From positions 1-52,398 of IMG/VR virus record IMGVR_UViG_3300009285_007659: a stretch of DNA of 52,398 bases; one strand, 5' to 3'. Below, piece by piece: positions 1 to 52,398 of this stretch. How positions within the stretch are numbered: position 1 is the first letter of the stretch; every line of letters begins with the position of its first letter. Made by a program: the position numbers and the translations under genes. Source of the DNA: a virus. The notes below the pieces were generated by a model. It was not told where the DNA came from. It saw only the letters and a program-made list of their open reading frames with translations, and did not search any database.

Positions 1-165
1 AAGCCTCCTCTTTTTTTCCTTTTCAAATTTTTTTGCTTTTTTCTTTTCAAATTTTTCTTTTTCTTTTAGTTCTCTTTTTAACTTTATAGAAGTTTTCATA
101 AGTTCTCTTTCCCTCTCAAGCAAAGCTAACGCTTTTTGGCGGACAGCAATTTTAGATTTTTTCTT
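1..165 (-). CDS. possible partial minus-strand CDS, charged coiled coil
   Basis: On the minus strand, reading leftwards off the window, one frame encodes a strongly charged helical stretch (for example ALLERERELMKTS, then LKRELKEKEKFEKKK). This looks more like a protein than the Phe/Ser-rich + strand reading of the same bases. No convincing start codon was found; the only in-frame ATG is at MKTS. It may be genuine foreign sequence joined near base 160. It is the only plausible minus-strand coding in the window. Confidence 0.25.
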
Positions 166-370
166 TGGGCAAGAGTTTAAATTTGAAATTGATGAAAAAG
201 GCAAGGAGATTATTATTGAGGCAAGTGCAGAATTAAAGCCACTTTTTGAGCTTTTTAAAAATAAATTCAAGGAAATGCTTGGTTTTGATTTGAAATTCAA
301 AGAGATTAAAGAGGTAGAGAAATCTAAAGGAAAAGAAGCTGAGGCTAAAAACAACCATAATGCTATATAA
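2..370 (+). CDS. 3' end of an unrecognised CDS, running in from the left edge
   Basis: A + strand frame is open from the window edge to a TAA at 368-370. From about base 165 the translation looks like a normal soluble, Lys/Glu-rich protein (includes FEIDEKGKEI, then KSKGKEAEAK near the end). Before that it is an unlikely run of Phe and Ser, which is the shadow of a Lys/Glu-rich frame on the other strand. Only the last 65-70 codons are credible. No family recognised. The real 5' part may lie beyond a sequence junction. Confidence 0.35.
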   Translation, partial: SLLFFSFSNFFAFFFSNFSFSFSSLFNFIEVFISSLSLSSKANAFWRTAILDFFFGQEFKFEIDEKGKEIIIEASAELKPLFELFKNKFKEMLGFDLKFKEIKEVEKSKGKEAEAKNNHNAI

Positions 371-402
371 ATACTTATAAATCTCAAATTTCTAATTATG
401 CT

Positions 403-783
403 ATGGCTGAAATTTATGGAAAAAGCAGTGATGTTCTTGGTATTTCTAATGAGCTCGATGCTGATTTGAGGATTATTGATCAAGAATTAGAAGAATTGTT
501 AAAAAAACAATCTGCAAAACAATCAAAAGATTTAACTATATTTACAAAACTTGCAAACGAATTATTTAATAAGATACAACAAAATATAAATACATTAAAT
601 GAAAACACAGTAACATTAGAAAAAAATATAATTACGGTTCACGAAAATCATAAAGAAACCAGAACAGTAACCAATGATTTAAGGCGGTGTTGTATCGAAT
701 TCGCGGAAATGTTTAACATTTTAATAAATTCTGAAACTAAAAAGATTCCAAATTTAAAAAATAAAAGTGAAAAACTTAATTAA
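403..783 (+). CDS. hypothetical coiled-coil protein
   Basis: 126 aa, not recognised. Residues about 20-90 are rich in Leu/Ile/Asn/Lys/Glu with heptad-like spacing, so a coiled coil is likely. Then comes a short segment with two adjacent cysteines (RRCCIEF) and a basic C-terminus. There is no signal peptide or membrane segment. No clear Shine-Dalgarno sequence precedes the ATG at 403, and another ATG at 398 is out of frame. The TATAAATA at 366-373 matches the T4 late promoter core, but such words are common in AT-rich DNA. The next gene starts one base after its stop. Confidence 0.6.
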   Translation: MAEIYGKSSDVLGISNELDADLRIIDQELEELLKKQSAKQSKDLTIFTKLANELFNKIQQNINTLNENTVTLEKNIITVHENHKETRTVTNDLRRCCIEFAEMFNILINSETKKIPNLKNKSEKLN

Positions 784-784
784 A

Positions 785-1264
785 ATGTTAGTAAAAATTA
801 AATATATCAACAAAACAATATTAATATTGGAACCTTTTATTAAAATAGTAGAAAAATTTAATTTACTCAAAAAAGATGTTTGCATATCATTTGACAATAG
901 ATTAAATTGTTATGGAAATTATCTATGGAATAACAAAAAACAAATTCATCATATTAAAATATCTCCATGTTGTTGTTCAAACATTCTCAAAAACGATAAA
1001 AAAATTGAATTAGATAAAATGTCAAAAATTTATAATTACATATCTACAACATTACATGAATTAAAACATGCTGAACAAAGAGAACACATGGGAGATAATT
1101 TTTTTAATACATCGTTCAATCATGCATCTAAAATAAAAAATTCTTCTTTAGCTGAATGGTACTCTCGGTGTGAAATCGAAGCTCGTACATATGAAAATAA
1201 TTGTATTCATTCTGCCGTTGAAATGTATCTTCGAGGTTGCAGCCGGTCTAAAAATCATATATGA
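785..1264 (+). CDS. small HELKH zincin-like putative metalloprotease
   Basis: 159 aa from ATG 785, one base after the preceding stop; an in-frame GTG at 767 would add six residues inside the upstream gene. Residues 91-95 read HELKH, an HExxH zinc-binding and catalytic motif on a predicted helix. A downstream Glu in the CEIEARTYE segment could be the third zinc ligand, as in gluzincin-like folds. A CCC cluster lies near residue 62. The size fits compact phage or toxin-like zincins, but no named family is recognised. It lies just upstream of a MoxR ATPase and a second HExxH protein, so the three may act together. Protease activity is inferred from the motif only. Confidence 0.6.
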   Translation: MLVKIKYINKTILILEPFIKIVEKFNLLKKDVCISFDNRLNCYGNYLWNNKKQIHHIKISPCCCSNILKNDKKIELDKMSKIYNYISTTLHELKHAEQREHMGDNFFNTSFNHASKIKNSSLAEWYSRCEIEARTYENNCIHSAVEMYLRGCSRSKNHI

Positions 1265-1295
1265 CCACACTGTCTACTAACAGGAGATATTTACC

Positions 1296-2282
1296 GTGTC
1301 GCTTAAAGACAAACTCAAGCTGTATTTAGACAAAAACTACAACGTTTTAATTTCTGGGAAACATGGAATTGGCAAAACAACTATCGCGAAAGAGTTAGCA
1401 AAAGAAAATAATTTAGTATTAAAGTATTATTCAGCCAGCACTCTAGATCCTTTTGCCGATTTGGTCGGCATTCCAGCTCCCGACTTTAAAACAAATTCAT
1501 TAAAGTTTTTTCGTCCAGACGACATTAAAACAGCAGAAATAATTTTCTTCGACGAATTAAATCGAGCACATCCTCGTGTATTGAATTCTGTTTTGGAAAT
1601 CATTCAATTTAAATCAGTCAATGGTGTAAAATTAGAAAATTTAAAAATGGTGTGGGCAGCTATAAATCCACCTAACGGCGATTATCAAGTAGAAGATTTA
1701 GATCCTGCTTTAGTTGATAGATTTCATGTTTTCATCAAAATGGAACCAGAAGTTAATTTAGAATATATGTCAAACCTTTTTGGAAAAAAGGTTGCTAAAG
1801 CTTTGAAAGATTGGTGGGATTTTGATTTAAGTGATGATCAGAGAAACTTAATTTCGCCACGAAGAATGGAATACGTAGGGTGCATGGTAAATGATGGGAT
1901 GGATGTCAGCGACGTTATGCCACCAGGAAATATCTTTCCAATACCTGATTTAAAGAATCGAATTGAAGCTGCTATTGGGTACAACAACGATGAAAACATC
2001 GACATTAACAAAGAAAGTATTTTAACAAAAAAAGAATATTTTGTTACTAAACTAAAAGAAAAGCCAAGTATTGCACTAAAACTACATCCAGTTATGGCAA
2101 TATTCAATGAACAGGAAATGTTTGATTGTCGAGACATCATAGAAAACATGCCAAAAGAAATTGTTGTCAAAATTTCTTCTAAAAAATTCAAAATAGTAAA
2201 ACGATATTTAAAAGAACTATTTGAAGCTGAAAAAATTGATCTTAAGCTGTATCCTAAAATATCAGAAGCATTCGGATTTTAG
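1296..2282 (+). CDS. MoxR-type AAA+ ATPase
   Basis: 328 aa starting at GTG 1296, preceded at 1281-1286 by a good ribosome site (CAGGAG). Walker A is GKHGIGKTT (residues 21-29), Walker B is IIFFDELNRAH (about 86-96), a sensor-1 Asn lies in AAINPP, and an arginine-finger-like DPALVDRF follows. This order is typical of MoxR/RavA-type AAA+ proteins, which remodel or activate partner proteins using ATP and usually pair with a VWA-domain protein. The next gene supplies such a partner. The combination is known in bacteria and in some large phages; the substrate here is unknown. Family call is confident, role is inferred. Confidence 0.85.
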   Translation: MSLKDKLKLYLDKNYNVLISGKHGIGKTTIAKELAKENNLVLKYYSASTLDPFADLVGIPAPDFKTNSLKFFRPDDIKTAEIIFFDELNRAHPRVLNSVLEIIQFKSVNGVKLENLKMVWAAINPPNGDYQVEDLDPALVDRFHVFIKMEPEVNLEYMSNLFGKKVAKALKDWWDFDLSDDQRNLISPRRMEYVGCMVNDGMDVSDVMPPGNIFPIPDLKNRIEAAIGYNNDENIDINKESILTKKEYFVTKLKEKPSIALKLHPVMAIFNEQEMFDCRDIIENMPKEIVVKISSKKFKIVKRYLKELFEAEKIDLKLYPKISEAFGF

Positions 2283-2344
2283 CTTACCAATCTTTTTAAA
2301 GTTAGACGTCTTTAGATTCCTTTTTCATACTACAGAAATCCATC

Positions 2345-3637
2345 ATGCATATCGAAAAGCGTTTTGAAAAAGCAGTTGAAGAACTGTATGAAAACAATTG
2401 CTATATTGCTGCTGAAATTACAAAATTAGGATATCCTAAATTAATTCCAGAAAATTCATATCCTCCTACAGCAGGTGTAGGATGGGACAAATTTAACAAA
2501 AGAATTGTATTTTTATTCAATGAAAAATTTGAAAAAACTCTTACAGACGAAGAGTTTAAGTTTGTTATTGCACATGAAGCGGTTCATGTAATTAACATGC
2601 ATGTTTTTCTATTCAAAGAAGAACAAGAAAGAAAAAAAGCAGCAAAATGGGATGAAGTTAAAGTATTCGACCACATTAGAAAATTGAATGTAGCTGCTGA
2701 CTGTGTTGTGAATGATTCACTTATATATTTATACAATTTCAATAAACTAGAAGCTCTTGGTACAGTTAATGACAAATCTTTGCGTCCACTGTACGGAGAA
2801 GAAGTAGTTCAATGCCAGTGCCATGATTTAACTGTCTTTGAAGTATTCTATTTGCTTCCAGATAAATACGAAGGAGAAGATGCAGACCATGATTCATGGG
2901 AACAATTTTTTGAAGCTGATGGCTCTGTAAATAAAGACTTCATTCAAAAAATTAAAAACTTCATTTCTGGAAAAATTGAAAATTCTGCTTGTTCTGATAA
3001 AGAACAGGAATTTATTTCAAAAATGAAGGAAGCAATGATAAACAGTAAAGATAAAAATGCGTCTAAAGCAGGAGAAGATGCAAAAGGAAGTTCTAGAGAA
3101 ATTTCTCTTACAAATAATGCTTTAAATTGGAATAAGATTTTATTTGCTTTAACCGATATCAGAAAATATGAAGATGTGTGGAATAAGCCAAACAAAAAAA
3201 CAATTAGTGTTTATCCTGATTGCATTTTGCCATCTTGCAAAGAAATAGAAAAAGAAAAGTTATTTATTGCTATAGATGCATCTGGATCTATCAATTATGA
3301 CATATTATCATTATTTGTAAGCGTTTTAAAGAACAGTCCTCCGTTCTTTAAAATAGAAGCTATATCTTTTGATACACAATGTTATAAATATAATATTAGT
3401 TCTTCGGATAGACCGCAAGGTGGTGGTGGAACAGCTTTCAATATAGTTGAAGAATATATTTTAAAAAACTATAAAAAATATCCAAAAGCAGTTGTAGTAC
3501 TAACAGACGGAGATAATTACGATGGTGTTGTAATACCAAAATATGCTAATCGTTGGATTTGGTTATTATATGGCACTCAAACAAACAAAAACATCAAACA
3601 TATGAAATGCTATAATATACAAAAATTGTTAAAGTAG
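2345..3637 (+). CDS. metallopeptidase-like protein with C-terminal VWA-like domain (DUF2201 type)
   Basis: 430 aa. The N-terminal part contains HEAVH at residues 77-81, an HExxH zinc motif in a predicted helix. The middle is charged and probably flexible. The C-terminal part starts a von Willebrand A-like fold with a MIDAS signature DASGS near residue 310, followed by a Gly-rich GGGGTAF segment and LTDGDN. This is the organisation of the DUF2201/VWA-like metallopeptidase family normally encoded beside MoxR ATPases, and the MoxR gene is directly upstream. A plausible role is metal-dependent binding or clipping of a target controlled by the ATPase. The target is unknown and catalysis is not shown. 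Confidence 0.8.
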   Translation: MHIEKRFEKAVEELYENNCYIAAEITKLGYPKLIPENSYPPTAGVGWDKFNKRIVFLFNEKFEKTLTDEEFKFVIAHEAVHVINMHVFLFKEEQERKKAAKWDEVKVFDHIRKLNVAADCVVNDSLIYLYNFNKLEALGTVNDKSLRPLYGEEVVQCQCHDLTVFEVFYLLPDKYEGEDADHDSWEQFFEADGSVNKDFIQKIKNFISGKIENSACSDKEQEFISKMKEAMINSKDKNASKAGEDAKGSSREISLTNNALNWNKILFALTDIRKYEDVWNKPNKKTISVYPDCILPSCKEIEKEKLFIAIDASGSINYDILSLFVSVLKNSPPFFKIEAISFDTQCYKYNISSSDRPQGGGGTAFNIVEEYILKNYKKYPKAVVVLTDGDNYDGVVIPKYANRWIWLLYGTQTNKNIKHMKCYNIQKLLK

Positions 3638-3643
3638 AATTTC

Positions 3644-3850
3644 ATGAACACAAAAGATTTATTAGTCGAAGTACCAGATAAAATTGATGATAATTTTGAC
3701 GTAGTAGTTTCGCTAACGCTGCAAGGTCAAGACTGGAAAGTGAAAATTTTAAAGTCTGGCAACTATCCAGTCATTGACTATAAGGTGCTAAAATTTCTTT
3801 TCATGAAGGCAGCGCTTCAATTTTGTGAGACCCTTAATGAAGAGACATAG
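3644..3850 (+). CDS. small hypothetical protein, paralogue of the next gene
   Basis: 68 aa, starting six bases after the VWA gene. It is acidic at the start, then has a beta-like segment (VVVSLTLQ, W, KILK) followed by a helix ending FCETLNEE. The same pattern of positions occurs in the next protein: F-x-V-V, a central Trp, KVLKFLF versus KLKYMVL, and FCETL versus FCEKI. The pair therefore looks like a tandem duplication. No known family recognised. It overlaps the start of the next gene by 14 bases. Confidence 0.6.
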   Translation: MNTKDLLVEVPDKIDDNFDVVVSLTLQGQDWKVKILKSGNYPVIDYKVLKFLFMKAALQFCETLNEET

Positions 3851-4040
3851 AGAGAAATCAAAAGCAAGATTTAAAGTTGTTTTTGATTTTAATGACTTAG
3901 AATGGACTGCACAAATATTTGCAACATCAAAAGACGCAGATGTGCCTAGAGAAAAATTGAAATACATGGTTTTACAAGCTGTAATTGGATTTTGTGAAAA
4001 AATTGATGACGGAGAATTAGACGTCACCTTGGTACATTAA
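3837..4040 (+). CDS. small hypothetical protein, paralogue of the preceding gene
   Basis: 67 aa from ATG 3837, inside the end of the upstream gene; an in-frame GTG at 3825 would add four residues. The N-terminus is very basic (MKRHREKSKAR). The rest follows the pattern of its neighbour: beta-like FKVVFDF, a central Trp in LEWTAQIF, then helix KLKYMVLQAVIGFCEKIDD. The stop overlaps the start of the nuclease gene (TAATG). The pair may form a complex or bind nucleic acid, but that is a guess. No family assignment. Confidence 0.6.
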   Translation: MKRHREKSKARFKVVFDFNDLEWTAQIFATSKDADVPREKLKYMVLQAVIGFCEKIDDGELDVTLVH

Positions 4041-4858
4041 TGACACCATCAAAACTAAAAGTTATTTCTTTTTCAGCATTAATGGATTGGAATTATTGTC
4101 CACATTATTTCAAACTTACCAAAATTGATAAGGTTGTAGCTTTTCAAGGAAACGTTTATACATATTGGGGAACCATTCTACACCACAACCTTCAGGCAGT
4201 TTTAAAAAACACCACAACTCCACAGCAAGCATCTGAAAGGCTAACAAGAACTTGGAAAAAATTCTGTACATTGTTTAAACAAAAACAATGCGTAGGATGG
4301 GAAGTTTCTGCTTCGAAAGTTCTTTATGATATTCACAATATATTGAAACAACGTTTTGGAAATTATTCAGTTATTAATATAGAAAAAAGATTAGAATCAG
4401 ATGTAGGAGAACAATGGCCACAAAAATTTAAAGGATTTATAGATGTTGTCCTAAAGCTTGAAGACGACACTATAGTAATTATTGATATTAAATCTTGTTC
4501 TTCTCATTTTGCATTTAAAATGTTTAAAGATAAATTTAAAGATTATCAACTAATTTTATATAAAAATTTTTTAATGAAACAGTGTCCAGAGTATAAAAAT
4601 GTAAATACATTCTTTTTGACAGTAGAAAGGAATCCACGTTCAAAAAACCCTGTAGAATTACTAGAAATTACATCTGGCAAAATAAAGATTAAAAATTCTC
4701 TTGCTTGGCTCTATAAAGCTTTATTTTCGATAAACAATGAAATATTTCCAAAAAATAAATTAGCATGCCATAAATTCGCCTCTCCAGAAATACAAGAAGG
4801 AAAATCTTGTATTTTTCATGGAACTTCCCACTGCCCTGCCAAACGAATTAATTTCTAA
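4040..4858 (+). CDS. Cas4/RecB-like PD-(D/E)XK nuclease with predicted Fe-S cysteines
   Basis: 272 aa. The PD-(D/E)XK core is visible: a histidine motif (GTILHH, His48/49), Asp135 in GFIDVV, then Asp149-Ile-Lys151 in IIDIKS, followed by a QLILYK segment like the QxxxY motif of RecB/Cas4 nucleases. One Cys near the N-terminus (Cys20, in NYCPHYF) and three near the C-terminus (Cys242, Cys256, Cys264) match the one-plus-three arrangement that holds a 4Fe-4S cluster in Cas4 and AddB. Expected role: DNA exonuclease in phage recombination, replication or host DNA degradation. No Cas1/Cas2 or repeats are nearby, so a CRISPR role is unlikely. Confidence 0.75.
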   Translation: MTPSKLKVISFSALMDWNYCPHYFKLTKIDKVVAFQGNVYTYWGTILHHNLQAVLKNTTTPQQASERLTRTWKKFCTLFKQKQCVGWEVSASKVLYDIHNILKQRFGNYSVINIEKRLESDVGEQWPQKFKGFIDVVLKLEDDTIVIIDIKSCSSHFAFKMFKDKFKDYQLILYKNFLMKQCPEYKNVNTFFLTVERNPRSKNPVELLEITSGKIKIKNSLAWLYKALFSINNEIFPKNKLACHKFASPEIQEGKSCIFHGTSHCPAKRINF

Positions 4859-4871
4859 AGTTCTTCAAAGT

Positions 4872-4940
4872 TTGTATACAATTTTCATACTTTTTGTATA
4901 CAACCGTCCTATATAGTTGTATACAAAACTTTGTATACAG
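4872..4940 (+). promoter_or_regulatory. array of four TTGTATACAA palindromes (likely operator)
   Basis: Three perfect copies of the palindrome TTGTATACAA lie at 4872-4881, 4894-4903 and 4917-4926. A fourth with 9 of 10 bases (TTGTATACAG) is at 4931-4940. Centre spacings are about 22, 23 and 14 bp, so the first three are near two helical turns apart. They fill the gap between the nuclease gene and a small ribbon-helix-helix-like gene, and the last overlaps its translation start region. The simplest reading is an autoregulatory operator, probably overlapping a promoter. Confidence 0.7.
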
Positions 4941-4951
4941 GCGGTTTAATA

Positions 4952-5167
4952 ATGTTTAGGACTTATTCAAAGACATTCAGAAATATAAAAATGTTGTCAG
5001 CAAGAATCGAACAAGATGATTATGATAAATTTGATAAACTTGTTAGATATTCAATGGGATTAAAAGTTCAAGATGTATTGAATTTATTTGTAGTAGAATT
5101 GATAAGTGGAAGTATCATGATTTCTGGCTCTCATATTATTACTGGTGATGGTCATATGACATACTAA
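4952..5167 (+). CDS. small ribbon-helix-helix-like putative DNA-binding protein
   Basis: 71 aa from ATG 4952; a TTG at 4931 would add seven residues but begins inside the fourth palindrome. The sequence has a short beta-like strand (KMLSARIEQ), a helix (DDYDKFDKLVRYS) and a second helix (KVQDVLNLFVVELI). That is the strand-helix-helix order of MetJ/Arc/CopG-type dimeric regulators, with a Gly-Leu turn between the helices. It sits directly behind four palindromic boxes, which suggests it represses its own operon and perhaps the downstream glycan genes. The family call rests on pattern only. Confidence 0.5.
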   Translation: MFRTYSKTFRNIKMLSARIEQDDYDKFDKLVRYSMGLKVQDVLNLFVVELISGSIMISGSHIITGDGHMTY

Positions 5168-5180
5168 GCAGGAGATTTAA

Positions 5181-5411
5181 ATGAATGAATGGAAAAAAGT
5201 AGTAGAAGATGGGCAAACATATTGGCTTCATGAAGAATATGGAAATATTTTGGAACTTACCAACAAAACATTTGTTGCACTGAAACCTTCCATTATTAGG
5301 TTTGGGCCATTCAAAACAATACAGGCTGCACAGCAATCCCTTGAAGACAAGGACAATACGCTAAAAGATACTTTGGAAGCACTAAATCAATCATTAACAT
5401 TTAAGGAATAA
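5181..5411 (+). CDS. hypothetical small protein
   Basis: 76 aa with a good ribosome site (AGGAG about 9 bases upstream of the ATG). The N-terminal half looks like a small beta sheet rich in aromatic residues (WKKVVEDG, TYWLHEEYGNIL). The C-terminal half is helical (KTIQAAQQSLEDKDNTLKDTLEAL). Short proteins of this layout, with an early Trp and a following helix, are common in phages, but I assign no function. It ends two bases before the intein-containing glycosyltransferase and is probably co-transcribed with it. Confidence 0.6.
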   Translation: MNEWKKVVEDGQTYWLHEEYGNILELTNKTFVALKPSIIRFGPFKTIQAAQQSLEDKDNTLKDTLEALNQSLTFKE

Positions 5412-5413
5412 AC

Positions 5414-7804
5414 ATGACAGACAAACATAAGATCTTAACATTCGGAGATCATCCCCTGGTCCCTAGTGGTGTCGGCAGCCAGTCAAAATATTTATTTGAA
5501 GGACTTCTGAATACTGGAAAGTATAAGATTAGAAGTTTAGGTGGTGCTATTCGGCATGAAGATTATCGTCCATTGAAAATCAATGAATATGGCGATGATT
5601 GGATCATCTATCCTGTAGATGGATATGGAAATGAACATATTGTTCGGCAAATGCTAGAAGTAGAAAAGCCAGACGCTATATTCATGTTTACAGATCCTCG
5701 GTTTTATATTTGGCTCTTCAATATGTCGGATGAAATTCGCGATAGAGGAATTCCAATTCTTTATAATCATGTTTGGGATGCTTATCCTGTTCCTGATTTT
5801 AACAAAGGATTTTATGAATCAGTAGATTTTCTTGGATGCATTTCAAAACTTACACATGATATTGTATGTAAATTAGGTCTTGAAAATAATTCAGCATACA
5901 TTCCTCATGCCGTAGATGAAAATATTTTCAAGCCCATGGAAAAAGAAAATCTCTTAAAACAAAAAGCTTTTGCATTAGGAGAAAACAAAGATAAGTTTGT
6001 TGTTTTTTATAATAGTCGAAATGCTCGACGCAAAATGACATCTGATGTTGTCAAGGTATTTTCGTATTTACTCAAGGCAATTGATAAAGATGATGCATTT
6101 TTGTTGATGCATTGTGATCCTCATGACCAAGAAGGCGCTGATTTATTGGCTGTATCTAGAATGTTAGGATTAAAGCCTCACCAAATTAGCTTTTCAAATA
6201 AACGAGTCCCTCCAGAACAAGTTGCCTTATTCTATAATATTGCTGATGTAACTATTAATGTAAGTTGTTTGCCAGCAGGCACAAAAATATTGACAAACAA
6301 TGGTTACGAAAGCATTGAAAATATTAAAATTGGTGAAAACGTTCTTACGCACAAAGGACAATTCCGAAAAGTTGTAAAAACATATGAACGTCAGGAAACA
6401 GAAAAAGTTTTAAAAATTAAACCATTTTGCATGCCTGAAATTACTATAACCGAAGAACATCCTTTTTATGGAATCAAAAGAAATAATGTTCCAATGAACG
6501 AAGTAACTGATTCTATTTTAGATAAATTTGAATTCATCAAAGCTAAAGATTTAGAAAAGTCAGATTTAGTTGCATTTCCCATCATTCAAGATTCAGAATG
6601 CGTTTATGAAAATATTGAATATGATTTAAATGCACTACAAGAAGAGCATCAAATTTATAAATATCTTAAATTAAACGAAGATAAATCCAAGATTTCAGCG
6701 TGCTTTAATGATAATAAACATTTTATAAATAGAAAGTTGAAACTAAACAATAATTTATCTTATTTGATGGGAAGGTGGGTTGGAGACGGAAGCACAAACG
6801 CAATGTCAATTTGCTTCACTCCAGACGATACAGATGGTGTAAAAAAGTGCATCAATATTATGAAAGAAGTATTCGGGGTAACTCCTAGCTTTAGCATTGG
6901 AGAAACAGTAAACACAGTAACGCTATATCAAGCAGACAAACTTACTTCTATGTTATTTAAGAAAGTGTGTGGGGAATATTCTGCTGGAAAGAAAATTCCA
7001 AAGCATGTTTTGTATAATAAGGATAAAACTATTTTACAAAGTTTTATTCAAGGATATCAAGATTCAGACGGAACATTTTACGAAAAAAATATTAAAATTA
7101 CTACAATCTCAAAAGAACTAGCTTTACAATATTTTAGTGCAGTATTGCGGCTAGGATATAAACCATATTTCAGAATGGAAGAAAATGCTTCTGGGTATGA
7201 AAATGGAAAGACACAATATTTAGTAAAATATGCAACAACTGTAACAGAAAATTGTTCCAATAGAAGTTGGATTAGAGGAAAGTATTATCTATGTTCTATC
7301 GATAAAATTGAATTAATCGAACTAGAAAAGCCACTAACCGTATATAATTTAGAAGTGGAAGAAGACAATTCTTATGTTGCAGAAAATCAAATTCTCCATA
7401 ATTGTAACGAGGGATTCGGACTAAGTTGTTTAGAATCGTTAATGTGCGGTACTCCAGTCATTGTCAATAAGACAGGTGGATTGCAAGATCAGCCAGTTGA
7501 TGACGAAGGAAATGTCCTTGGAGCTTTAATTGAACCAGCAGTACGAAGTTTAACAGGCTCACAGCAAATTCCATACATTTATGACGAACGATGCACAGAT
7601 GAAGATATTCTTAATGCTTTATTGAAAATGTATAAAATGTCTTGGGATGAAAGAAAATTACTAGGACGTAAAGCACACAATTGGGCATTGAAAGCTTTTG
7701 GCATGAAGCAGATGGTTTCACGATGGGATGATGCTTTTGAAAAGTACATTTCGCTGTATAGAAACAATAAGAACTATCATCGAATTAAATTCAGCAAAGT
7801 ATAA
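5414..7804 (+). CDS. GT4-family glycosyltransferase interrupted by an intein
   Basis: 796 aa precursor. The exteins form a GT-B fold glycosyltransferase of the GT4 type. The N-terminal glycine-rich loop is PSGVGSQSKYLFEGL. The C-terminal donor-binding motif is EGFGLSCLE (EX7E), followed by LMCGTPVIVNKTGG. Residues 285-663 are an intein inserted two residues before this motif, so the unspliced protein should be inactive. After splicing the enzyme is about 417 aa, normal for GT4. It opens the glycan cassette and is followed 32 bases later by another GT4-containing gene. The donor sugar and acceptor cannot be read from sequence. Confidence 0.9.
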   Translation: MTDKHKILTFGDHPLVPSGVGSQSKYLFEGLLNTGKYKIRSLGGAIRHEDYRPLKINEYGDDWIIYPVDGYGNEHIVRQMLEVEKPDAIFMFTDPRFYIWLFNMSDEIRDRGIPILYNHVWDAYPVPDFNKGFYESVDFLGCISKLTHDIVCKLGLENNSAYIPHAVDENIFKPMEKENLLKQKAFALGENKDKFVVFYNSRNARRKMTSDVVKVFSYLLKAIDKDDAFLLMHCDPHDQEGADLLAVSRMLGLKPHQISFSNKRVPPEQVALFYNIADVTINVSCLPAGTKILTNNGYESIENIKIGENVLTHKGQFRKVVKTYERQETEKVLKIKPFCMPEITITEEHPFYGIKRNNVPMNEVTDSILDKFEFIKAKDLEKSDLVAFPIIQDSECVYENIEYDLNALQEEHQIYKYLKLNEDKSKISACFNDNKHFINRKLKLNNNLSYLMGRWVGDGSTNAMSICFTPDDTDGVKKCINIMKEVFGVTPSFSIGETVNTVTLYQADKLTSMLFKKVCGEYSAGKKIPKHVLYNKDKTILQSFIQGYQDSDGTFYEKNIKITTISKELALQYFSAVLRLGYKPYFRMEENASGYENGKTQYLVKYATTVTENCSNRSWIRGKYYLCSIDKIELIELEKPLTVYNLEVEEDNSYVAENQILHNCNEGFGLSCLESLMCGTPVIVNKTGGLQDQPVDDEGNVLGALIEPAVRSLTGSQQIPYIYDERCTDEDILNALLKMYKMSWDERKLLGRKAHNWALKAFGMKQMVSRWDDAFEKYISLYRNNKNYHRIKFSKV
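6266..7402 (+). mobile_element. intein with LAGLIDADG homing endonuclease
   Basis: A 1137-bp (379-residue) in-frame insertion. It begins with Cys (CLPAGTKILTNNGYESIE, block A), has a TEEH in the block B position, two LAGLIDADG-like helices (LMGRWVGDGS and FIQGYQDSDGTF), and ends with block F/G residues (VYNLEVEEDNSYVAEN) and the terminal His-Asn followed by Cys +1. This is a complete class 1 intein with all splice-junction residues present, so splicing is expected. It interrupts the conserved donor-site motif of the glycosyltransferase, typical of inteins that favour conserved sites. Confidence 0.92.
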
Positions 7805-7836
7805 TTTAAACTTTATATAGGTATTCGGAGAATATT

Positions 7837-10041
7837 ATGCAAAAAATTAGAACTTTAGTTAAAGGACCTCTTTTGACTCAAAGTGGATACGGTGTGCATA
7901 GTCGTCAAATTTTTCAATCGCTCATCAATGATCCTATGTTTGATGTATATGTAGAGCCAATCAACTGGGGCATCTGTCCATTTCTTACGGAAAGTACAGA
8001 ATTAAGACTTAAAATCTTGCAATGTGCTGACAAATATGTGTTGGCTACAAAAAATAAGCAAACCAATTGGGATTTATTTCTTCACATTACAATTCCAAAT
8101 GAATTTCAGCGCCTTGGCAAATACAATATTGGTATTACTGCAGGCGTTGAAACAGACAGAGTTTCTCACACTTGGATACAAAAATGTGAAGAAATGGATC
8201 TAATCATAGTTCCTAGCGATCACAGTTTAAAATCTTTCACAAATACCACTGTAGAATGGCATAACCAAGAAACAGGCCAAAAAGGAAATTTAAAGATTAC
8301 AAAACCTGTTGTCGTTTGTCATGAAGGTGTAGATACAGAAATTTTCAAAAAATTAACAAACGAAGAATATCATGAATATACTACAAGAAATTTTGATTTT
8401 GAATCTGATTTCAATTTCCTTCACATAGGTCAATGGGGTCATGGTGGATTTGGCGAAGACAGGAAAAACATTGGAAACTTAATTAAATTCTTTATTGAAG
8501 AATTTAAAGGACGAAAAGATGTCGGCTTAGTTCTAAAGATTAATATTGGTAGAAATTCAGTAGCAGATTACAAGTCATGTCTCAATAGAATACAGCAGAT
8601 TAAGTCAAACTTCAAGTTAGAAGAAGTTCCTCCAATTTATTTAATTCATGCCAGCTTAACTGATAAAGAAATGTCGGCTTTATATAATCATCCAAAAATC
8701 AAAGCTTTCGTTTCTTTGTCTGCGGGAGAAGGTTTTGCGTTGCCATTATTAGAAGCTGCTGCATGTGAATTACCAATTATCGCTACGAATTGGTCTGGTC
8801 ATTTGGATTTTCTTAATAAAGGAAAGTTTAGTGCTGTTGAATATGATTTAAAGGAAATTCCAAAATCTGTAGTTTGGAAGGATATTTTGATTGAAGGTAG
8901 CCGTTGGGCAGTTGTCAAAGAACAAGATGCCAAACATCGAATGAAAAAAATGACATCTGCATATTCTTTGCCAGTTCAGTGGGCAAAAGATTTAGCAACA
9001 AAAATCAAAGAAGAGTTTGATGTTAACGTTGTTTATAAAGACTTTGTGAATGTTCTAAAGTTAGCAACACAGGAGAGTTTAGCCCCTCAACTTAATCCTA
9101 TTGATTATCTTAAGTCATTTATCGACACTCCTGATGGCTACAATGTTCTTTATACCATGCCAATATCTGCAGGTGATGTCTTAATGTCAACAGCAGTATT
9201 GGATGGGTTAATTAAAGAACTTCCAGAAAATCATAAAATTTATTTTGCAACAGACCCACGATATTGGAATATTTTAGACGGCAATCCTCATGTTCATAAA
9301 GTAATTCCATGGAATCAATCTATGATTAATATTGAAATCATGGAAGAAGTATTTGATTTAGTTTTAACACCAAATATTGCAACTCAATTTACTTTTTCAA
9401 ATTGGGTGCGCAAAGGGCAAGGACGACTTATTGTTGAAGAATTCGCCAACCACTGTCAATGCAAATTAGGTGATTATTATATCAAAACAGATGATTCTAT
9501 ATTTAATAAAGTAAAGAATCTAAAGACACAGGATGATACAGTTCCTTATGTGACTGTTCATGTAGGATCTGGCAAAGATCAATGGGAAGCCAGAAAATAT
9601 GTAGACTGGCAAGAAATTGTCAGCAACCTTAAAGACTATATACCTAATTTAAAAATTGTACAGGTAGGTTCACGAGACGAAGGTAAGCTAGAAAATGCCG
9701 ACATTGATTTGCGCGGCGAGACAAGTGTGCATCAACTTGCTTCAGTTCTTAAAAGCGGCTTGCTACATTTAGGAATTGATAGTTTACCTATGCATATTTG
9801 TGCTGCTCTTAATGTCCCTGTAGTGGCTTTGTTCGGCTCTTCATATGCCAAATCAACAGGTCCATGGTTCAAAAACATTGAATCATCAAAATTTATTCTA
9901 TTGGAACCAGAAAACCGTATGGGATGCGAAAAGGCTTGCTATAAGCATTCTTGCCGTGTTAACAAGGAAAACCCATGCATTAATATGATTGACCCATTAA
10001 GTGTATTTAAAGCATGTGTAACATTGCTAAGACAACCTTAA
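7837..10041 (+). CDS. fused GT4-GT9 (heptosyltransferase-like) bifunctional glycosyltransferase
   Basis: 734 aa with a ribosome site (CGGAG) upstream. Residues about 1-400 are a GT4-like GT-B domain: GPLLTQSGYGVHSRQIF at the start, and a donor motif EGFALPLLEAAACELP. Residues about 425-734 look like the GT9 heptosyltransferase family: LYTMPISAGDVLMSTAVL, then VHVGSGKDQWEARKY, LGIDSLPMHICAALNVPVVALFG. Both halves keep their conserved motifs, so one polypeptide may add two sugars in succession. GT9 enzymes usually transfer heptose from ADP-heptose, and an HldE-like kinase lies downstream at 32550. The acceptor is unknown. Confidence 0.85.
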   Translation: MQKIRTLVKGPLLTQSGYGVHSRQIFQSLINDPMFDVYVEPINWGICPFLTESTELRLKILQCADKYVLATKNKQTNWDLFLHITIPNEFQRLGKYNIGITAGVETDRVSHTWIQKCEEMDLIIVPSDHSLKSFTNTTVEWHNQETGQKGNLKITKPVVVCHEGVDTEIFKKLTNEEYHEYTTRNFDFESDFNFLHIGQWGHGGFGEDRKNIGNLIKFFIEEFKGRKDVGLVLKINIGRNSVADYKSCLNRIQQIKSNFKLEEVPPIYLIHASLTDKEMSALYNHPKIKAFVSLSAGEGFALPLLEAAACELPIIATNWSGHLDFLNKGKFSAVEYDLKEIPKSVVWKDILIEGSRWAVVKEQDAKHRMKKMTSAYSLPVQWAKDLATKIKEEFDVNVVYKDFVNVLKLATQESLAPQLNPIDYLKSFIDTPDGYNVLYTMPISAGDVLMSTAVLDGLIKELPENHKIYFATDPRYWNILDGNPHVHKVIPWNQSMINIEIMEEVFDLVLTPNIATQFTFSNWVRKGQGRLIVEEFANHCQCKLGDYYIKTDDSIFNKVKNLKTQDDTVPYVTVHVGSGKDQWEARKYVDWQEIVSNLKDYIPNLKIVQVGSRDEGKLENADIDLRGETSVHQLASVLKSGLLHLGIDSLPMHICAALNVPVVALFGSSYAKSTGPWFKNIESSKFILLEPENRMGCEKACYKHSCRVNKENPCINMIDPLSVFKACVTLLRQP

Positions 10042-10054
10042 CCGTGAGATTTTC

Positions 10055-10984
10055 ATGAACTTTCTAAAGTACACCAGTATTGATAATTTAAGGAAAATGT
10101 CTTCTTTATTTGATTATGATGTGGTGGTCACCGAAAAACTGCACGGAACATCAATAAGACTTTTGTATACATCTGAAGATGGTCTGCTAATAGGAAGTAG
10201 AAATAATACAATTTATAAGAATGAAAAAATTATAAATAAATTTTTTGATTTACCAGCATTTGTAGTAGAAAATAAAATTGAAGATGTTATAAAAGAAAAA
10301 TATACAAATTATACTTTTTATGGAGAGTGGATAGGACATCGAGTGCAAAAAGGTGTAAAATATTTAAATTCTGATGAAAGAGAATTGCGTATCTTTGACA
10401 TTAGAGGTCCAGATGGGATATTCTTAAATTGGTCGGAAGTACAAAATATTTGTCAGGAACTTAACTTTAAAACAGTTCCAACAATATTTGTTGGTAAAGT
10501 TACTTTAGAATATTTAAATTCAATCATCAATAATGATTCAATAATTGCACAAGAAAATGGAGTTGTTGACAAACCAAATATCTGGGAAGGTGTAGTAGTT
10601 AAACCAACTCAAGAAACATTACATAATGGTAACCGTCTTATTGCAAAATATAAATCAGATAGATGGAAAGAAGTGGCGTACAGATCTGATAAATTTAAGA
10701 ACTTATCTGAACAAAAATTATCGCTATTGAAAACAGCAGAAGAATTTGCAAAAAATGTTGTAACATTGGGAAGAGTTTCAACCATTGTTGATCATATCGT
10801 AAGAGATAATGATGCACCAATATCCATTACGCGAACAGGTGAATTTTTAAAGGAATTCAATAAAGATGTAGAAGAAGAATTTAAAGAAGTATTCTGTAAA
10901 TTAGATAAAAATACTGCATCTATTTACAAAAAAACAATTGCATCAAAAGCAGCCTATGGCTTTAAACAATATTTAAACAATTAA
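10055..10984 (+). CDS. RNA ligase of the T4 Rnl2 type
   Basis: 309 aa. Nucleotidyltransferase motif I is EKLHGTS with the adenylated lysine at residue 28. Motif III/IIIa-like segments follow (YTFYGEWIG, LRIFDIRG). Motif IV is WEGVVVKP and motif V is IAKYKS. This set matches Rnl2-family RNA ligases, which seal nicks in RNA and often repair host- or toxin-cleaved tRNA in phage infection. The C-terminal 90 residues are helical. The gene lies between two glycosyltransferase genes, an unexpected place, and is probably co-transcribed with them. Confidence 0.88.
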   Translation: MNFLKYTSIDNLRKMSSLFDYDVVVTEKLHGTSIRLLYTSEDGLLIGSRNNTIYKNEKIINKFFDLPAFVVENKIEDVIKEKYTNYTFYGEWIGHRVQKGVKYLNSDERELRIFDIRGPDGIFLNWSEVQNICQELNFKTVPTIFVGKVTLEYLNSIINNDSIIAQENGVVDKPNIWEGVVVKPTQETLHNGNRLIAKYKSDRWKEVAYRSDKFKNLSEQKLSLLKTAEEFAKNVVTLGRVSTIVDHIVRDNDAPISITRTGEFLKEFNKDVEEEFKEVFCKLDKNTASIYKKTIASKAAYGFKQYLNN

Positions 10985-10998
10985 TTTTTGAGGACAAC

Positions 10999-11997
10999 AT
11001 GAAAGAAAAGCTACAATTTAATAGTAATTTTTCGTATAAGCGAAAATATTATCCTATTTCAGGATACACCACAACTTTTAATGCTGTAAATATGGGATAT
11101 CCATTTACTGAAAGCATTAAAAGTCTTTGTGGATTTTGTGATGAAGTAGTAGTCGTAGATGGATGTTCAACAGATGGTACTTATGAAGAGTTAGAAGCAT
11201 TAATGAAACAATACCCACAAATTCAAGTATATCAAAATGAATGGGACACGACTGAACCTTTAGTTGATAGTATACAAAAAGCATTTGCACGAGCTTTATG
11301 TACACATGAATTTTTGTGGCAACAAGATGTTGACGAATGCGTACACGAAGATGATTATGAAAAAATTAAAATGATTACTAAAAGATTTCCTACGGAAGCA
11401 CCAATTCTACATTTACCAATTATAGAATTATGGTCAGGAAAAGATTATGTAACCGCGAGAAGACATTTCTGGAAATGGAGATTATCTCGCAATCTACCTG
11501 AAATCACACACTCATGTAACAAATATGCAAGAACAACAAATCCTGAAACAGGAAAAGTATATTCAAAAAAAGGTATGTCTGATGGATGTGAATATGTAGA
11601 TGTTATGACATATGATATAGTTCCACATGTTGGATTTTACAATCCTCATATAGAACAAATTCGATTAAATCATCCAGAAGAATGCGAAAAAATAATGAAT
11701 AATATATTTGAACAACTACCGTCAGTATTTCACTATTCATGGTTTAATTTACCAAATAAAATAAAACAATTAAAAAAAGGCGGAACTTGGGATAAATTAT
11801 GGTCTTTATTGTATCAAGAAGAAACGCAAGAACGTTTTCCTGGAATTGACAGTGACTCGCAAATTAAAGATTTATGTAAAAAACTTCATGTTCAAGGAGG
11901 TGAAGATTCAGATACAATAAAATATAAATTTAAATTACGAAAAAATCATCCAAAATTAATGAAAGATTGGATTGAAAAAAATAAAACACAATTTTAA
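10999..11997 (+). CDS. GT2-family glycosyltransferase
   Basis: 332 aa with a GGA-containing ribosome site upstream. The N-terminal GT-A fold is seen in VVVVDGCSTDGTYEEL (nucleotide-sugar binding) and WQQDVDECVHEDD, where the DxD-like acidic cluster would bind the metal. The C-terminal half contains a His/Trp-rich segment and several charged helices, longer than minimal GT2 domains. No transmembrane helices are visible, so it is soluble and cytoplasmic. Function: transfer of an activated sugar, specificity unknown. It is followed eight bases later by an endonuclease gene. Confidence 0.78.
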   Translation: MKEKLQFNSNFSYKRKYYPISGYTTTFNAVNMGYPFTESIKSLCGFCDEVVVVDGCSTDGTYEELEALMKQYPQIQVYQNEWDTTEPLVDSIQKAFARALCTHEFLWQQDVDECVHEDDYEKIKMITKRFPTEAPILHLPIIELWSGKDYVTARRHFWKWRLSRNLPEITHSCNKYARTTNPETGKVYSKKGMSDGCEYVDVMTYDIVPHVGFYNPHIEQIRLNHPEECEKIMNNIFEQLPSVFHYSWFNLPNKIKQLKKGGTWDKLWSLLYQEETQERFPGIDSDSQIKDLCKKLHVQGGEDSDTIKYKFKLRKNHPKLMKDWIEKNKTQF

Positions 11998-12005
11998 AAA
12001 TTTCA

Positions 12006-12956
12006 ATGAAACGTAAAGATGTTCAGTTCTGTATAGATTTAGCTTCAGACAAAGATGGATTTTTTTTATCTGAAGAATATTTAGGTTCAAAAATTTATCA
12101 TAAATGGAAATGTAAAAAGGGACATATATTTTTATCTAAACCTAATTACGTCCAACAAGGAAACTGGTGCGCAATTTGTTCTAATACTGCAAAAAAAACA
12201 ATTAAAGATTGTATTGAATTGGCAAAACAGAAAAATATTTGTTGCCTATCCAGTGAAATTGTTAACTCCCAAACATATTTAAAATGGCAATGTGAATACA
12301 ATCACATATGGCAAGCTTCTTATTCATCTGTAAAGGCAACAACAAAATATGTATGCCCTTATTGTGCAAAATGTGCTAAATATACAATTAATGACTGCAT
12401 TCAATATGCTAAAAATAAAAATGGATATTGTTTATCTCTAGAGTATAAAAATGCAAAGTCTATATTAGTTTGGCAATGTTCAAAAGGCCACACATGGAGA
12501 ACATCATTTGGAAATGTGAATTTCAATAATTCTTGGTGTTCTCAATGTAGCATCTACAAATCACAAAGTAAATTATACGACATATTAAATGAAATATATG
12601 AAAATTGCACATTATATTTTAATTACAGAGGTTTTGACTGGCTAAATACATCAAAAACTGGAAAACAAGAAATAGATATTTTTATAAAATCAAATATAAG
12701 TACACTAACTATTGCTATTGAATATGATGGCCAACAACATTTTTTTCCAATTAAAAAATTTGGCGGCAAAAAAAATTTTTTAAAAACACAACAAAGAGAT
12801 AAAATTAAACATGAAAAAATCAGACAACATCGAAATGATATAAATTTTTTTATTAGATTTAATTATTTAGATAGTCTCACAAAAGAAAATGTTTTAAATA
12901 AATTAAAACAATTTAATATACCAACAACAGCAAATTCACCAGAATTATTGCTATAA
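12006..12956 (+). CDS. homing-type endonuclease: three zinc-ribbon repeats plus PD-(D/E)XK-like domain
   Basis: 316 aa. The first 185 residues are three repeats of about 60 residues. Each has a helix (CIDLASDK, CIELAKQK, CIQYAKNK), a W-x-C-x(3)-GH/NH stretch and a CxxC pair (CAICS, CPYCA, CSQCS), as in DUF723-type treble-clef DNA-binding proteins. The C-terminal part (GFDW, EIDIFIK, IAIEYDGQQHF, then a basic helix) resembles Vsr-like PD-(D/E)XK nucleases. Such genes usually behave as free-standing homing endonucleases between phage genes. It interrupts the glycan genes and has no strong ribosome site, so it looks like a later insertion. Confidence 0.75.
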   Translation: MKRKDVQFCIDLASDKDGFFLSEEYLGSKIYHKWKCKKGHIFLSKPNYVQQGNWCAICSNTAKKTIKDCIELAKQKNICCLSSEIVNSQTYLKWQCEYNHIWQASYSSVKATTKYVCPYCAKCAKYTINDCIQYAKNKNGYCLSLEYKNAKSILVWQCSKGHTWRTSFGNVNFNNSWCSQCSIYKSQSKLYDILNEIYENCTLYFNYRGFDWLNTSKTGKQEIDIFIKSNISTLTIAIEYDGQQHFFPIKKFGGKKNFLKTQQRDKIKHEKIRQHRNDINFFIRFNYLDSLTKENVLNKLKQFNIPTTANSPELLL

Positions 12957-13005
12957 TGGGTTTCAAAAAATAAAATTCTTTTAAATTACTAATCGGAAAA
13001 TTAAC

Positions 13006-13725
13006 ATGTCCTATGAACTTAGTTCACGTAAATTTGATTTTGATCAAACAGCTCTTTACTTTACCAATTTTAATTTTGTTGAAAAAATTGGTGTAAATCC
13101 ATCATTCTTTAATACTAATCTTCAGATTGATAGAATGTCTTTGTATGGACAGTTTACTGATCGAGAAAAAGACTTTCTTTTTAATTTTTTAAGACTCATT
13201 AAACCATCTAAAGTTGTAGAGTTTAGTCCTTGCTATGGATATACTACAGCTATTGCATATTGTGCTCTAAAGACAGAGAATGTTGATATTGAATATTTTC
13301 AATCATATGAGATAGATACATCGTGCTTCAATGCAACAAAAAAAGTAATTCAAGTTCTAAATTACGATAAAGCTGAGGTTATTTTAGGAGATGTTTTAGA
13401 AAAGATGGATTTAGAAAAACTTAAAAATTGTGATTTTCTTTTAGTAGATTCAGATCACAATAAAGAATTTGTTCAAAAATATGTAGACAAATTTTTTCCT
13501 TTATTGAAAAAAGGAGCCTGGGTAATGGTTCATGATGTTTTCTTCGAGCCAGTAATAAACGGAGAAACAGAAGTAATTACTAAATACATTAAAGACAACG
13601 ACATTGCTAATTATTTCTTCTTGCCTGATTTAATGAGAAAATTTAATATCGAAGACAATGGACTAAATATGCTGTCAAACAATCCTTCTGTAGAAAAAAC
13701 CATGACATTATGGTTTCAGGTCTAA
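13006..13725 (+). CDS. class I SAM-dependent methyltransferase
   Basis: 239 aa. A Rossmann-type SAM site is visible: VVEFSPCYGYTTAIAYCAL as motif I (the usual Gly-rich loop is modified), an acidic residue after the second strand (YEID), then DFLLVDSDHNKEFVQKYV and a GAWVMVHDVFFEP segment. The VDSDH/HD pattern is typical of the Methyltransf_24/TylF-CmcI-like group that methylates sugars or small molecules. It is followed after one base by a second methyltransferase-like gene. Substrate unknown; O-methylation of a cassette-made sugar is a reasonable guess. Confidence 0.72.
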   Translation: MSYELSSRKFDFDQTALYFTNFNFVEKIGVNPSFFNTNLQIDRMSLYGQFTDREKDFLFNFLRLIKPSKVVEFSPCYGYTTAIAYCALKTENVDIEYFQSYEIDTSCFNATKKVIQVLNYDKAEVILGDVLEKMDLEKLKNCDFLLVDSDHNKEFVQKYVDKFFPLLKKGAWVMVHDVFFEPVINGETEVITKYIKDNDIANYFFLPDLMRKFNIEDNGLNMLSNNPSVEKTMTLWFQV

Positions 13726-13726
13726 C

Positions 13727-14467
13727 ATGAATCATTATCTTAAAGAATTAAAACCTCTTATTGAAATCGGCCTAGAAGATGTTCAAAAAGCTTTCGGTAT
13801 TAAAGAAAGTTTATGGGAGTGCGTTGAGCGAGAATTGATGCCAAACGAGTCGCTATATAGCGTTTGCAAACACCGAGACGTAGAAGATTGGCGCGAACAT
13901 TTTGCTCTAGGCGGTCCAGGAACAATTCTAAACGCTGTAGTAATTTATTGTCTATTGAGGCATTACCATATTTTTTCTGTGATAGAAACAGGCGTGTCTG
14001 GGGGTTTTTATACATCATTTATTTTAGAAGCAATTCATAAAAATGGCGGAATTGTTACTTCGATTGAATTGTCAGATGATTTAAAAGAAGTTGGAAAGTT
14101 AGTTCCACAAAAATTTAAAAATTCTGTTTTCTGGAATTTGGTGACTGGTCAGGATTCTATAAGTTTTTTAACAAATCCAGACAACAAAGAATTAGCTAGA
14201 ACTGCACAATTCTATTGTCACGACAGTTTGCATACTATGAGTCACATGTTAAAAGAATTAAATGAATTTAAAAAATGCAATGAAAAAGAATTTTTTATAT
14301 TCATTGATGACCAAAATTCAGACAATTTTTGGCACAAATGTCTGCAAACAAATGCATTTAGAAAACCAAACAATTGGGTTGTCAATAACATTAGTGGAAA
14401 TGAATCTAGGCTCTCTGGGCACTTAGGAGGATTCATAAAATATAATAAATCTGGTATTTTAAGGTAA
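13727..14467 (+). CDS. class I methyltransferase-like protein
   Basis: 246 aa. After a helical N-terminus, FSVIETGVSGGFYTSFILEAI corresponds to SAM motif I (E-T-G-x-S-G-G), IVTSIELSDDL to the acidic end of the second strand, and FFIFIDDQNSDNFWHKC to a later strand with acidic residues. This matches class I methyltransferases near the CmcI/cephalosporin hydroxylase-like group. The pairing with the upstream methyltransferase suggests two modification steps on one glycan. It is soluble. Family confidence is moderate, substrate not known. Confidence 0.65.
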   Translation: MNHYLKELKPLIEIGLEDVQKAFGIKESLWECVERELMPNESLYSVCKHRDVEDWREHFALGGPGTILNAVVIYCLLRHYHIFSVIETGVSGGFYTSFILEAIHKNGGIVTSIELSDDLKEVGKLVPQKFKNSVFWNLVTGQDSISFLTNPDNKELARTAQFYCHDSLHTMSHMLKELNEFKKCNEKEFFIFIDDQNSDNFWHKCLQTNAFRKPNNWVVNNISGNESRLSGHLGGFIKYNKSGILR

Positions 14468-14473
14468 TAGTTA

Positions 14474-15331
14474 ATGAATTTATGGAACAATATTGTTGTT
14501 ACAACTGATAAAGGAATTTTTCATATTAAAGATGGTAAGTTTATTTCTCTACATGCTTTACCGCTTGCCTATGGTTTTTCGTGGGATGAAAAAAATATTT
14601 TTGCTACCGCGTATCAAGGTGTCTATATTTTTGAAAAAAATTTTAGAGTTAAATCTGAACTAGGAATGAAATTTGATTTACATCAGTGTTTATATTATGA
14701 AAATGCGTTATATGTCTGTAACACACGACAAAATATTATAAAAATAATAAATGTTCAAAATGTCAATTTAGTATCGGATTTTGCTTTTCCAGGTAGCGAA
14801 AGACATCTTAATTCATTATTTTTCAAAGACGGCGAATTATATGTGTGTTTGCATGGAAATTGCAATATGCATAGTTGCAATACAAACAAAGGTCGCCATT
14901 CAAAAATTTTAAAACTTAACTTGAACAAAGAAATATTGCAGTCATGGGTGAAAACAGGTTGCGGCAGTCATAATGTATTTCTTGAAAATGACTTTCTTTA
15001 TACTTTAAATTCATTGTTTGGTTCTATAACAAAAATTAATACAAATACTAATGAAATGATTGATGTATCAATTCCGTTAGCCTCTACTATGAACCATGAT
15101 GAAAAAGTTTTTCCCAGAGGATTCGCAAAAAACAAAGATACATTTTATATTGGAGTCGCTCAACAGGCTAGTCGAGACAAAAGAAATTTAATTAAAAGTT
15201 ACTTGTATGCTTTCGATCAAGAATTAAATTTTATTGAATCTTTCGAATTTCCAGATTTGCATCACATCAGAGACGTTCGACTTATAAATCAAGTAGATTT
15301 TGCACACCAAGACCTTGTGTTGGAGCTATAA
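14474..15331 (+). CDS. putative beta-propeller protein
   Basis: 285 aa. The sequence consists of repeated short beta blades: WNNIVVTTDKGIFHIKDGK, ENALYVCNTRQNIIKI, DGELYVCLHGNCNM, NDFLYTLNSLFGSITKIN. Asp/Asn-Gly turns and aromatic residues recur about every 45 residues, as in six- or seven-bladed propellers. No signal peptide. Propellers bind ligands or proteins and some are lyases or epimerases, but no catalytic motif is recognised. Lying between methyltransferase and GT2 genes, it may act in sugar modification or as a scaffold. Three Cys and several His in NCNMHSCN could hold a metal. Confidence 0.5.
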   Translation: MNLWNNIVVTTDKGIFHIKDGKFISLHALPLAYGFSWDEKNIFATAYQGVYIFEKNFRVKSELGMKFDLHQCLYYENALYVCNTRQNIIKIINVQNVNLVSDFAFPGSERHLNSLFFKDGELYVCLHGNCNMHSCNTNKGRHSKILKLNLNKEILQSWVKTGCGSHNVFLENDFLYTLNSLFGSITKINTNTNEMIDVSIPLASTMNHDEKVFPRGFAKNKDTFYIGVAQQASRDKRNLIKSYLYAFDQELNFIESFEFPDLHHIRDVRLINQVDFAHQDLVLEL

Positions 15332-16168
15332 ATGGTTGATTCAAAGATTTCAATTTTGATTGCTTGTTATAAATCTGAAGAATTATTAGAAAATATATTT
15401 TTCAAAGGTTTAAAGAATACGATAACTCCAATTGAAGTTATTTTACATGACAATGGCGGCAATGGATCATTGGAAAAACTTACACATACATTGCCTAATA
15501 CATCCATAAAAATCATAGGAGACGGAAATAATGTTGGTCTGAATGTTGCACTAAATAAATGTGCAGAACAAGCTACGGGTGATTATTTTTATTTACCACA
15601 CACAGACATGTATTGTTTGCCAGAATGGGATACTGCACTCTTAAATGCTGCCAAAAACCAAGTTCCTGGTACTTATCTTTTTTGTTCCAGAAGCATTGAA
15701 CCCACGCAAGGACATACTGATTTTCACATAATCAAAAACTATGGAGAATTAACTCAAGCAAATGAAAAAAATCTTCTAGATGATTCTGTTTTGCTTAGAA
15801 GAAAAAGCATTGTTTATGGATTGAGAATGCCAATTTTTATGCATAGAAAAATGTGGGAAAAATTTGAAGATTTTAATTGCAAACACTTCGGTAAAAAAGA
15901 AGGGGTAGATTCAAACTATTTCAGTTATGCACATGAAAATGATATGATTATAAATGCTTATCATCTCAAAGTTAGAAAATTTTGGATGATTAACAATAGT
16001 TTGGTATATCATTTACAAGGAAAATCCAACGCTCAGCAAAATGTCGATAAAGACTCAAACAAGCCTTACGAATACTTGAGAAATAAATGGAAATCATTTG
16101 GATACAATGTTGGTCACATAGATACATTTGAACAAAATTTATTTCCATGGTATCAAAGAGTAGTTTAA
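15332..16168 (+). CDS. GT2-family glycosyltransferase
   Basis: 278 aa, starting directly after the upstream stop. The GT-A core is clear: ISILIACYKSEELL, LHDNGGNGSLEKL, the GNNVGLNVALNKC loop, and FYLPHTDMYCLPEWD, where HTD takes the place of DxD. The layout is very similar to the protein at 19689 (IVHDNGSTDGTEDW, NKNLGFCGVNNAL, KNTDMYPLP), so these two genes are paralogues with the same T-D-M-Y motif. No membrane helices. Soluble transferase, donor unknown. Confidence 0.8.
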   Translation: MVDSKISILIACYKSEELLENIFFKGLKNTITPIEVILHDNGGNGSLEKLTHTLPNTSIKIIGDGNNVGLNVALNKCAEQATGDYFYLPHTDMYCLPEWDTALLNAAKNQVPGTYLFCSRSIEPTQGHTDFHIIKNYGELTQANEKNLLDDSVLLRRKSIVYGLRMPIFMHRKMWEKFEDFNCKHFGKKEGVDSNYFSYAHENDMIINAYHLKVRKFWMINNSLVYHLQGKSNAQQNVDKDSNKPYEYLRNKWKSFGYNVGHIDTFEQNLFPWYQRVV

Positions 16169-16189
16169 TGTACGGAGAAAATAAAATAA

Positions 16190-16846
16190 ATGGAATTACG
16201 AAATGTTAGCGGAATTGATTTCGATAAAGACAAACACGAAGAAGCAGTATTCGCATTAAGACATACAATTAAAACTCCTTTAAATTTTCGTCAAAAAATC
16301 ATAGAGGAACATTGTGGAAACTTAATAGATAAAGCTAAAAATGTTTTAGAAATTGGATGCGGATGCGGAAGAAATGCACAATTTTTTTCTAATAAAGAAT
16401 ACAACACAGAACACATTAAATACTATGGTATAGATACTTCTGAAACTTCTTTAAAATATTTCTATAACAATAGCTATTATAAATTAAGTAAAGATTTGTA
16501 TTACACAACAAAAGAACTAGACGAAACAATATTATCAATAAAATATGATTTAATCTTTACTTGCTATACATTACAACATATTGGAATTAACAAGGACGTA
16601 GGAGCATATACATCCATAGAATTAACAGAAAAATTACTAAAAAATTTAAAAACTAATGGCTATTGGATATCATACGAGCACCGTATAGGGCAAAATCGTT
16701 GGAATCCAAAAGAATGGCTTGAGGCATGCTTCCACGCCTCAGAATACGAAGTGAAATACCATGACAGCGTATTTCTTGATGGATGCGATAAACCAAAGCA
16801 CGTATTAATGATTGTAAAGAAAAACAAGAAAAGGACATCAAAATGA
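16190..16846 (+). CDS. class I SAM-dependent methyltransferase
   Basis: 218 aa. SAM-binding motif I is VLEIGCGCGRNAQFF. Then follow YGIDTSETSL (acidic residue binding the ribose), YDLIFTCYTLQHIG and a post-motif strand (LKTNGYWISYEH). This is a standard class I methyltransferase core of about normal length. An upstream GGAG lies about 13 bases from the ATG, so the site is rather distant. The stop overlaps the start of the next gene (ATGA). Probable role: methylating a sugar of the phage glycan. Confidence 0.8.
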   Translation: MELRNVSGIDFDKDKHEEAVFALRHTIKTPLNFRQKIIEEHCGNLIDKAKNVLEIGCGCGRNAQFFSNKEYNTEHIKYYGIDTSETSLKYFYNNSYYKLSKDLYYTTKELDETILSIKYDLIFTCYTLQHIGINKDVGAYTSIELTEKLLKNLKTNGYWISYEHRIGQNRWNPKEWLEACFHASEYEVKYHDSVFLDGCDKPKHVLMIVKKNKKRTSK

Positions 16847-17511
16847 CTCAAGAACAAAAGTATGATATTGTTGTAGCAAAAGAATATAAAATTATACCAG
16901 ATTTAGAAAAAAAAGTTCCGCATTTATCTTCTAATCCTTATGGAGATTGGCATGCACTTGCCAATGTTTTGAATTTTATGGTTCAAAGTTTTCCTGAAGA
17001 CAACTATAAAATTTTAGAAGTCGGAACAGCTCATGGTCATTTTATTAGAACCATGTTTTCTCTTATGGAAGTTCTTAAGCCAGGAAAAACATTAGCTTAT
17101 GGAATTGATTCAAAGTTGCATGGATATTGCCCATGTCAATTCGTACATGATAAAATGAAATTTTTAGAAGGAAGCACAACTAATAAAAATTTTACTGACT
17201 CAATTGATAATGACTTTCATTTTATTTTTATTGACGCTTGCCATTGTCGTGGTCATGTATTAAAAGATTTGCAAACATTTTCTCCTAAGGTCAGAAAGGG
17301 TGGTTACTTAGCTTTGCATGATACAGCACCACAATTCCAAGGACAAAGCGCGCAACCACGAACGGATGAATGTGATTCAGATCTAACCATCGGAGTAGTG
17401 GCAGGCATTAACAATTTTGGTATTGAAAAAGACTTTGAATTTGTTTTAGAAGAGTATAGTTCTGTTCCTCAAATTTATTGGGGTGGAGTTACTGCCTACA
17501 GAAAGAAATAA
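16843..17511 (+). CDS. class I methyltransferase (Methyltransf_24-like)
   Basis: 222 aa. Motif I is KILEVGTAHGHFIRTMF; later FHFIFIDACHCRGHVLKDL and KGGYLALHDTAPQF give the D-A-C-H and H-D pattern typical of the Methyltransf_24/TylF-like family, which often methylates sugar hydroxyls in a metal-dependent way. It overlaps its upstream neighbour by four bases, and the radical SAM gene follows two bases after its stop. That makes four methyltransferases in about 4.5 kb. Confidence 0.78.
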   Translation: MTQEQKYDIVVAKEYKIIPDLEKKVPHLSSNPYGDWHALANVLNFMVQSFPEDNYKILEVGTAHGHFIRTMFSLMEVLKPGKTLAYGIDSKLHGYCPCQFVHDKMKFLEGSTTNKNFTDSIDNDFHFIFIDACHCRGHVLKDLQTFSPKVRKGGYLALHDTAPQFQGQSAQPRTDECDSDLTIGVVAGINNFGIEKDFEFVLEEYSSVPQIYWGGVTAYRKK

Positions 17512-17513
17512 AA

Positions 17514-18947
17514 GTGTCCAGAATTCTTCTCGTAAACCCTCCATTTTATAGGTTTTTAGGTTCTCACTATAACGGAAATAATTTAGGAATTGCTTATATT
17601 GCTTCCGTTCTTAATCAAAATAATCATACAGCATATGTTTATAATGCTGATTTTATGGACATTTATGAGTACAAAAGACTAAAAGACATTTTTGAAACAT
17701 TTAATGATTATAAAAAATATTTTGATAATCCAAATGAATATCCAATCTGGGATGATGTAGTAAATAAAATTTTAGAATTTAATCCTGATTGGATAGGATA
17801 TACTTCTTACACTGCAAATGTAAAAACTATAGACATACTTTCTGCTAAGGTTCGCCAAAAAGCACCTGAAATTAGGCAAGTTGTTGGCGGTCCTCATGCT
17901 ACTTTGGATCAAGGACTTCTAAGTAGACTAGCCAATATTGATTACACCGTATCTAGAGAAGGCGAATATGTCATGCTAGATCTAGTAAACGGGAAAGATT
18001 TAAAATCCATCAAAGGGTTGTCATTCAGAGATGAAGATGGATTTATTCATAATAGTGGAGATTCAGACGCATTAAATATTGACACCATACCATTGCCAGA
18101 ACGAGACAAGTTATGGGGCGTTTCTCTTGAGCAGAAAAAAATGGTAGATGTCAGCTACGTTATTACTATCCGTGGGTGCCCGGCTTCGTGCCTGTATTGT
18201 TCCAGCCCATTCCATTGGAAAAGAAATGCAACTAGGCTCAGAAGTCCAGAAAATGTCATTGAAGAACTGAAACTTATTAAGCAAAACTATTGGTACGACA
18301 AACAATATGATTATTCAGCATCAGGAAATGTAGGTCATAAAAATAAGTTAATTATCAAAGACAATACAATTGTATATTTTGTAGATGATGTTTTCAGCAT
18401 CAACAAGAAAAGAGTTAAAAAACTGCTTCGTATGATGATTGATAATAATTTAAACATGCCATTTAAATGTGAAATAAGAGCAGATCAACTAGATGAAGAA
18501 ATATGTGAACTATTGCATGCTGCGAATTGTCACAGAGCCAAAGTAGGATTTGAGTCAGGAAGCAACAAAATATTAAAACAAATTAAAAAAGGGGAAACAC
18601 GAGAGCAAATGATGCATGGAGCATCATTATTAAAGAAAGCCAACGTTCCATTTACAGCATATTTTATGACAGGATTCCAAAACGAAACAAATGAAGACTT
18701 AAAGCAAACCATAGATTTTGCTAAAAAAATTGAAGCAGATTATTATAGTTTAAGTATACTAGCGCCTTATTATGGAACAGGAATGTATTTTGATTTAATT
18801 AAACAAGGATATAAATTGGACAAAGAACCATGGGAATATTTTTATCATCAATCTGGAAAACTAATGATAAATTCCAATCTTGATGAAAATTTAATAAAAG
18901 AATATCTTCAATTAAATGAGACTATCAATGGAAAAGGATATATTTAA
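17514..18947 (+). CDS. B12-binding-domain radical SAM protein
   Basis: About 477 aa from GTG 17514 (protein starts MSRILLVNPPF); an upstream in-frame start at 17478 would lie inside the previous gene. Residues about 1-170 form a cobalamin-binding-like Rossmann domain (ILLVNPPF, GIAYIASVL, GGPHATLD). The radical SAM motif CPASCLYC places Cys at 222, 226 and 229 for the 4Fe-4S cluster, with a GFESGS-type strand later. Such enzymes perform hard C-methylations, epimerisations or rearrangements. The N-terminal domain lacks the classic DxHxxG cobalamin motif, so cofactor use is uncertain. Its place among sugar genes suggests an unusual sugar modification. Confidence 0.8.
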   Translation: MSRILLVNPPFYRFLGSHYNGNNLGIAYIASVLNQNNHTAYVYNADFMDIYEYKRLKDIFETFNDYKKYFDNPNEYPIWDDVVNKILEFNPDWIGYTSYTANVKTIDILSAKVRQKAPEIRQVVGGPHATLDQGLLSRLANIDYTVSREGEYVMLDLVNGKDLKSIKGLSFRDEDGFIHNSGDSDALNIDTIPLPERDKLWGVSLEQKKMVDVSYVITIRGCPASCLYCSSPFHWKRNATRLRSPENVIEELKLIKQNYWYDKQYDYSASGNVGHKNKLIIKDNTIVYFVDDVFSINKKRVKKLLRMMIDNNLNMPFKCEIRADQLDEEICELLHAANCHRAKVGFESGSNKILKQIKKGETREQMMHGASLLKKANVPFTAYFMTGFQNETNEDLKQTIDFAKKIEADYYSLSILAPYYGTGMYFDLIKQGYKLDKEPWEYFYHQSGKLMINSNLDENLIKEYLQLNETINGKGYI

Positions 18948-19692
18948 AATTTGTAGAGTTTGCCAGCAGAATAAATCATTAGACAATTTTTTATTCGGAA
19001 AAGGATGCAAACAAAACAAAAGAGCGACATGCAAACAGTGTACTAAAAATGGATTAGGGTATTTTTCACAAATTCAAAAATTAAAAAATGATGGACTGAA
19101 AAAATGCTCTAGATGTCATACTATAAAAAAACTCGAAGAATTTTACAAACAAAAATCCATAGAAGACAAACTAATAAGTTCATGCAAATTATGTTGGAAA
19201 GATCGAAATAAACAACAAAGATTGGACAATCTAGAACAATATAAAATTAGAAAAAAATTGTTCTACCAAAAAAACAAAGAGATTTGTTCATTAAGAGCTA
19301 AACTTCGGCGACAAAAGAATAAACACAATTTAAATAAATATAGAACAATTAAAAGACGGACAGATTTACACTGTAGATTACGAGACTATTTACGATCAAG
19401 ATTAAATAAAGCTCTTAAAAAAAATAAAAAAGTAGGCTCTCACATAGAAAGTCTAGGATGTTCCGTAGAAGAATTAAAGTTATTTCTTGAACAAAAATTT
19501 TACAACAATCCAAACACAAATGAAAAAATGACTTGGGATAATTATGGTCTACATGGGTGGCACATAGATCACATTATACCATTATCATCATTTAATTTAA
19601 CCAACATACAGCAGATGAAAATAGCGTGTCATTATACCAACTTACAACCACTGTGGGCATATGACAATCTAAGCAAAGGAAATAAATTATGA
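18916..19692 (+). CDS. HNH endonuclease, homing type
   Basis: 258 aa (a second ATG at 18928 would give 254). The N-terminus has CxxC pairs (CRVCQQN, CKQC, CSRCHTIKKLEEFY, CKLC), forming two zinc-ribbon modules. A very basic middle helical region precedes the HNH core near the C-terminus: GWHIDHIIPLSSF, then the conserved Asn in YTNLQPLWA and a final DNLSKGNKL. This is a free-standing phage HNH homing endonuclease. It overlaps the end of the radical SAM gene by 32 bases and the start of the next glycosyltransferase gene by four, so it was inserted without breaking the operon. Confidence 0.85.
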   Translation: MRLSMEKDIFKICRVCQQNKSLDNFLFGKGCKQNKRATCKQCTKNGLGYFSQIQKLKNDGLKKCSRCHTIKKLEEFYKQKSIEDKLISSCKLCWKDRNKQQRLDNLEQYKIRKKLFYQKNKEICSLRAKLRRQKNKHNLNKYRTIKRRTDLHCRLRDYLRSRLNKALKKNKKVGSHIESLGCSVEELKLFLEQKFYNNPNTNEKMTWDNYGLHGWHIDHIIPLSSFNLTNIQQMKIACHYTNLQPLWAYDNLSKGNKL

Positions 19693-20489
19693 AACCTCAA
19701 ATTTCTATTTGTGTTCCTTCTTGGAATAGTTTAAATTATTTAAAAATTCTATACAAAGGAATTAAAAGAAATACTAAAATTAATTATGAATTGATTGTAC
19801 ACGACAATGGATCTACAGACGGAACAGAAGATTGGCTCAAAGAAAATAATATCATTTATACTAAATCTAATAAAAATTTAGGATTTTGCGGAGTAAATAA
19901 TGCTTTGAAGCAATCATCTGCTGATTTTGTAATGATTAAAAATACAGATATGTATCCATTGCCATTTTATGATATAGAAATTATTAAGCAAATTAAATTA
20001 TTTCAATCTAAAAAAATCAATAGATTTACTATTTCGTGCTGTTTGATCGAGCCTCTTGGTGCTAATCCTGAATATACAATTTCTTATTTTGGACATGATT
20101 TCAACACGTTTCAAGAAGATAATTTAATAAAAGATTTCTTAGATAATAGAAGTGTAAAATATAAAAAAGAATCTACAATCCAATATTCTCATCCTATTTT
20201 AATTCCTAAATTTATGTTAGAAGAAATTGCTTATTTGGATGAAAAATACTTTCCAGGATGGTCAGTAGACCACGATTTGCCAAAATCACTTTACGAAAAA
20301 GGTTGCAGAAATTTTGTAATGTTAGGAAATTCTAGGGTTTATCATTTTATTTCCAAAACATTTACAAAACTACCAAACGAAGTTAGAAGTGCTTCTGGTC
20401 AAGATATTTTTGAAAAAAAATGGCATATGACCGTAGATGAATTTAGGAACAGTTTAAATTTAAAACAACCATTCGATATGAGGAAATAA
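19689..20489 (+). CDS. GT2-family glycosyltransferase
   Basis: 266 aa with an ATGA overlap with the upstream gene and a one-base overlap with the next. GT-A signatures: ISICVPSWNSLNYL, IVHDNGSTDGTEDWL, NKNLGFCGVNNAL and VMIKNTDMYPLP. The C-terminal part has a DHDLP segment that could be the catalytic base region. Close paralogue of the protein at 15332, with a shared N/H-T-D-M-Y motif in the DxD position. No transmembrane segment, so cytoplasmic. Donor and acceptor unknown. Confidence 0.8.
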   Translation: MKPQISICVPSWNSLNYLKILYKGIKRNTKINYELIVHDNGSTDGTEDWLKENNIIYTKSNKNLGFCGVNNALKQSSADFVMIKNTDMYPLPFYDIEIIKQIKLFQSKKINRFTISCCLIEPLGANPEYTISYFGHDFNTFQEDNLIKDFLDNRSVKYKKESTIQYSHPILIPKFMLEEIAYLDEKYFPGWSVDHDLPKSLYEKGCRNFVMLGNSRVYHFISKTFTKLPNEVRSASGQDIFEKKWHMTVDEFRNSLNLKQPFDMRK

Positions 20490-21445
20490 TGAATTACTTA
20501 ATTTTTGGTGGAACTGGTTCTTTAGGAAAAGTTTTAATCGAAAGGCTTTTATCTAAAGATAAGTTAGTAGCAGTATTTTCTCGTGACGAAGCAAAACATG
20601 TAGTAATTAAGTCTATGTTCCCTTCTGTAAAAGTTTTTATGGGAGATGTTAGAGACTATAATTCTGTTTTTAGCGCCATTTCCGCATATAAACCATCCGT
20701 TCTTATCAATGCTGCTGCATTGAAAAATGTTCCTGAATGCGAAGAAAATCCAACAGAATCAGTTAAAACAAATGTTTTAGGATGCGATAATGTAATGCGA
20801 GCTGCTTCTATTCTAGCAAGCAACAGCAGACCCATTAAGGCCCTATTTGTATCCACAGACAAAGCATGTTCACCTTGCGTTGCGTATGGAATGTCTAAAG
20901 CACTTGCTGAACGTGTAGCTTTAAGCTATAATTCTAAAAATATTACAGTAAATGTAACTCGATATGGAAATGTTTTAGAAAGTCGTGGTTCGGTAATTCC
21001 ATTTTTTAAACAAAGAATCAAAGAAAAGAAAACACTTCCAGTAACTCATAAAGATATGACAAGATTTTTTATGAGCCTTTCTCAGTCTGTTGATTTAATT
21101 GAGCGAGCTTTAAAAGATAGTGATGGTGGAAAAGTATTTGTACCTTATGTAAAGTCTGCCTCTATTAATGACTTGGCAGAAGTAATGTGTGAGCGTTATG
21201 GATATTTCAAATCTATGATTGAATACACTGGGATTAGAGCTGGAGAAAAAATAGATGAACTTTTAATATCTAATTCTGAAGTTTCGCGAACACAAAAAGA
21301 TGACGATATTTTTATGATTCACAGTATGTTTACGAATAAAAAGTTCAACGATATTCAGGATGAATATTCTTCTGGTGATGCGCAAAATTGGATGGACAAA
21401 GAAGAGCTTTATAAATTTCTAAAACATCATGGAGTATTTTCGTGA
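20489..21445 (+). CDS. CapE/FnlA-like UDP-GlcNAc 4,6-dehydratase (5-inverting type)
   Basis: 318 aa extended SDR. The NAD(P)-binding motif is GGTGSLGKVL. The catalytic segment has STDKACSP and YGMSK (YxxxK), and later MTRFFMSLSQSVDLI and GIRAGEKIDE are typical of the polysaccharide_synt_2 family (CapE, FnlA, WbjB, PseB). The next two genes form a CapF-like pair, so the best match is CapE. This enzyme turns UDP-GlcNAc into the 4-keto-6-deoxy-L-arabino sugar, the first step to UDP-L-FucNAc or UDP-L-PneNAc. The PseB alternative (pseudaminic acid) is less likely because no PseC or PseI is present. Confidence 0.82.
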   Translation: MNYLIFGGTGSLGKVLIERLLSKDKLVAVFSRDEAKHVVIKSMFPSVKVFMGDVRDYNSVFSAISAYKPSVLINAAALKNVPECEENPTESVKTNVLGCDNVMRAASILASNSRPIKALFVSTDKACSPCVAYGMSKALAERVALSYNSKNITVNVTRYGNVLESRGSVIPFFKQRIKEKKTLPVTHKDMTRFFMSLSQSVDLIERALKDSDGGKVFVPYVKSASINDLAEVMCERYGYFKSMIEYTGIRAGEKIDELLISNSEVSRTQKDDDIFMIHSMFTNKKFNDIQDEYSSGDAQNWMDKEELYKFLKHHGVFS

Positions 21446-22152
21446 GAGTTGCAATTACAGGACACAGAGGCTTCATAGGAAAAAATATATCTATTTTTCT
21501 AAAAGAAAAAGAATACGAAATACAAGAGCCGTCTGCAAATGTTCTCAATACAGGATGTATAGACGATTGGATTAATCAATGCGATGCTGTTGTGCACGCA
21601 GCAGGAGTCAACAAAGGTACCGAAAACAATATTTTAGATGTCAATATTGTAGGAACATATAACATAGCTAAAGCATGTTATGTTAATAAAAAAAAATTAA
21701 TTGTCCTTAATTCTACATATAAAACTCCGAGTGCTTACAAAGTCAGCAAAGAAATTGCAGCTAGTATATTGCACAACTTCAATGACTATTTAAATACCTC
21801 ATTTGTTAATATAGTAATGCCAAATGTTATAGGTCCTCATTGCCTACCGTTTTATAATTCTTTTGTGACTACATTAGTTTGGTCTATTGCTAGGGGAAAA
21901 GAATATGAAAGTTTAATAACAAACGAATCAAAGATTTTAACATTAGTTCATGTTGACGATGTTTCAGATGCAATAGAAAAGCATCTCAAAATAGACTATA
22001 TCGGAGGAAACTCTTATTTAGATGACAAGACCATTAACATTACAATAAAAGAAATTATTGAAATATTAACAACAGATTGCAAACACAAATATTCAGAAAT
22101 ATTTCTCAACCTTCTAGAATGGTATAAAAGCAATGTATGCAGCCCATATTGA
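21442..22152 (+). CDS. CapF/FnlB-like SDR reductase domain (cupin encoded separately)
   Basis: 236 aa with a GTG start overlapping the upstream stop (GTGA). Motifs: ITGHRGFIGKNI (Rossmann loop), HAAGVNKGTE, then AYKVSKEIAASI (YxxxK) and PNVIGPHCLPFYNSFVTTL, the last two closely following the pattern of CapF. CapF is a single protein of about 370 aa with this SDR domain followed by a cupin. Here translation stops at the domain boundary and the cupin is encoded by the overlapping next gene in another frame. Predicted step: NADPH reduction of the CapE product to UDP-2-acetamido-2,6-dideoxy-L-talose. Confidence 0.8.
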   Translation: MRVAITGHRGFIGKNISIFLKEKEYEIQEPSANVLNTGCIDDWINQCDAVVHAAGVNKGTENNILDVNIVGTYNIAKACYVNKKKLIVLNSTYKTPSAYKVSKEIAASILHNFNDYLNTSFVNIVMPNVIGPHCLPFYNSFVTTLVWSIARGKEYESLITNESKILTLVHVDDVSDAIEKHLKIDYIGGNSYLDDKTINITIKEIIEILTTDCKHKYSEIFLNLLEWYKSNVCSPY

Positions 22153-22498
22153 TGAACGTGGCTCGTTTCAAGAGCTGATAAAACTCAATAATATGTTTGT
22201 AAAGCAAATTTCATATTGCATAGCCAATCCAAACGTTACTCGTGGCGGACACTTTCACAAAGAATTGTCAGAAGTTTTTATAGTAATTAAAGGATGCATG
22301 ACACTAACACTAGAAACGGAATCAGGAGTTAAACTAAAGAAAGTTCTAAAAAACGAAGAAGGATACGAACAACAGTATTTTATCTTACCTTACGTAAAAC
22401 ACACAGTAGAAGCTAGTGACGAAGGATGTGAATTCATAATTTTAGCCAACCGTCAATTTGACGAAAAAAATCCAGATACATATCGAGAATGGCAATGA
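22133..22498 (+). CDS. CapF-type C-terminal cupin encoded as a separate protein
   Basis: 121 aa cupin. The start (AHIDERGSFQELIKL) and GGHFHKELSEVFIVIKG are the hallmark of the CapF/FnlB C-terminal cupin, with metal-binding His/Glu in HFHKELSE and a later His in YVKHTVEA. In CapF this domain performs 3-epimerisation before reduction. The ATG lies 20 bases inside the end of the SDR gene, at exactly the normal domain junction. No Shine-Dalgarno is visible, so translation probably couples to the upstream gene. A one-base sequencing error, or a programmed +1 slip producing the full-length protein, are alternatives. Confidence 0.8.
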   Translation: MYAAHIDERGSFQELIKLNNMFVKQISYCIANPNVTRGGHFHKELSEVFIVIKGCMTLTLETESGVKLKKVLKNEEGYEQQYFILPYVKHTVEASDEGCEFIILANRQFDEKNPDTYREWQ

Positions 22499-23499
22499 TA
22501 GATAAAACATTAATCATTGTAGTCACTAGAGACAATCCAGTATTACTTCAACATATTTTTCAATCTTTCGAAAAATATAACCCAGGTGCACCATGCGAAT
22601 TTCTTATTGTTGACAATAACAGCCAACTTGCAGAACAACAAAAAGCTTTAGATAAATTATCCAAAAACTATAAAATTACAACAGAAGAAAATAATAGAGT
22701 TGAAACTTCTTTCGATATAGCTTGGAGAAAAAATCAAAATTATAGATATTATTTCTTTCTGCATGATGACGTTTGCGCCAACAAAGATAATTGGCTAAAA
22801 ATATTTATTGATAGATTACACAGTGACTATACCGAAGAAATTATTAAAAACACTCATTTGGCTAAGTATCCAATTGGAAAAGTAGGTGCTCTTTCGCAAT
22901 TTTGGAGGAGCTATACATCAATATTGGGATATTCTGTTCAATGCGTTTTTCTAAAACAAATGATTCAAATCATGGAAAAAGAAGTTCCTCCCATATTTAA
23001 ATATTGTGACTGTGACAGAGTTTTAATAAGAAACGAATGTTTAAAAGACACAAATGGCATTAGAAATCTGCAAGAATTTAAAGATTTAAAATCACAAAAT
23101 CCAAATCAATTTGCGCAATTATGCGAAGTATTACGAAGAGATTTGCCGTATTATGATGAAGGAATTCCTCCAAGAAATCTTTATCCTGCTGGAGAATGTT
23201 GGAATAAATTTTGTTTAACGGCTGAATTTATGAATTCAATTGACCCTCTTATTCAAAAATGGCGCACTGTTGCTCTAGAAGGAGATGGTTTTCTGGAACA
23301 GATAATGGGGTACGATAATCCATTTGGGCATGATTTTCTTGCTCATTATGGAGCACCTAACATGAAACAATTTGTTGGGAAAACAATGAATTGCGATCCA
23401 GGAGAAGTATCTAAACACTTCAATAATAAAATATTTCTAATGAAAATGGATAAACTTATTAAAGACCACTTTAAGCACCAAACAAAAGGAACAGAATAA
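22495..23499 (+). CDS. GT2-like glycosyltransferase
   Basis: 334 aa. The most likely start is the ATGA overlap at 22495 (an in-frame ATG at 22489 adds two residues). A GT-A-like start (LIIVVTRDNPVLLQHIF, LIVDNNSQLAEQ) is followed by YYFFLHDDVCANKDNWL, where HDD takes the DxD role, and VGALSQFWRSYTSI. The remainder includes a long helical region and a segment rich in aromatic residues. No membrane helices. It lies between the CapF-type cupin and another cupin, inside the sugar-nucleotide block. Transferase function is likely, specificity unknown. Confidence 0.72.
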   Translation: MIDKTLIIVVTRDNPVLLQHIFQSFEKYNPGAPCEFLIVDNNSQLAEQQKALDKLSKNYKITTEENNRVETSFDIAWRKNQNYRYYFFLHDDVCANKDNWLKIFIDRLHSDYTEEIIKNTHLAKYPIGKVGALSQFWRSYTSILGYSVQCVFLKQMIQIMEKEVPPIFKYCDCDRVLIRNECLKDTNGIRNLQEFKDLKSQNPNQFAQLCEVLRRDLPYYDEGIPPRNLYPAGECWNKFCLTAEFMNSIDPLIQKWRTVALEGDGFLEQIMGYDNPFGHDFLAHYGAPNMKQFVGKTMNCDPGEVSKHFNNKIFLMKMDKLIKDHFKHQTKGTE

Positions 23500-23858
23500 T
23501 GAACCTCAACGAAAACTATAGAGTTGTTGAAAAGCCATGGGGAAAAGAAGAGGTGATAGAAGTAAATAATGTTTACTGTCTTAAAAAAATTACGTTAAAT
23601 GTTGGTTGCAAAACAAGTCTTCAATATCACAATAAAAAACACGAAACAATTTATATTGAGCTTGGCAAAGCTATTGCGACATTTAAAATAGATGAAAAAC
23701 TCACTTCGTTTGAAGTTGGCCCTGGGTTTAATGTTGTTCTTTCTCCAGGACAAATACATCGTTTTGAAGCACTTGAAACTTTGGTAATGTTTGAAGCGTC
23801 AACACCAGAACTAAATGATGTAGTGCGCCTCGAAGACAGCTACAACCGTGTAGGATAA
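23499..23858 (+). CDS. cupin, mannose-6-phosphate isomerase type
   Basis: 119 aa. VEKPWGKEEVIEVNNVYCLKK, then KTSLQYHNKKHETIYIELGKA and a late FNVVLSPGQIHRFEAL give the single-domain cupin found in type II phosphomannose isomerase C-termini and related sugar isomerases. His in QYHNKKHE and the IHRF His are the expected metal ligands. It overlaps the upstream stop by one base and precedes the nucleotidyltransferase-kinase gene by three bases. Probable role: isomerising a phosphosugar for the activated sugar made by the neighbours. A similar cupin is at 33503. Confidence 0.72.
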   Translation: MNLNENYRVVEKPWGKEEVIEVNNVYCLKKITLNVGCKTSLQYHNKKHETIYIELGKAIATFKIDEKLTSFEVGPGFNVVLSPGQIHRFEALETLVMFEASTPELNDVVRLEDSYNRVG

Positions 23859-23861
23859 ACT

Positions 23862-25457
23862 ATGCCACATTCATTTAAAGTATGCATATTAACAGCCGGA
23901 AAAGGCAATAGGTTAGGTGAAAAGACAAAATATTTTAATAAGGCTTTGTTGAGAGTTGGAAATAAAGCTGTTATTTCACATACAATAGACTGTTTTGATA
24001 ATGAAACAGAATTTGTTATTGCATTAGGATACAGAAGCAATTTAGTTAAACAATATTTAACAATTGCTCATCCAGAAAAACACTTTACTTATGTTGAAGT
24101 AGACAAATATTCAGAGCCGGGAAGTGGACCTGGTTATGCTCTTTTGAAATGTGAAGAAAAGTTACAGTGTCCTTTTGTGTATGTATCATGTGATTCTATG
24201 TTGGATAGTACATCATTCGACAATATTTTAGAAAACTCAAATAAAAACATTATTACATATGATTTTATAGATAATAAAAAATGTAAAGAATATTGTACAA
24301 TTGAAGAAGATTTTGGAAACATTATTTGTCATTATGACAAAACCAATAACGGTACCAATAAAGCATTTACAGGTGTAGCCTTTGTAAAAGATTATGATAT
24401 TTTTTGGAATAATTTAAAAATACAAGATTATACTGTAAACGGAGAAATTCAAGCGGCTCCTGTATTTTTTTCGTTGCCAAACCCAGTAGCATTACACACC
24501 TATTGGGATGATGTAGGAAACCTAGAAGGATTAGAAAAAGCACAAAAAGAATTTTGTGGAATTCAAAATTTAGACAAAATTGACGAAGAATTGTATGTCG
24601 TAAATGGAAAAGTAATCAAATATTTCCACAATGAAAGTATGGTGAAAAACAGAGTACAACGAGCAAAATATCTTAAAGGGGCAGTTCCAGAAATTTTACA
24701 ACAGACGAACAATTACTATTCATACGATTTTATACCAGGACATGATTTATTTAAATTAACAGAACCTCACAAAGTTGTGCAATCGCTTTTTGAAAAAACG
24801 CACAACACCATATGGAAACCAATTGAATTAGATAATATCAATTCAAAAATATTTAAAGATGTATGTAAAAAATTCTATTTTGACAAAACTTTGTCTAGAT
24901 TAGATAAGTTATGTATAGAAAAAAATATTGTTGACAGAAAACAATACATAAATGATACATTAGTTCCCCAACTACCAGACATCTTTAAACATATTAATTG
25001 GGATTATCTATCAAATGGCATTCCAGTTAATTTTCATGGAGACTATAACTTTTCAAACATTATATGGAGTGGGGAAAACAAGTTTACTTTTTTGGATTGG
25101 CGCCAAGATTTTGGAGGATGTATAGAATTTGGAGATGTTTATTATGACTTAGCAAAAATGTATCATTCATTTTTATTTCCTCACGAAAGCGTTAAAGAAA
25201 ATAAATTCTATGTTAATGAAATTTCTAATGATGAAACAAAAACATTCATAGAAGTACCAATAAATCTTGAAAAATCTAAAGATATTTTTGAAAATTTTGT
25301 TAAAAACTATGGAAATTATGATTTATTTAAAATAAAACTATTGACTGGAATTGTTCTTTTGAACATGAGTCCTCTTCATGAATCTCCAATAGATAAGTAT
25401 CTTTTCTATTTTAGCAAGCACTATCTTTACAGCACAATACGGAGCGAACATGGATGA
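23862..25457 (+). CDS. fused sugar-1-phosphate nucleotidyltransferase and APH-like kinase
   Basis: 531 aa. Residues about 1-235 are a nucleotidyltransferase (ILTAGKGNRLGEKTKYFNKALLRVG, the GxGxRxG...K loop; later YVSCDSMLD metal site and GYALL). Residues about 250-531 are an aminoglycoside phosphotransferase/choline-kinase-like fold with the catalytic HGDYNFSNII and LDWRQDFGG (Brenner and DFG-like motifs). The two activities in one protein imply phosphorylation and then NTP activation of one substrate, as in LicC-LicA-like or sugar-1-kinase/pyrophosphorylase pairs. Substrate unknown. The HAD phosphatase that follows overlaps it by eight bases. Confidence 0.78.
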   Translation: MPHSFKVCILTAGKGNRLGEKTKYFNKALLRVGNKAVISHTIDCFDNETEFVIALGYRSNLVKQYLTIAHPEKHFTYVEVDKYSEPGSGPGYALLKCEEKLQCPFVYVSCDSMLDSTSFDNILENSNKNIITYDFIDNKKCKEYCTIEEDFGNIICHYDKTNNGTNKAFTGVAFVKDYDIFWNNLKIQDYTVNGEIQAAPVFFSLPNPVALHTYWDDVGNLEGLEKAQKEFCGIQNLDKIDEELYVVNGKVIKYFHNESMVKNRVQRAKYLKGAVPEILQQTNNYYSYDFIPGHDLFKLTEPHKVVQSLFEKTHNTIWKPIELDNINSKIFKDVCKKFYFDKTLSRLDKLCIEKNIVDRKQYINDTLVPQLPDIFKHINWDYLSNGIPVNFHGDYNFSNIIWSGENKFTFLDWRQDFGGCIEFGDVYYDLAKMYHSFLFPHESVKENKFYVNEISNDETKTFIEVPINLEKSKDIFENFVKNYGNYDLFKIKLLTGIVLLNMSPLHESPIDKYLFYFSKHYLYSTIRSEHG

Positions 25458-25965
25458 AAAACTAAACCCAATTGCAATTTTTGATATTGATGGAGTTCTT
25501 ACAGATGGAGGATTTTACAATACAAAAGAAGGAAAATTCTTAAAAAAATTCGGTGCAGATGATTTTGATGCCCTTAGAGAATTACAGAAATACATTCCAG
25601 CTCATTTCATTACAGCCGACAAAAAAGGATTCCCTATTGTTGTAAAGCGAATTGAAGATGAAATGGGATTTAAATTAGATTTAGTTTCACACAAACCAAA
25701 AGAACGATGGAACTGGATAAAAGAAAAATATCCAAATAATTACATAATTTATGTTGGAGATGGAATTTATGATTATTGGCCTTTGATTAATTCTAATTTA
25801 GGAATTACAACATCTGAGGCATTATTTCATACTCAAGAAAGTGCTGATGTTGTAATCGATCGTAAGGGCGGAAATAGATTTGCAGCAGAAGCTTGTTTGG
25901 TTATTTTAAAACACTTATGGCCTGATTTCGATTTTTATTCGCTTGGACAAGAAGATCATGAATGA
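25450..25965 (+). CDS. KdsC-like HAD phosphatase
   Basis: 171 aa. Motif I is FDIDGVLTDGG with the catalytic aspartates at residues 12 and 14. Motif II is FITAD, the basic motif is HKPKERWNW, and VGDGIYDYWPLINS is motif IV. This is the class C0 HAD layout of KdsC (KDO-8-P phosphatase) and of phosphatases in related sugar pathways. A cap domain is absent, as expected. It lies between the nucleotidyltransferase-kinase gene and the GatZ-like gene, suggesting all three build one activated sugar. Overlaps both neighbours by eight bases. Confidence 0.82.
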   Translation: MDEKLNPIAIFDIDGVLTDGGFYNTKEGKFLKKFGADDFDALRELQKYIPAHFITADKKGFPIVVKRIEDEMGFKLDLVSHKPKERWNWIKEKYPNNYIIYVGDGIYDYWPLINSNLGITTSEALFHTQESADVVIDRKGGNRFAAEACLVILKHLWPDFDFYSLGQEDHE

Positions 25966-27031
25966 AAACAAATTAAATAAGCTCTACGAAGCTATTAAAG
26001 ACAAAAGAACCATTTTAGGCGTTGGTCCTATGTCTATGCAATGCATTGATGCTGTAATAGAAACTGCAAATGAATATCAAATACCAATGCAGTTAATTGC
26101 CAGTCGTAGACAAGTTGAGTGTTCAATGTTTTACGGTGGGTATGTTAGCACTACAGAAGAATTAGCAAGTTACGTATTGCATCGTGATACAGGGGACTTT
26201 GTGTTGTTAGCTCGGGACCACGGAGGACCTTGGCAAGGAGACAACGAAGGAGACTTGCTACATGATGTCGCACTACAGCGCGCTTTAATGTCGTATCGAA
26301 CTGATATTGCATCGGGATTTGATATTTTACATTTAGATCCTTCTTTGAAGTCTCGATCATTTGAAGAAATTATTCAAGATGTATTTTTCCTTCATCAGCG
26401 TTGTTTAGAAATTGCTCAATCGCTCAAAAAAAATATAGTTTTTGAAATAGGAACAGAAGAACATGGAGGTCACACCACAACATTAGTTAATTTTACAAAG
26501 TTTACAAATACCATCAAAGCACTAAAAAATGTTAAATTTGTCGTTGGGAATATGGGTATGTATGTGAAGGAAATTTTTAACATAGGACGTTTTGACGAAG
26601 TTCAAACACGTAAATTGATTGCCGTTTGTAATGATAATAATATGTTTTTAAAAGGTCATAACTGTGATTATGCACCTATGGAAACAATTCAAAAGAAAAA
26701 TCAACTTGGGGTACATGCAATAAATATAGCTCCTGAATTAGGATATTTGCAAACTCATTTTATTATGGAAAATCTAAAAGAATCAGAATTAAATGAGTTT
26801 GTTGATATTTGCTATAAATCAAAAAAATGGAAAAAATGGATGATTGATCCCAATTTGTCATACAGTGAAAAATATTATGCAAAAATATGTGGGCATTATC
26901 TTTTTAATCATCCAAGAGTGAAAGAAATTTTAAACAATAAATCTAAAGATTTTCATTTAGAATGTAAAAATATTCTTAAGTCAAGAATTGAAAAATATTT
27001 AAAAAACCTTGGCTGGCCACAGGTGATGTGA
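25958..27031 (+). CDS. GatZ/KbaZ-like class II tagatose-bisphosphate aldolase family protein
   Basis: 357 aa from ATG 25958 (an in-frame TTG at 25943 adds five residues). The overall pattern follows the GatZ/KbaZ family: LARDHGGPWQGD near residue 90, FDILHLDPSLKSRSFEEI, VFEIGTEEHGGHTT and GHNCDYAP. In GatYZ/KbaYZ this protein is the non-catalytic or chaperone-like subunit, but relatives in polysaccharide clusters may be aldolases in their own right. The conserved Asp-His, Glu and His residues would fit an active site. No GatY partner is nearby. It overlaps the HAD gene by eight bases. Confidence 0.78.
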   Translation: MNENKLNKLYEAIKDKRTILGVGPMSMQCIDAVIETANEYQIPMQLIASRRQVECSMFYGGYVSTTEELASYVLHRDTGDFVLLARDHGGPWQGDNEGDLLHDVALQRALMSYRTDIASGFDILHLDPSLKSRSFEEIIQDVFFLHQRCLEIAQSLKKNIVFEIGTEEHGGHTTTLVNFTKFTNTIKALKNVKFVVGNMGMYVKEIFNIGRFDEVQTRKLIAVCNDNNMFLKGHNCDYAPMETIQKKNQLGVHAINIAPELGYLQTHFIMENLKESELNEFVDICYKSKKWKKWMIDPNLSYSEKYYAKICGHYLFNHPRVKEILNNKSKDFHLECKNILKSRIEKYLKNLGWPQVM

Positions 27032-27829
27032 ATGAAAAAAGTAGGTTTTATGATCGTTTATAACGACGCAGATTATATTGATTTTGCAATAAATTCTGTG
27101 AAAAATTGGTTTGACGAATTTGTGATTATAGAAGGTGCTTTTGAAATAACCATGAAATGTGGAATGCCACCGCGATCAAACGATGGAACACTAGATATAA
27201 TTTGGAAATATGTAGATAATAAAAAAATATTTCTTAAACAAGCAAATCTCAGAGAACACAAATTACATTATCAAATTGGATTGGATTTTGCCAAAGAAAG
27301 AAGCGCAGACTGGGCCATTATGGTAGATTCTGATGAGATATGGACAGAAGCTGCAAAAAAATTGGTTGATGCAAAGTTAAAGACAGCAGATAAAATTGGT
27401 GCATATGAATTTAGAATCAAAGAATATTGTTTTGTGAATGATTTTAATACCTGGTATCCAGGAGAATATCCAAGAATTTTCAAAGTAACTCCTGAAGCTT
27501 ATTTCGTGGCTGATAATGAAGTAGCGTGGCCAGATCACGGAAAGCACGAAGACAGAGGTCGTGCTCAAAATCACATCCATTTATTATCGCCAACAATGAA
27601 AATCTTTCATTACGGCTATGTAAGACGAAAAAAACGTTGGCGATTAAAACAAGATTACATGTATGAAAAAGATGGAAATCCAGTAAATTTGCAACATAAA
27701 TTAGAAGGAAACACATACATTCTTCCTTCTGATATTCCAGTCTATAAATTTGACGGCAACCATCCAGAATGTATGAAAACACATCCATTTTATGGCAAAA
27801 CTGCCAATGAGATAATTTACGGAGAGTGA
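27032..27829 (+). CDS. GT2-type glycosyltransferase
   Basis: 265 aa starting directly after the upstream stop. GT-A signature: MIVYNDADYIDFAINSV, VIIEGAFEITM, DGTLDIIWKYVDNKKIF and WAIMVDSDEIWTEAA, with D-S-D as the metal-binding motif. It is a clear paralogue of the protein at 30013 (VIVEGAYQQTI, KYVDNKKIF, MLIIDGDEVYDE). The C-terminal half is rich in Trp and His. No membrane segment. The VEGA-type start is shared with a group of phage and bacterial glycosyltransferases of unknown specificity. Confidence 0.8.
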   Translation: MKKVGFMIVYNDADYIDFAINSVKNWFDEFVIIEGAFEITMKCGMPPRSNDGTLDIIWKYVDNKKIFLKQANLREHKLHYQIGLDFAKERSADWAIMVDSDEIWTEAAKKLVDAKLKTADKIGAYEFRIKEYCFVNDFNTWYPGEYPRIFKVTPEAYFVADNEVAWPDHGKHEDRGRAQNHIHLLSPTMKIFHYGYVRRKKRWRLKQDYMYEKDGNPVNLQHKLEGNTYILPSDIPVYKFDGNHPECMKTHPFYGKTANEIIYGE

Positions 27830-27831
27830 AA

Positions 27832-28824
27832 GTGGCTAAATATATTGTTACAGGAAATGCAGGATTTATAGGAAGTCATCTTACCGAACGACTTTTAAGA
27901 GAAGGTCATGAAGTTGTTGGATTAGATGATCTATCAACAGGTAATTTAGAAAATTTACAAACTTGTTTTAAAAACAAAAACTTCCAATTTATTAAATTGG
28001 ATATTTCAGATTGGCATCAATTAACAAAAAGTTTTTCATGCTTTAAAAATGCAGAAGCTGTTTTTCATGCAGCCGCATGTGCTCGAATTCAACCTAGCGT
28101 TTACAATCCTTCAAGAACACACGAAGTTAACACAAATGGCACTTTTAATATTTTAGAAATTATGAGAATGACAGGAGTAGATAAAATAATTTATTCCACT
28201 TCATCGTCTTGTTACGGAAAAAAGAATAAAACTCCATTCAAAGAGACTATGCTACCAGACTGTCAAACACCGTATTCTGCTACAAAATATCAAGGAGAAA
28301 TTTATTGCAAAACATGGGGAGATATTTACGGAATTAAAAATTGTAGTCTACGTTATTTCAATGTTTATGGACCGCGTTCTCCGTTGGTAGGACAATATGC
28401 TCCTGTAATAGGATTGTTCTTTAGACAAGTTCTACAAGACAATTCTCCTATTACTGTAGTTGGGGAAGGATTTCAACGTCGCGATATGACTTATGTCGAT
28501 GACGTTGTTGATGCAAATATAAAAGCTGTAGAAAAACTGTCCGATCCAGAAGCATCTCAGAAAGTTTCTGGATTTACAATCAACATTGGAACAGGCATGA
28601 ATTATACAATTATAGAAATAGCAAAACGAATCAAAAACATACTTTACGGATATAAAAAAGATATTCAAATCATTCACATTCCTGAACGATATGGAGAAAC
28701 TCCTATTACGCTAGCAGATAATAATTTAGCAAAAAAACTATTAAACTGGGAACCTACAATTTCAATTTCGCAAGGACTTGAAGCTCTTAGAATTCATTAT
28801 TTAGATACGGTATTTAAAAAATGA
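27832..28824 (+). CDS. NAD-dependent sugar epimerase (UDP-glucose/UDP-GlcNAc 4-epimerase type)
   Basis: 330 aa from GTG 27832, preferred because GGAG at 27821-27824 is well spaced from it; a GTG at 27826 is also possible. Extended SDR signatures: VTGNAGFIGSHL, DDLSTGNLENL, FHAAACARIQPS, STSSSCYG and YSATKYQGE (YxxxK), then LRYFNVYGPR and VDDVVDANI. This pattern matches UDP-hexose 4-epimerases such as GalE and WbpP. It would supply UDP-Gal- or UDP-GalNAc-like donors. It overlaps the next GT by four bases. Confidence 0.85.
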   Translation: MAKYIVTGNAGFIGSHLTERLLREGHEVVGLDDLSTGNLENLQTCFKNKNFQFIKLDISDWHQLTKSFSCFKNAEAVFHAAACARIQPSVYNPSRTHEVNTNGTFNILEIMRMTGVDKIIYSTSSSCYGKKNKTPFKETMLPDCQTPYSATKYQGEIYCKTWGDIYGIKNCSLRYFNVYGPRSPLVGQYAPVIGLFFRQVLQDNSPITVVGEGFQRRDMTYVDDVVDANIKAVEKLSDPEASQKVSGFTINIGTGMNYTIIEIAKRIKNILYGYKKDIQIIHIPERYGETPITLADNNLAKKLLNWEPTISISQGLEALRIHYLDTVFKK

Positions 28825-29762
28825 AAATAGTTCAACGTTGTGACTATATCGGTCCTGCTACAAATAGCATGGGCGCGGAACGAATGATAGAATCACTTTC
28901 TACGGGCCTGGTAGAGGCAGGGCACGACGTTTTCATGTGGCTGAATCCAGCTACCCAAACATCTCCTGTGCGTGGCGCCACGCTCGTTTCTGAGCCTCCT
29001 GATGATGCTGACATCATCCATTTTCACGGCTGGATACCATCTGAAGATTACGACAAATTCGGTAAACCCTGGGTGGCCACAATTCATGGTGGGGGTTCAG
29101 AAAACGACCCTGTTTGGTTAGAAAAATCTAACAATAATCCTCATATAATTTGTGTTAGCAAGTTTATTGCAGATAGAATTAATTGTTCTGCATATGCTTG
29201 GGCTTGTTCAAATCCTGATGAATTTATTTTTTCAGAACAAAAAAATGACTATTTTTTATGGATGGCAGGAACAGATTGGGGCGAAGGAAAAGGATTATTT
29301 ACCACGCTGAACATAGCCAAAAAACTAAAAATAAAATTAAAAGTCGCCGGTATCGGAAAAAATCAACAAATCATTGAGGCTATTAAATCTTTTTGTGATG
29401 ATAAAATTGAATATATCGGAGCTATAAATGGTCAACACAAAGCTGAAGTTTTATCAAAAGCCAAAGGGTACATCTTATACACACGATTGCCAGACGCATG
29501 TCCTCGTACAGTTAGCGAAGCTTTATTGTCAGGAACGCCCATAATCAGCTCAACAAACGGCGCTATGCCAGAAATCTTAAATGAAAAAGTTGGGTTTTTA
29601 TGTAAAGACGAACAAGAAATAATTAAAGCAATTGCTAAAATAAAAACAATTAATTCTAAACATTGTTACGAATATGGTTTAAAATATTTTTCACATTCTG
29701 TATGCGCTAAAAAACATATAGAATTTTATTTAAATATGATTGAAAACAGAAAGGTAAATTAA
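28821..29762 (+). CDS. GT4-family glycosyltransferase
   Basis: 313 aa. GT-B features: VQRCDYIGPATNSMGAERMI at the start with the acceptor loop, IIHFHGWIPSEDY, then VAGIGKNQQII, and the donor motif DACPRTVSEALLSGTPIIS, where Asp replaces the first Glu of EX7E. About 100 residues shorter than typical GT4 enzymes. Bases about 28868-29100 have noticeably higher GC (about half by eye) than the rest of the gene and its neighbours, suggesting a patch gained by recombination. Soluble, specificity unknown. Confidence 0.8.
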   Translation: MKIVQRCDYIGPATNSMGAERMIESLSTGLVEAGHDVFMWLNPATQTSPVRGATLVSEPPDDADIIHFHGWIPSEDYDKFGKPWVATIHGGGSENDPVWLEKSNNNPHIICVSKFIADRINCSAYAWACSNPDEFIFSEQKNDYFLWMAGTDWGEGKGLFTTLNIAKKLKIKLKVAGIGKNQQIIEAIKSFCDDKIEYIGAINGQHKAEVLSKAKGYILYTRLPDACPRTVSEALLSGTPIISSTNGAMPEILNEKVGFLCKDEQEIIKAIAKIKTINSKHCYEYGLKYFSHSVCAKKHIEFYLNMIENRKVN

Positions 29763-29763
29763 C

Positions 29764-30009
29764 ATGGCAACAGTTAGTGATGTAAAGACAGTAGTATTAC
29801 AAAAACAAGTTGACTCTCTAGAGAAGCAACTAACAGACATGGTAGATGCAGTGCGCCGACTAGGCAATCAAACATTTGAGTTGAACAAAGCACTTGCAAC
29901 TACTCGTGAATCAATGCAAGATATGCGAGCAGAATTTCAGCGTGCTTTGCTAGAACTGCAAGCACGATCCACCTCCAAGTATGAATCTGGCATTTCTCGC
30001 TATGAGTAA
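29764..30009 (+). CDS. small coiled-coil protein
   Basis: 81 aa, Gln/Leu/Glu-rich, with heptad-like spacing through residues 8-70 (VVLQKQVDSLEKQL, LGNQTFELNKAL). Likely a single parallel coiled coil, perhaps a trimer. No signal or membrane segment. It starts one base after the GT4 stop and precedes the next glycosyltransferase by three bases, so it is in the operon. It could tether glycosyltransferases or be an unrelated virion protein. GC is higher than in the neighbouring genes. No family assignment. Confidence 0.6.
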   Translation: MATVSDVKTVVLQKQVDSLEKQLTDMVDAVRRLGNQTFELNKALATTRESMQDMRAEFQRALLELQARSTSKYESGISRYE

Positions 30010-30012
30010 TTA

Positions 30013-30786
30013 ATGAAAATTTCAGCATTAATGTGTGTTTACAACGAATCCAAATTCGTTGATTACGCCATTCGTTCATGTATTGGCTTTGTTGACCATC
30101 TCGTTATTGTTGAGGGGGCATACCAACAAACAATTGACCTTGGTCAGTCTCCTCGTTCTACTGATGGTACTATAGAAATTTGTAAAAAATACGTAGATAA
30201 TAAAAAAATATTCTACATCGAAGCAAATGAACAGTCAGACCCTCAGCAAAGGCAAATTGGATTAAATAAAATAAAAGAATTAAATCCTGATGGATGGATG
30301 TTGATTATTGATGGTGATGAAGTTTACGATGAAAATACTTTAAAAATGATTAAAGTAGCAAGTTTTAATTTAGATAGAAGTAAAAATTTAGCTGCTTATT
30401 TTAAAAGTTTAACTTTTGTAAATGACTTCAAACATTACACTATTCAAGAATTTCCAAGATTATTTAAAATTACTCCAGGAATGGAATTTGTTAATGATAA
30501 TTTTGTCAAATGGACAGACTTAGGGGTTGATTGGTTTTCTCCATTTGTTATAAAAATGCCATATATTAAATTTCACCATTACGCTTTTTGCAAAGGACAA
30601 GAACGTTTTGTAACAAAGAAAACATGGTGGGAAAACAGATTCGGAAAGAATAATTTTAATTATTCTTGGTTTATTGATAGTGATGGCAAAATCAACGATA
30701 CAGATCACAAAATTGTTAAATACACAGGCAAACATCCAGAAATCATGGAAGAACACCCATTATGGAAACTATCCTTTCTTTCTTAA
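30013..30786 (+). CDS. GT2-type glycosyltransferase
   Basis: 257 aa. GT-A core: ALMCVYNESKFVDYAI, VIVEGAYQQTIDLGQ, SPRSTDGTIEICKKYVDNK, then WMLIIDGDEVYDE with D-G-D as the metal-binding motif. Paralogue of the protein at 27032 with the same order of motifs and the same KYVDNKKIF string; their DNA is nearly identical over that stretch. The C-terminal part has aromatic residues and histidines. Its 3' end overlaps the next gene by 25 bases. Confidence 0.82.
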   Translation: MKISALMCVYNESKFVDYAIRSCIGFVDHLVIVEGAYQQTIDLGQSPRSTDGTIEICKKYVDNKKIFYIEANEQSDPQQRQIGLNKIKELNPDGWMLIIDGDEVYDENTLKMIKVASFNLDRSKNLAAYFKSLTFVNDFKHYTIQEFPRLFKITPGMEFVNDNFVKWTDLGVDWFSPFVIKMPYIKFHHYAFCKGQERFVTKKTWWENRFGKNNFNYSWFIDSDGKINDTDHKIVKYTGKHPEIMEEHPLWKLSFLS

Positions 30787-31310
30787 AAAAAATCAAAGAT
30801 TCTCTATCTTTAGCATTCTCAAAAATATATTTCAAAATTAAACATTTTAATAATTGGATTGTAAAAAGTATTCAATACTCCATATTCTTGTGGAATGATT
30901 ATGATTGGGACTGGAGTTATATATTCACGCTTTTCCAATACAAATTAAAAAGAACAAGAGTTTGCATTGAAAAAAGCACCACAATGAACGAATCTTATCA
31001 AAAAAGAATCGTCAAACAATTAAAATATTCAGAATTTTTACTCGAAAGAATCATTAAAGACGAATACATAAATTCTTTAATGAACAAGCACAAACAAAAA
31101 TGGGGAGAACATATCATGTGGTTTACTCCATGTGAAAATGGTATGCGACAACTTCATCAAACATACAAAAGAATTGTCACAGAAGAAGATAAAATGCAAG
31201 AAAGACAAGATTTTTTAAATATGATGAATGAAGAAGAGCGATTAAAAGCTAAAGATGTTGAAAGACTGTTTAGGCACATTGAAAAATACTACAGATATTG
31301 GTGGGACTGA
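30762..31310 (+). CDS. hypothetical protein of a common phage type
   Basis: 182 aa. Rich in aromatic residues near the start (FLWNDYDWDWSYIFTLFQYKL), followed by basic and helical segments and a final acidic helix ending HIEKYYRYWWD. The DYDWDW-type start recurs in uncharacterised proteins of many phages, from general knowledge of that family; no function is known to me. No clear membrane helix. The start lies inside the upstream glycosyltransferase gene and its stop overlaps the next start (TGATG). It may be a remnant of a replication/nucleotide module inserted in the cassette. Confidence 0.55.
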   Translation: METILSFLKKIKDSLSLAFSKIYFKIKHFNNWIVKSIQYSIFLWNDYDWDWSYIFTLFQYKLKRTRVCIEKSTTMNESYQKRIVKQLKYSEFLLERIIKDEYINSLMNKHKQKWGEHIMWFTPCENGMRQLHQTYKRIVTEEDKMQERQDFLNMMNEEERLKAKDVERLFRHIEKYYRYWWD

Positions 31311-32179
31311 TGAAATTTAAAATTGGAATAGTAGGTGCAGGATTTGTCGGAAGTGCAGCAGATATTTGTTTTGAATCAATAGCAGATATTAAAATTTACG
31401 ACAAATATAAGCCATCTGAATCATTGGAAAGCGTAGTAGAACATTCAAAGATTATTTTCTTATGTCTGCCTACTCCAATGGCAGAAGATGGCAGTTGTGA
31501 TACTTCTATAATTCAAAATACGATATCAGAAATTGACCGCATTTCAGACTTCAGAAGGTTGCTGATAATCAAATCTACAGTACCTCCAGGAACGTCTCAG
31601 AGGCTCGCTGAGCGATTTTCACGTCATGGCTTTATCTTCAACCCAGAATTTCTTACAGAAGCAAATTTCATCGATGATTTTATAACTCAGGACAGAATAC
31701 TTCTGGGATTGACTTCTGGCGTACTTCAAAAAGAAGTAAATCTAATTGAATCTTTCTATGAACAATTTATTAAAAAACAAAAACATCCAGCAGTAATTAA
31801 ATTTTGTTATTCAGAAGAAGCAGAAATGGTAAAGTATACTGCAAATTCTTTTCTAGCTACTAAAGTAGCATATTTCAATGAAATCTATCAAATATGTCAA
31901 TCTTTAAATCTGGATTATGACAGAGTAATAGAATTAGTTACTTTAGATAAACGAATTGGAAATACACATGTAAAAGTTCCTGGTCCTGACGGTTTGTTGG
32001 GGTTTGGAAAAAAATGTCTTCCGAAAGACTTAAATGGATTAATTGCATTGGCAAGGAAAAACAACTGTGATACAATTATTTTAGATTCTGTGTGGTCAAA
32101 AAATCTTTTGATTAGACAGAAATATGATTGGGAAGAAATTCCTGGAGCTACAACACAAACAAACTTTAAGGAACACTGA
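31310..32179 (+). CDS. UDP-glucose/GDP-mannose dehydrogenase-like protein lacking the C-terminal domain
   Basis: 289 aa from ATG 31310, overlapping the upstream stop. N-terminal Rossmann loop GIVGAGFVGSAA; then LCLPTPM, IKSTVPPGTSQ, FNPEFLTEANFIDDF, the helix VKYTANSFLATKVAYFNEI, and the catalytic Cys at about residue 236 in GFGKKCLPKDLNGL. All motifs of the NAD-binding and central domains are present. Family members are usually 390-450 aa; the C-terminal UDP-binding domain is missing. Predicted to oxidise a UDP-sugar to the uronic acid, although a shortened enzyme may differ. Confident on family, less on activity. Confidence 0.8.
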   Translation: MKFKIGIVGAGFVGSAADICFESIADIKIYDKYKPSESLESVVEHSKIIFLCLPTPMAEDGSCDTSIIQNTISEIDRISDFRRLLIIKSTVPPGTSQRLAERFSRHGFIFNPEFLTEANFIDDFITQDRILLGLTSGVLQKEVNLIESFYEQFIKKQKHPAVIKFCYSEEAEMVKYTANSFLATKVAYFNEIYQICQSLNLDYDRVIELVTLDKRIGNTHVKVPGPDGLLGFGKKCLPKDLNGLIALARKNNCDTIILDSVWSKNLLIRQKYDWEEIPGATTQTNFKEH

Positions 32180-32180
32180 A

Positions 32181-32543
32181 ATGTTAAAAGAAAAATACAA
32201 TTTCAAAGGTTTTGATTGGACAGAAATAATTGACTATTACGATGAATCTATTCTTTATTCTTATAAAAAATGTGAAAATTTTCAAGAAATTTCAGACGAC
32301 GAAAAGGCAGAAGATTTTCTATGGTGGATGGAAACTCAGTACAATTCTATTGTAAATCAATATATTAATTTTACAGATAATATGGAAAAATTAGAAGAAT
32401 TATATGAACCTGCTAAAGCTTTTATAAAAGCACTAAGTTCTATAAAAGGCTGTTGTTCATCTATATGGGAAGCAATATCAGAAGCTAAAGGAGATTGTTT
32501 TTTCTATTTTTTCAGCAAACACTTAATGGCAATGTGGGTTTAA
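32181..32543 (+). CDS. hypothetical protein
   Basis: 120 aa from ATG 32181, chosen because of the AAGGA upstream; an in-frame start at 32124 would overlap the previous gene. Mostly helical, acidic, with repeated Tyr and Trp (FDWTEIIDYYDESILYSYKK, FLWWMETQYN) and four Cys in the C-terminal third. No signal or membrane segment and no recognised family. It sits between the dehydrogenase and the HldE-like kinase. Confidence 0.6.
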   Translation: MLKEKYNFKGFDWTEIIDYYDESILYSYKKCENFQEISDDEKAEDFLWWMETQYNSIVNQYINFTDNMEKLEELYEPAKAFIKALSSIKGCCSSIWEAISEAKGDCFFYFFSKHLMAMWV

Positions 32544-32549
32544 GATTAA

Positions 32550-33518
32550 ATGAATTCAATTATAGTAATCGGTGATTTAATTCTGGATAGATACATTTAT
32601 GGAAAAATTAACAGAATGTCTCCAGAAGATTCTTCTATTCCAGTAATAGACATAGAATCATCAGAATACAAACTTGGAGGAGCCGGAAATGTAGCTACTA
32701 ATTTAAAATCTCTTATTCCAAAATCGTTTGTAGACCTAGCAAGTATCTATTCTGATTCTGCTGCAGATCGTTTAATTAATAATAAAATTGGAGTTTTTAC
32801 AACACCAATTTCAGATTTCGAAGAAAACGTTGAACTAATTAAAGATAGAATTATTAATTTAGAAATAAATAAACAAATAGTAAGAATAGACAATAAGAAA
32901 CATTATTCTGATAAATTTATTGACCATTTTATAAGACATCTGGAACGTCGATTACCAACTTTATGTTCTGAATTTTATGATTGTATTGTTTTAAGTGATT
33001 ACAAAAAAGGAACTATAGATAAAAAAGTTATTTCTTATATTAAATATATTGAAAAACCTGTCTTTATAGATACTAAAAATCCTGATCTATCTTTATTTTC
33101 TAAACTATTCTGTCCTATCGTTAAAATGAATCAAAAAGAATACAATACTGCAGTTAAAACTAACGAAGAAGCAGTATTAAAACTTCCATTTTTATTTGTT
33201 ACACAAGGAGCATCTGGAAGTTCTTTATATATAAATAAAAATAAATCTAGTGAAAAATTAGGTTTTAATTATTCCTATATGCATCACAAATGTACTGTTC
33301 ATATTGATAATCCAGATGTATGTGGAGCTGGAGATGTATATTTAGCAGCTTTAGTAGCTAAATATTTAAATTTGAAAAATGAAAATAAAAATATACATAT
33401 ATCTGACTGTTTAGATGAAATGTTGAAATATGCTACTGAAGCTGCAACAGCTTCTGTTAAAAAATCTGGGACTTCAACAGTTACACATGAAGAGGTTTTA
33501 CAATGTCAAGTAAGTTAA
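32550..33518 (+). CDS. HldE N-terminal-like PfkB-family sugar kinase
   Basis: 322 aa. N-terminal signature: VIGDLILDRYIYGKINRMSPE, then YKLGGAGNVATNL, which follows the HldE/RfaE kinase domain. The catalytic region has DTKNPDLSLF, MNQKEY and PDVCGAGDVYLAAL (GAGD with the base Asp). The kinase domain is complete without the nucleotidyltransferase domain of HldE. In the ADP-heptose pathway it phosphorylates heptose-7-phosphate at C1; other heptose or hexose phosphates are possible. With a GT9 domain at 7837 it hints at heptose transfer. Its 3' end overlaps the next cupin gene by 16 bases. Confidence 0.82.
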   Translation: MNSIIVIGDLILDRYIYGKINRMSPEDSSIPVIDIESSEYKLGGAGNVATNLKSLIPKSFVDLASIYSDSAADRLINNKIGVFTTPISDFEENVELIKDRIINLEINKQIVRIDNKKHYSDKFIDHFIRHLERRLPTLCSEFYDCIVLSDYKKGTIDKKVISYIKYIEKPVFIDTKNPDLSLFSKLFCPIVKMNQKEYNTAVKTNEEAVLKLPFLFVTQGASGSSLYINKNKSSEKLGFNYSYMHHKCTVHIDNPDVCGAGDVYLAALVAKYLNLKNENKNIHISDCLDEMLKYATEAATASVKKSGTSTVTHEEVLQCQVS

Positions 33519-33910
33519 AATGGATTCCTAAAAATTGGGGTGGAGAACAGATAATAGTAAATAATGAAAAATACTGTAGTAAAATACTTCATTTTACAAA
33601 AGGGTATAAATGTTCTTTACATATGCATCTGATTAAAACAGAAACTTTTTTTGTATTAAATGGAAGATTTAAATTATTCTGGAGTGACGCTTCTACAGAT
33701 GAATTAAAAATTAAAGTAGATAAATATGGTCCAGAAGGAACAGAAAATGCTCTGATGTTAAATCATTTAATTTTAGAAAAAGGTGATACTTTCCATGTTC
33801 CTGTATCGAGATATCATCAAATGATTGCTCTGGATGAAAATAGTCAATTATTAGAAATTTCTACTCAAGACTTTCCAGAAGACAGTTACAGATTACTTAA
33901 AGGTGACTGA
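33503..33910 (+). CDS. cupin, sugar-isomerase type
   Basis: 135 aa with a GAGG ribosome site upstream. The start WIPKNWGGEQIIVNNEKYCSK is like the cupin at 23499 (KPWGKEEVIEVNNVYCLKK), and CSLHMHLIKTETFFVLNGRF with later FHVPVSRYHQMIAL supplies the metal-binding histidines. The fold is that of single-domain cupins acting as sugar isomerases. It is the last gene of the glycan cassette and is followed by almost 1 kb without genes. Confidence 0.7.
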   Translation: MSSKLKWIPKNWGGEQIIVNNEKYCSKILHFTKGYKCSLHMHLIKTETFFVLNGRFKLFWSDASTDELKIKVDKYGPEGTENALMLNHLILEKGDTFHVPVSRYHQMIALDENSQLLEISTQDFPEDSYRLLKGD

Positions 33911-33922
33911 AACTTCTTTTCT

Positions 33923-33978
33923 TTCTATATTTCTATATTTCTATATTTCTATATTTCTATATTTCTATATTTCTATAT
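33923..33978 (+). repeat. tandem repeat, 7 copies of TTCTATAT
   Basis: Seven perfect back-to-back copies of TTCTATAT, immediately after the last cupin gene. Pure 8-bp AT-rich arrays may arise by slippage, and the copy number may vary between isolates. It could also be DNA-bending or protein-binding sequence at the operon boundary. Confidence 0.9.
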
Positions 33979-34071
33979 TTCTTCTAACAGTATATTTTAA
34001 TTTTATTACTGGTTAATTTCTATAATTAATCTGGAATTGCAATTAGTATTTTAAAATTTTACTTATATACT

Positions 34072-34140
34072 GTTAAAATCGGCAAAATTTAAAAATTGCC
34101 CGTTTACGGGCGTCTATTAAAGAATGCCGAAATTAACAAT
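34072..34140 (+). ncRNA. structured repeat element, copy 1
   Basis: The sequence has an outer stem TCGGCA (34079-34084) / TGCCGA (34125-34130) and an inner stem GCCCG (34098-34102) / CGGGC (34107-34111) with loop TTTA. It is near-identical in length and sequence to the copy at 34799. Both stems are kept in both copies and the differences fall mainly in linkers and loop. May be a small RNA, an RNA processing site or a DNA recombination or regulatory site. Confidence 0.5.
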
Positions 34141-34361
34141 GTTCTTTAAATAACTCTACTAAATTTCTTGTTTTACACTGAAATGTGCTTCTATTTTAAA
34201 GATTCTATTTATCCAGATATTAAATACAGTGTCTATTTTTAGACAATAGTTCTGCTCTTTATATCACATTCATGTGTACTGCTTTTTCTTTTTATTTACT
34301 TATCTTTCTTTCTTTTATTTTTTATATTGAATTTATTTTTTATCAGATATTTTTTTTAATC

Positions 34362-34386
34362 GCAGAAGGACTTAGGGTCCTTCTGC
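34362..34386 (+). terminator. rho-independent terminator-like hairpin
   Basis: A 10-bp perfect stem GCAGAAGGAC (34362-34371) / GTCCTTCTGC (34377-34386) with a 5-nt loop. The following T-run is weak (TCTATTT). It may end transcription of the glycan cassette. Confidence 0.5.
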
Positions 34387-34498
34387 TCTATTTAACAGAA
34401 TATTTAAAGTTATTTTGTTGTTCAACTAAACAACTGTTTTAGTATATCACATTTTTGACTAAAAGTAAAGGAAAATCGACCTGTTTTTCTAAAAAAAA

Positions 34499-34516
34499 TT
34501 TAGGTCACGTACTTTT
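34499..34516 (+). repeat. 18-nt word TTTAGGTCACGTACTTTT, copy 1
   Basis: Exact match to 34758-34775. Both copies follow an A/T run. With the structured element it forms part of a larger ordered repeat; possible promoter or protein-binding site. Confidence 0.7.
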
Positions 34517-34610
34517 AAATTTCTGATACAGAATTTATTAGATAACTGTTTTAAGAGCTGTTTAAATATTCCAGCTTTTTATAGTAGATCTAATTATTCT
34601 ACGTAAGTAG

Positions 34611-34638
34611 AGAAGAGCTTACCGCTCTTCTTTTATTT
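34611..34638 (+). terminator. rho-independent terminator
   Basis: Stem AGAAGAGC (34611-34618) / GCTCTTCT (34624-34631), loop TTACC, followed by a T-rich tail (TTTATTT). Good terminator shape for + strand transcription and the best terminator in the non-coding region. Confidence 0.65.
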
Positions 34639-34757
34639 AGGTTGATCGTAGGTGTTTAAATCGCAATCTTTAAAGAGTATGTATGAAGCGCCCTGCTGTA
34701 CCTGAACCTAGGGTAGCATGGAAATTTGGATTCGTAAATAGATTTCTCAAAAATTTT

Positions 34758-34775
34758 TTTAGGTCACGTACTTTT
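34758..34775 (+). repeat. 18-nt word TTTAGGTCACGTACTTTT, copy 2
   Basis: Exact match to 34499-34516, lying 24 bases upstream of structured element copy 2 and about 107 bases upstream of the peptidase start. A conserved promoter-like element is possible, but no canonical -10 is clear. Confidence 0.7.
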
Positions 34776-34798
34776 CTGTGATTCTGCTTTAGAACACT

Positions 34799-34867
34799 GT
34801 TAATATCGGCAAATTTTAAAAATCGCCCGTTACCGGGCATCTATTAAAGAATGCCGAAACAAACAAT
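34799..34867 (+). ncRNA. structured repeat element, copy 2, upstream of the endolysin gene
   Basis: Outer stem TCGGCA (34806-34811) / TGCCGA (34852-34857), inner stem GCCCG (34825-34829) / CGGGC (34834-34838) with loop TTAC. The linker TCTATTAAAGAA is identical in both copies. It ends 15 bases before the ATG of the M15 peptidase gene, so it lies in the 5' untranslated region and could control its translation or RNA stability. Confidence 0.5.
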
Positions 34868-34882
34868 ATTTAGAGGTTTTTC

Positions 34883-35644
34883 ATGATTTCAAGAGTACAG
34901 TTAATTCCAGCTCATTCTTTGACTTCTTCTTATCGTAAGTCTAATTCAATAAATCGCTGGGATATTTCAGTGTTTTCTGCTGGTGGTGCTCAAGGGAACT
35001 TCATCACTCCAGATTTATTCAAATCTCTTCAGGAACTAGACAACATTGTCAAAATTAACAATGGAACCTTGTATATTACTGATTTGTTTAGAACTTGGGA
35101 TAAACAGTTCAATGTCAGAAAATTATATGAAACTGGCATTAGAAATGTTTATGCAGCAAAGCCAGGTCACAGCTTCCATAATGCTGGTAGGGCTGTAGAT
35201 ATATCAATTTCAGAACTGAATTTTTCTGACATTCCAAAAAAAGAATGGCTAGACAAATTTTGGAATTTAGCGATACCATTAGGATTTAGACCAATTATAG
35301 ATAATCCAGATATGAACAAAAGTGAAGCATGGCATTTTGACTATCCAGGAGACGATTGGTCGGAAGCATACAATAATTTAAGTTATTCAACTGTCGCTAA
35401 ATGCTGTGTTTTGGATGTTGGTCAATGGTTCGGTAGTCCAGAATCTACATCTATAGCTATGTTTATTCAGGCACAATTAATCAGATTAGGTTTTTACGAT
35501 ATTGGAGATGTCGATGGAATTATTGGTTATAAAACAAGAACAGCTCTTTTAAATTTGAATTTAGGAAATGGCCGCCCTGCCCTACAGGCTGAATCACTTG
35601 TTCGTTTGCAGCGCGCTGACGGTGCAGAGCGCCTCGTGGTGTAG
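34883..35644 (+). CDS. M15-family peptidase with C-terminal peptidoglycan-binding-like domain (putative endolysin)
   Basis: 253 aa. The M15/VanY zinc site is visible: GHSFHNAGRAVDISI (S-x-H-x-x-G-x-A-x-D) and EAWHFDY (E-x-x-H). The C-terminal ~70 residues (AMFIQAQLIRLGFYDIGDVDGIIGYKTRTAL) match a peptidoglycan-binding domain with its typical L-x-x-x-G-Y/F...DG-x-x-G pattern. No signal peptide, so release would need a holin or alternative path. Predicted role: cleaving peptide cross-links for lysis, or as a virion peptidase. The last ~60 bases are GC-richer than the rest. Confidence 0.85.
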   Translation: MISRVQLIPAHSLTSSYRKSNSINRWDISVFSAGGAQGNFITPDLFKSLQELDNIVKINNGTLYITDLFRTWDKQFNVRKLYETGIRNVYAAKPGHSFHNAGRAVDISISELNFSDIPKKEWLDKFWNLAIPLGFRPIIDNPDMNKSEAWHFDYPGDDWSEAYNNLSYSTVAKCCVLDVGQWFGSPESTSIAMFIQAQLIRLGFYDIGDVDGIIGYKTRTALLNLNLGNGRPALQAESLVRLQRADGAERLVV

Positions 35645-35869
35645 TTTTTAGAGGCAAACCTAGATGGCTCTGTCACTTCAAGATGAAAATCGCACCATGA
35701 GCCTTTCTGAACCGTCAGAATCGTTTGATTTTTTTTCAGTCATTTGATTAAATTTGTATACTTTTTCTGGTTTTTCTGTATATTTAATTTTAGCAAGGCT
35801 TAAGGTAGCTTGCTAACAACACTGCTGCAAAGAGTGTAATTAAATCTACTTGCTCTAGGAGGAGTAAAC
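35645..35869. other. 225-bp intergenic region upstream of the Hsp20 gene
   Basis: No ORF of note. It holds a T-run at 35729-35736, one arm of an inverted repeat (35794-35807), and a strong ribosome site (AGGAGGAG) just ahead of the Hsp20 ATG. A promoter for Hsp20 is likely here, but its -10 and -35 cannot be fixed in such AT-rich DNA. Confidence 0.4.
35794..35807 (+). repeat. left arm of 14-bp inverted repeat around the Hsp20 gene
   Basis: CAAGGCTTAAGGTA is the exact reverse complement of 36317-36330. The arms enclose about 509 bp holding only the Hsp20 gene and its leader. A local hairpin (GCAAG ... CTTGC) also forms at this left arm. Confidence 0.8.
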
Positions 35870-36310
35870 ATGTTGACCCCATTGTCTTCGCCCACATTTC
35901 CAGCTTTAATTCTTGATTCTGTTTTTGATGAATTTTTTAAGTCAGTAGCTCCAGTTAAGCGTCATACGCATTCTGGATTTCCGATTATTGATGTTTATTC
36001 TGATGAAAAAGAAAATATCATTTTAGAATATGCTTTAGCTGGATATTCTTTGAAAGATTTGAATGTTTCAGTTGATGGACCAGTTCTTACTGTTTCGTCA
36101 GAAGGAACGTCTCAAGTTGTTGAAGGTTTAGTTGCTTTATCTTCACCAAAAATTGTTCGAAAGCCATTTAAAAGTACGTGGACTGATGCTAATAATGCTT
36201 TTGATTTGGAAAAGTTAAACGCTAATTATATTGATGGAATTTTGAAAGTTGTAATTCCTAAAAAACACCACAACTTAACAAAAAAAATTCAGATTGCAGC
36301 AGGTTGTTAA
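35870..36310 (+). CDS. Hsp20-family small heat-shock protein
   Basis: 146 aa. The alpha-crystallin-like core runs about residues 40-140 with FPIIDVYSDEKENIILEYALAGYSLKDLNVSVDGPVLTV (the A-x-x-x-N-G-V/L-like end is NYIDGILKVVIPK). Strong ribosome site AGGAGG seven bases upstream. Phage Hsp20 proteins are known in T4-like phages and are thought to help fold or protect virion proteins; the phage form lacks a long N-terminal tail, as here. It is flanked by a 14-bp inverted repeat. An ATP-independent chaperone for the structural module that follows is a sensible reading. Confidence 0.88.
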   Translation: MLTPLSSPTFPALILDSVFDEFFKSVAPVKRHTHSGFPIIDVYSDEKENIILEYALAGYSLKDLNVSVDGPVLTVSSEGTSQVVEGLVALSSPKIVRKPFKSTWTDANNAFDLEKLNANYIDGILKVVIPKKHHNLTKKIQIAAGC

Positions 36311-36316
36311 TCAATT

Positions 36317-36330
36317 TACCTTAAGCCTTG
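36317..36330 (+). repeat. right arm of 14-bp inverted repeat around the Hsp20 gene
   Basis: TACCTTAAGCCTTG, the exact reverse complement of 35794-35807, seven bases after the Hsp20 stop. Could be a regulatory site, a long-range RNA stem or a trace of an inserted unit. Confidence 0.8.
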
Positions 36331-36358
36331 TTAATCTAAAAATTTTCGAGGTGCTTCA

Positions 36359-36598
36359 ATGAGAACAAGAAGTTGGCGACGTACTCAAAATAAAAGAATT
36401 ATTAAAAAAAGAAAAAGAATAGTTGAAAATCTAAAAGGATTTGATAAATTTTCTATTTACATTAATCCAGGTTTCATGAGAAAATGTAATTACAGATGTA
36501 AATTTTACAAAACTGTAAGGAATACAAAAAGACCTTCTGTTCTTAAGGGCGAAGAAGATGAATATTTTAATGCGCAAAGAAATGAAAGAAGTTTATAA
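36359..36598 (+). CDS. small basic hypothetical protein
   Basis: 79 aa with a GAGG ribosome site ahead of the ATG. Very basic at the start (RTRSWRRTQNKRIIKKRKR) and with two Cys in the middle (KCNYRCKFYK). The sequence would suit binding to nucleic acid. It overlaps the next gene by 41 bases. No family recognised. Confidence 0.6.
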   Translation: MRTRSWRRTQNKRIIKKRKRIVENLKGFDKFSIYINPGFMRKCNYRCKFYKTVRNTKRPSVLKGEEDEYFNAQRNERSL

Positions 36599-36857
36599 AG
36601 AAAACAAATCTCAAGACAGTAAGTTGCGTGGCAGAGAAATTAATAAACTTGTTCAGGAAATTCATAAATATAGGAAACTTGTTCCTAATTTGACTGAAGA
36701 GCAAAAACAGCAAATTGAAGAACTTGCTATGAAACTTAAGAATTTGTGTAAAGAAAAAGGATTTAAAAATGATTTTCCATCTTTGCCAAAATTTAAGAAA
36801 TTTCTGAAGAAAAATAAGATTTCTCTAGAAGAGCTGAAAGTATCTAATGAATTCTGA
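36558..36857 (+). CDS. hypothetical helical protein
   Basis: 99 aa starting within the end of the previous gene (another ATG lies at 36570). It is a helical, Lys/Glu-rich protein (REINKLVQEIHKYRK, EEQKQQIEELAMKLKNL) ending with KKNKISLEELKVSNEF. No signal or membrane region. Possibly a scaffolding or nucleic-acid-binding protein, but no family recognised. Confidence 0.6.
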   Translation: MNILMRKEMKEVYKENKSQDSKLRGREINKLVQEIHKYRKLVPNLTEEQKQQIEELAMKLKNLCKEKGFKNDFPSLPKFKKFLKKNKISLEELKVSNEF

Positions 36858-37023
36858 TTTTTTCTATTTTATCGTTGCAAATACAGCAATTTATCTGTCT
36901 ACATTTGGTCTGTCGTTTTATTTATCAAATAGAATGATAAATAAGTTTTTCAATCATTTTGGAATAAAAAATAATAACCAGTTATTTACAAAAGATATGA
37001 AAAGACCAAATCGAGGCTCTTGA
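36847..37023 (+). CDS. small membrane protein with one predicted transmembrane helix
   Basis: 58 aa from ATG 36847, overlapping the upstream gene by 11 bases and ending just before the next start. The first ~28 residues are hydrophobic (FFYFIVANTAIYLSTFGLSF) and followed by a basic Asn/Lys-rich tail, as expected of an inner-membrane protein with a cytoplasmic tail. A holin-like or spanin-like role is possible given the nearby peptidase, but one helix is not enough to say so. It fills the otherwise empty gap exactly, which supports it being real. Confidence 0.5.
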   Translation: MNSDFFYFIVANTAIYLSTFGLSFYLSNRMINKFFNHFGIKNNNQLFTKDMKRPNRGS

Positions 37024-37026
37024 TGA

Positions 37027-37521
37027 ATGGCTAACATTAATATAAATGGTATTCCTCGTCCCCGTCATTCAGTAACAGAAAGAAGTAAAAACCAACTTAA
37101 CGGTTTGTTTATTCCAAACACTGCAATATATGTTTCTAGTGGCTCTATAAATAATGTTATCAGTAGCACTACTGGATCGACATCAATTCAATTCGACACT
37201 TATGCTTACAGAATTCATCGAGTAGAAGTTTTTCATTCTGGAACAGCTACAACTTTTGACGTTAGCATAGAAAGCAGTGCACCTAATACAGGTTCGTTTT
37301 TCGATCCTAGAGATGTTATTGTTGAATATAAAAATTTAGATGGTTCTGATAATTATTCAACAGGAATGGATCAAGTAGAAAATTTAATAGCATTAACTGA
37401 TGTTTCTGGTAACTTACACTTAAAAATGAAACCTTATGGTCTTTTGGGAAATAATAATTTTAAGTATTTGTTAGTATTGGAACCTCTTATAGTATATTAT
37501 AAAAGTGATGGTAGCATTTAA
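37027..37521 (+). CDS. putative virion structural protein
   Basis: 164 aa. Beta-rich, Ser/Thr/Gly-rich sequence with a basic start (IPRPRHSVTERSKNQL), typical of phage tail or neck proteins. Its last base is the first base of the next gene. The position at the head of the tail and baseplate block supports a virion role. No specific family recognised. Confidence 0.6.
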   Translation: MANININGIPRPRHSVTERSKNQLNGLFIPNTAIYVSSGSINNVISSTTGSTSIQFDTYAYRIHRVEVFHSGTATTFDVSIESSAPNTGSFFDPRDVIVEYKNLDGSDNYSTGMDQVENLIALTDVSGNLHLKMKPYGLLGNNNFKYLLVLEPLIVYYKSDGSI

Positions 37522-38750
37522 TGGTTTCTTCAAGAGCGACGTATAATAATTTAACTCCTGTTTCTATACAAAATACCGTCCATAGTGTTCAGATTGATGA
37601 ACTTGGTAGAACTGCAAATATCTCTCAATTTGGAGATGTTATTTCAATGCCTCGTTATAATCACGTATTGACACAATTTCAATACATTATTTCTACATCT
37701 GAAACTGATGTTACTGGGTCTTACGGTGGTGGTTCTTTTTCGTCTGCTAGTATGGGAATTGTAACTTCATCTATTGCATCTAACGGTTATGCAAGAATTC
37801 AAACTAGAAGAAGTATTAGATATGTTCCAGGACATGAAGCTTATTCGTATTTCACAGCATTGTTTTTAACAAGTAGTGACGGTCTTCATCAGAGAATTGG
37901 TTGTTTTGATAATGGTGATGGTTTCTATTTTGGGTATTCTGGGAGTTATTTTGGAATTGGATGGAGAAATAATTTTCAAGATACTTTTATTTCCCAATCT
38001 CAATTTTCAAAAGATAAGTTAGATGGTACAGGGCCAAGTAAATTTAATCTTGCTTATGATAAGTTTAATGTTTATGGTGTTAAATTTGCTTGGCTGGGGA
38101 CATCTCCTATAAATTTTCACGTTATGTCTGAAGATGGTTCTTGGGTTATTTGTCACCAAATTAGCATTCCTAATCAATATACAGTTCCATCTATCAGAAA
38201 TCCAGTATTGCCAATTCGCATGGAAGTAAGTAAAAGTTCTGGAACTGTAAATGGAGAAATTAGAACAGCGTCTTGGAATGGCGGTGCTGTTTTGTTTCAA
38301 GATACTGATTTACCAAATCGTCACTTTAACTATAGGTCATCTAAAAATATTACTGCCAATGTATTAACTAATATCTTAACTATTTCTAACACTGGTAGTT
38401 TTCATTCTTTAGAAAATAAAATTGTGATGGAATTTAACAGTTCTAATTTTGTTGCTGATGGAACAAAATCTGTTGTCTTTGATGTTTACAAAAATTGTGT
38501 GTTGTTATCAGCTTCGTATAAATCTGTTGATTCTGTAAATTCAGTTTCTTCTGTTGATGTTAGTGGTACTATATCTTCTACTGGATCGTTGGTTACTAGT
38601 TTTGCAATATCTAAAGTTGATTCTTTATATGTTTCAGATTTAGTCAATCATGGCATTATTCTTTTTCCGAATGAAACTTTAACAGTTTCTGCTTTATCAT
38701 CAAACAATTCAGAGATTGTTGCTAGCCTTAATTGGCATGATAAATTTTAG
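37521..38750 (+). CDS. putative virion structural protein, fibre or lectin-like
   Basis: 409 aa, beta-rich and Ser/Thr/Gly-rich (GSYGGGSFSSASMGIVTSS, RIGCFDNGDGFYFGYSGSY). The middle has a jelly-roll-like set of strands with aromatic residues (YFGIGWRNNF, AWLGTSPINF). Proteins of this type occur in tail or fibre modules of large phages, from general knowledge; no exact family. It overlaps its upstream neighbour by one base and likely belongs to the same complex. Confidence 0.6.
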   Translation: MVSSRATYNNLTPVSIQNTVHSVQIDELGRTANISQFGDVISMPRYNHVLTQFQYIISTSETDVTGSYGGGSFSSASMGIVTSSIASNGYARIQTRRSIRYVPGHEAYSYFTALFLTSSDGLHQRIGCFDNGDGFYFGYSGSYFGIGWRNNFQDTFISQSQFSKDKLDGTGPSKFNLAYDKFNVYGVKFAWLGTSPINFHVMSEDGSWVICHQISIPNQYTVPSIRNPVLPIRMEVSKSSGTVNGEIRTASWNGGAVLFQDTDLPNRHFNYRSSKNITANVLTNILTISNTGSFHSLENKIVMEFNSSNFVADGTKSVVFDVYKNCVLLSASYKSVDSVNSVSSVDVSGTISSTGSLVTSFAISKVDSLYVSDLVNHGIILFPNETLTVSALSSNNSEIVASLNWHDKF

Positions 38751-38758
38751 AGAATTTA

Positions 38759-39061
38759 ATGATTTTTATTATAGTGTTGTCAATTTTTCTTTTTTTATCT
38801 GTTGTTTTCAATATTTTCGTATTTTCCCTTGCTGTAAAACAGGCTAAATTAAGAAATGAATTTGAATTGTTTTATTTAGATACTATTGACGATGTTTCAT
38901 CAGTCATCCAGATGCTTGACAAATTATTGGAAAGACAGTTTTTGTCAGATGATTCAGATGTTCAAAATTTATACAGAATAATAGCCATCACTCATGATAT
39001 TTTAATAGGATATGTTAATGCCGGAATCTCCCCAAGAGAATCAAAAAGAACCAAAAAGTAA
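38759..39061 (+). CDS. small protein with N-terminal transmembrane helix
   Basis: 100 aa. Residues about 1-26 are a hydrophobic stretch (FIIVLSIFLFLSVVFNIFVFSL), followed by a soluble helical domain rich in Asp/Glu (DTIDDVSSVIQMLDKLLERQF). It could be an inner-membrane protein of the phage. Its 3' end overlaps the late sigma factor gene by 50 bases in another frame. Confidence 0.65.
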   Translation: MIFIIVLSIFLFLSVVFNIFVFSLAVKQAKLRNEFELFYLDTIDDVSSVIQMLDKLLERQFLSDDSDVQNLYRIIAITHDILIGYVNAGISPRESKRTKK

Positions 39062-39743
39062 TACTTTTTCTTCCAGTAATTACTTCAATAATCAAACTGA
39101 ACTTTCCATTGTAGAGTTTCAAAAAGAACCTGACATTGAAAAGAAAAAACAAATTTTCCTAGACAGCATTCAGCCGGCATTTTCTAAGTTAATTGAAAAT
39201 ATTATATTTGTGTATAACTTTCATATAATTGGAAATTTAGATTTATTGAAAAATGATTGTTTATCTTTTTTGTTTGAAAATATTTACAAATTTGACAGCA
39301 CTAAAGGACACAAAGCGTTTTCTTATTTTAATGTTATAGCTAAAAATTGGTTTATTCAAAAAGTTAAAACACTAAAGAAAAGCAGTAAGGTAAACGTTGA
39401 GTTTGACTCAGATGTAATAGAAAATTTAGAAAAAAATAATCATGAAGCGGTTGTTTTTTTCTATGAAGATTCATTGTTTAAAGAAGAGTTTTTAGAATTA
39501 TTAAAAGAAGAAGTAGAAAAATGGCGAGATAAATTCAATAAATCTCAAGAACAGAAAATTCTAGAAGCGATTATTTTATTATTAAATAATCCTGATTTAG
39601 TGTCCATTTACAATAAAAAAGCAGTATATCTTTATTTACGGGAAATCTCTGGAATGAATACAAAACAAGTTGTAACCAATTTGATGAAATTCAAAAAGAA
39701 ATATTTGTTATTCAAGAAACGTTATCACGATGGAGATGTTTAG
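39012..39743 (+). CDS. late-transcription sigma factor (T4 gp55-like)
   Basis: 243 aa. An acidic, Ser-rich N-terminus is followed by a sigma region 2-like segment: LIENIIFVYNFH, LSFLFENIYKFDSTKGHKAFSYFNVIAKNWFIQKVK, where F-D-S-x-K-G...F-S-Y-F...I-A-x-N-x-F-I matches the gp55/sigma-2 pattern. The C-terminal part (VYLYLREISGMNTKQVV...KK) could be a region-4-like helix-turn-helix, longer than gp55 of T4 (about 185 aa). Start at ATG 39012 or 39018. Role: direct host RNA polymerase to late promoters for the structural genes that follow. The family call is from pattern. Confidence 0.7.
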   Translation: MLMPESPQENQKEPKSNTFSSSNYFNNQTELSIVEFQKEPDIEKKKQIFLDSIQPAFSKLIENIIFVYNFHIIGNLDLLKNDCLSFLFENIYKFDSTKGHKAFSYFNVIAKNWFIQKVKTLKKSSKVNVEFDSDVIENLEKNNHEAVVFFYEDSLFKEEFLELLKEEVEKWRDKFNKSQEQKILEAIILLLNNPDLVSIYNKKAVYLYLREISGMNTKQVVTNLMKFKKKYLLFKKRYHDGDV

Positions 39744-39746
39744 TAT

Positions 39747-40064
39747 ATGTCTAGAAAGGTAGTGAAAACAGAAGATATTTCTGAGTTGTATGATTTAGCT
39801 TGGAATCAAATGAAAGAGGATAGAGAATCTGTTGTTGATATTTACAATGATTTAAAAAAAATGATTCAGGGAGACAGGCAAGGATATGCTGTTTCTGGTG
39901 ACACTTTAGCGAAATATGCAGAGATTTTAGTTAGACAAACAAATCAAATTGTAGAATTAATAAAGATTGCCCATAAGAATAAAGATGATGATGAATATGG
40001 AACGTTAAGCAAAAATGATTATGATGTTATTCATAGCGCTATAGACAAAAGAGAACCTGAATGA
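39747..40064 (+). CDS. hypothetical protein, possible terminase-region or structural helper
   Basis: 105 aa, mostly helical and acidic (DISELYDLAWNQMKEDRESVVDIYNDL, then AKYAEILVRQTNQIVELIKI). Not recognised from conserved motifs. It starts three bases after the sigma gene and overlaps the next small gene (ATGA). Small helical proteins in this position are often assembly chaperones, but nothing more can be supported. Confidence 0.55.
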   Translation: MSRKVVKTEDISELYDLAWNQMKEDRESVVDIYNDLKKMIQGDRQGYAVSGDTLAKYAEILVRQTNQIVELIKIAHKNKDDDEYGTLSKNDYDVIHSAIDKREPE

Positions 40065-40306
40065 GTGTTGAAAGCTCTGAAACATCTGAACTTTTATATA
40101 GATTTAATTCTTTAGCAAATAAATATGTTAAATTGTCTTTAGAGATTTCAAAACTTTTTGAGAAATTTGGCAATTACAGAAAAGAACTTCAGCTTATTGC
40201 TGTTGAATTAGGAAATCGAGGAATTAATGCTAATTCTCCAGAAGAACTTACTAGACAAATAGAAGAAGCTATTTCTAAATTAGGAAATATTGATGAGCAG
40301 CAGTAA
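40061..40306 (+). CDS. hypothetical small helical protein
   Basis: 81 aa, helical (LLYRFNSLANKYVKLSLEISKLFEKF, then ELTRQIEEAISKLGN), predicted coiled coil near the C-terminus. ATGA overlap with the upstream gene and a 14-base overlap with the next. Probably expressed with the baseplate genes. No family recognised. Confidence 0.55.
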   Translation: MSVESSETSELLYRFNSLANKYVKLSLEISKLFEKFGNYRKELQLIAVELGNRGINANSPEELTRQIEEAISKLGNIDEQQ

Positions 40307-41384
40307 GAAAAATTTGACTCCTAGAGACATTGTTAATCCGTCAAGGATTTTAAGTCGTCTTATTCAAGATTACGTTGATGGTTCTCTGGATGATAGAACG
40401 TTCTTGTATCGTGCGCAAGTTGTTGCTGTTGATTATGTAGGTGCTCAGCTAGAGTCTTCGCCTGCTCCTAATCCAAAAAACAGTGTCCGTGCAAGAATTT
40501 TAACATTAGATCGCTATAAAGATGATGAAGATTTAACTATATTTTGGCCACTATTCCCGTTTGATTTATACCCCATAAAGCCAGGCGAACACATTTATGT
40601 TTTATTTGAAGATGCTGAAGAGGAACATGGACTATGGTTATCTCGAATACCAGAACCAAACAATGTAGACAACATCAATTTAACTCCAGGAGTTTTAAAA
40701 TATCAACAAGATGCAAGCAATAATTTAACTGAAATTGCTGCTCAGCAAACAGTTCTGGATTTAGATTCCCCTCCTCCTGCTGTTGTAACTCCTGAAGATT
40801 TTGTCGTGGAAACTGTTCCTGCATATACTGCTAGGACTGGCGATAGAGTGTTACAAGGATCGAATAATACTGTTATAGTCTTGGGTCGGGACAGACCTGT
40901 AGATACTGCTAGCGGGCAGCGTGATGGCGCTGGCACTATTGATTTGGTGACTGGACGTCAAACAGAAAATAATGATTTAACCGCCGATAATTCTCGAATT
41001 TACATTAGTTCAAACACAGATGTTGATACAAACTTCTCTATTCAGGTTGGCGAGTCTTCCGGTCCTTCTGCGGCAATTGCCATTAAAAGCAATGAAATAA
41101 GAATAGTTGCCAGAAATGGAATGAAATTAGTTGTTGAAGGTGGTGATGTTTTTATAAATGGCAACAATATTCATTTAGGTCCAGATGCAAATGGTTCTTC
41201 TGCTGTTTTAGGTGATTTGTTTCGACCTATTTTAGGTGATATTGTAGATTTATTATTACAGCATACGCATCCAACACCAACAGGCCCTAGTGGTCCTGCT
41301 AACTTACCAATAGCTTCTATTCAGTCGCTTAGTACATCTGACCTAGACAGCATTCTTTCTGATACTGTTAAGGTAAAGTCTTAA
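40293..41384 (+). CDS. baseplate hub/spike-like protein (gp5/gpV-like OB-fold)
   Basis: 363 aa from ATG 40293. Near the start is a beta-barrel-like region (AQVVAVDYVGAQLES, PLFPFDLYPIKPGEHIYVLFED, EEHGLWLSRIP) resembling the OB-fold of tail spike or hub proteins. The C-terminal third has beta-helix-like repeats (MKLVVEGGDVFINGNNIHLGP) and an HTHPTPTGPSG segment common to spike-tip proteins and to phage T4 gp5 relatives. No lysozyme domain visible. Together with gp25- and gp6-like genes it forms the central part of a contractile-tail baseplate. Confidence 0.75.
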   Translation: MSSSKKNLTPRDIVNPSRILSRLIQDYVDGSLDDRTFLYRAQVVAVDYVGAQLESSPAPNPKNSVRARILTLDRYKDDEDLTIFWPLFPFDLYPIKPGEHIYVLFEDAEEEHGLWLSRIPEPNNVDNINLTPGVLKYQQDASNNLTEIAAQQTVLDLDSPPPAVVTPEDFVVETVPAYTARTGDRVLQGSNNTVIVLGRDRPVDTASGQRDGAGTIDLVTGRQTENNDLTADNSRIYISSNTDVDTNFSIQVGESSGPSAAIAIKSNEIRIVARNGMKLVVEGGDVFINGNNIHLGPDANGSSAVLGDLFRPILGDIVDLLLQHTHPTPTGPSGPANLPIASIQSLSTSDLDSILSDTVKVKS

Positions 41385-41857
41385 TGCCTTTAAATAAATC
41401 TCAAATGCAAACATCTGTAGATGATTTAAGTATCAATTCTCCTGTTAGTTTAGAGGATTCTGCTAGTAAATGGTCTTCTATTATTAACGAATATGCTTTC
41501 GGAGGAATGGTTCCTCCTGGAATGATTCCGACTTTTCCAACAGAAGCTAGTCAAGACACTAACTTAAAAAGTAAATTTTTAAAATCTATGGAAAATTCCA
41601 CATTTTTAGATGATTTACAATTGATTTTAACTGAATTTTTTCAAAAATCTATATGGTTCTCTGTTGGGTTTACAGGTGTTGTTAGTGTTGTTCCTCCAAC
41701 TTTGGTTGCTTTACTAGCTGTTTTTAAAACAGAAAATTTAGCTGGTTTGCCGCCTAGTCAAAGTTTGGTAGATATAATTGATAACTGGGTCAAAATAATA
41801 CAGATTACTGTAACAAATGTTACTACTGGCGCTACAACAATTTCCAATATTAGTTAA
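41384..41857 (+). CDS. baseplate-associated structural protein, unrecognised
   Basis: 157 aa. An N-terminal Ser-rich segment is followed by helices (SKWSSIINEYAFGG, FLDDLQLILTEFFQKSIW) and a more hydrophobic C-terminal part (VVPPTLVALLAVF) that could be buried in a multimer or be a single membrane helix. Located between spike and gp25-like genes. Not recognised, but a baseplate component is likely. Confidence 0.6.
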   Translation: MPLNKSQMQTSVDDLSINSPVSLEDSASKWSSIINEYAFGGMVPPGMIPTFPTEASQDTNLKSKFLKSMENSTFLDDLQLILTEFFQKSIWFSVGFTGVVSVVPPTLVALLAVFKTENLAGLPPSQSLVDIIDNWVKIIQITVTNVTTGATTISNIS

Positions 41858-41888
41858 CCGATTATTTTTTTTGTAATAATTAATAGAG

Positions 41889-42275
41889 ATGGCAGACATT
41901 AATATAAAATTTCCACTTAAAAGAGGTTCATCTGGAGCTTTTGAAACCAACAAAACAACTCTCGAAGCTGTTGAAGATGATTTGAAAATGTTGATTTTAA
42001 CAAATCATGGTGAAAGAGTTATCCATAGTGATTTTGGAGCCAACTTAAGAAAATTAATATTTGAAATGAGAGGTCCTCAATTACAATCTGCAATTGAGGA
42101 TGCAATTGTAGCTGCCGTTGAAAAATGGATGCCATTTGTAAATATTTTAAATATAGAAGTTATAGATTCTACTAAATCTTCTGTCATTCGAGAAAATGAA
42201 GTAAATATAAAAATTACGTATTCTGTTGGTACTATCGACGATACAAAAATTTTACTTCAAAAAATTAGAGTTTAA
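41889..42275 (+). CDS. GPW/gp25-like baseplate wedge protein
   Basis: 128 aa. The family signature is LKMLILTNHGERVIHSDFGANLRKLIFEM (helix, L-T-x-x-G-E-R, then F-G-x-x-L), followed by a helix-rich half (AIEDAIVAAVEKW) and a final beta sheet. Same length as T4 gp25 (132 aa) and P2 W protein. It forms the wedge core with gp6. Ribosome site weak (AGAG). The baseplate-J gene follows after 14 bases, the normal order in contractile phages. Confidence 0.9.
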   Translation: MADINIKFPLKRGSSGAFETNKTTLEAVEDDLKMLILTNHGERVIHSDFGANLRKLIFEMRGPQLQSAIEDAIVAAVEKWMPFVNILNIEVIDSTKSSVIRENEVNIKITYSVGTIDDTKILLQKIRV

Positions 42276-42289
42276 AGAGGTTGCTTTAA

Positions 42290-44122
42290 ATGGCGACAGC
42301 TACGCAAAAAAAACGAATAGTAAAATATCTTTCTCGTGATTTTGATTCTTTCAAGAGGGATTTGATTGAACATTTGCGGATTTATTTCCCAGATACAGTT
42401 CAAGATTATAATGAATCTAGTGTTGGAATTTTACTAACAGAGCTAATGGCATTCGTTGGCGACAATATGTCGTTTTATTTAGATAAGAAATTCAATGAAT
42501 CTTTTATTGATACAGCAAATGAGCGAAAAAATATTTTTAAACATGCTAAACAATTAGGATTTAAAGCATTTGGTAAATCATCTGCTACTGGAACAGTCGA
42601 TGTTTTTGTTAAAGTTCCTGCTATTCGACAAAGAGAAGAAATTATTCCTGATATGCGTTATGCTGGAAAAATTAAAAAAGGGGCTAAATTTAAAAGTTCT
42701 TCAGGACAAACATATGAAACGATAGATGAAATTGACTTTAGTAAAGTTGATATTTCTAGAGAAGAATTTGTTCAGGTTGGAGATAGAAATACTCAAACTA
42801 ATGAAGCGTCTAATTTTGTTTTAAGAAAAGCTAATGTAGATGTGAAGGCTGGAGAGACAGTAACCACTACATTTACTATTGGAGCTTACGAGTCCTTTAA
42901 AAAACTAACCATTAACCAAGAAGATGTTTTCGAAGTTGTTGAAATTAAAGATTCTGAAGGTAATATTTGGTATGAAGTAGATTTCTTGGCACAAGATACT
43001 GTTTTTTATGGTGTTTCTAATACAAGTGCAGATGTGACTGATGTTCCATATGTATTGAAACTAAAGTCGGTTCCCTATAGATTTATTACAGAATTTGATA
43101 TTGACACTAAAAAAATGAGTATCCAATTTGGTTCAGGAGATGCTCAGAATTTTGACGGTGATTTAATACCAGATTTGGGCGATCTGTCTTTACCGTTGTT
43201 TGGGCGTGATACATTTACTGATTTTTTCTTAGATCCTCAAAACTTTTTAAAAACTAGAACTTTAGGATTGGCTCCTGTCAATACGGTGCTGACTGTTAAA
43301 TATCGTGTAGGTGGTGGCTCTTCAACTAATGCTGGTTCTGGAGAGATTACTACTGTTTCTGAAAGTATATTCGAAGTTGCAGATTCATCGCTGTCAACTA
43401 ATGTTATTTCTGACATCGGCAATTCTGTTTCTGTATATAATTTCGGTCCTATCCAGGGAGGAAGGGACGAATTATCTTTAGAAGAAATTCGCCAATTAAT
43501 ATCTGCTAATTTTGCATCTCAGGGAAGAATGGTTACTGCTGAAGATTTTGTTGTGCGTGCTCTTTCTATGCCTGCAAAATATGGTTCAGTTTTCCGTGTT
43601 AATGCAAATGCAAGTCAACTTAATCGAAATGCTGTTGAGTTGACGGTATTATCAAAAAATTCTAATAATTTTGTAACTGTTGCTCCTGCTGATTTAAAGA
43701 AGAATCTAAAAACATATTTGTCTAGGTTTAGAATGTTAACGGACGCTATTGAAATTTTAGATGGAGAGGTTGTTAACATAGGAGTTAATTTCAGTATTCT
43801 TTCAAGTCCTGATTTTAATAGGTCTGAGATTTTAGTTAATTGTATTGAATCTTTAAAAGAACATTTCAATATTAATTTATGGCAAATTAATCAACCAATA
43901 AACTTAACTACTATAACTTCTATTTTATCTCAGATTGCTGGTGTTTTATCGGTTATAAATATAAGTATTGTAAATAAAGTTGGAACTGTTAATAGTTTAA
44001 GCTATTCTTCTACGGTTTACAATATTCAATCTAATACTAGGAATGGCATTGTTTATTGCGACAACAATAAAATTTTTGAAATAAAATATCCTAACAAAGA
44101 TATTATTGGCGTTGTAAAGTAA
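42290..44122 (+). CDS. baseplate J/gp6-like wedge protein
   Basis: 610 aa. N-terminal pattern: KYLSRDFDSFKRDLIEHL, YNESSVGILLTELMAFVGDNMSFYLDKK, FNESFIDTANERKNIFKHAKQLGF, typical of baseplate J/gp6. The long middle part is beta-rich; the C-terminal region includes SLEEIRQLISANFASQGRMVTAEDFVVRAL and YLSRFRMLTDAIEILDG, also typical of the family. Length similar to T4 gp6 (660 aa). It forms the wedge framework of the baseplate with gp25. Confidence 0.88.
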   Translation: MATATQKKRIVKYLSRDFDSFKRDLIEHLRIYFPDTVQDYNESSVGILLTELMAFVGDNMSFYLDKKFNESFIDTANERKNIFKHAKQLGFKAFGKSSATGTVDVFVKVPAIRQREEIIPDMRYAGKIKKGAKFKSSSGQTYETIDEIDFSKVDISREEFVQVGDRNTQTNEASNFVLRKANVDVKAGETVTTTFTIGAYESFKKLTINQEDVFEVVEIKDSEGNIWYEVDFLAQDTVFYGVSNTSADVTDVPYVLKLKSVPYRFITEFDIDTKKMSIQFGSGDAQNFDGDLIPDLGDLSLPLFGRDTFTDFFLDPQNFLKTRTLGLAPVNTVLTVKYRVGGGSSTNAGSGEITTVSESIFEVADSSLSTNVISDIGNSVSVYNFGPIQGGRDELSLEEIRQLISANFASQGRMVTAEDFVVRALSMPAKYGSVFRVNANASQLNRNAVELTVLSKNSNNFVTVAPADLKKNLKTYLSRFRMLTDAIEILDGEVVNIGVNFSILSSPDFNRSEILVNCIESLKEHFNINLWQINQPINLTTITSILSQIAGVLSVINISIVNKVGTVNSLSYSSTVYNIQSNTRNGIVYCDNNKIFEIKYPNKDIIGVVK

Positions 44123-44138
44123 TTTAGGAATCATAAAA

Positions 44139-45536
44139 ATGGGACTGTATAGAACTTATCCATCAAAAGACACTTTCATCACCAATAAAATAATCAATAA
44201 TGATGTTTCTGTTCGTGCTACAGGAAGCAACAATGGTGCTAATCCTAGTTTAAATGTTTTTGCATTTCAACCGGTAGTTCTATCTGGAACTATGGATTTG
44301 TCTAGAATCTTAATTAAATTTGATTTAACAGAATTGTCTGGGAAGATATATTCTGATATTACTATACCATCTTCAAGCGTTTCATATTATTTGAAAATGT
44401 ATAGCATGGAGCATGGAGATACAATTCCTACAAGTTATGATTTATTTGTGTATCCCTTGTCTCGTTCTTGGGACGAAGGGGTTGGTGATGATTTAACTAA
44501 CTATAGGGATTATGGATTTTCTAATTGGTACGATTCTACTTCTATTGTTTCTTGGACTGAATCTGGTTCTGATTTTCTTGCTACTGAATATGGAAGTGGG
44601 TCTCAACATTTCGATTCAGGATTGGAAGATTTAGAAGTTGATATTACTGATGTTGTGGTGAATTGGTTGACCTCTTCGTTGCTTCCAAACAATGGTGTTG
44701 TAGTAAAGTTGGGCGTCTCTGAAGAAAATAGTCTTGGATTTTATTATAGAAAGAGTTTTCATGGAAGAGAAACGAAATTTATCGATAGAATTCCTTATAT
44801 TGAAGCTCGTTGGAATAGTGTAGAAAAAGACAACAGAAATAATTTTGCATTTGATGTTAACAATAAATTATACATGTACAATTTTGTAAGAGGAGAACTT
44901 ACAAATGTATCAGAGGCTGTAACTGTAAGAATTCAGGATAATTTGATTGGTGTTTCTGCGAGTTTTACTGGATCTTATTCTTCGGTTCAGGTCGCTAGTG
45001 GAGTTTTAACGGCATCAATTTTAATAGAGCATACAGGAAATGCGCTATTTTCTGGTACTTTTTACGATATTTGGCAATCTTCAACACGATTGTACATGAC
45101 AGGAACATTCAAGCCTGTTTGGGTTACTGGAAGTCAGGTTGACCCATATGATGAATTTTTTGTAAATGTTTCAAACTTAAAGCGTGTTTATAATTCTTCA
45201 GAAGACGCCAGAATTTTCGTAAATGTAAGAAAAAATGCATGGACTACCCATGTTGGTCTGTTGGCGAGCGCCTCTTCAGAATTAAAACAAGATAGACAAT
45301 ATATTGAAAAGATGTATTACAGCATTAGTAATTATGACAGTGGAGAAGTTGTTGTTCCATTTGGAACTGGATCTGTTCCATATACTCAATTATCATATAA
45401 TGCTGATGGTAATTACTTTGATATACCAATGAGTATGTTCGTTCCAGGATTTGTGTATAAAATGTCATTTTTAATTGATATTAATCGATTTGATAAAAAA
45501 ATATATGATGATGATTGGGTATTCAAAGTTGTATAA
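44139..45536 (+). CDS. tail/baseplate structural protein with DNRLRE-type domain
   Basis: 465 aa. Residues 1-180 look like a DNRLRE/carbohydrate-binding-type domain: YPSKDTFITNKI, RILIKFDLTEL, then DLFVYPLSRSWDEGVG and YDSTSIVSW. The remainder is beta-rich and Ser/Thr-rich (YSSVQVASGVLTASIL, GTFYDIWQSSTRLYM). The DNRLRE fold occurs in surface and adhesion proteins. Placed right after baseplate J, so a baseplate-attached adhesin is likely. Confidence 0.65.
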   Translation: MGLYRTYPSKDTFITNKIINNDVSVRATGSNNGANPSLNVFAFQPVVLSGTMDLSRILIKFDLTELSGKIYSDITIPSSSVSYYLKMYSMEHGDTIPTSYDLFVYPLSRSWDEGVGDDLTNYRDYGFSNWYDSTSIVSWTESGSDFLATEYGSGSQHFDSGLEDLEVDITDVVVNWLTSSLLPNNGVVVKLGVSEENSLGFYYRKSFHGRETKFIDRIPYIEARWNSVEKDNRNNFAFDVNNKLYMYNFVRGELTNVSEAVTVRIQDNLIGVSASFTGSYSSVQVASGVLTASILIEHTGNALFSGTFYDIWQSSTRLYMTGTFKPVWVTGSQVDPYDEFFVNVSNLKRVYNSSEDARIFVNVRKNAWTTHVGLLASASSELKQDRQYIEKMYYSISNYDSGEVVVPFGTGSVPYTQLSYNADGNYFDIPMSMFVPGFVYKMSFLIDINRFDKKIYDDDWVFKVV

Positions 45537-45561
45537 TTTGATTTAAAATGGAATGTTTTAA

Positions 45562-48500
45562 ATGAGCAACAATAAGAAGTCTGGCTTTAATTTAACTTTT
45601 CCTGAAAATTTAAGGAAGGATGCTAATTTATCTCCAACTAAGAAACTTTCTTTTGATGATTTGGGCGATTTTATCGAAGAAAGAGAGAAAATTAAACGTG
45701 CTACTGATGAATATTTGGAAACTGAATTAAAGATAGATTATTCTAATTTTGAAAATCATGTATTTTTTGATTCTGCAGTTTCAAAATTTGATATTGCTAA
45801 GAAGAGAGTATTAGATAAATATCCTTACAACGGGACGCTTGAACAAAAAGATGCACATCACTTAACTAGTTCTCATTACGAATATTATATTTTTAAACAA
45901 TGGCCACGACATGTTGGATATATCAAATTAGACGGTGCTACTCAGTATATTAGTGCATCTGATTATGACAATAAATTAGTTCCTACTACATCTTCTTTAT
46001 ATGTTTCAGCTTGGGTATATCCTGTAGTAACAGATCAAAATGTTATTTTACAGGTTATGAGTGCGTCTGTAAGTCCTATTAAAAAACATGGATATGAGCT
46101 TTATTTTTCTGGTGCTACTGATCCCCATTTAAAGCTTACTGTTTATTCAGGTTCTCAAAAAGTTTCTTTCAGTTCTTCTTATGTTTCATATACTGGAAGT
46201 TTCAACAATGTTTCATTTGTATATGATAGGCCAGCAGATTTAGTATCTTTATATGTTAATACTCAAAAAGTTATTTCTGGAAATCTTTCTTATAGTTCTA
46301 TAGAATTTAGACCAACAAAACTTTTTGTTGGCAGCGGTAGTCAGTTTACTGCTAATTCTTCGAGCTATGACTATTATTCTGGATCTATCAATGAAATAAG
46401 AATTTTTCACACTGCTAGCGAAGTTCTACATTTTAAAAATTACAATAGACCAATCAATGCAGAGCCGTACGTCAGGCTTAATTATACTTTTAATGAAGGC
46501 GTAACTGAAACTGGTTCTGTTGATTCTGTTGTTGTAGATTATTCTAAATCAGGAATTCACGGTTCTTTGTTGAATTATTTATCTACAGCTCGTGTATCTG
46601 GATCTGTAATGGTAAATGATTTTGGTAATCCTATTTTATATAGTTTTCATTCCAGGGTTACTTCATTTACATCTAGTTATGTTTTGTCTGCATCTGATTA
46701 TGATAAAAATAACAATAATTTAATTTTTAATCTTATTCCAGAAGATATTGTGAAGGAAGATGAAGATGGTTTGCTTACGTCTTTTTGTCTTGCTATGTCA
46801 AGATATTTCGATTCTATCAAACTCTATATTGATCAATTTGACAATTTAAGAATTACAAATTATGATAATGCAAATCACACTCCAGATTTAATGCTTCCGT
46901 TTTTAACAAAATATTTTGGATGGAAAATAACTGAACATTTTGGTGATGTTGACCCATTATCTTATTTTTTTGGAGAAGGTGTTTTATCTTCTGGAAGTTT
47001 GGAGGTTCCTCTTATTGAAATTAAAAATAATTTCTGGAGAAGAACATTAAATAATTTACCTTATTTACTTAAAACAAAAGGGAAGCGTCATAACCTTGAT
47101 TCGTTTTTTAACGTTTTAGGTGTTAACAGAAGTAATTTTACCATAAAAGAATTTGGATATGTACCAGGAACATCTATTCAAGATGAGCGTATTTCGCGAG
47201 ATAAGCCGGTTGCTTTAGTTGGTATCGGAACTGGTAGTTTTACAGGAAGTTATATTAAAGCTCCATCTGTGTTCCCTGTTGATACTATTTTAGGAACTAG
47301 CTACACAGTAGAAACTTTGGCACAACTTCCTTATGTTAGTGCTAGTTTTACATCAAGTTTGATTACTGGGAGTATTTGGCAGTTTGCTTCAAACAATCAT
47401 GATGATTCTATTACGTTTCTATGGAATCGTCCTCTTCAGTCTTCTGCAGGAAAATTTATTTTAACTTCTAGCGATGGTCAATCTTTTTCGTCTGACAATG
47501 TTTCTGTTTTTGATGGAAATTTTGTATATTTGGCTGCTGGCCTTAAATCTTCAGGTATTCCGTTTATAGAAGTTCGTGTTTTAGATGCTGATAGTTTGAG
47601 TTTTAGTGCTTCGTTTAGCGGCACTTTAGATTTTTCTATGTCGTTTACTGGAAGTGATTATGATTTTGTTATGGGAGCTAATTCTGGCAGCATTTTCGAG
47701 CATGGGACTCAGGGATTTTTTGGCGAATACAGAATTTGGACTCGTGCTCTTACCGGATCAGAAATGGATGACCATACTTTTAACTTTCAGAGTATTGGAA
47801 TCAGAGATCCTCAAGAATTACCTAATCCACTAAAAGCACATTGGGCATTAAATGAAAATTCTTCTTCTGATAGTTCAGGAGTAGTTTTTCCGGTACAAGA
47901 TTATTCTCAGAATGGGTTTGTTGCAACTGGTTCTTTGTTTCCTGCTAATGATAATGTATATCAGAAATTTCTATTAAATTATAATTATCTTAGCCCTTCT
48001 TTAGATTTAAAATGGCACGATAATAAAATACGTATTCGAAACAAAAGTCAATTAACAATCGATGAAGTTGGTGTAGATACTGATGAAGTGTCTCTTGAAT
48101 TTAATTTGGTCGATTCTTTAAATGAAGATATATCTAAGATATTTTCTAGTTTCGATACTTTAAACCAAGTTATAGGTTCTCCTGTAAATAAATACAGAGA
48201 TGAATATGCAGACTTAGAAAATTTACGAAGAATTTATTTTAACAGGTTAAGTGATAGTTTGAATTTTACAAACTTTTTCAAATTATTTAAATGGTTTGAT
48301 AAAAAACTTAGCAATTCTATCAAACAATTACTTCCTGCTCGTGTAAGATTTATTGGTGGCGAACAGGTTGTTGAAAGCCATTTTCTTGAACGTCCAAAGT
48401 ATCAGTTTAAATATCCTATTTTCAGAACACCTAAAGAAATTCCTGAAAATACTATAAGTTCTTCTTTGTATTTAAGTTGTTCTTTGCAGAGAAGTATTCA

Positions 48501-49515
48501 TAATTACGATCAATTTGCTATGGGAACCTATCCTCATTCTGTTTATGAGCAGAACAGAGGTGAAATGGCTCCGAATCTTATAGTGACGTCTAGACCTTCT
48601 GCTATTGCTATTGATTGTATGAAATCTCCGAAATTTGTATTTAATTTTGGCGATGGCGATGAAAATCCAGATAGACTAGAAAATAATTTCTTTAGAAGAA
48701 AATTATCTGGAGACGAAAAAGACACGATAAACAATCCAAATGTTGGGGTAAATTATAAAAATTCAGTCACTCGGCACACTATTCAAGATAGAGAAAGAAG
48801 AAACATAGAAACAATAACTCCTAATTCTGGTAACTTTTTCATGAATCCTAAATTAGGAAATGCTTTTAGATTTAAAGTGGCCGATTCTACAAAAGATCAA
48901 TCTCATTATTTCAGTAGTGCTGTAAAACATATTAGATTAGCTATTAGAGGATTAAGTAGTTCTTTTGATTCTATGACAGGTAGTTATTTTGCTCTTACTG
49001 GTTCAACTACTTTAGAATTAGATCAAACACTTTATGATGCAAATAATGTTTTATTAAATAATTCTAGTTTTAATGATTCTGTATATTCTTTGAATAGCAC
49101 AAATGTTACAGAATTATTCAATCCAGAATTATCTGTGTTAGTTTCTGCATCAAATACAGCATTTGATGTTTCTGATTTTTCTATAGAATTCAAAGATGAC
49201 AACTCTTCTGATTTTACAAGTTACGTTGATATTCTTTCGGCGTGTTCTTATATTATTGAAACACTAGATGATAATTGGAAAAAAATAAAATATAATTTTA
49301 GTGACAAGTCGCAACCTCAAATAACGTATGATATTACAAATACTCACTGGAGAATTACTTGTACTACTGACAATATTTACACATTTCAAGATATAAAGGT
49401 TGAATTCGATAGGGAATTAACTAATGATGGTGTAAAAAGATATAAAGAAATTGATAATACAAACAATTCTAAAATAAGTTCATATGTTAGAAGAAGAATT
49501 TTTTCGGAGATTTAA
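45562..49515 (+). CDS. giant tail/baseplate protein with LamG-like lectin domains
   Basis: 1317 aa. Residues ~110-300 match a concanavalin A-like LamG domain: VGYIKLDGATQYISASDY, then LYVSAWVYPVV, VSFVYDRPADLVSLYVN and INEIRIFHTASEV. A second LamG-like region occurs at ~560-760 (SITFLWNRPLQSS, FGEYRIWTRALTGSEM). The region between (LLKTKGKRHNLDSFFNVLGV) looks like a tail-protein-I or baseplate connector. The C-terminal third is helical then beta. Probably a fibre-baseplate bridge that also recognises host glycan. The ribosome site of the next gene lies in its final codons. Confidence 0.7.
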   Translation: MSNNKKSGFNLTFPENLRKDANLSPTKKLSFDDLGDFIEEREKIKRATDEYLETELKIDYSNFENHVFFDSAVSKFDIAKKRVLDKYPYNGTLEQKDAHHLTSSHYEYYIFKQWPRHVGYIKLDGATQYISASDYDNKLVPTTSSLYVSAWVYPVVTDQNVILQVMSASVSPIKKHGYELYFSGATDPHLKLTVYSGSQKVSFSSSYVSYTGSFNNVSFVYDRPADLVSLYVNTQKVISGNLSYSSIEFRPTKLFVGSGSQFTANSSSYDYYSGSINEIRIFHTASEVLHFKNYNRPINAEPYVRLNYTFNEGVTETGSVDSVVVDYSKSGIHGSLLNYLSTARVSGSVMVNDFGNPILYSFHSRVTSFTSSYVLSASDYDKNNNNLIFNLIPEDIVKEDEDGLLTSFCLAMSRYFDSIKLYIDQFDNLRITNYDNANHTPDLMLPFLTKYFGWKITEHFGDVDPLSYFFGEGVLSSGSLEVPLIEIKNNFWRRTLNNLPYLLKTKGKRHNLDSFFNVLGVNRSNFTIKEFGYVPGTSIQDERISRDKPVALVGIGTGSFTGSYIKAPSVFPVDTILGTSYTVETLAQLPYVSASFTSSLITGSIWQFASNNHDDSITFLWNRPLQSSAGKFILTSSDGQSFSSDNVSVFDGNFVYLAAGLKSSGIPFIEVRVLDADSLSFSASFSGTLDFSMSFTGSDYDFVMGANSGSIFEHGTQGFFGEYRIWTRALTGSEMDDHTFNFQSIGIRDPQELPNPLKAHWALNENSSSDSSGVVFPVQDYSQNGFVATGSLFPANDNVYQKFLLNYNYLSPSLDLKWHDNKIRIRNKSQLTIDEVGVDTDEVSLEFNLVDSLNEDISKIFSSFDTLNQVIGSPVNKYRDEYADLENLRRIYFNRLSDSLNFTNFFKLFKWFDKKLSNSIKQLLPARVRFIGGEQVVESHFLERPKYQFKYPIFRTPKEIPENTISSSLYLSCSLQRSIHNYDQFAMGTYPHSVYEQNRGEMAPNLIVTSRPSAIAIDCMKSPKFVFNFGDGDENPDRLENNFFRRKLSGDEKDTINNPNVGVNYKNSVTRHTIQDRERRNIETITPNSGNFFMNPKLGNAFRFKVADSTKDQSHYFSSAVKHIRLAIRGLSSSFDSMTGSYFALTGSTTLELDQTLYDANNVLLNNSSFNDSVYSLNSTNVTELFNPELSVLVSASNTAFDVSDFSIEFKDDNSSDFTSYVDILSACSYIIETLDDNWKKIKYNFSDKSQPQITYDITNTHWRITCTTDNIYTFQDIKVEFDRELTNDGVKRYKEIDNTNNSKISSYVRRRIFSEI

Positions 49516-49516
49516 A

Positions 49517-51475
49517 ATGGCGCTGGATAGAAGTTTTAGGTATTTCAAAAGAACTGTATTGTATTCTACTTCTCCAACAGATCATCATAGTGCTGCCTCT
49601 TATAATAAAGTTGTATGTTTCTTTACTGGGTCTGGAAATGATTTTTATTGTGTGGAAGACTATGGTGGATGGGCTTTAAAAAAATCTACAGATGCTGGTA
49701 TTAATTGGAGCACTATTTATACTTCTAGTTTTTTATCGTCTAGTGGATATGTTTATGGTGCGGATAGAGACATTACTGGTTCTATCTATATAGCTTATAA
49801 AGCTAATTCTAATTTTTATATTGATAAGTCACTTGATGATGGTGCAACGTTTTATAACGTATTTACCAAAAATGGTACAGAAAATTACACTCCCAATGTT
49901 GCTAAAAGAAATTTTTATAAACAACTTTCTATTGGCAAGACTGCAAATATGCGATCGCATGTACATGCTATTTTTGAATCTGGTGCTGCTGGAACTAACA
50001 ATAATTTACAATGGGTTTATAGTCTTTTAAACGGAGAGGCCAACACTTGGTTTAGCGGAAGTTTAAGTTCCGATAGTTATGGTCCCAGCGGTAGTGTTTT
50101 ATTTAAAGGTAGCGAAGAGTCTGGATGTCCTCACTCTATTGTTTGTACGCCTAATAATTATGGTTCACAAGTATTTATTATTGGAAATCGTAGAAGTGGT
50201 GCTAGTGCTAAATTTGTTCCTGGAATTGTTAGTTCAAGCTATAAATCTGGTGATAGTGGCTATGGGGCGGCAGGTAATCTTTTTGTACGAATTGACGATC
50301 TCCACACTTATACTAATCCAGGAGGGCCGTATGATATAGTATTTGAAGATAGGGGAGTCAATTTTAATGTTGCTTACCTAAGTCATTCATCTACAAGTCT
50401 TTTTTTTGGCAATACGAATATTGTTTGTGTTTTGACGCGCTCTCGTCTTTCTCCTGATGAGGGTTTTTCTGCATCTTATATAGTTTCTATGACGGCTAGT
50501 TCTGGTATTGATACTGATATTTATTCTTTAAGTGATTTTACTGGCAGCATGTTTTTAAACTTTTTATCTACATCATTCGGTTCTACTGATTATGTTGTGA
50601 GGAAATCCATAACTAGTGGATCTTCTTTTTATGATTGGTCTTTTGGTGAAAGAATTAGAATTTATAATGCTAGTACATTTGACGGTATATTAAATAAACC
50701 TGAGATTATTTTAAATGAAGATAAATCCGATCGCAGCATTTTATATAAATTAAGTGAAACGGTTTTGTCGTTTAGTTTAGGGCCTTCTACTCTTGCGACT
50801 TCCATATCTTATCCTGTTGAGTTTGAAGGTCTTCCCTATCAAAGATATGTATTGGCTAATGTTGCAGAATTTCCTTATTCTGAAGGTATTTTCCAAATGC
50901 CATTTTTGGTTAGGGGAACTACTGATTCTGGACAGGCAGGCTCAGATGAAGATTCTATCATTCAAGTTAAACATTTTGGTTCTGTTGTTCATATTATGTG
51001 GCCGTTGCAATCAAAAACTTCTATTCCTACAAAAGGCTTTGGAGACCTTACCGCTGGCCAGAAAATTGGTATTTTAACTACTTCATTTGTCAATGGTGCT
51101 CCTATTAATGTTGAAAAATATGATCATGTTACTCTATATTGTTATTGTTTAAAGGGTGTTCTTGGTACTTCTGACGATATTGAAGTTAGAGTTAAACGAC
51201 GTCCTTTAAAGAGTGTTGGTTTTGCTCCTGATCAAGTTATTGAATATGGAACTTCTGGAAGTTTTGCTATAGCTGATTTGAAAGATTTGGTGTATAAAAA
51301 AACAATTGATTATAGTGATTTGTCTATGCGTGAAATAAGTTTTCCAATAGATATCCCATTAACTAACACTAAAGAAATACAAATTGAAGCTCGTCAAGTA
51401 AATGGGCAATCAGATAATGCTAATAAAAATTTGATTATTTGGGGTAGATTTATTAAATCTACTGAAGAAACTTAA
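49517..51475 (+). CDS. putative tail fibre or structural protein
   Basis: 652 aa from ATG 49517, chosen because GGAGA lies seven bases upstream; an in-frame TTG at 49484 would extend into the previous gene. Beta-rich, Ser/Gly/Tyr-rich sequence with sialidase-like or propeller-like repeats (GWALKKSTDAGINWSTIY, IYIAYKANSNFYIDKSLDDG) where the S-x-D-x-G-x-x-W/F pattern resembles Asp-box motifs of sialidase-like propellers. The C-terminal ~120 residues form a separate beta domain. Tail fibre or baseplate adhesin is likely. Catalysis is not proven. Confidence 0.6.
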   Translation: MALDRSFRYFKRTVLYSTSPTDHHSAASYNKVVCFFTGSGNDFYCVEDYGGWALKKSTDAGINWSTIYTSSFLSSSGYVYGADRDITGSIYIAYKANSNFYIDKSLDDGATFYNVFTKNGTENYTPNVAKRNFYKQLSIGKTANMRSHVHAIFESGAAGTNNNLQWVYSLLNGEANTWFSGSLSSDSYGPSGSVLFKGSEESGCPHSIVCTPNNYGSQVFIIGNRRSGASAKFVPGIVSSSYKSGDSGYGAAGNLFVRIDDLHTYTNPGGPYDIVFEDRGVNFNVAYLSHSSTSLFFGNTNIVCVLTRSRLSPDEGFSASYIVSMTASSGIDTDIYSLSDFTGSMFLNFLSTSFGSTDYVVRKSITSGSSFYDWSFGERIRIYNASTFDGILNKPEIILNEDKSDRSILYKLSETVLSFSLGPSTLATSISYPVEFEGLPYQRYVLANVAEFPYSEGIFQMPFLVRGTTDSGQAGSDEDSIIQVKHFGSVVHIMWPLQSKTSIPTKGFGDLTAGQKIGILTTSFVNGAPINVEKYDHVTLYCYCLKGVLGTSDDIEVRVKRRPLKSVGFAPDQVIEYGTSGSFAIADLKDLVYKKTIDYSDLSMREISFPIDIPLTNTKEIQIEARQVNGQSDNANKNLIIWGRFIKSTEET

Positions 51476-51477
51476 AT

Positions 51478-52383
51478 ATGAGTTTTAATAAAAAAAATAA
51501 TAATATAAATGTTGAATATTTTAATTCTATTCATCAACAAATTATAAAAAAACCTGTAAACCTAAGTGGTACATTTACTGGCACTTTAAATGGCGTAGCA
51601 AATGGATTTATCAACGAAGTTGCAGTCATTAGTAGTTCTGCTAAATTGAGCGGTAATAGTAATTTTGTGTTTGATTTTGACACAAGCTGTTTAACTTTAA
51701 AAACAGGCTCTACTGATGAATCCCTGATATTGTCTGGAGGAGTTGTAGCTTTTCAGGAAAGAGGCGAACCTAGCGTTACTTCTGGCTCTGGTGTTGGTTC
51801 GTTGTATGCGTCTTCTTCTGACAATCATTTATATTATAAAGATTCAGGCGGTATGGTTTTTGATCTAACCTTTAGCGGAGCAATAGATGGACTTATTAAC
51901 GAAGTTGCAGTCATTAGTGGTTCTGCTAAATTGAGCGGTAATAGTAATTTTGTGTTTGATTTTGATACAAGCTGTTTGACATTAAAGACAGGTTCTACTG
52001 ATGAATCTTTAATATTGTCTGGGGGGGTTATTGCTTTTCAAGAAAGAAACGAACCTAGCATTACTTCTGGATCTGGTGTTGGTTCGTTGTATGCATCATC
52101 TTCAGACAATCACTTATATTATAAAGATTCAGGTGGCATGGTTTTTGATTTAACTCTTACAGGTAGTGGTGGAGGTAGTGAAAGTTCAACGTCCACATTT
52201 ATAACAGGCGGGATTATTTACGGGGTTTGCTCTTATCCGCGCCTTGCCATTCCAGAAAATAGAAACAGAACACGCCACCGGAGTAGCAATAGACATCGGC
52301 ACGCTTTACAATACATCTGTAAAGAACCTCACCGCGGGTTTATCATTCCAGAACCTCGGACCAAAAATGACGTTTATCTCTGA
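51478..52383 (+). CDS. tail fibre protein with a 95-aa internal repeat; 3' end probably chimeric
   Basis: The reading frame is open from ATG 51478 to a stop at 52381-52383 (301 aa). Residues ~45-230 hold two near-identical copies of a 95-residue unit (51610-51879 and 51895-52164, period 285 nt) with NEVAVIS, FDFDTSCLTLKTGSTDESL, GVGSLYASSSDNHLYYKDSGG. The segment resembles phage tail fibre shafts with chaperone-like or knob domains downstream. After about base 52200 the translation turns into improbable Arg/His-rich sequence, because the DNA switches to a different gene in another frame. The true C-terminus is missing. Confidence 0.7.
   Translation: MSFNKKNNNINVEYFNSIHQQIIKKPVNLSGTFTGTLNGVANGFINEVAVISSSAKLSGNSNFVFDFDTSCLTLKTGSTDESLILSGGVVAFQERGEPSVTSGSGVGSLYASSSDNHLYYKDSGGMVFDLTFSGAIDGLINEVAVISGSAKLSGNSNFVFDFDTSCLTLKTGSTDESLILSGGVIAFQERNEPSITSGSGVGSLYASSSDNHLYYKDSGGMVFDLTLTGSGGGSESSTSTFITGGIIYGVCSYPRLAIPENRNRTRHRSSNRHRHALQYICKEPHRGFIIPEPRTKNDVYL
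51610..52164 (+). repeat. two tandem 285-bp repeats in the tail fibre gene
   Basis: Copy 1 (about 51610-51879) and copy 2 (about 51895-52164) are highly similar at DNA and protein level. Such repeats change fibre length and host range by recombination and can also mislead assemblers, relevant because the sequence changes character soon after copy 2. Confidence 0.85.
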
Positions 52384-52398
52384 GGGCTACAATTTACC
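52205..52398 (+). pseudogene. fragment resembling a PorV/PorQ-family outer-membrane protein, likely chimeric
   Basis: In the frame beginning at 52205 (there is a stop just before, at 52202-52204), the DNA encodes a peptide including EHATGVAIDIGTLYNTS and LSFQNLGPKMTF. The D-x-G-T-L-Y, N-L-G-P-K-M order is typical of PorV/PorQ-type beta-barrel proteins known from Bacteroidota and related phyla. GC rises to roughly half, against roughly 30% before. The frame differs from that of the fibre gene. Most likely an assembly join to bacterial DNA; a real transfer is possible. Runs off the right edge. Confidence 0.5.

Follow-up and report, generated by a model that had tools for sequence, protein, structure and literature searches.

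A glycosyltransferase gene with an intein at its donor-binding motif

The window, i.e. the whole stretch of viral DNA analysed here (52,398 nucleotides), corresponds to the entire IMG/VR virus record IMGVR_UViG_3300009285_007659. The reading frame at positions 5414-7804 is open throughout in the standard code, without stop or frameshift. Judged from its sequence, this frame is a GT4 glycosyltransferase gene interrupted by a complete class 1 intein with a LAGLIDADG nuclease domain. The gene, its parts and its two syntenic neighbours are as follows:

4040..4858, plus strand: upstream syntenic neighbour, exonuclease / PD-(D/E)XK-like gene (context, outside the intein)
5414..7804, plus strand: GT4 glycosyltransferase gene with in-frame intein, 796-aa precursor (ORF, family models)
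5414..6265, plus strand: N-extein, 284 aa, with the C-terminal end NIADVTINVS
6266..7402, plus strand: intein, 379 aa, Cys1 to His378-Asn379, precursor residues 285-663
6266..6295, plus strand: splicing block A, CLPAGTKILT, with the Cys1 nucleophile (invariant in five same-site inteins)
6440..6463, plus strand: splicing block B, ITITEEHP (TxxH; TEEH, TGEH or TPEH in the five same-site inteins)
6755..6793, plus strand: first LAGLIDADG motif, LSYLMGRWVGDGS, including LMGRWVGDGS (acidic DG pair in 5/5 same-site inteins)
7034..7075, plus strand: second LAGLIDADG motif, LQSFIQGYQDSDGT, including FIQGYQDSDGT (GY...DG in 5/5 same-site inteins)
7340..7402, plus strand: splicing blocks F and G, VYNLEVEEDNSYVAENQILHN
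7403..7405, plus strand: Cys+1 (extein Cys285), second nucleophile
7403..7801, plus strand: C-extein, 133 aa
7409..7435, plus strand: EX7E donor-binding motif, EGFGLSCLE (extein Glu287 and Glu295)
7837..10041, plus strand: downstream syntenic neighbour, GT4-GT9 (heptosyltransferase-like) fusion with uninterrupted EX7E (SAGEGFALPLLEA)

A reading of this DNA made from the letters alone (the sequence-only reading) had described a complete intein of 379 residues in a GT4 enzyme of 417 residues, two residues before the EX7E motif. Both sizes are exactly as given there, and all the elements named, i.e. Cys1, TEEH, two LAGLIDADG motifs, His-Asn and Cys+1, are present, the C-terminal splice junction being YNLEVEEDNSYVAENQILHN/C (ILHN/C; here and below the slash marks the splice junction). 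The precursor exceeded the cut-offs of the family models LAGLIDADG_3 (33.2 bits, cut-off 22.5), TIGR01445 intein_Nterm (25.0 bits, cut-off 24.5) and TIGR01443 intein_Cterm (19.3 bits, cut-off 15.6). The match to the general Pfam model Intein_splicing was significant (E 6e-7), yet with 29.7 bits below that model's own cut-off of 35.8. No second match to the intein model was found in the window.

The assignment of the host to GT4 holds as well. The precursor scored 42.3 bits against the Pfam model Glycos_transf_1 (cut-off 26.4), and the score rose to 59.3 bits once the intein was removed in silico, with the match spanning residues 185-328 of the joined 417-aa product. The insertion bond lies between extein Ser284 and Cys285, and Glu287, the first Glu of EX7E, follows two residues further on. 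In GT4 enzymes, EX7E supports the binding of the nucleotide sugar (PMC12856342, PMC3898925). Because the intein splits this donor-binding loop, the enzyme would be inactive before splicing, and splicing is probably needed for its activity.

The fold of the complete precursor was predicted from an 82-row alignment (mean pLDDT 88.7); an earlier prediction from a 4-row alignment (pLDDT 51) was left out of the analysis. In Foldseek comparisons the predicted precursor matched the solved homing inteins TliVMA (7qsu, E 1.2e-19) and PI-SceI (1vde, E 8e-18) as well as the GT-B enzymes PimB' (5e-10), MshA (6e-10), BshA (2e-9) and WaaG (about 6e-8), indicating that a Hint splicing fold and a GT-B fold are both present in the model. 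Among the best 50 matches to viral models, those bearing a name are inteins whose hosts are reductases, terminases, polymerases, methyltransferases and the like; no glycosyltransferase is named among them.

Inteins and empty sites at the same bond

With a DNA pattern of the C-terminal junction (HN/CxEGFG) we found four more viral contigs carrying an intein at the identical bond of orthologous GT4 genes. These complete copies (L203, L204, L209 and L212) contain inteins of 383-398 aa, and their precursors are 36-37% identical to the window precursor over the whole length. A five-way alignment of the inteins shows no exception at Cys1, T-x-x-H, His-Asn or the DG of either LAGLIDADG motif, and Cys+1 follows in all five precursors. 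A tree of 53 viral inteins unites the five in a single clade (SH-aLRT 93; 100 for the four without the window intein); they are therefore regarded as one intein allele family, here called GT4-a. Pairwise, the five inteins are 28-49% identical. The window gene shares 40-43% of its extein and 28-32% of its intein residues with the other four, and the corresponding values for L203 and L204 are 58% and 44%; in nine of ten pairs the intein is less conserved than the extein. Furthermore, each of the five inteins has a lower G+C content than its own extein. A strict pattern of the N-terminal junction yielded no further locus; this pattern is unable to match most of the four true relatives, which lack YN..D.T or T6.

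Uninterrupted orthologues are present in the annotated phages Flavobacterium phage immuto (99% of the extein covered, E 1e-64), Microcystis phage Mel-JY01 and Rhodothermus phage RM378 and in the record LR756508. They cover 97-99% of the extein and have nothing in place of the 379 residues. Intein-free homologues containing these same residues, which would have refuted the sequence-only reading, did not turn up. At the site these four read TSNEGWGL, ASNEGFGI, SSNEGFGI and SNREGWGL, respectively, compared to VS/CNEGFGL in the window.

An alignment search of viral contigs added 80 relatives, most of them 43-51% identical, all of them uninterrupted and with Asp as residue +1. Another search, built around the intein-bearing same-site host genes, yielded 79 more (56-66% identical to L203), again all uninterrupted, with mostly Tyr or Phe at +1, Cys in six and Ser in two. 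The total of 159 intein-free relatives set against five interrupted genes does not give an intein frequency, as both searches rank by similarity and interrupted genes rank lower. Single-sequence searches with extein peptides returned no viral relatives, because such peptides are too specific and alignments are required.

The gene order nuclease - GT4 - GT is common to the window and to intein-free and intein-bearing relatives, indicating the same locus in different phages. Flavobacterium phage immuto and the other syntenic phages possess the orthologous enzyme with the same neighbours, but without the intein. An assembly artefact and two separate genes joined by error were both rejected as sources of the arrangement, which recurs in four independent contigs; a large natural glycosyltransferase insertion was rejected, too, since it is absent from the 159 relatives and the intein motifs are complete.

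Cys at +1 was found in 5/5 invaded genes, whereas only 6/159 uninvaded genes have it (Fisher p 5e-7, a value that is overstated, since splicing chemistry itself partly demands Cys+1 and the genes share ancestry). A comparable +1 dichotomy between invaded and empty genes (Ser/Pro) is known from the haloarchaeal MCM-d inteins, where it was ascribed to co-conversion (PMC10643990).

Two further observations concern the intein-free enzymes. In Microcystis phage Mel-JY01 (L084:2995-4486) the orthologous GT4 is annotated as two ORFs with an odd stretch before YVPHG; this may be a frameshift, a small insertion or a sequencing error. The phage GT4 subfamilies L086-L165 and L214-L292 differ just before EX7E, with Asp-Ala in the former versus Tyr-Ala or Phe-Ala in the latter and a few cases of Ser-Asn or Cys-Asn. 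These residues are possibly linked to donor specificity.

Inteins in other viral sugar enzymes

A search with the window intein led to 80 viral loci, several of whose host genes encode glycosyltransferases. Other GT4 enzymes are interrupted at YSN/SEGMGLGQIE (L008), at FAETF/CCTAVE (L034 and L035, FAETF/CCTAVENGL, inside EX7E of a C-terminal GT4) and at GGGFE/CNALE (L003, inside EX7E). With their inteins removed, L008, L034 and L003 all scored above the cut-off as group 1 glycosyltransferases. With the second Glu of EX7E as reference, the inteins are inserted at -11/-10 in the window and its four relatives, -10/-9 in L008, -6/-5 in L034 and -5/-4 in L003, i.e. four invaded bonds within seven residues. 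The inteins of L008, L034/L035 and L003 fall outside the window clade in the 53-intein tree (L003 as a weakly supported neighbour) and thus point to independent invasions, each of three further intein lineages splitting viral GT4s at a bond of its own within the motif. The sequences therefore support an independent invasion of EX7E at four bonds by unrelated inteins. In the haloarchaeal MCM gene four intein sites likewise lie close together, in one catalytic domain (PMC10643990). Those belong to one orthologous gene of cellular genomes, whereas the GT4 sites share one motif and are spread over diverse viral GT4 genes.

The viral protein encoded by L034:1-4470 and L035:1-4467 is large and combines GT2 and GT4 domains. 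The viral GT4 gene L003:1117-4671 contains two inteins, the second of which (368 aa) is inserted at the GFRKG motif (NVTH/CYDEETRILT...VVSGN/SGFRKG). Inteins were found in GT2 glycosyltransferases, too (L018:2644-4824, L040:1426-4800 and L072:2404-4539); those of L018 and L040 are located at R/CDDD, apparently the DxD metal-binding motif, and the L040 enzyme is also fused to a methyltransferase. Another host from a sugar pathway is a viral RmlD / NAD-dependent epimerase gene (L007:2653-4785).

In annotated phage records, the window intein matched inteins in DNA methyltransferases, ribonucleotide reductases, thymidylate synthase and portal genes, in agreement with the earlier remark that a glycosyltransferase is an unusual host. 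The closest ones are 24-26% identical over the whole window intein and differ in the host protein: ribonucleotide reductase in Lactococcus phage AM4/949, methyltransferase in Lactobacillus phage Nyseid and thymidylate synthase in Aeromonas phage PS1. No glycosyltransferase intein was among the matches of four queries in 50,697 phage records, and none was found in plasmid searches. The C-junction pattern had 26 matches in 84,980 bacterial and archaeal genomes, none of them an intein or a glycosyltransferase; it covers the spelling HN/CxEGFG only, and cellular glycosyltransferases may carry inteins with other junctions. No glycosyltransferase intein was found in a search of open-access papers on inteins and glycosyltransferases. 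The mycobacteriophage inteins are reported to reside in nucleic-acid-binding proteins only (PMC5050341). Glycosyltransferases thus appear to be undescribed as a class of intein hosts; we claim no priority.

Origin and significance of the intein

The element itself is of a known kind, a class 1 homing intein. With the PI-SceI / VMA type it shares Cys1, TxxH, two LAGLIDADG motifs, His-Asn and Cys+1, an apparently sporadic distribution, the insertion at a conserved functional motif and, as in TliVMA (7qsu), the predicted folds of the splicing and nuclease domains. It differs from the solved inteins in sequence (about 17% identity) and in its host, a glycosyltransferase instead of an ATPase or nucleic-acid enzyme. 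In our view a class 1 LAGLIDADG homing intein has very probably invaded the GT4 gene for a GT-B fold enzyme of a phage and persists there as a mobile parasite rather than as a regulator that is required. This reading is based on the intein anatomy, the empty sites, the same-site relatives, the apparently scattered distribution and the +1 association. The near-absence from relatives, the apparent scatter and the retention of the nuclease motifs in 5/5 inteins fit a mobile parasite, and a selfish mobile element is what the intein most likely is. Recurrent invasion of viral glycosyltransferase genes by class 1 homing inteins is the best explanation for the data as a whole.

From known intein chemistry we infer the following course. 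After translation the intein would fold, Cys1 and Cys+1 would perform acyl shifts and Asn379 would cyclise, releasing the intein (379 aa) and an enzyme of 417 aa whose donor-binding EX7E loop is whole again. In mixed infections the freed intein may cut intein-free glycosyltransferase alleles and would then be copied in by recombination or repair. Thereby, the flanking +1 codon could be converted to Cys.

Alternatively, the insertion might be old and vertically inherited within one GT4 clade, with an inactive or nearly inactive nuclease and with losses in the intein-free members. Intein and extein diverge in parallel (L203-L204; window versus the others), and the five intein-bearing genes were together in one clade in a smaller sample of the host-gene tree, so the number of transfers is unsure. 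After closer intein-free relatives had been added, the tree of 62 host genes, a quick one whose deep branches are weak, required five intein changes, of which strongly supported branches impose at least three, and L203 paired with the intein-free L214 (66% identical). The exact loss of an intein is rare, and the catalytic Asp positions are kept in all five inteins. We consider vertical descent unlikely on these grounds. Concerning the timing of homing, the joined-site DNA carries no footprint of a recent event, the flanks of the five being no more alike mutually than to empty genes. Together with the lower intein than extein identity in nine of ten pairs, these ordinary flanks suggest that none of the five was recently copied from another, and an intein that had resided there for long and been lost repeatedly would leave a similar picture.

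That viral glycosyltransferases are a major overlooked intein niche, with EX7E invaded independently at four bonds, is supported by the sequences, but the further-reaching reading in which splicing is also tuned, e.g. by nucleotide sugar or redox state, timing glycosylation in some phages, is quite improbable. The switch suggested by the sequence-only reading, which would require splicing conditional on redox, temperature or substrate to delay or time glycosylation, is likewise quite improbable. The intein sits in the donor pocket, where it probably leaves the unspliced enzyme dead; it has been kept over deep divergence (28-32% identity to the other four), and there are documented cases of other inteins that splice conditionally (PMC5790916). 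The switch nevertheless finds no support, because almost all relatives manage without an intein; furthermore, the intein appears scattered among the host genes, the nuclease motifs conserved in 5/5 would be superfluous for a pure regulator, and no regulation-specific feature was found. Least credible is a cleavage-only Hint-type (bacterial-intein-like) domain or a defective intein in a gene that is dead or yields two fragments: the general Pfam intein model stays under its cut-off and there are weak matches to PT-HINT and a bacterial-intein-like domain (2lwy), but every class 1 residue, Cys+1 and His-Asn among them, is intact and shared by five genomes, and the extein is intact and conserved on both sides with EX7E kept and no stop or frameshift.

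With the preferred reading of a mobile parasite, glycosyltransferases join the proteins that host homing inteins, and with them phage genes which modify cell surfaces or phage parts. Lists of intein hosts contain mainly nucleic-acid enzymes and ATPases, which has been taken as a functional preference. The repeated independent invasion of the GT4 donor motif, and of GT2, suggests that the common factor may simply be conserved catalytic DNA that a nuclease keeps recognising. The five same-site alleles and their many empty relatives provide a ready system for studying homing, +1 co-conversion and conditional splicing in phages. For annotation, some caution is advisable, as glycosyltransferase ORFs of about 800 aa on viral contigs may conceal an intein.

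The gene belongs to a sugar cassette. The rich sugar-nucleotide set of the window (positions 20489-21445, 21442-22152, 27826-28824, 31298-32179 and 23862-25457) comprises three matches to the nucleotide-sugar epimerase PHROG, a UDP-glucose dehydrogenase and a nucleotidyltransferase fused to an APH-like kinase. The 316-aa protein encoded at 12006-12956 combines zinc-ribbon repeats with a C-terminus that resembles a nuclease (EIDIFI..IEYDGQQHF); it matches PHROG endonuclease and homing endonuclease families and is possibly a free-standing homing nuclease of the same cassette. A second candidate for such a nuclease is the 258-aa endonuclease VII / HNH-like protein (phrog_1035) at 18916-19692, whose gene overlaps the end of a B12-binding radical SAM gene.
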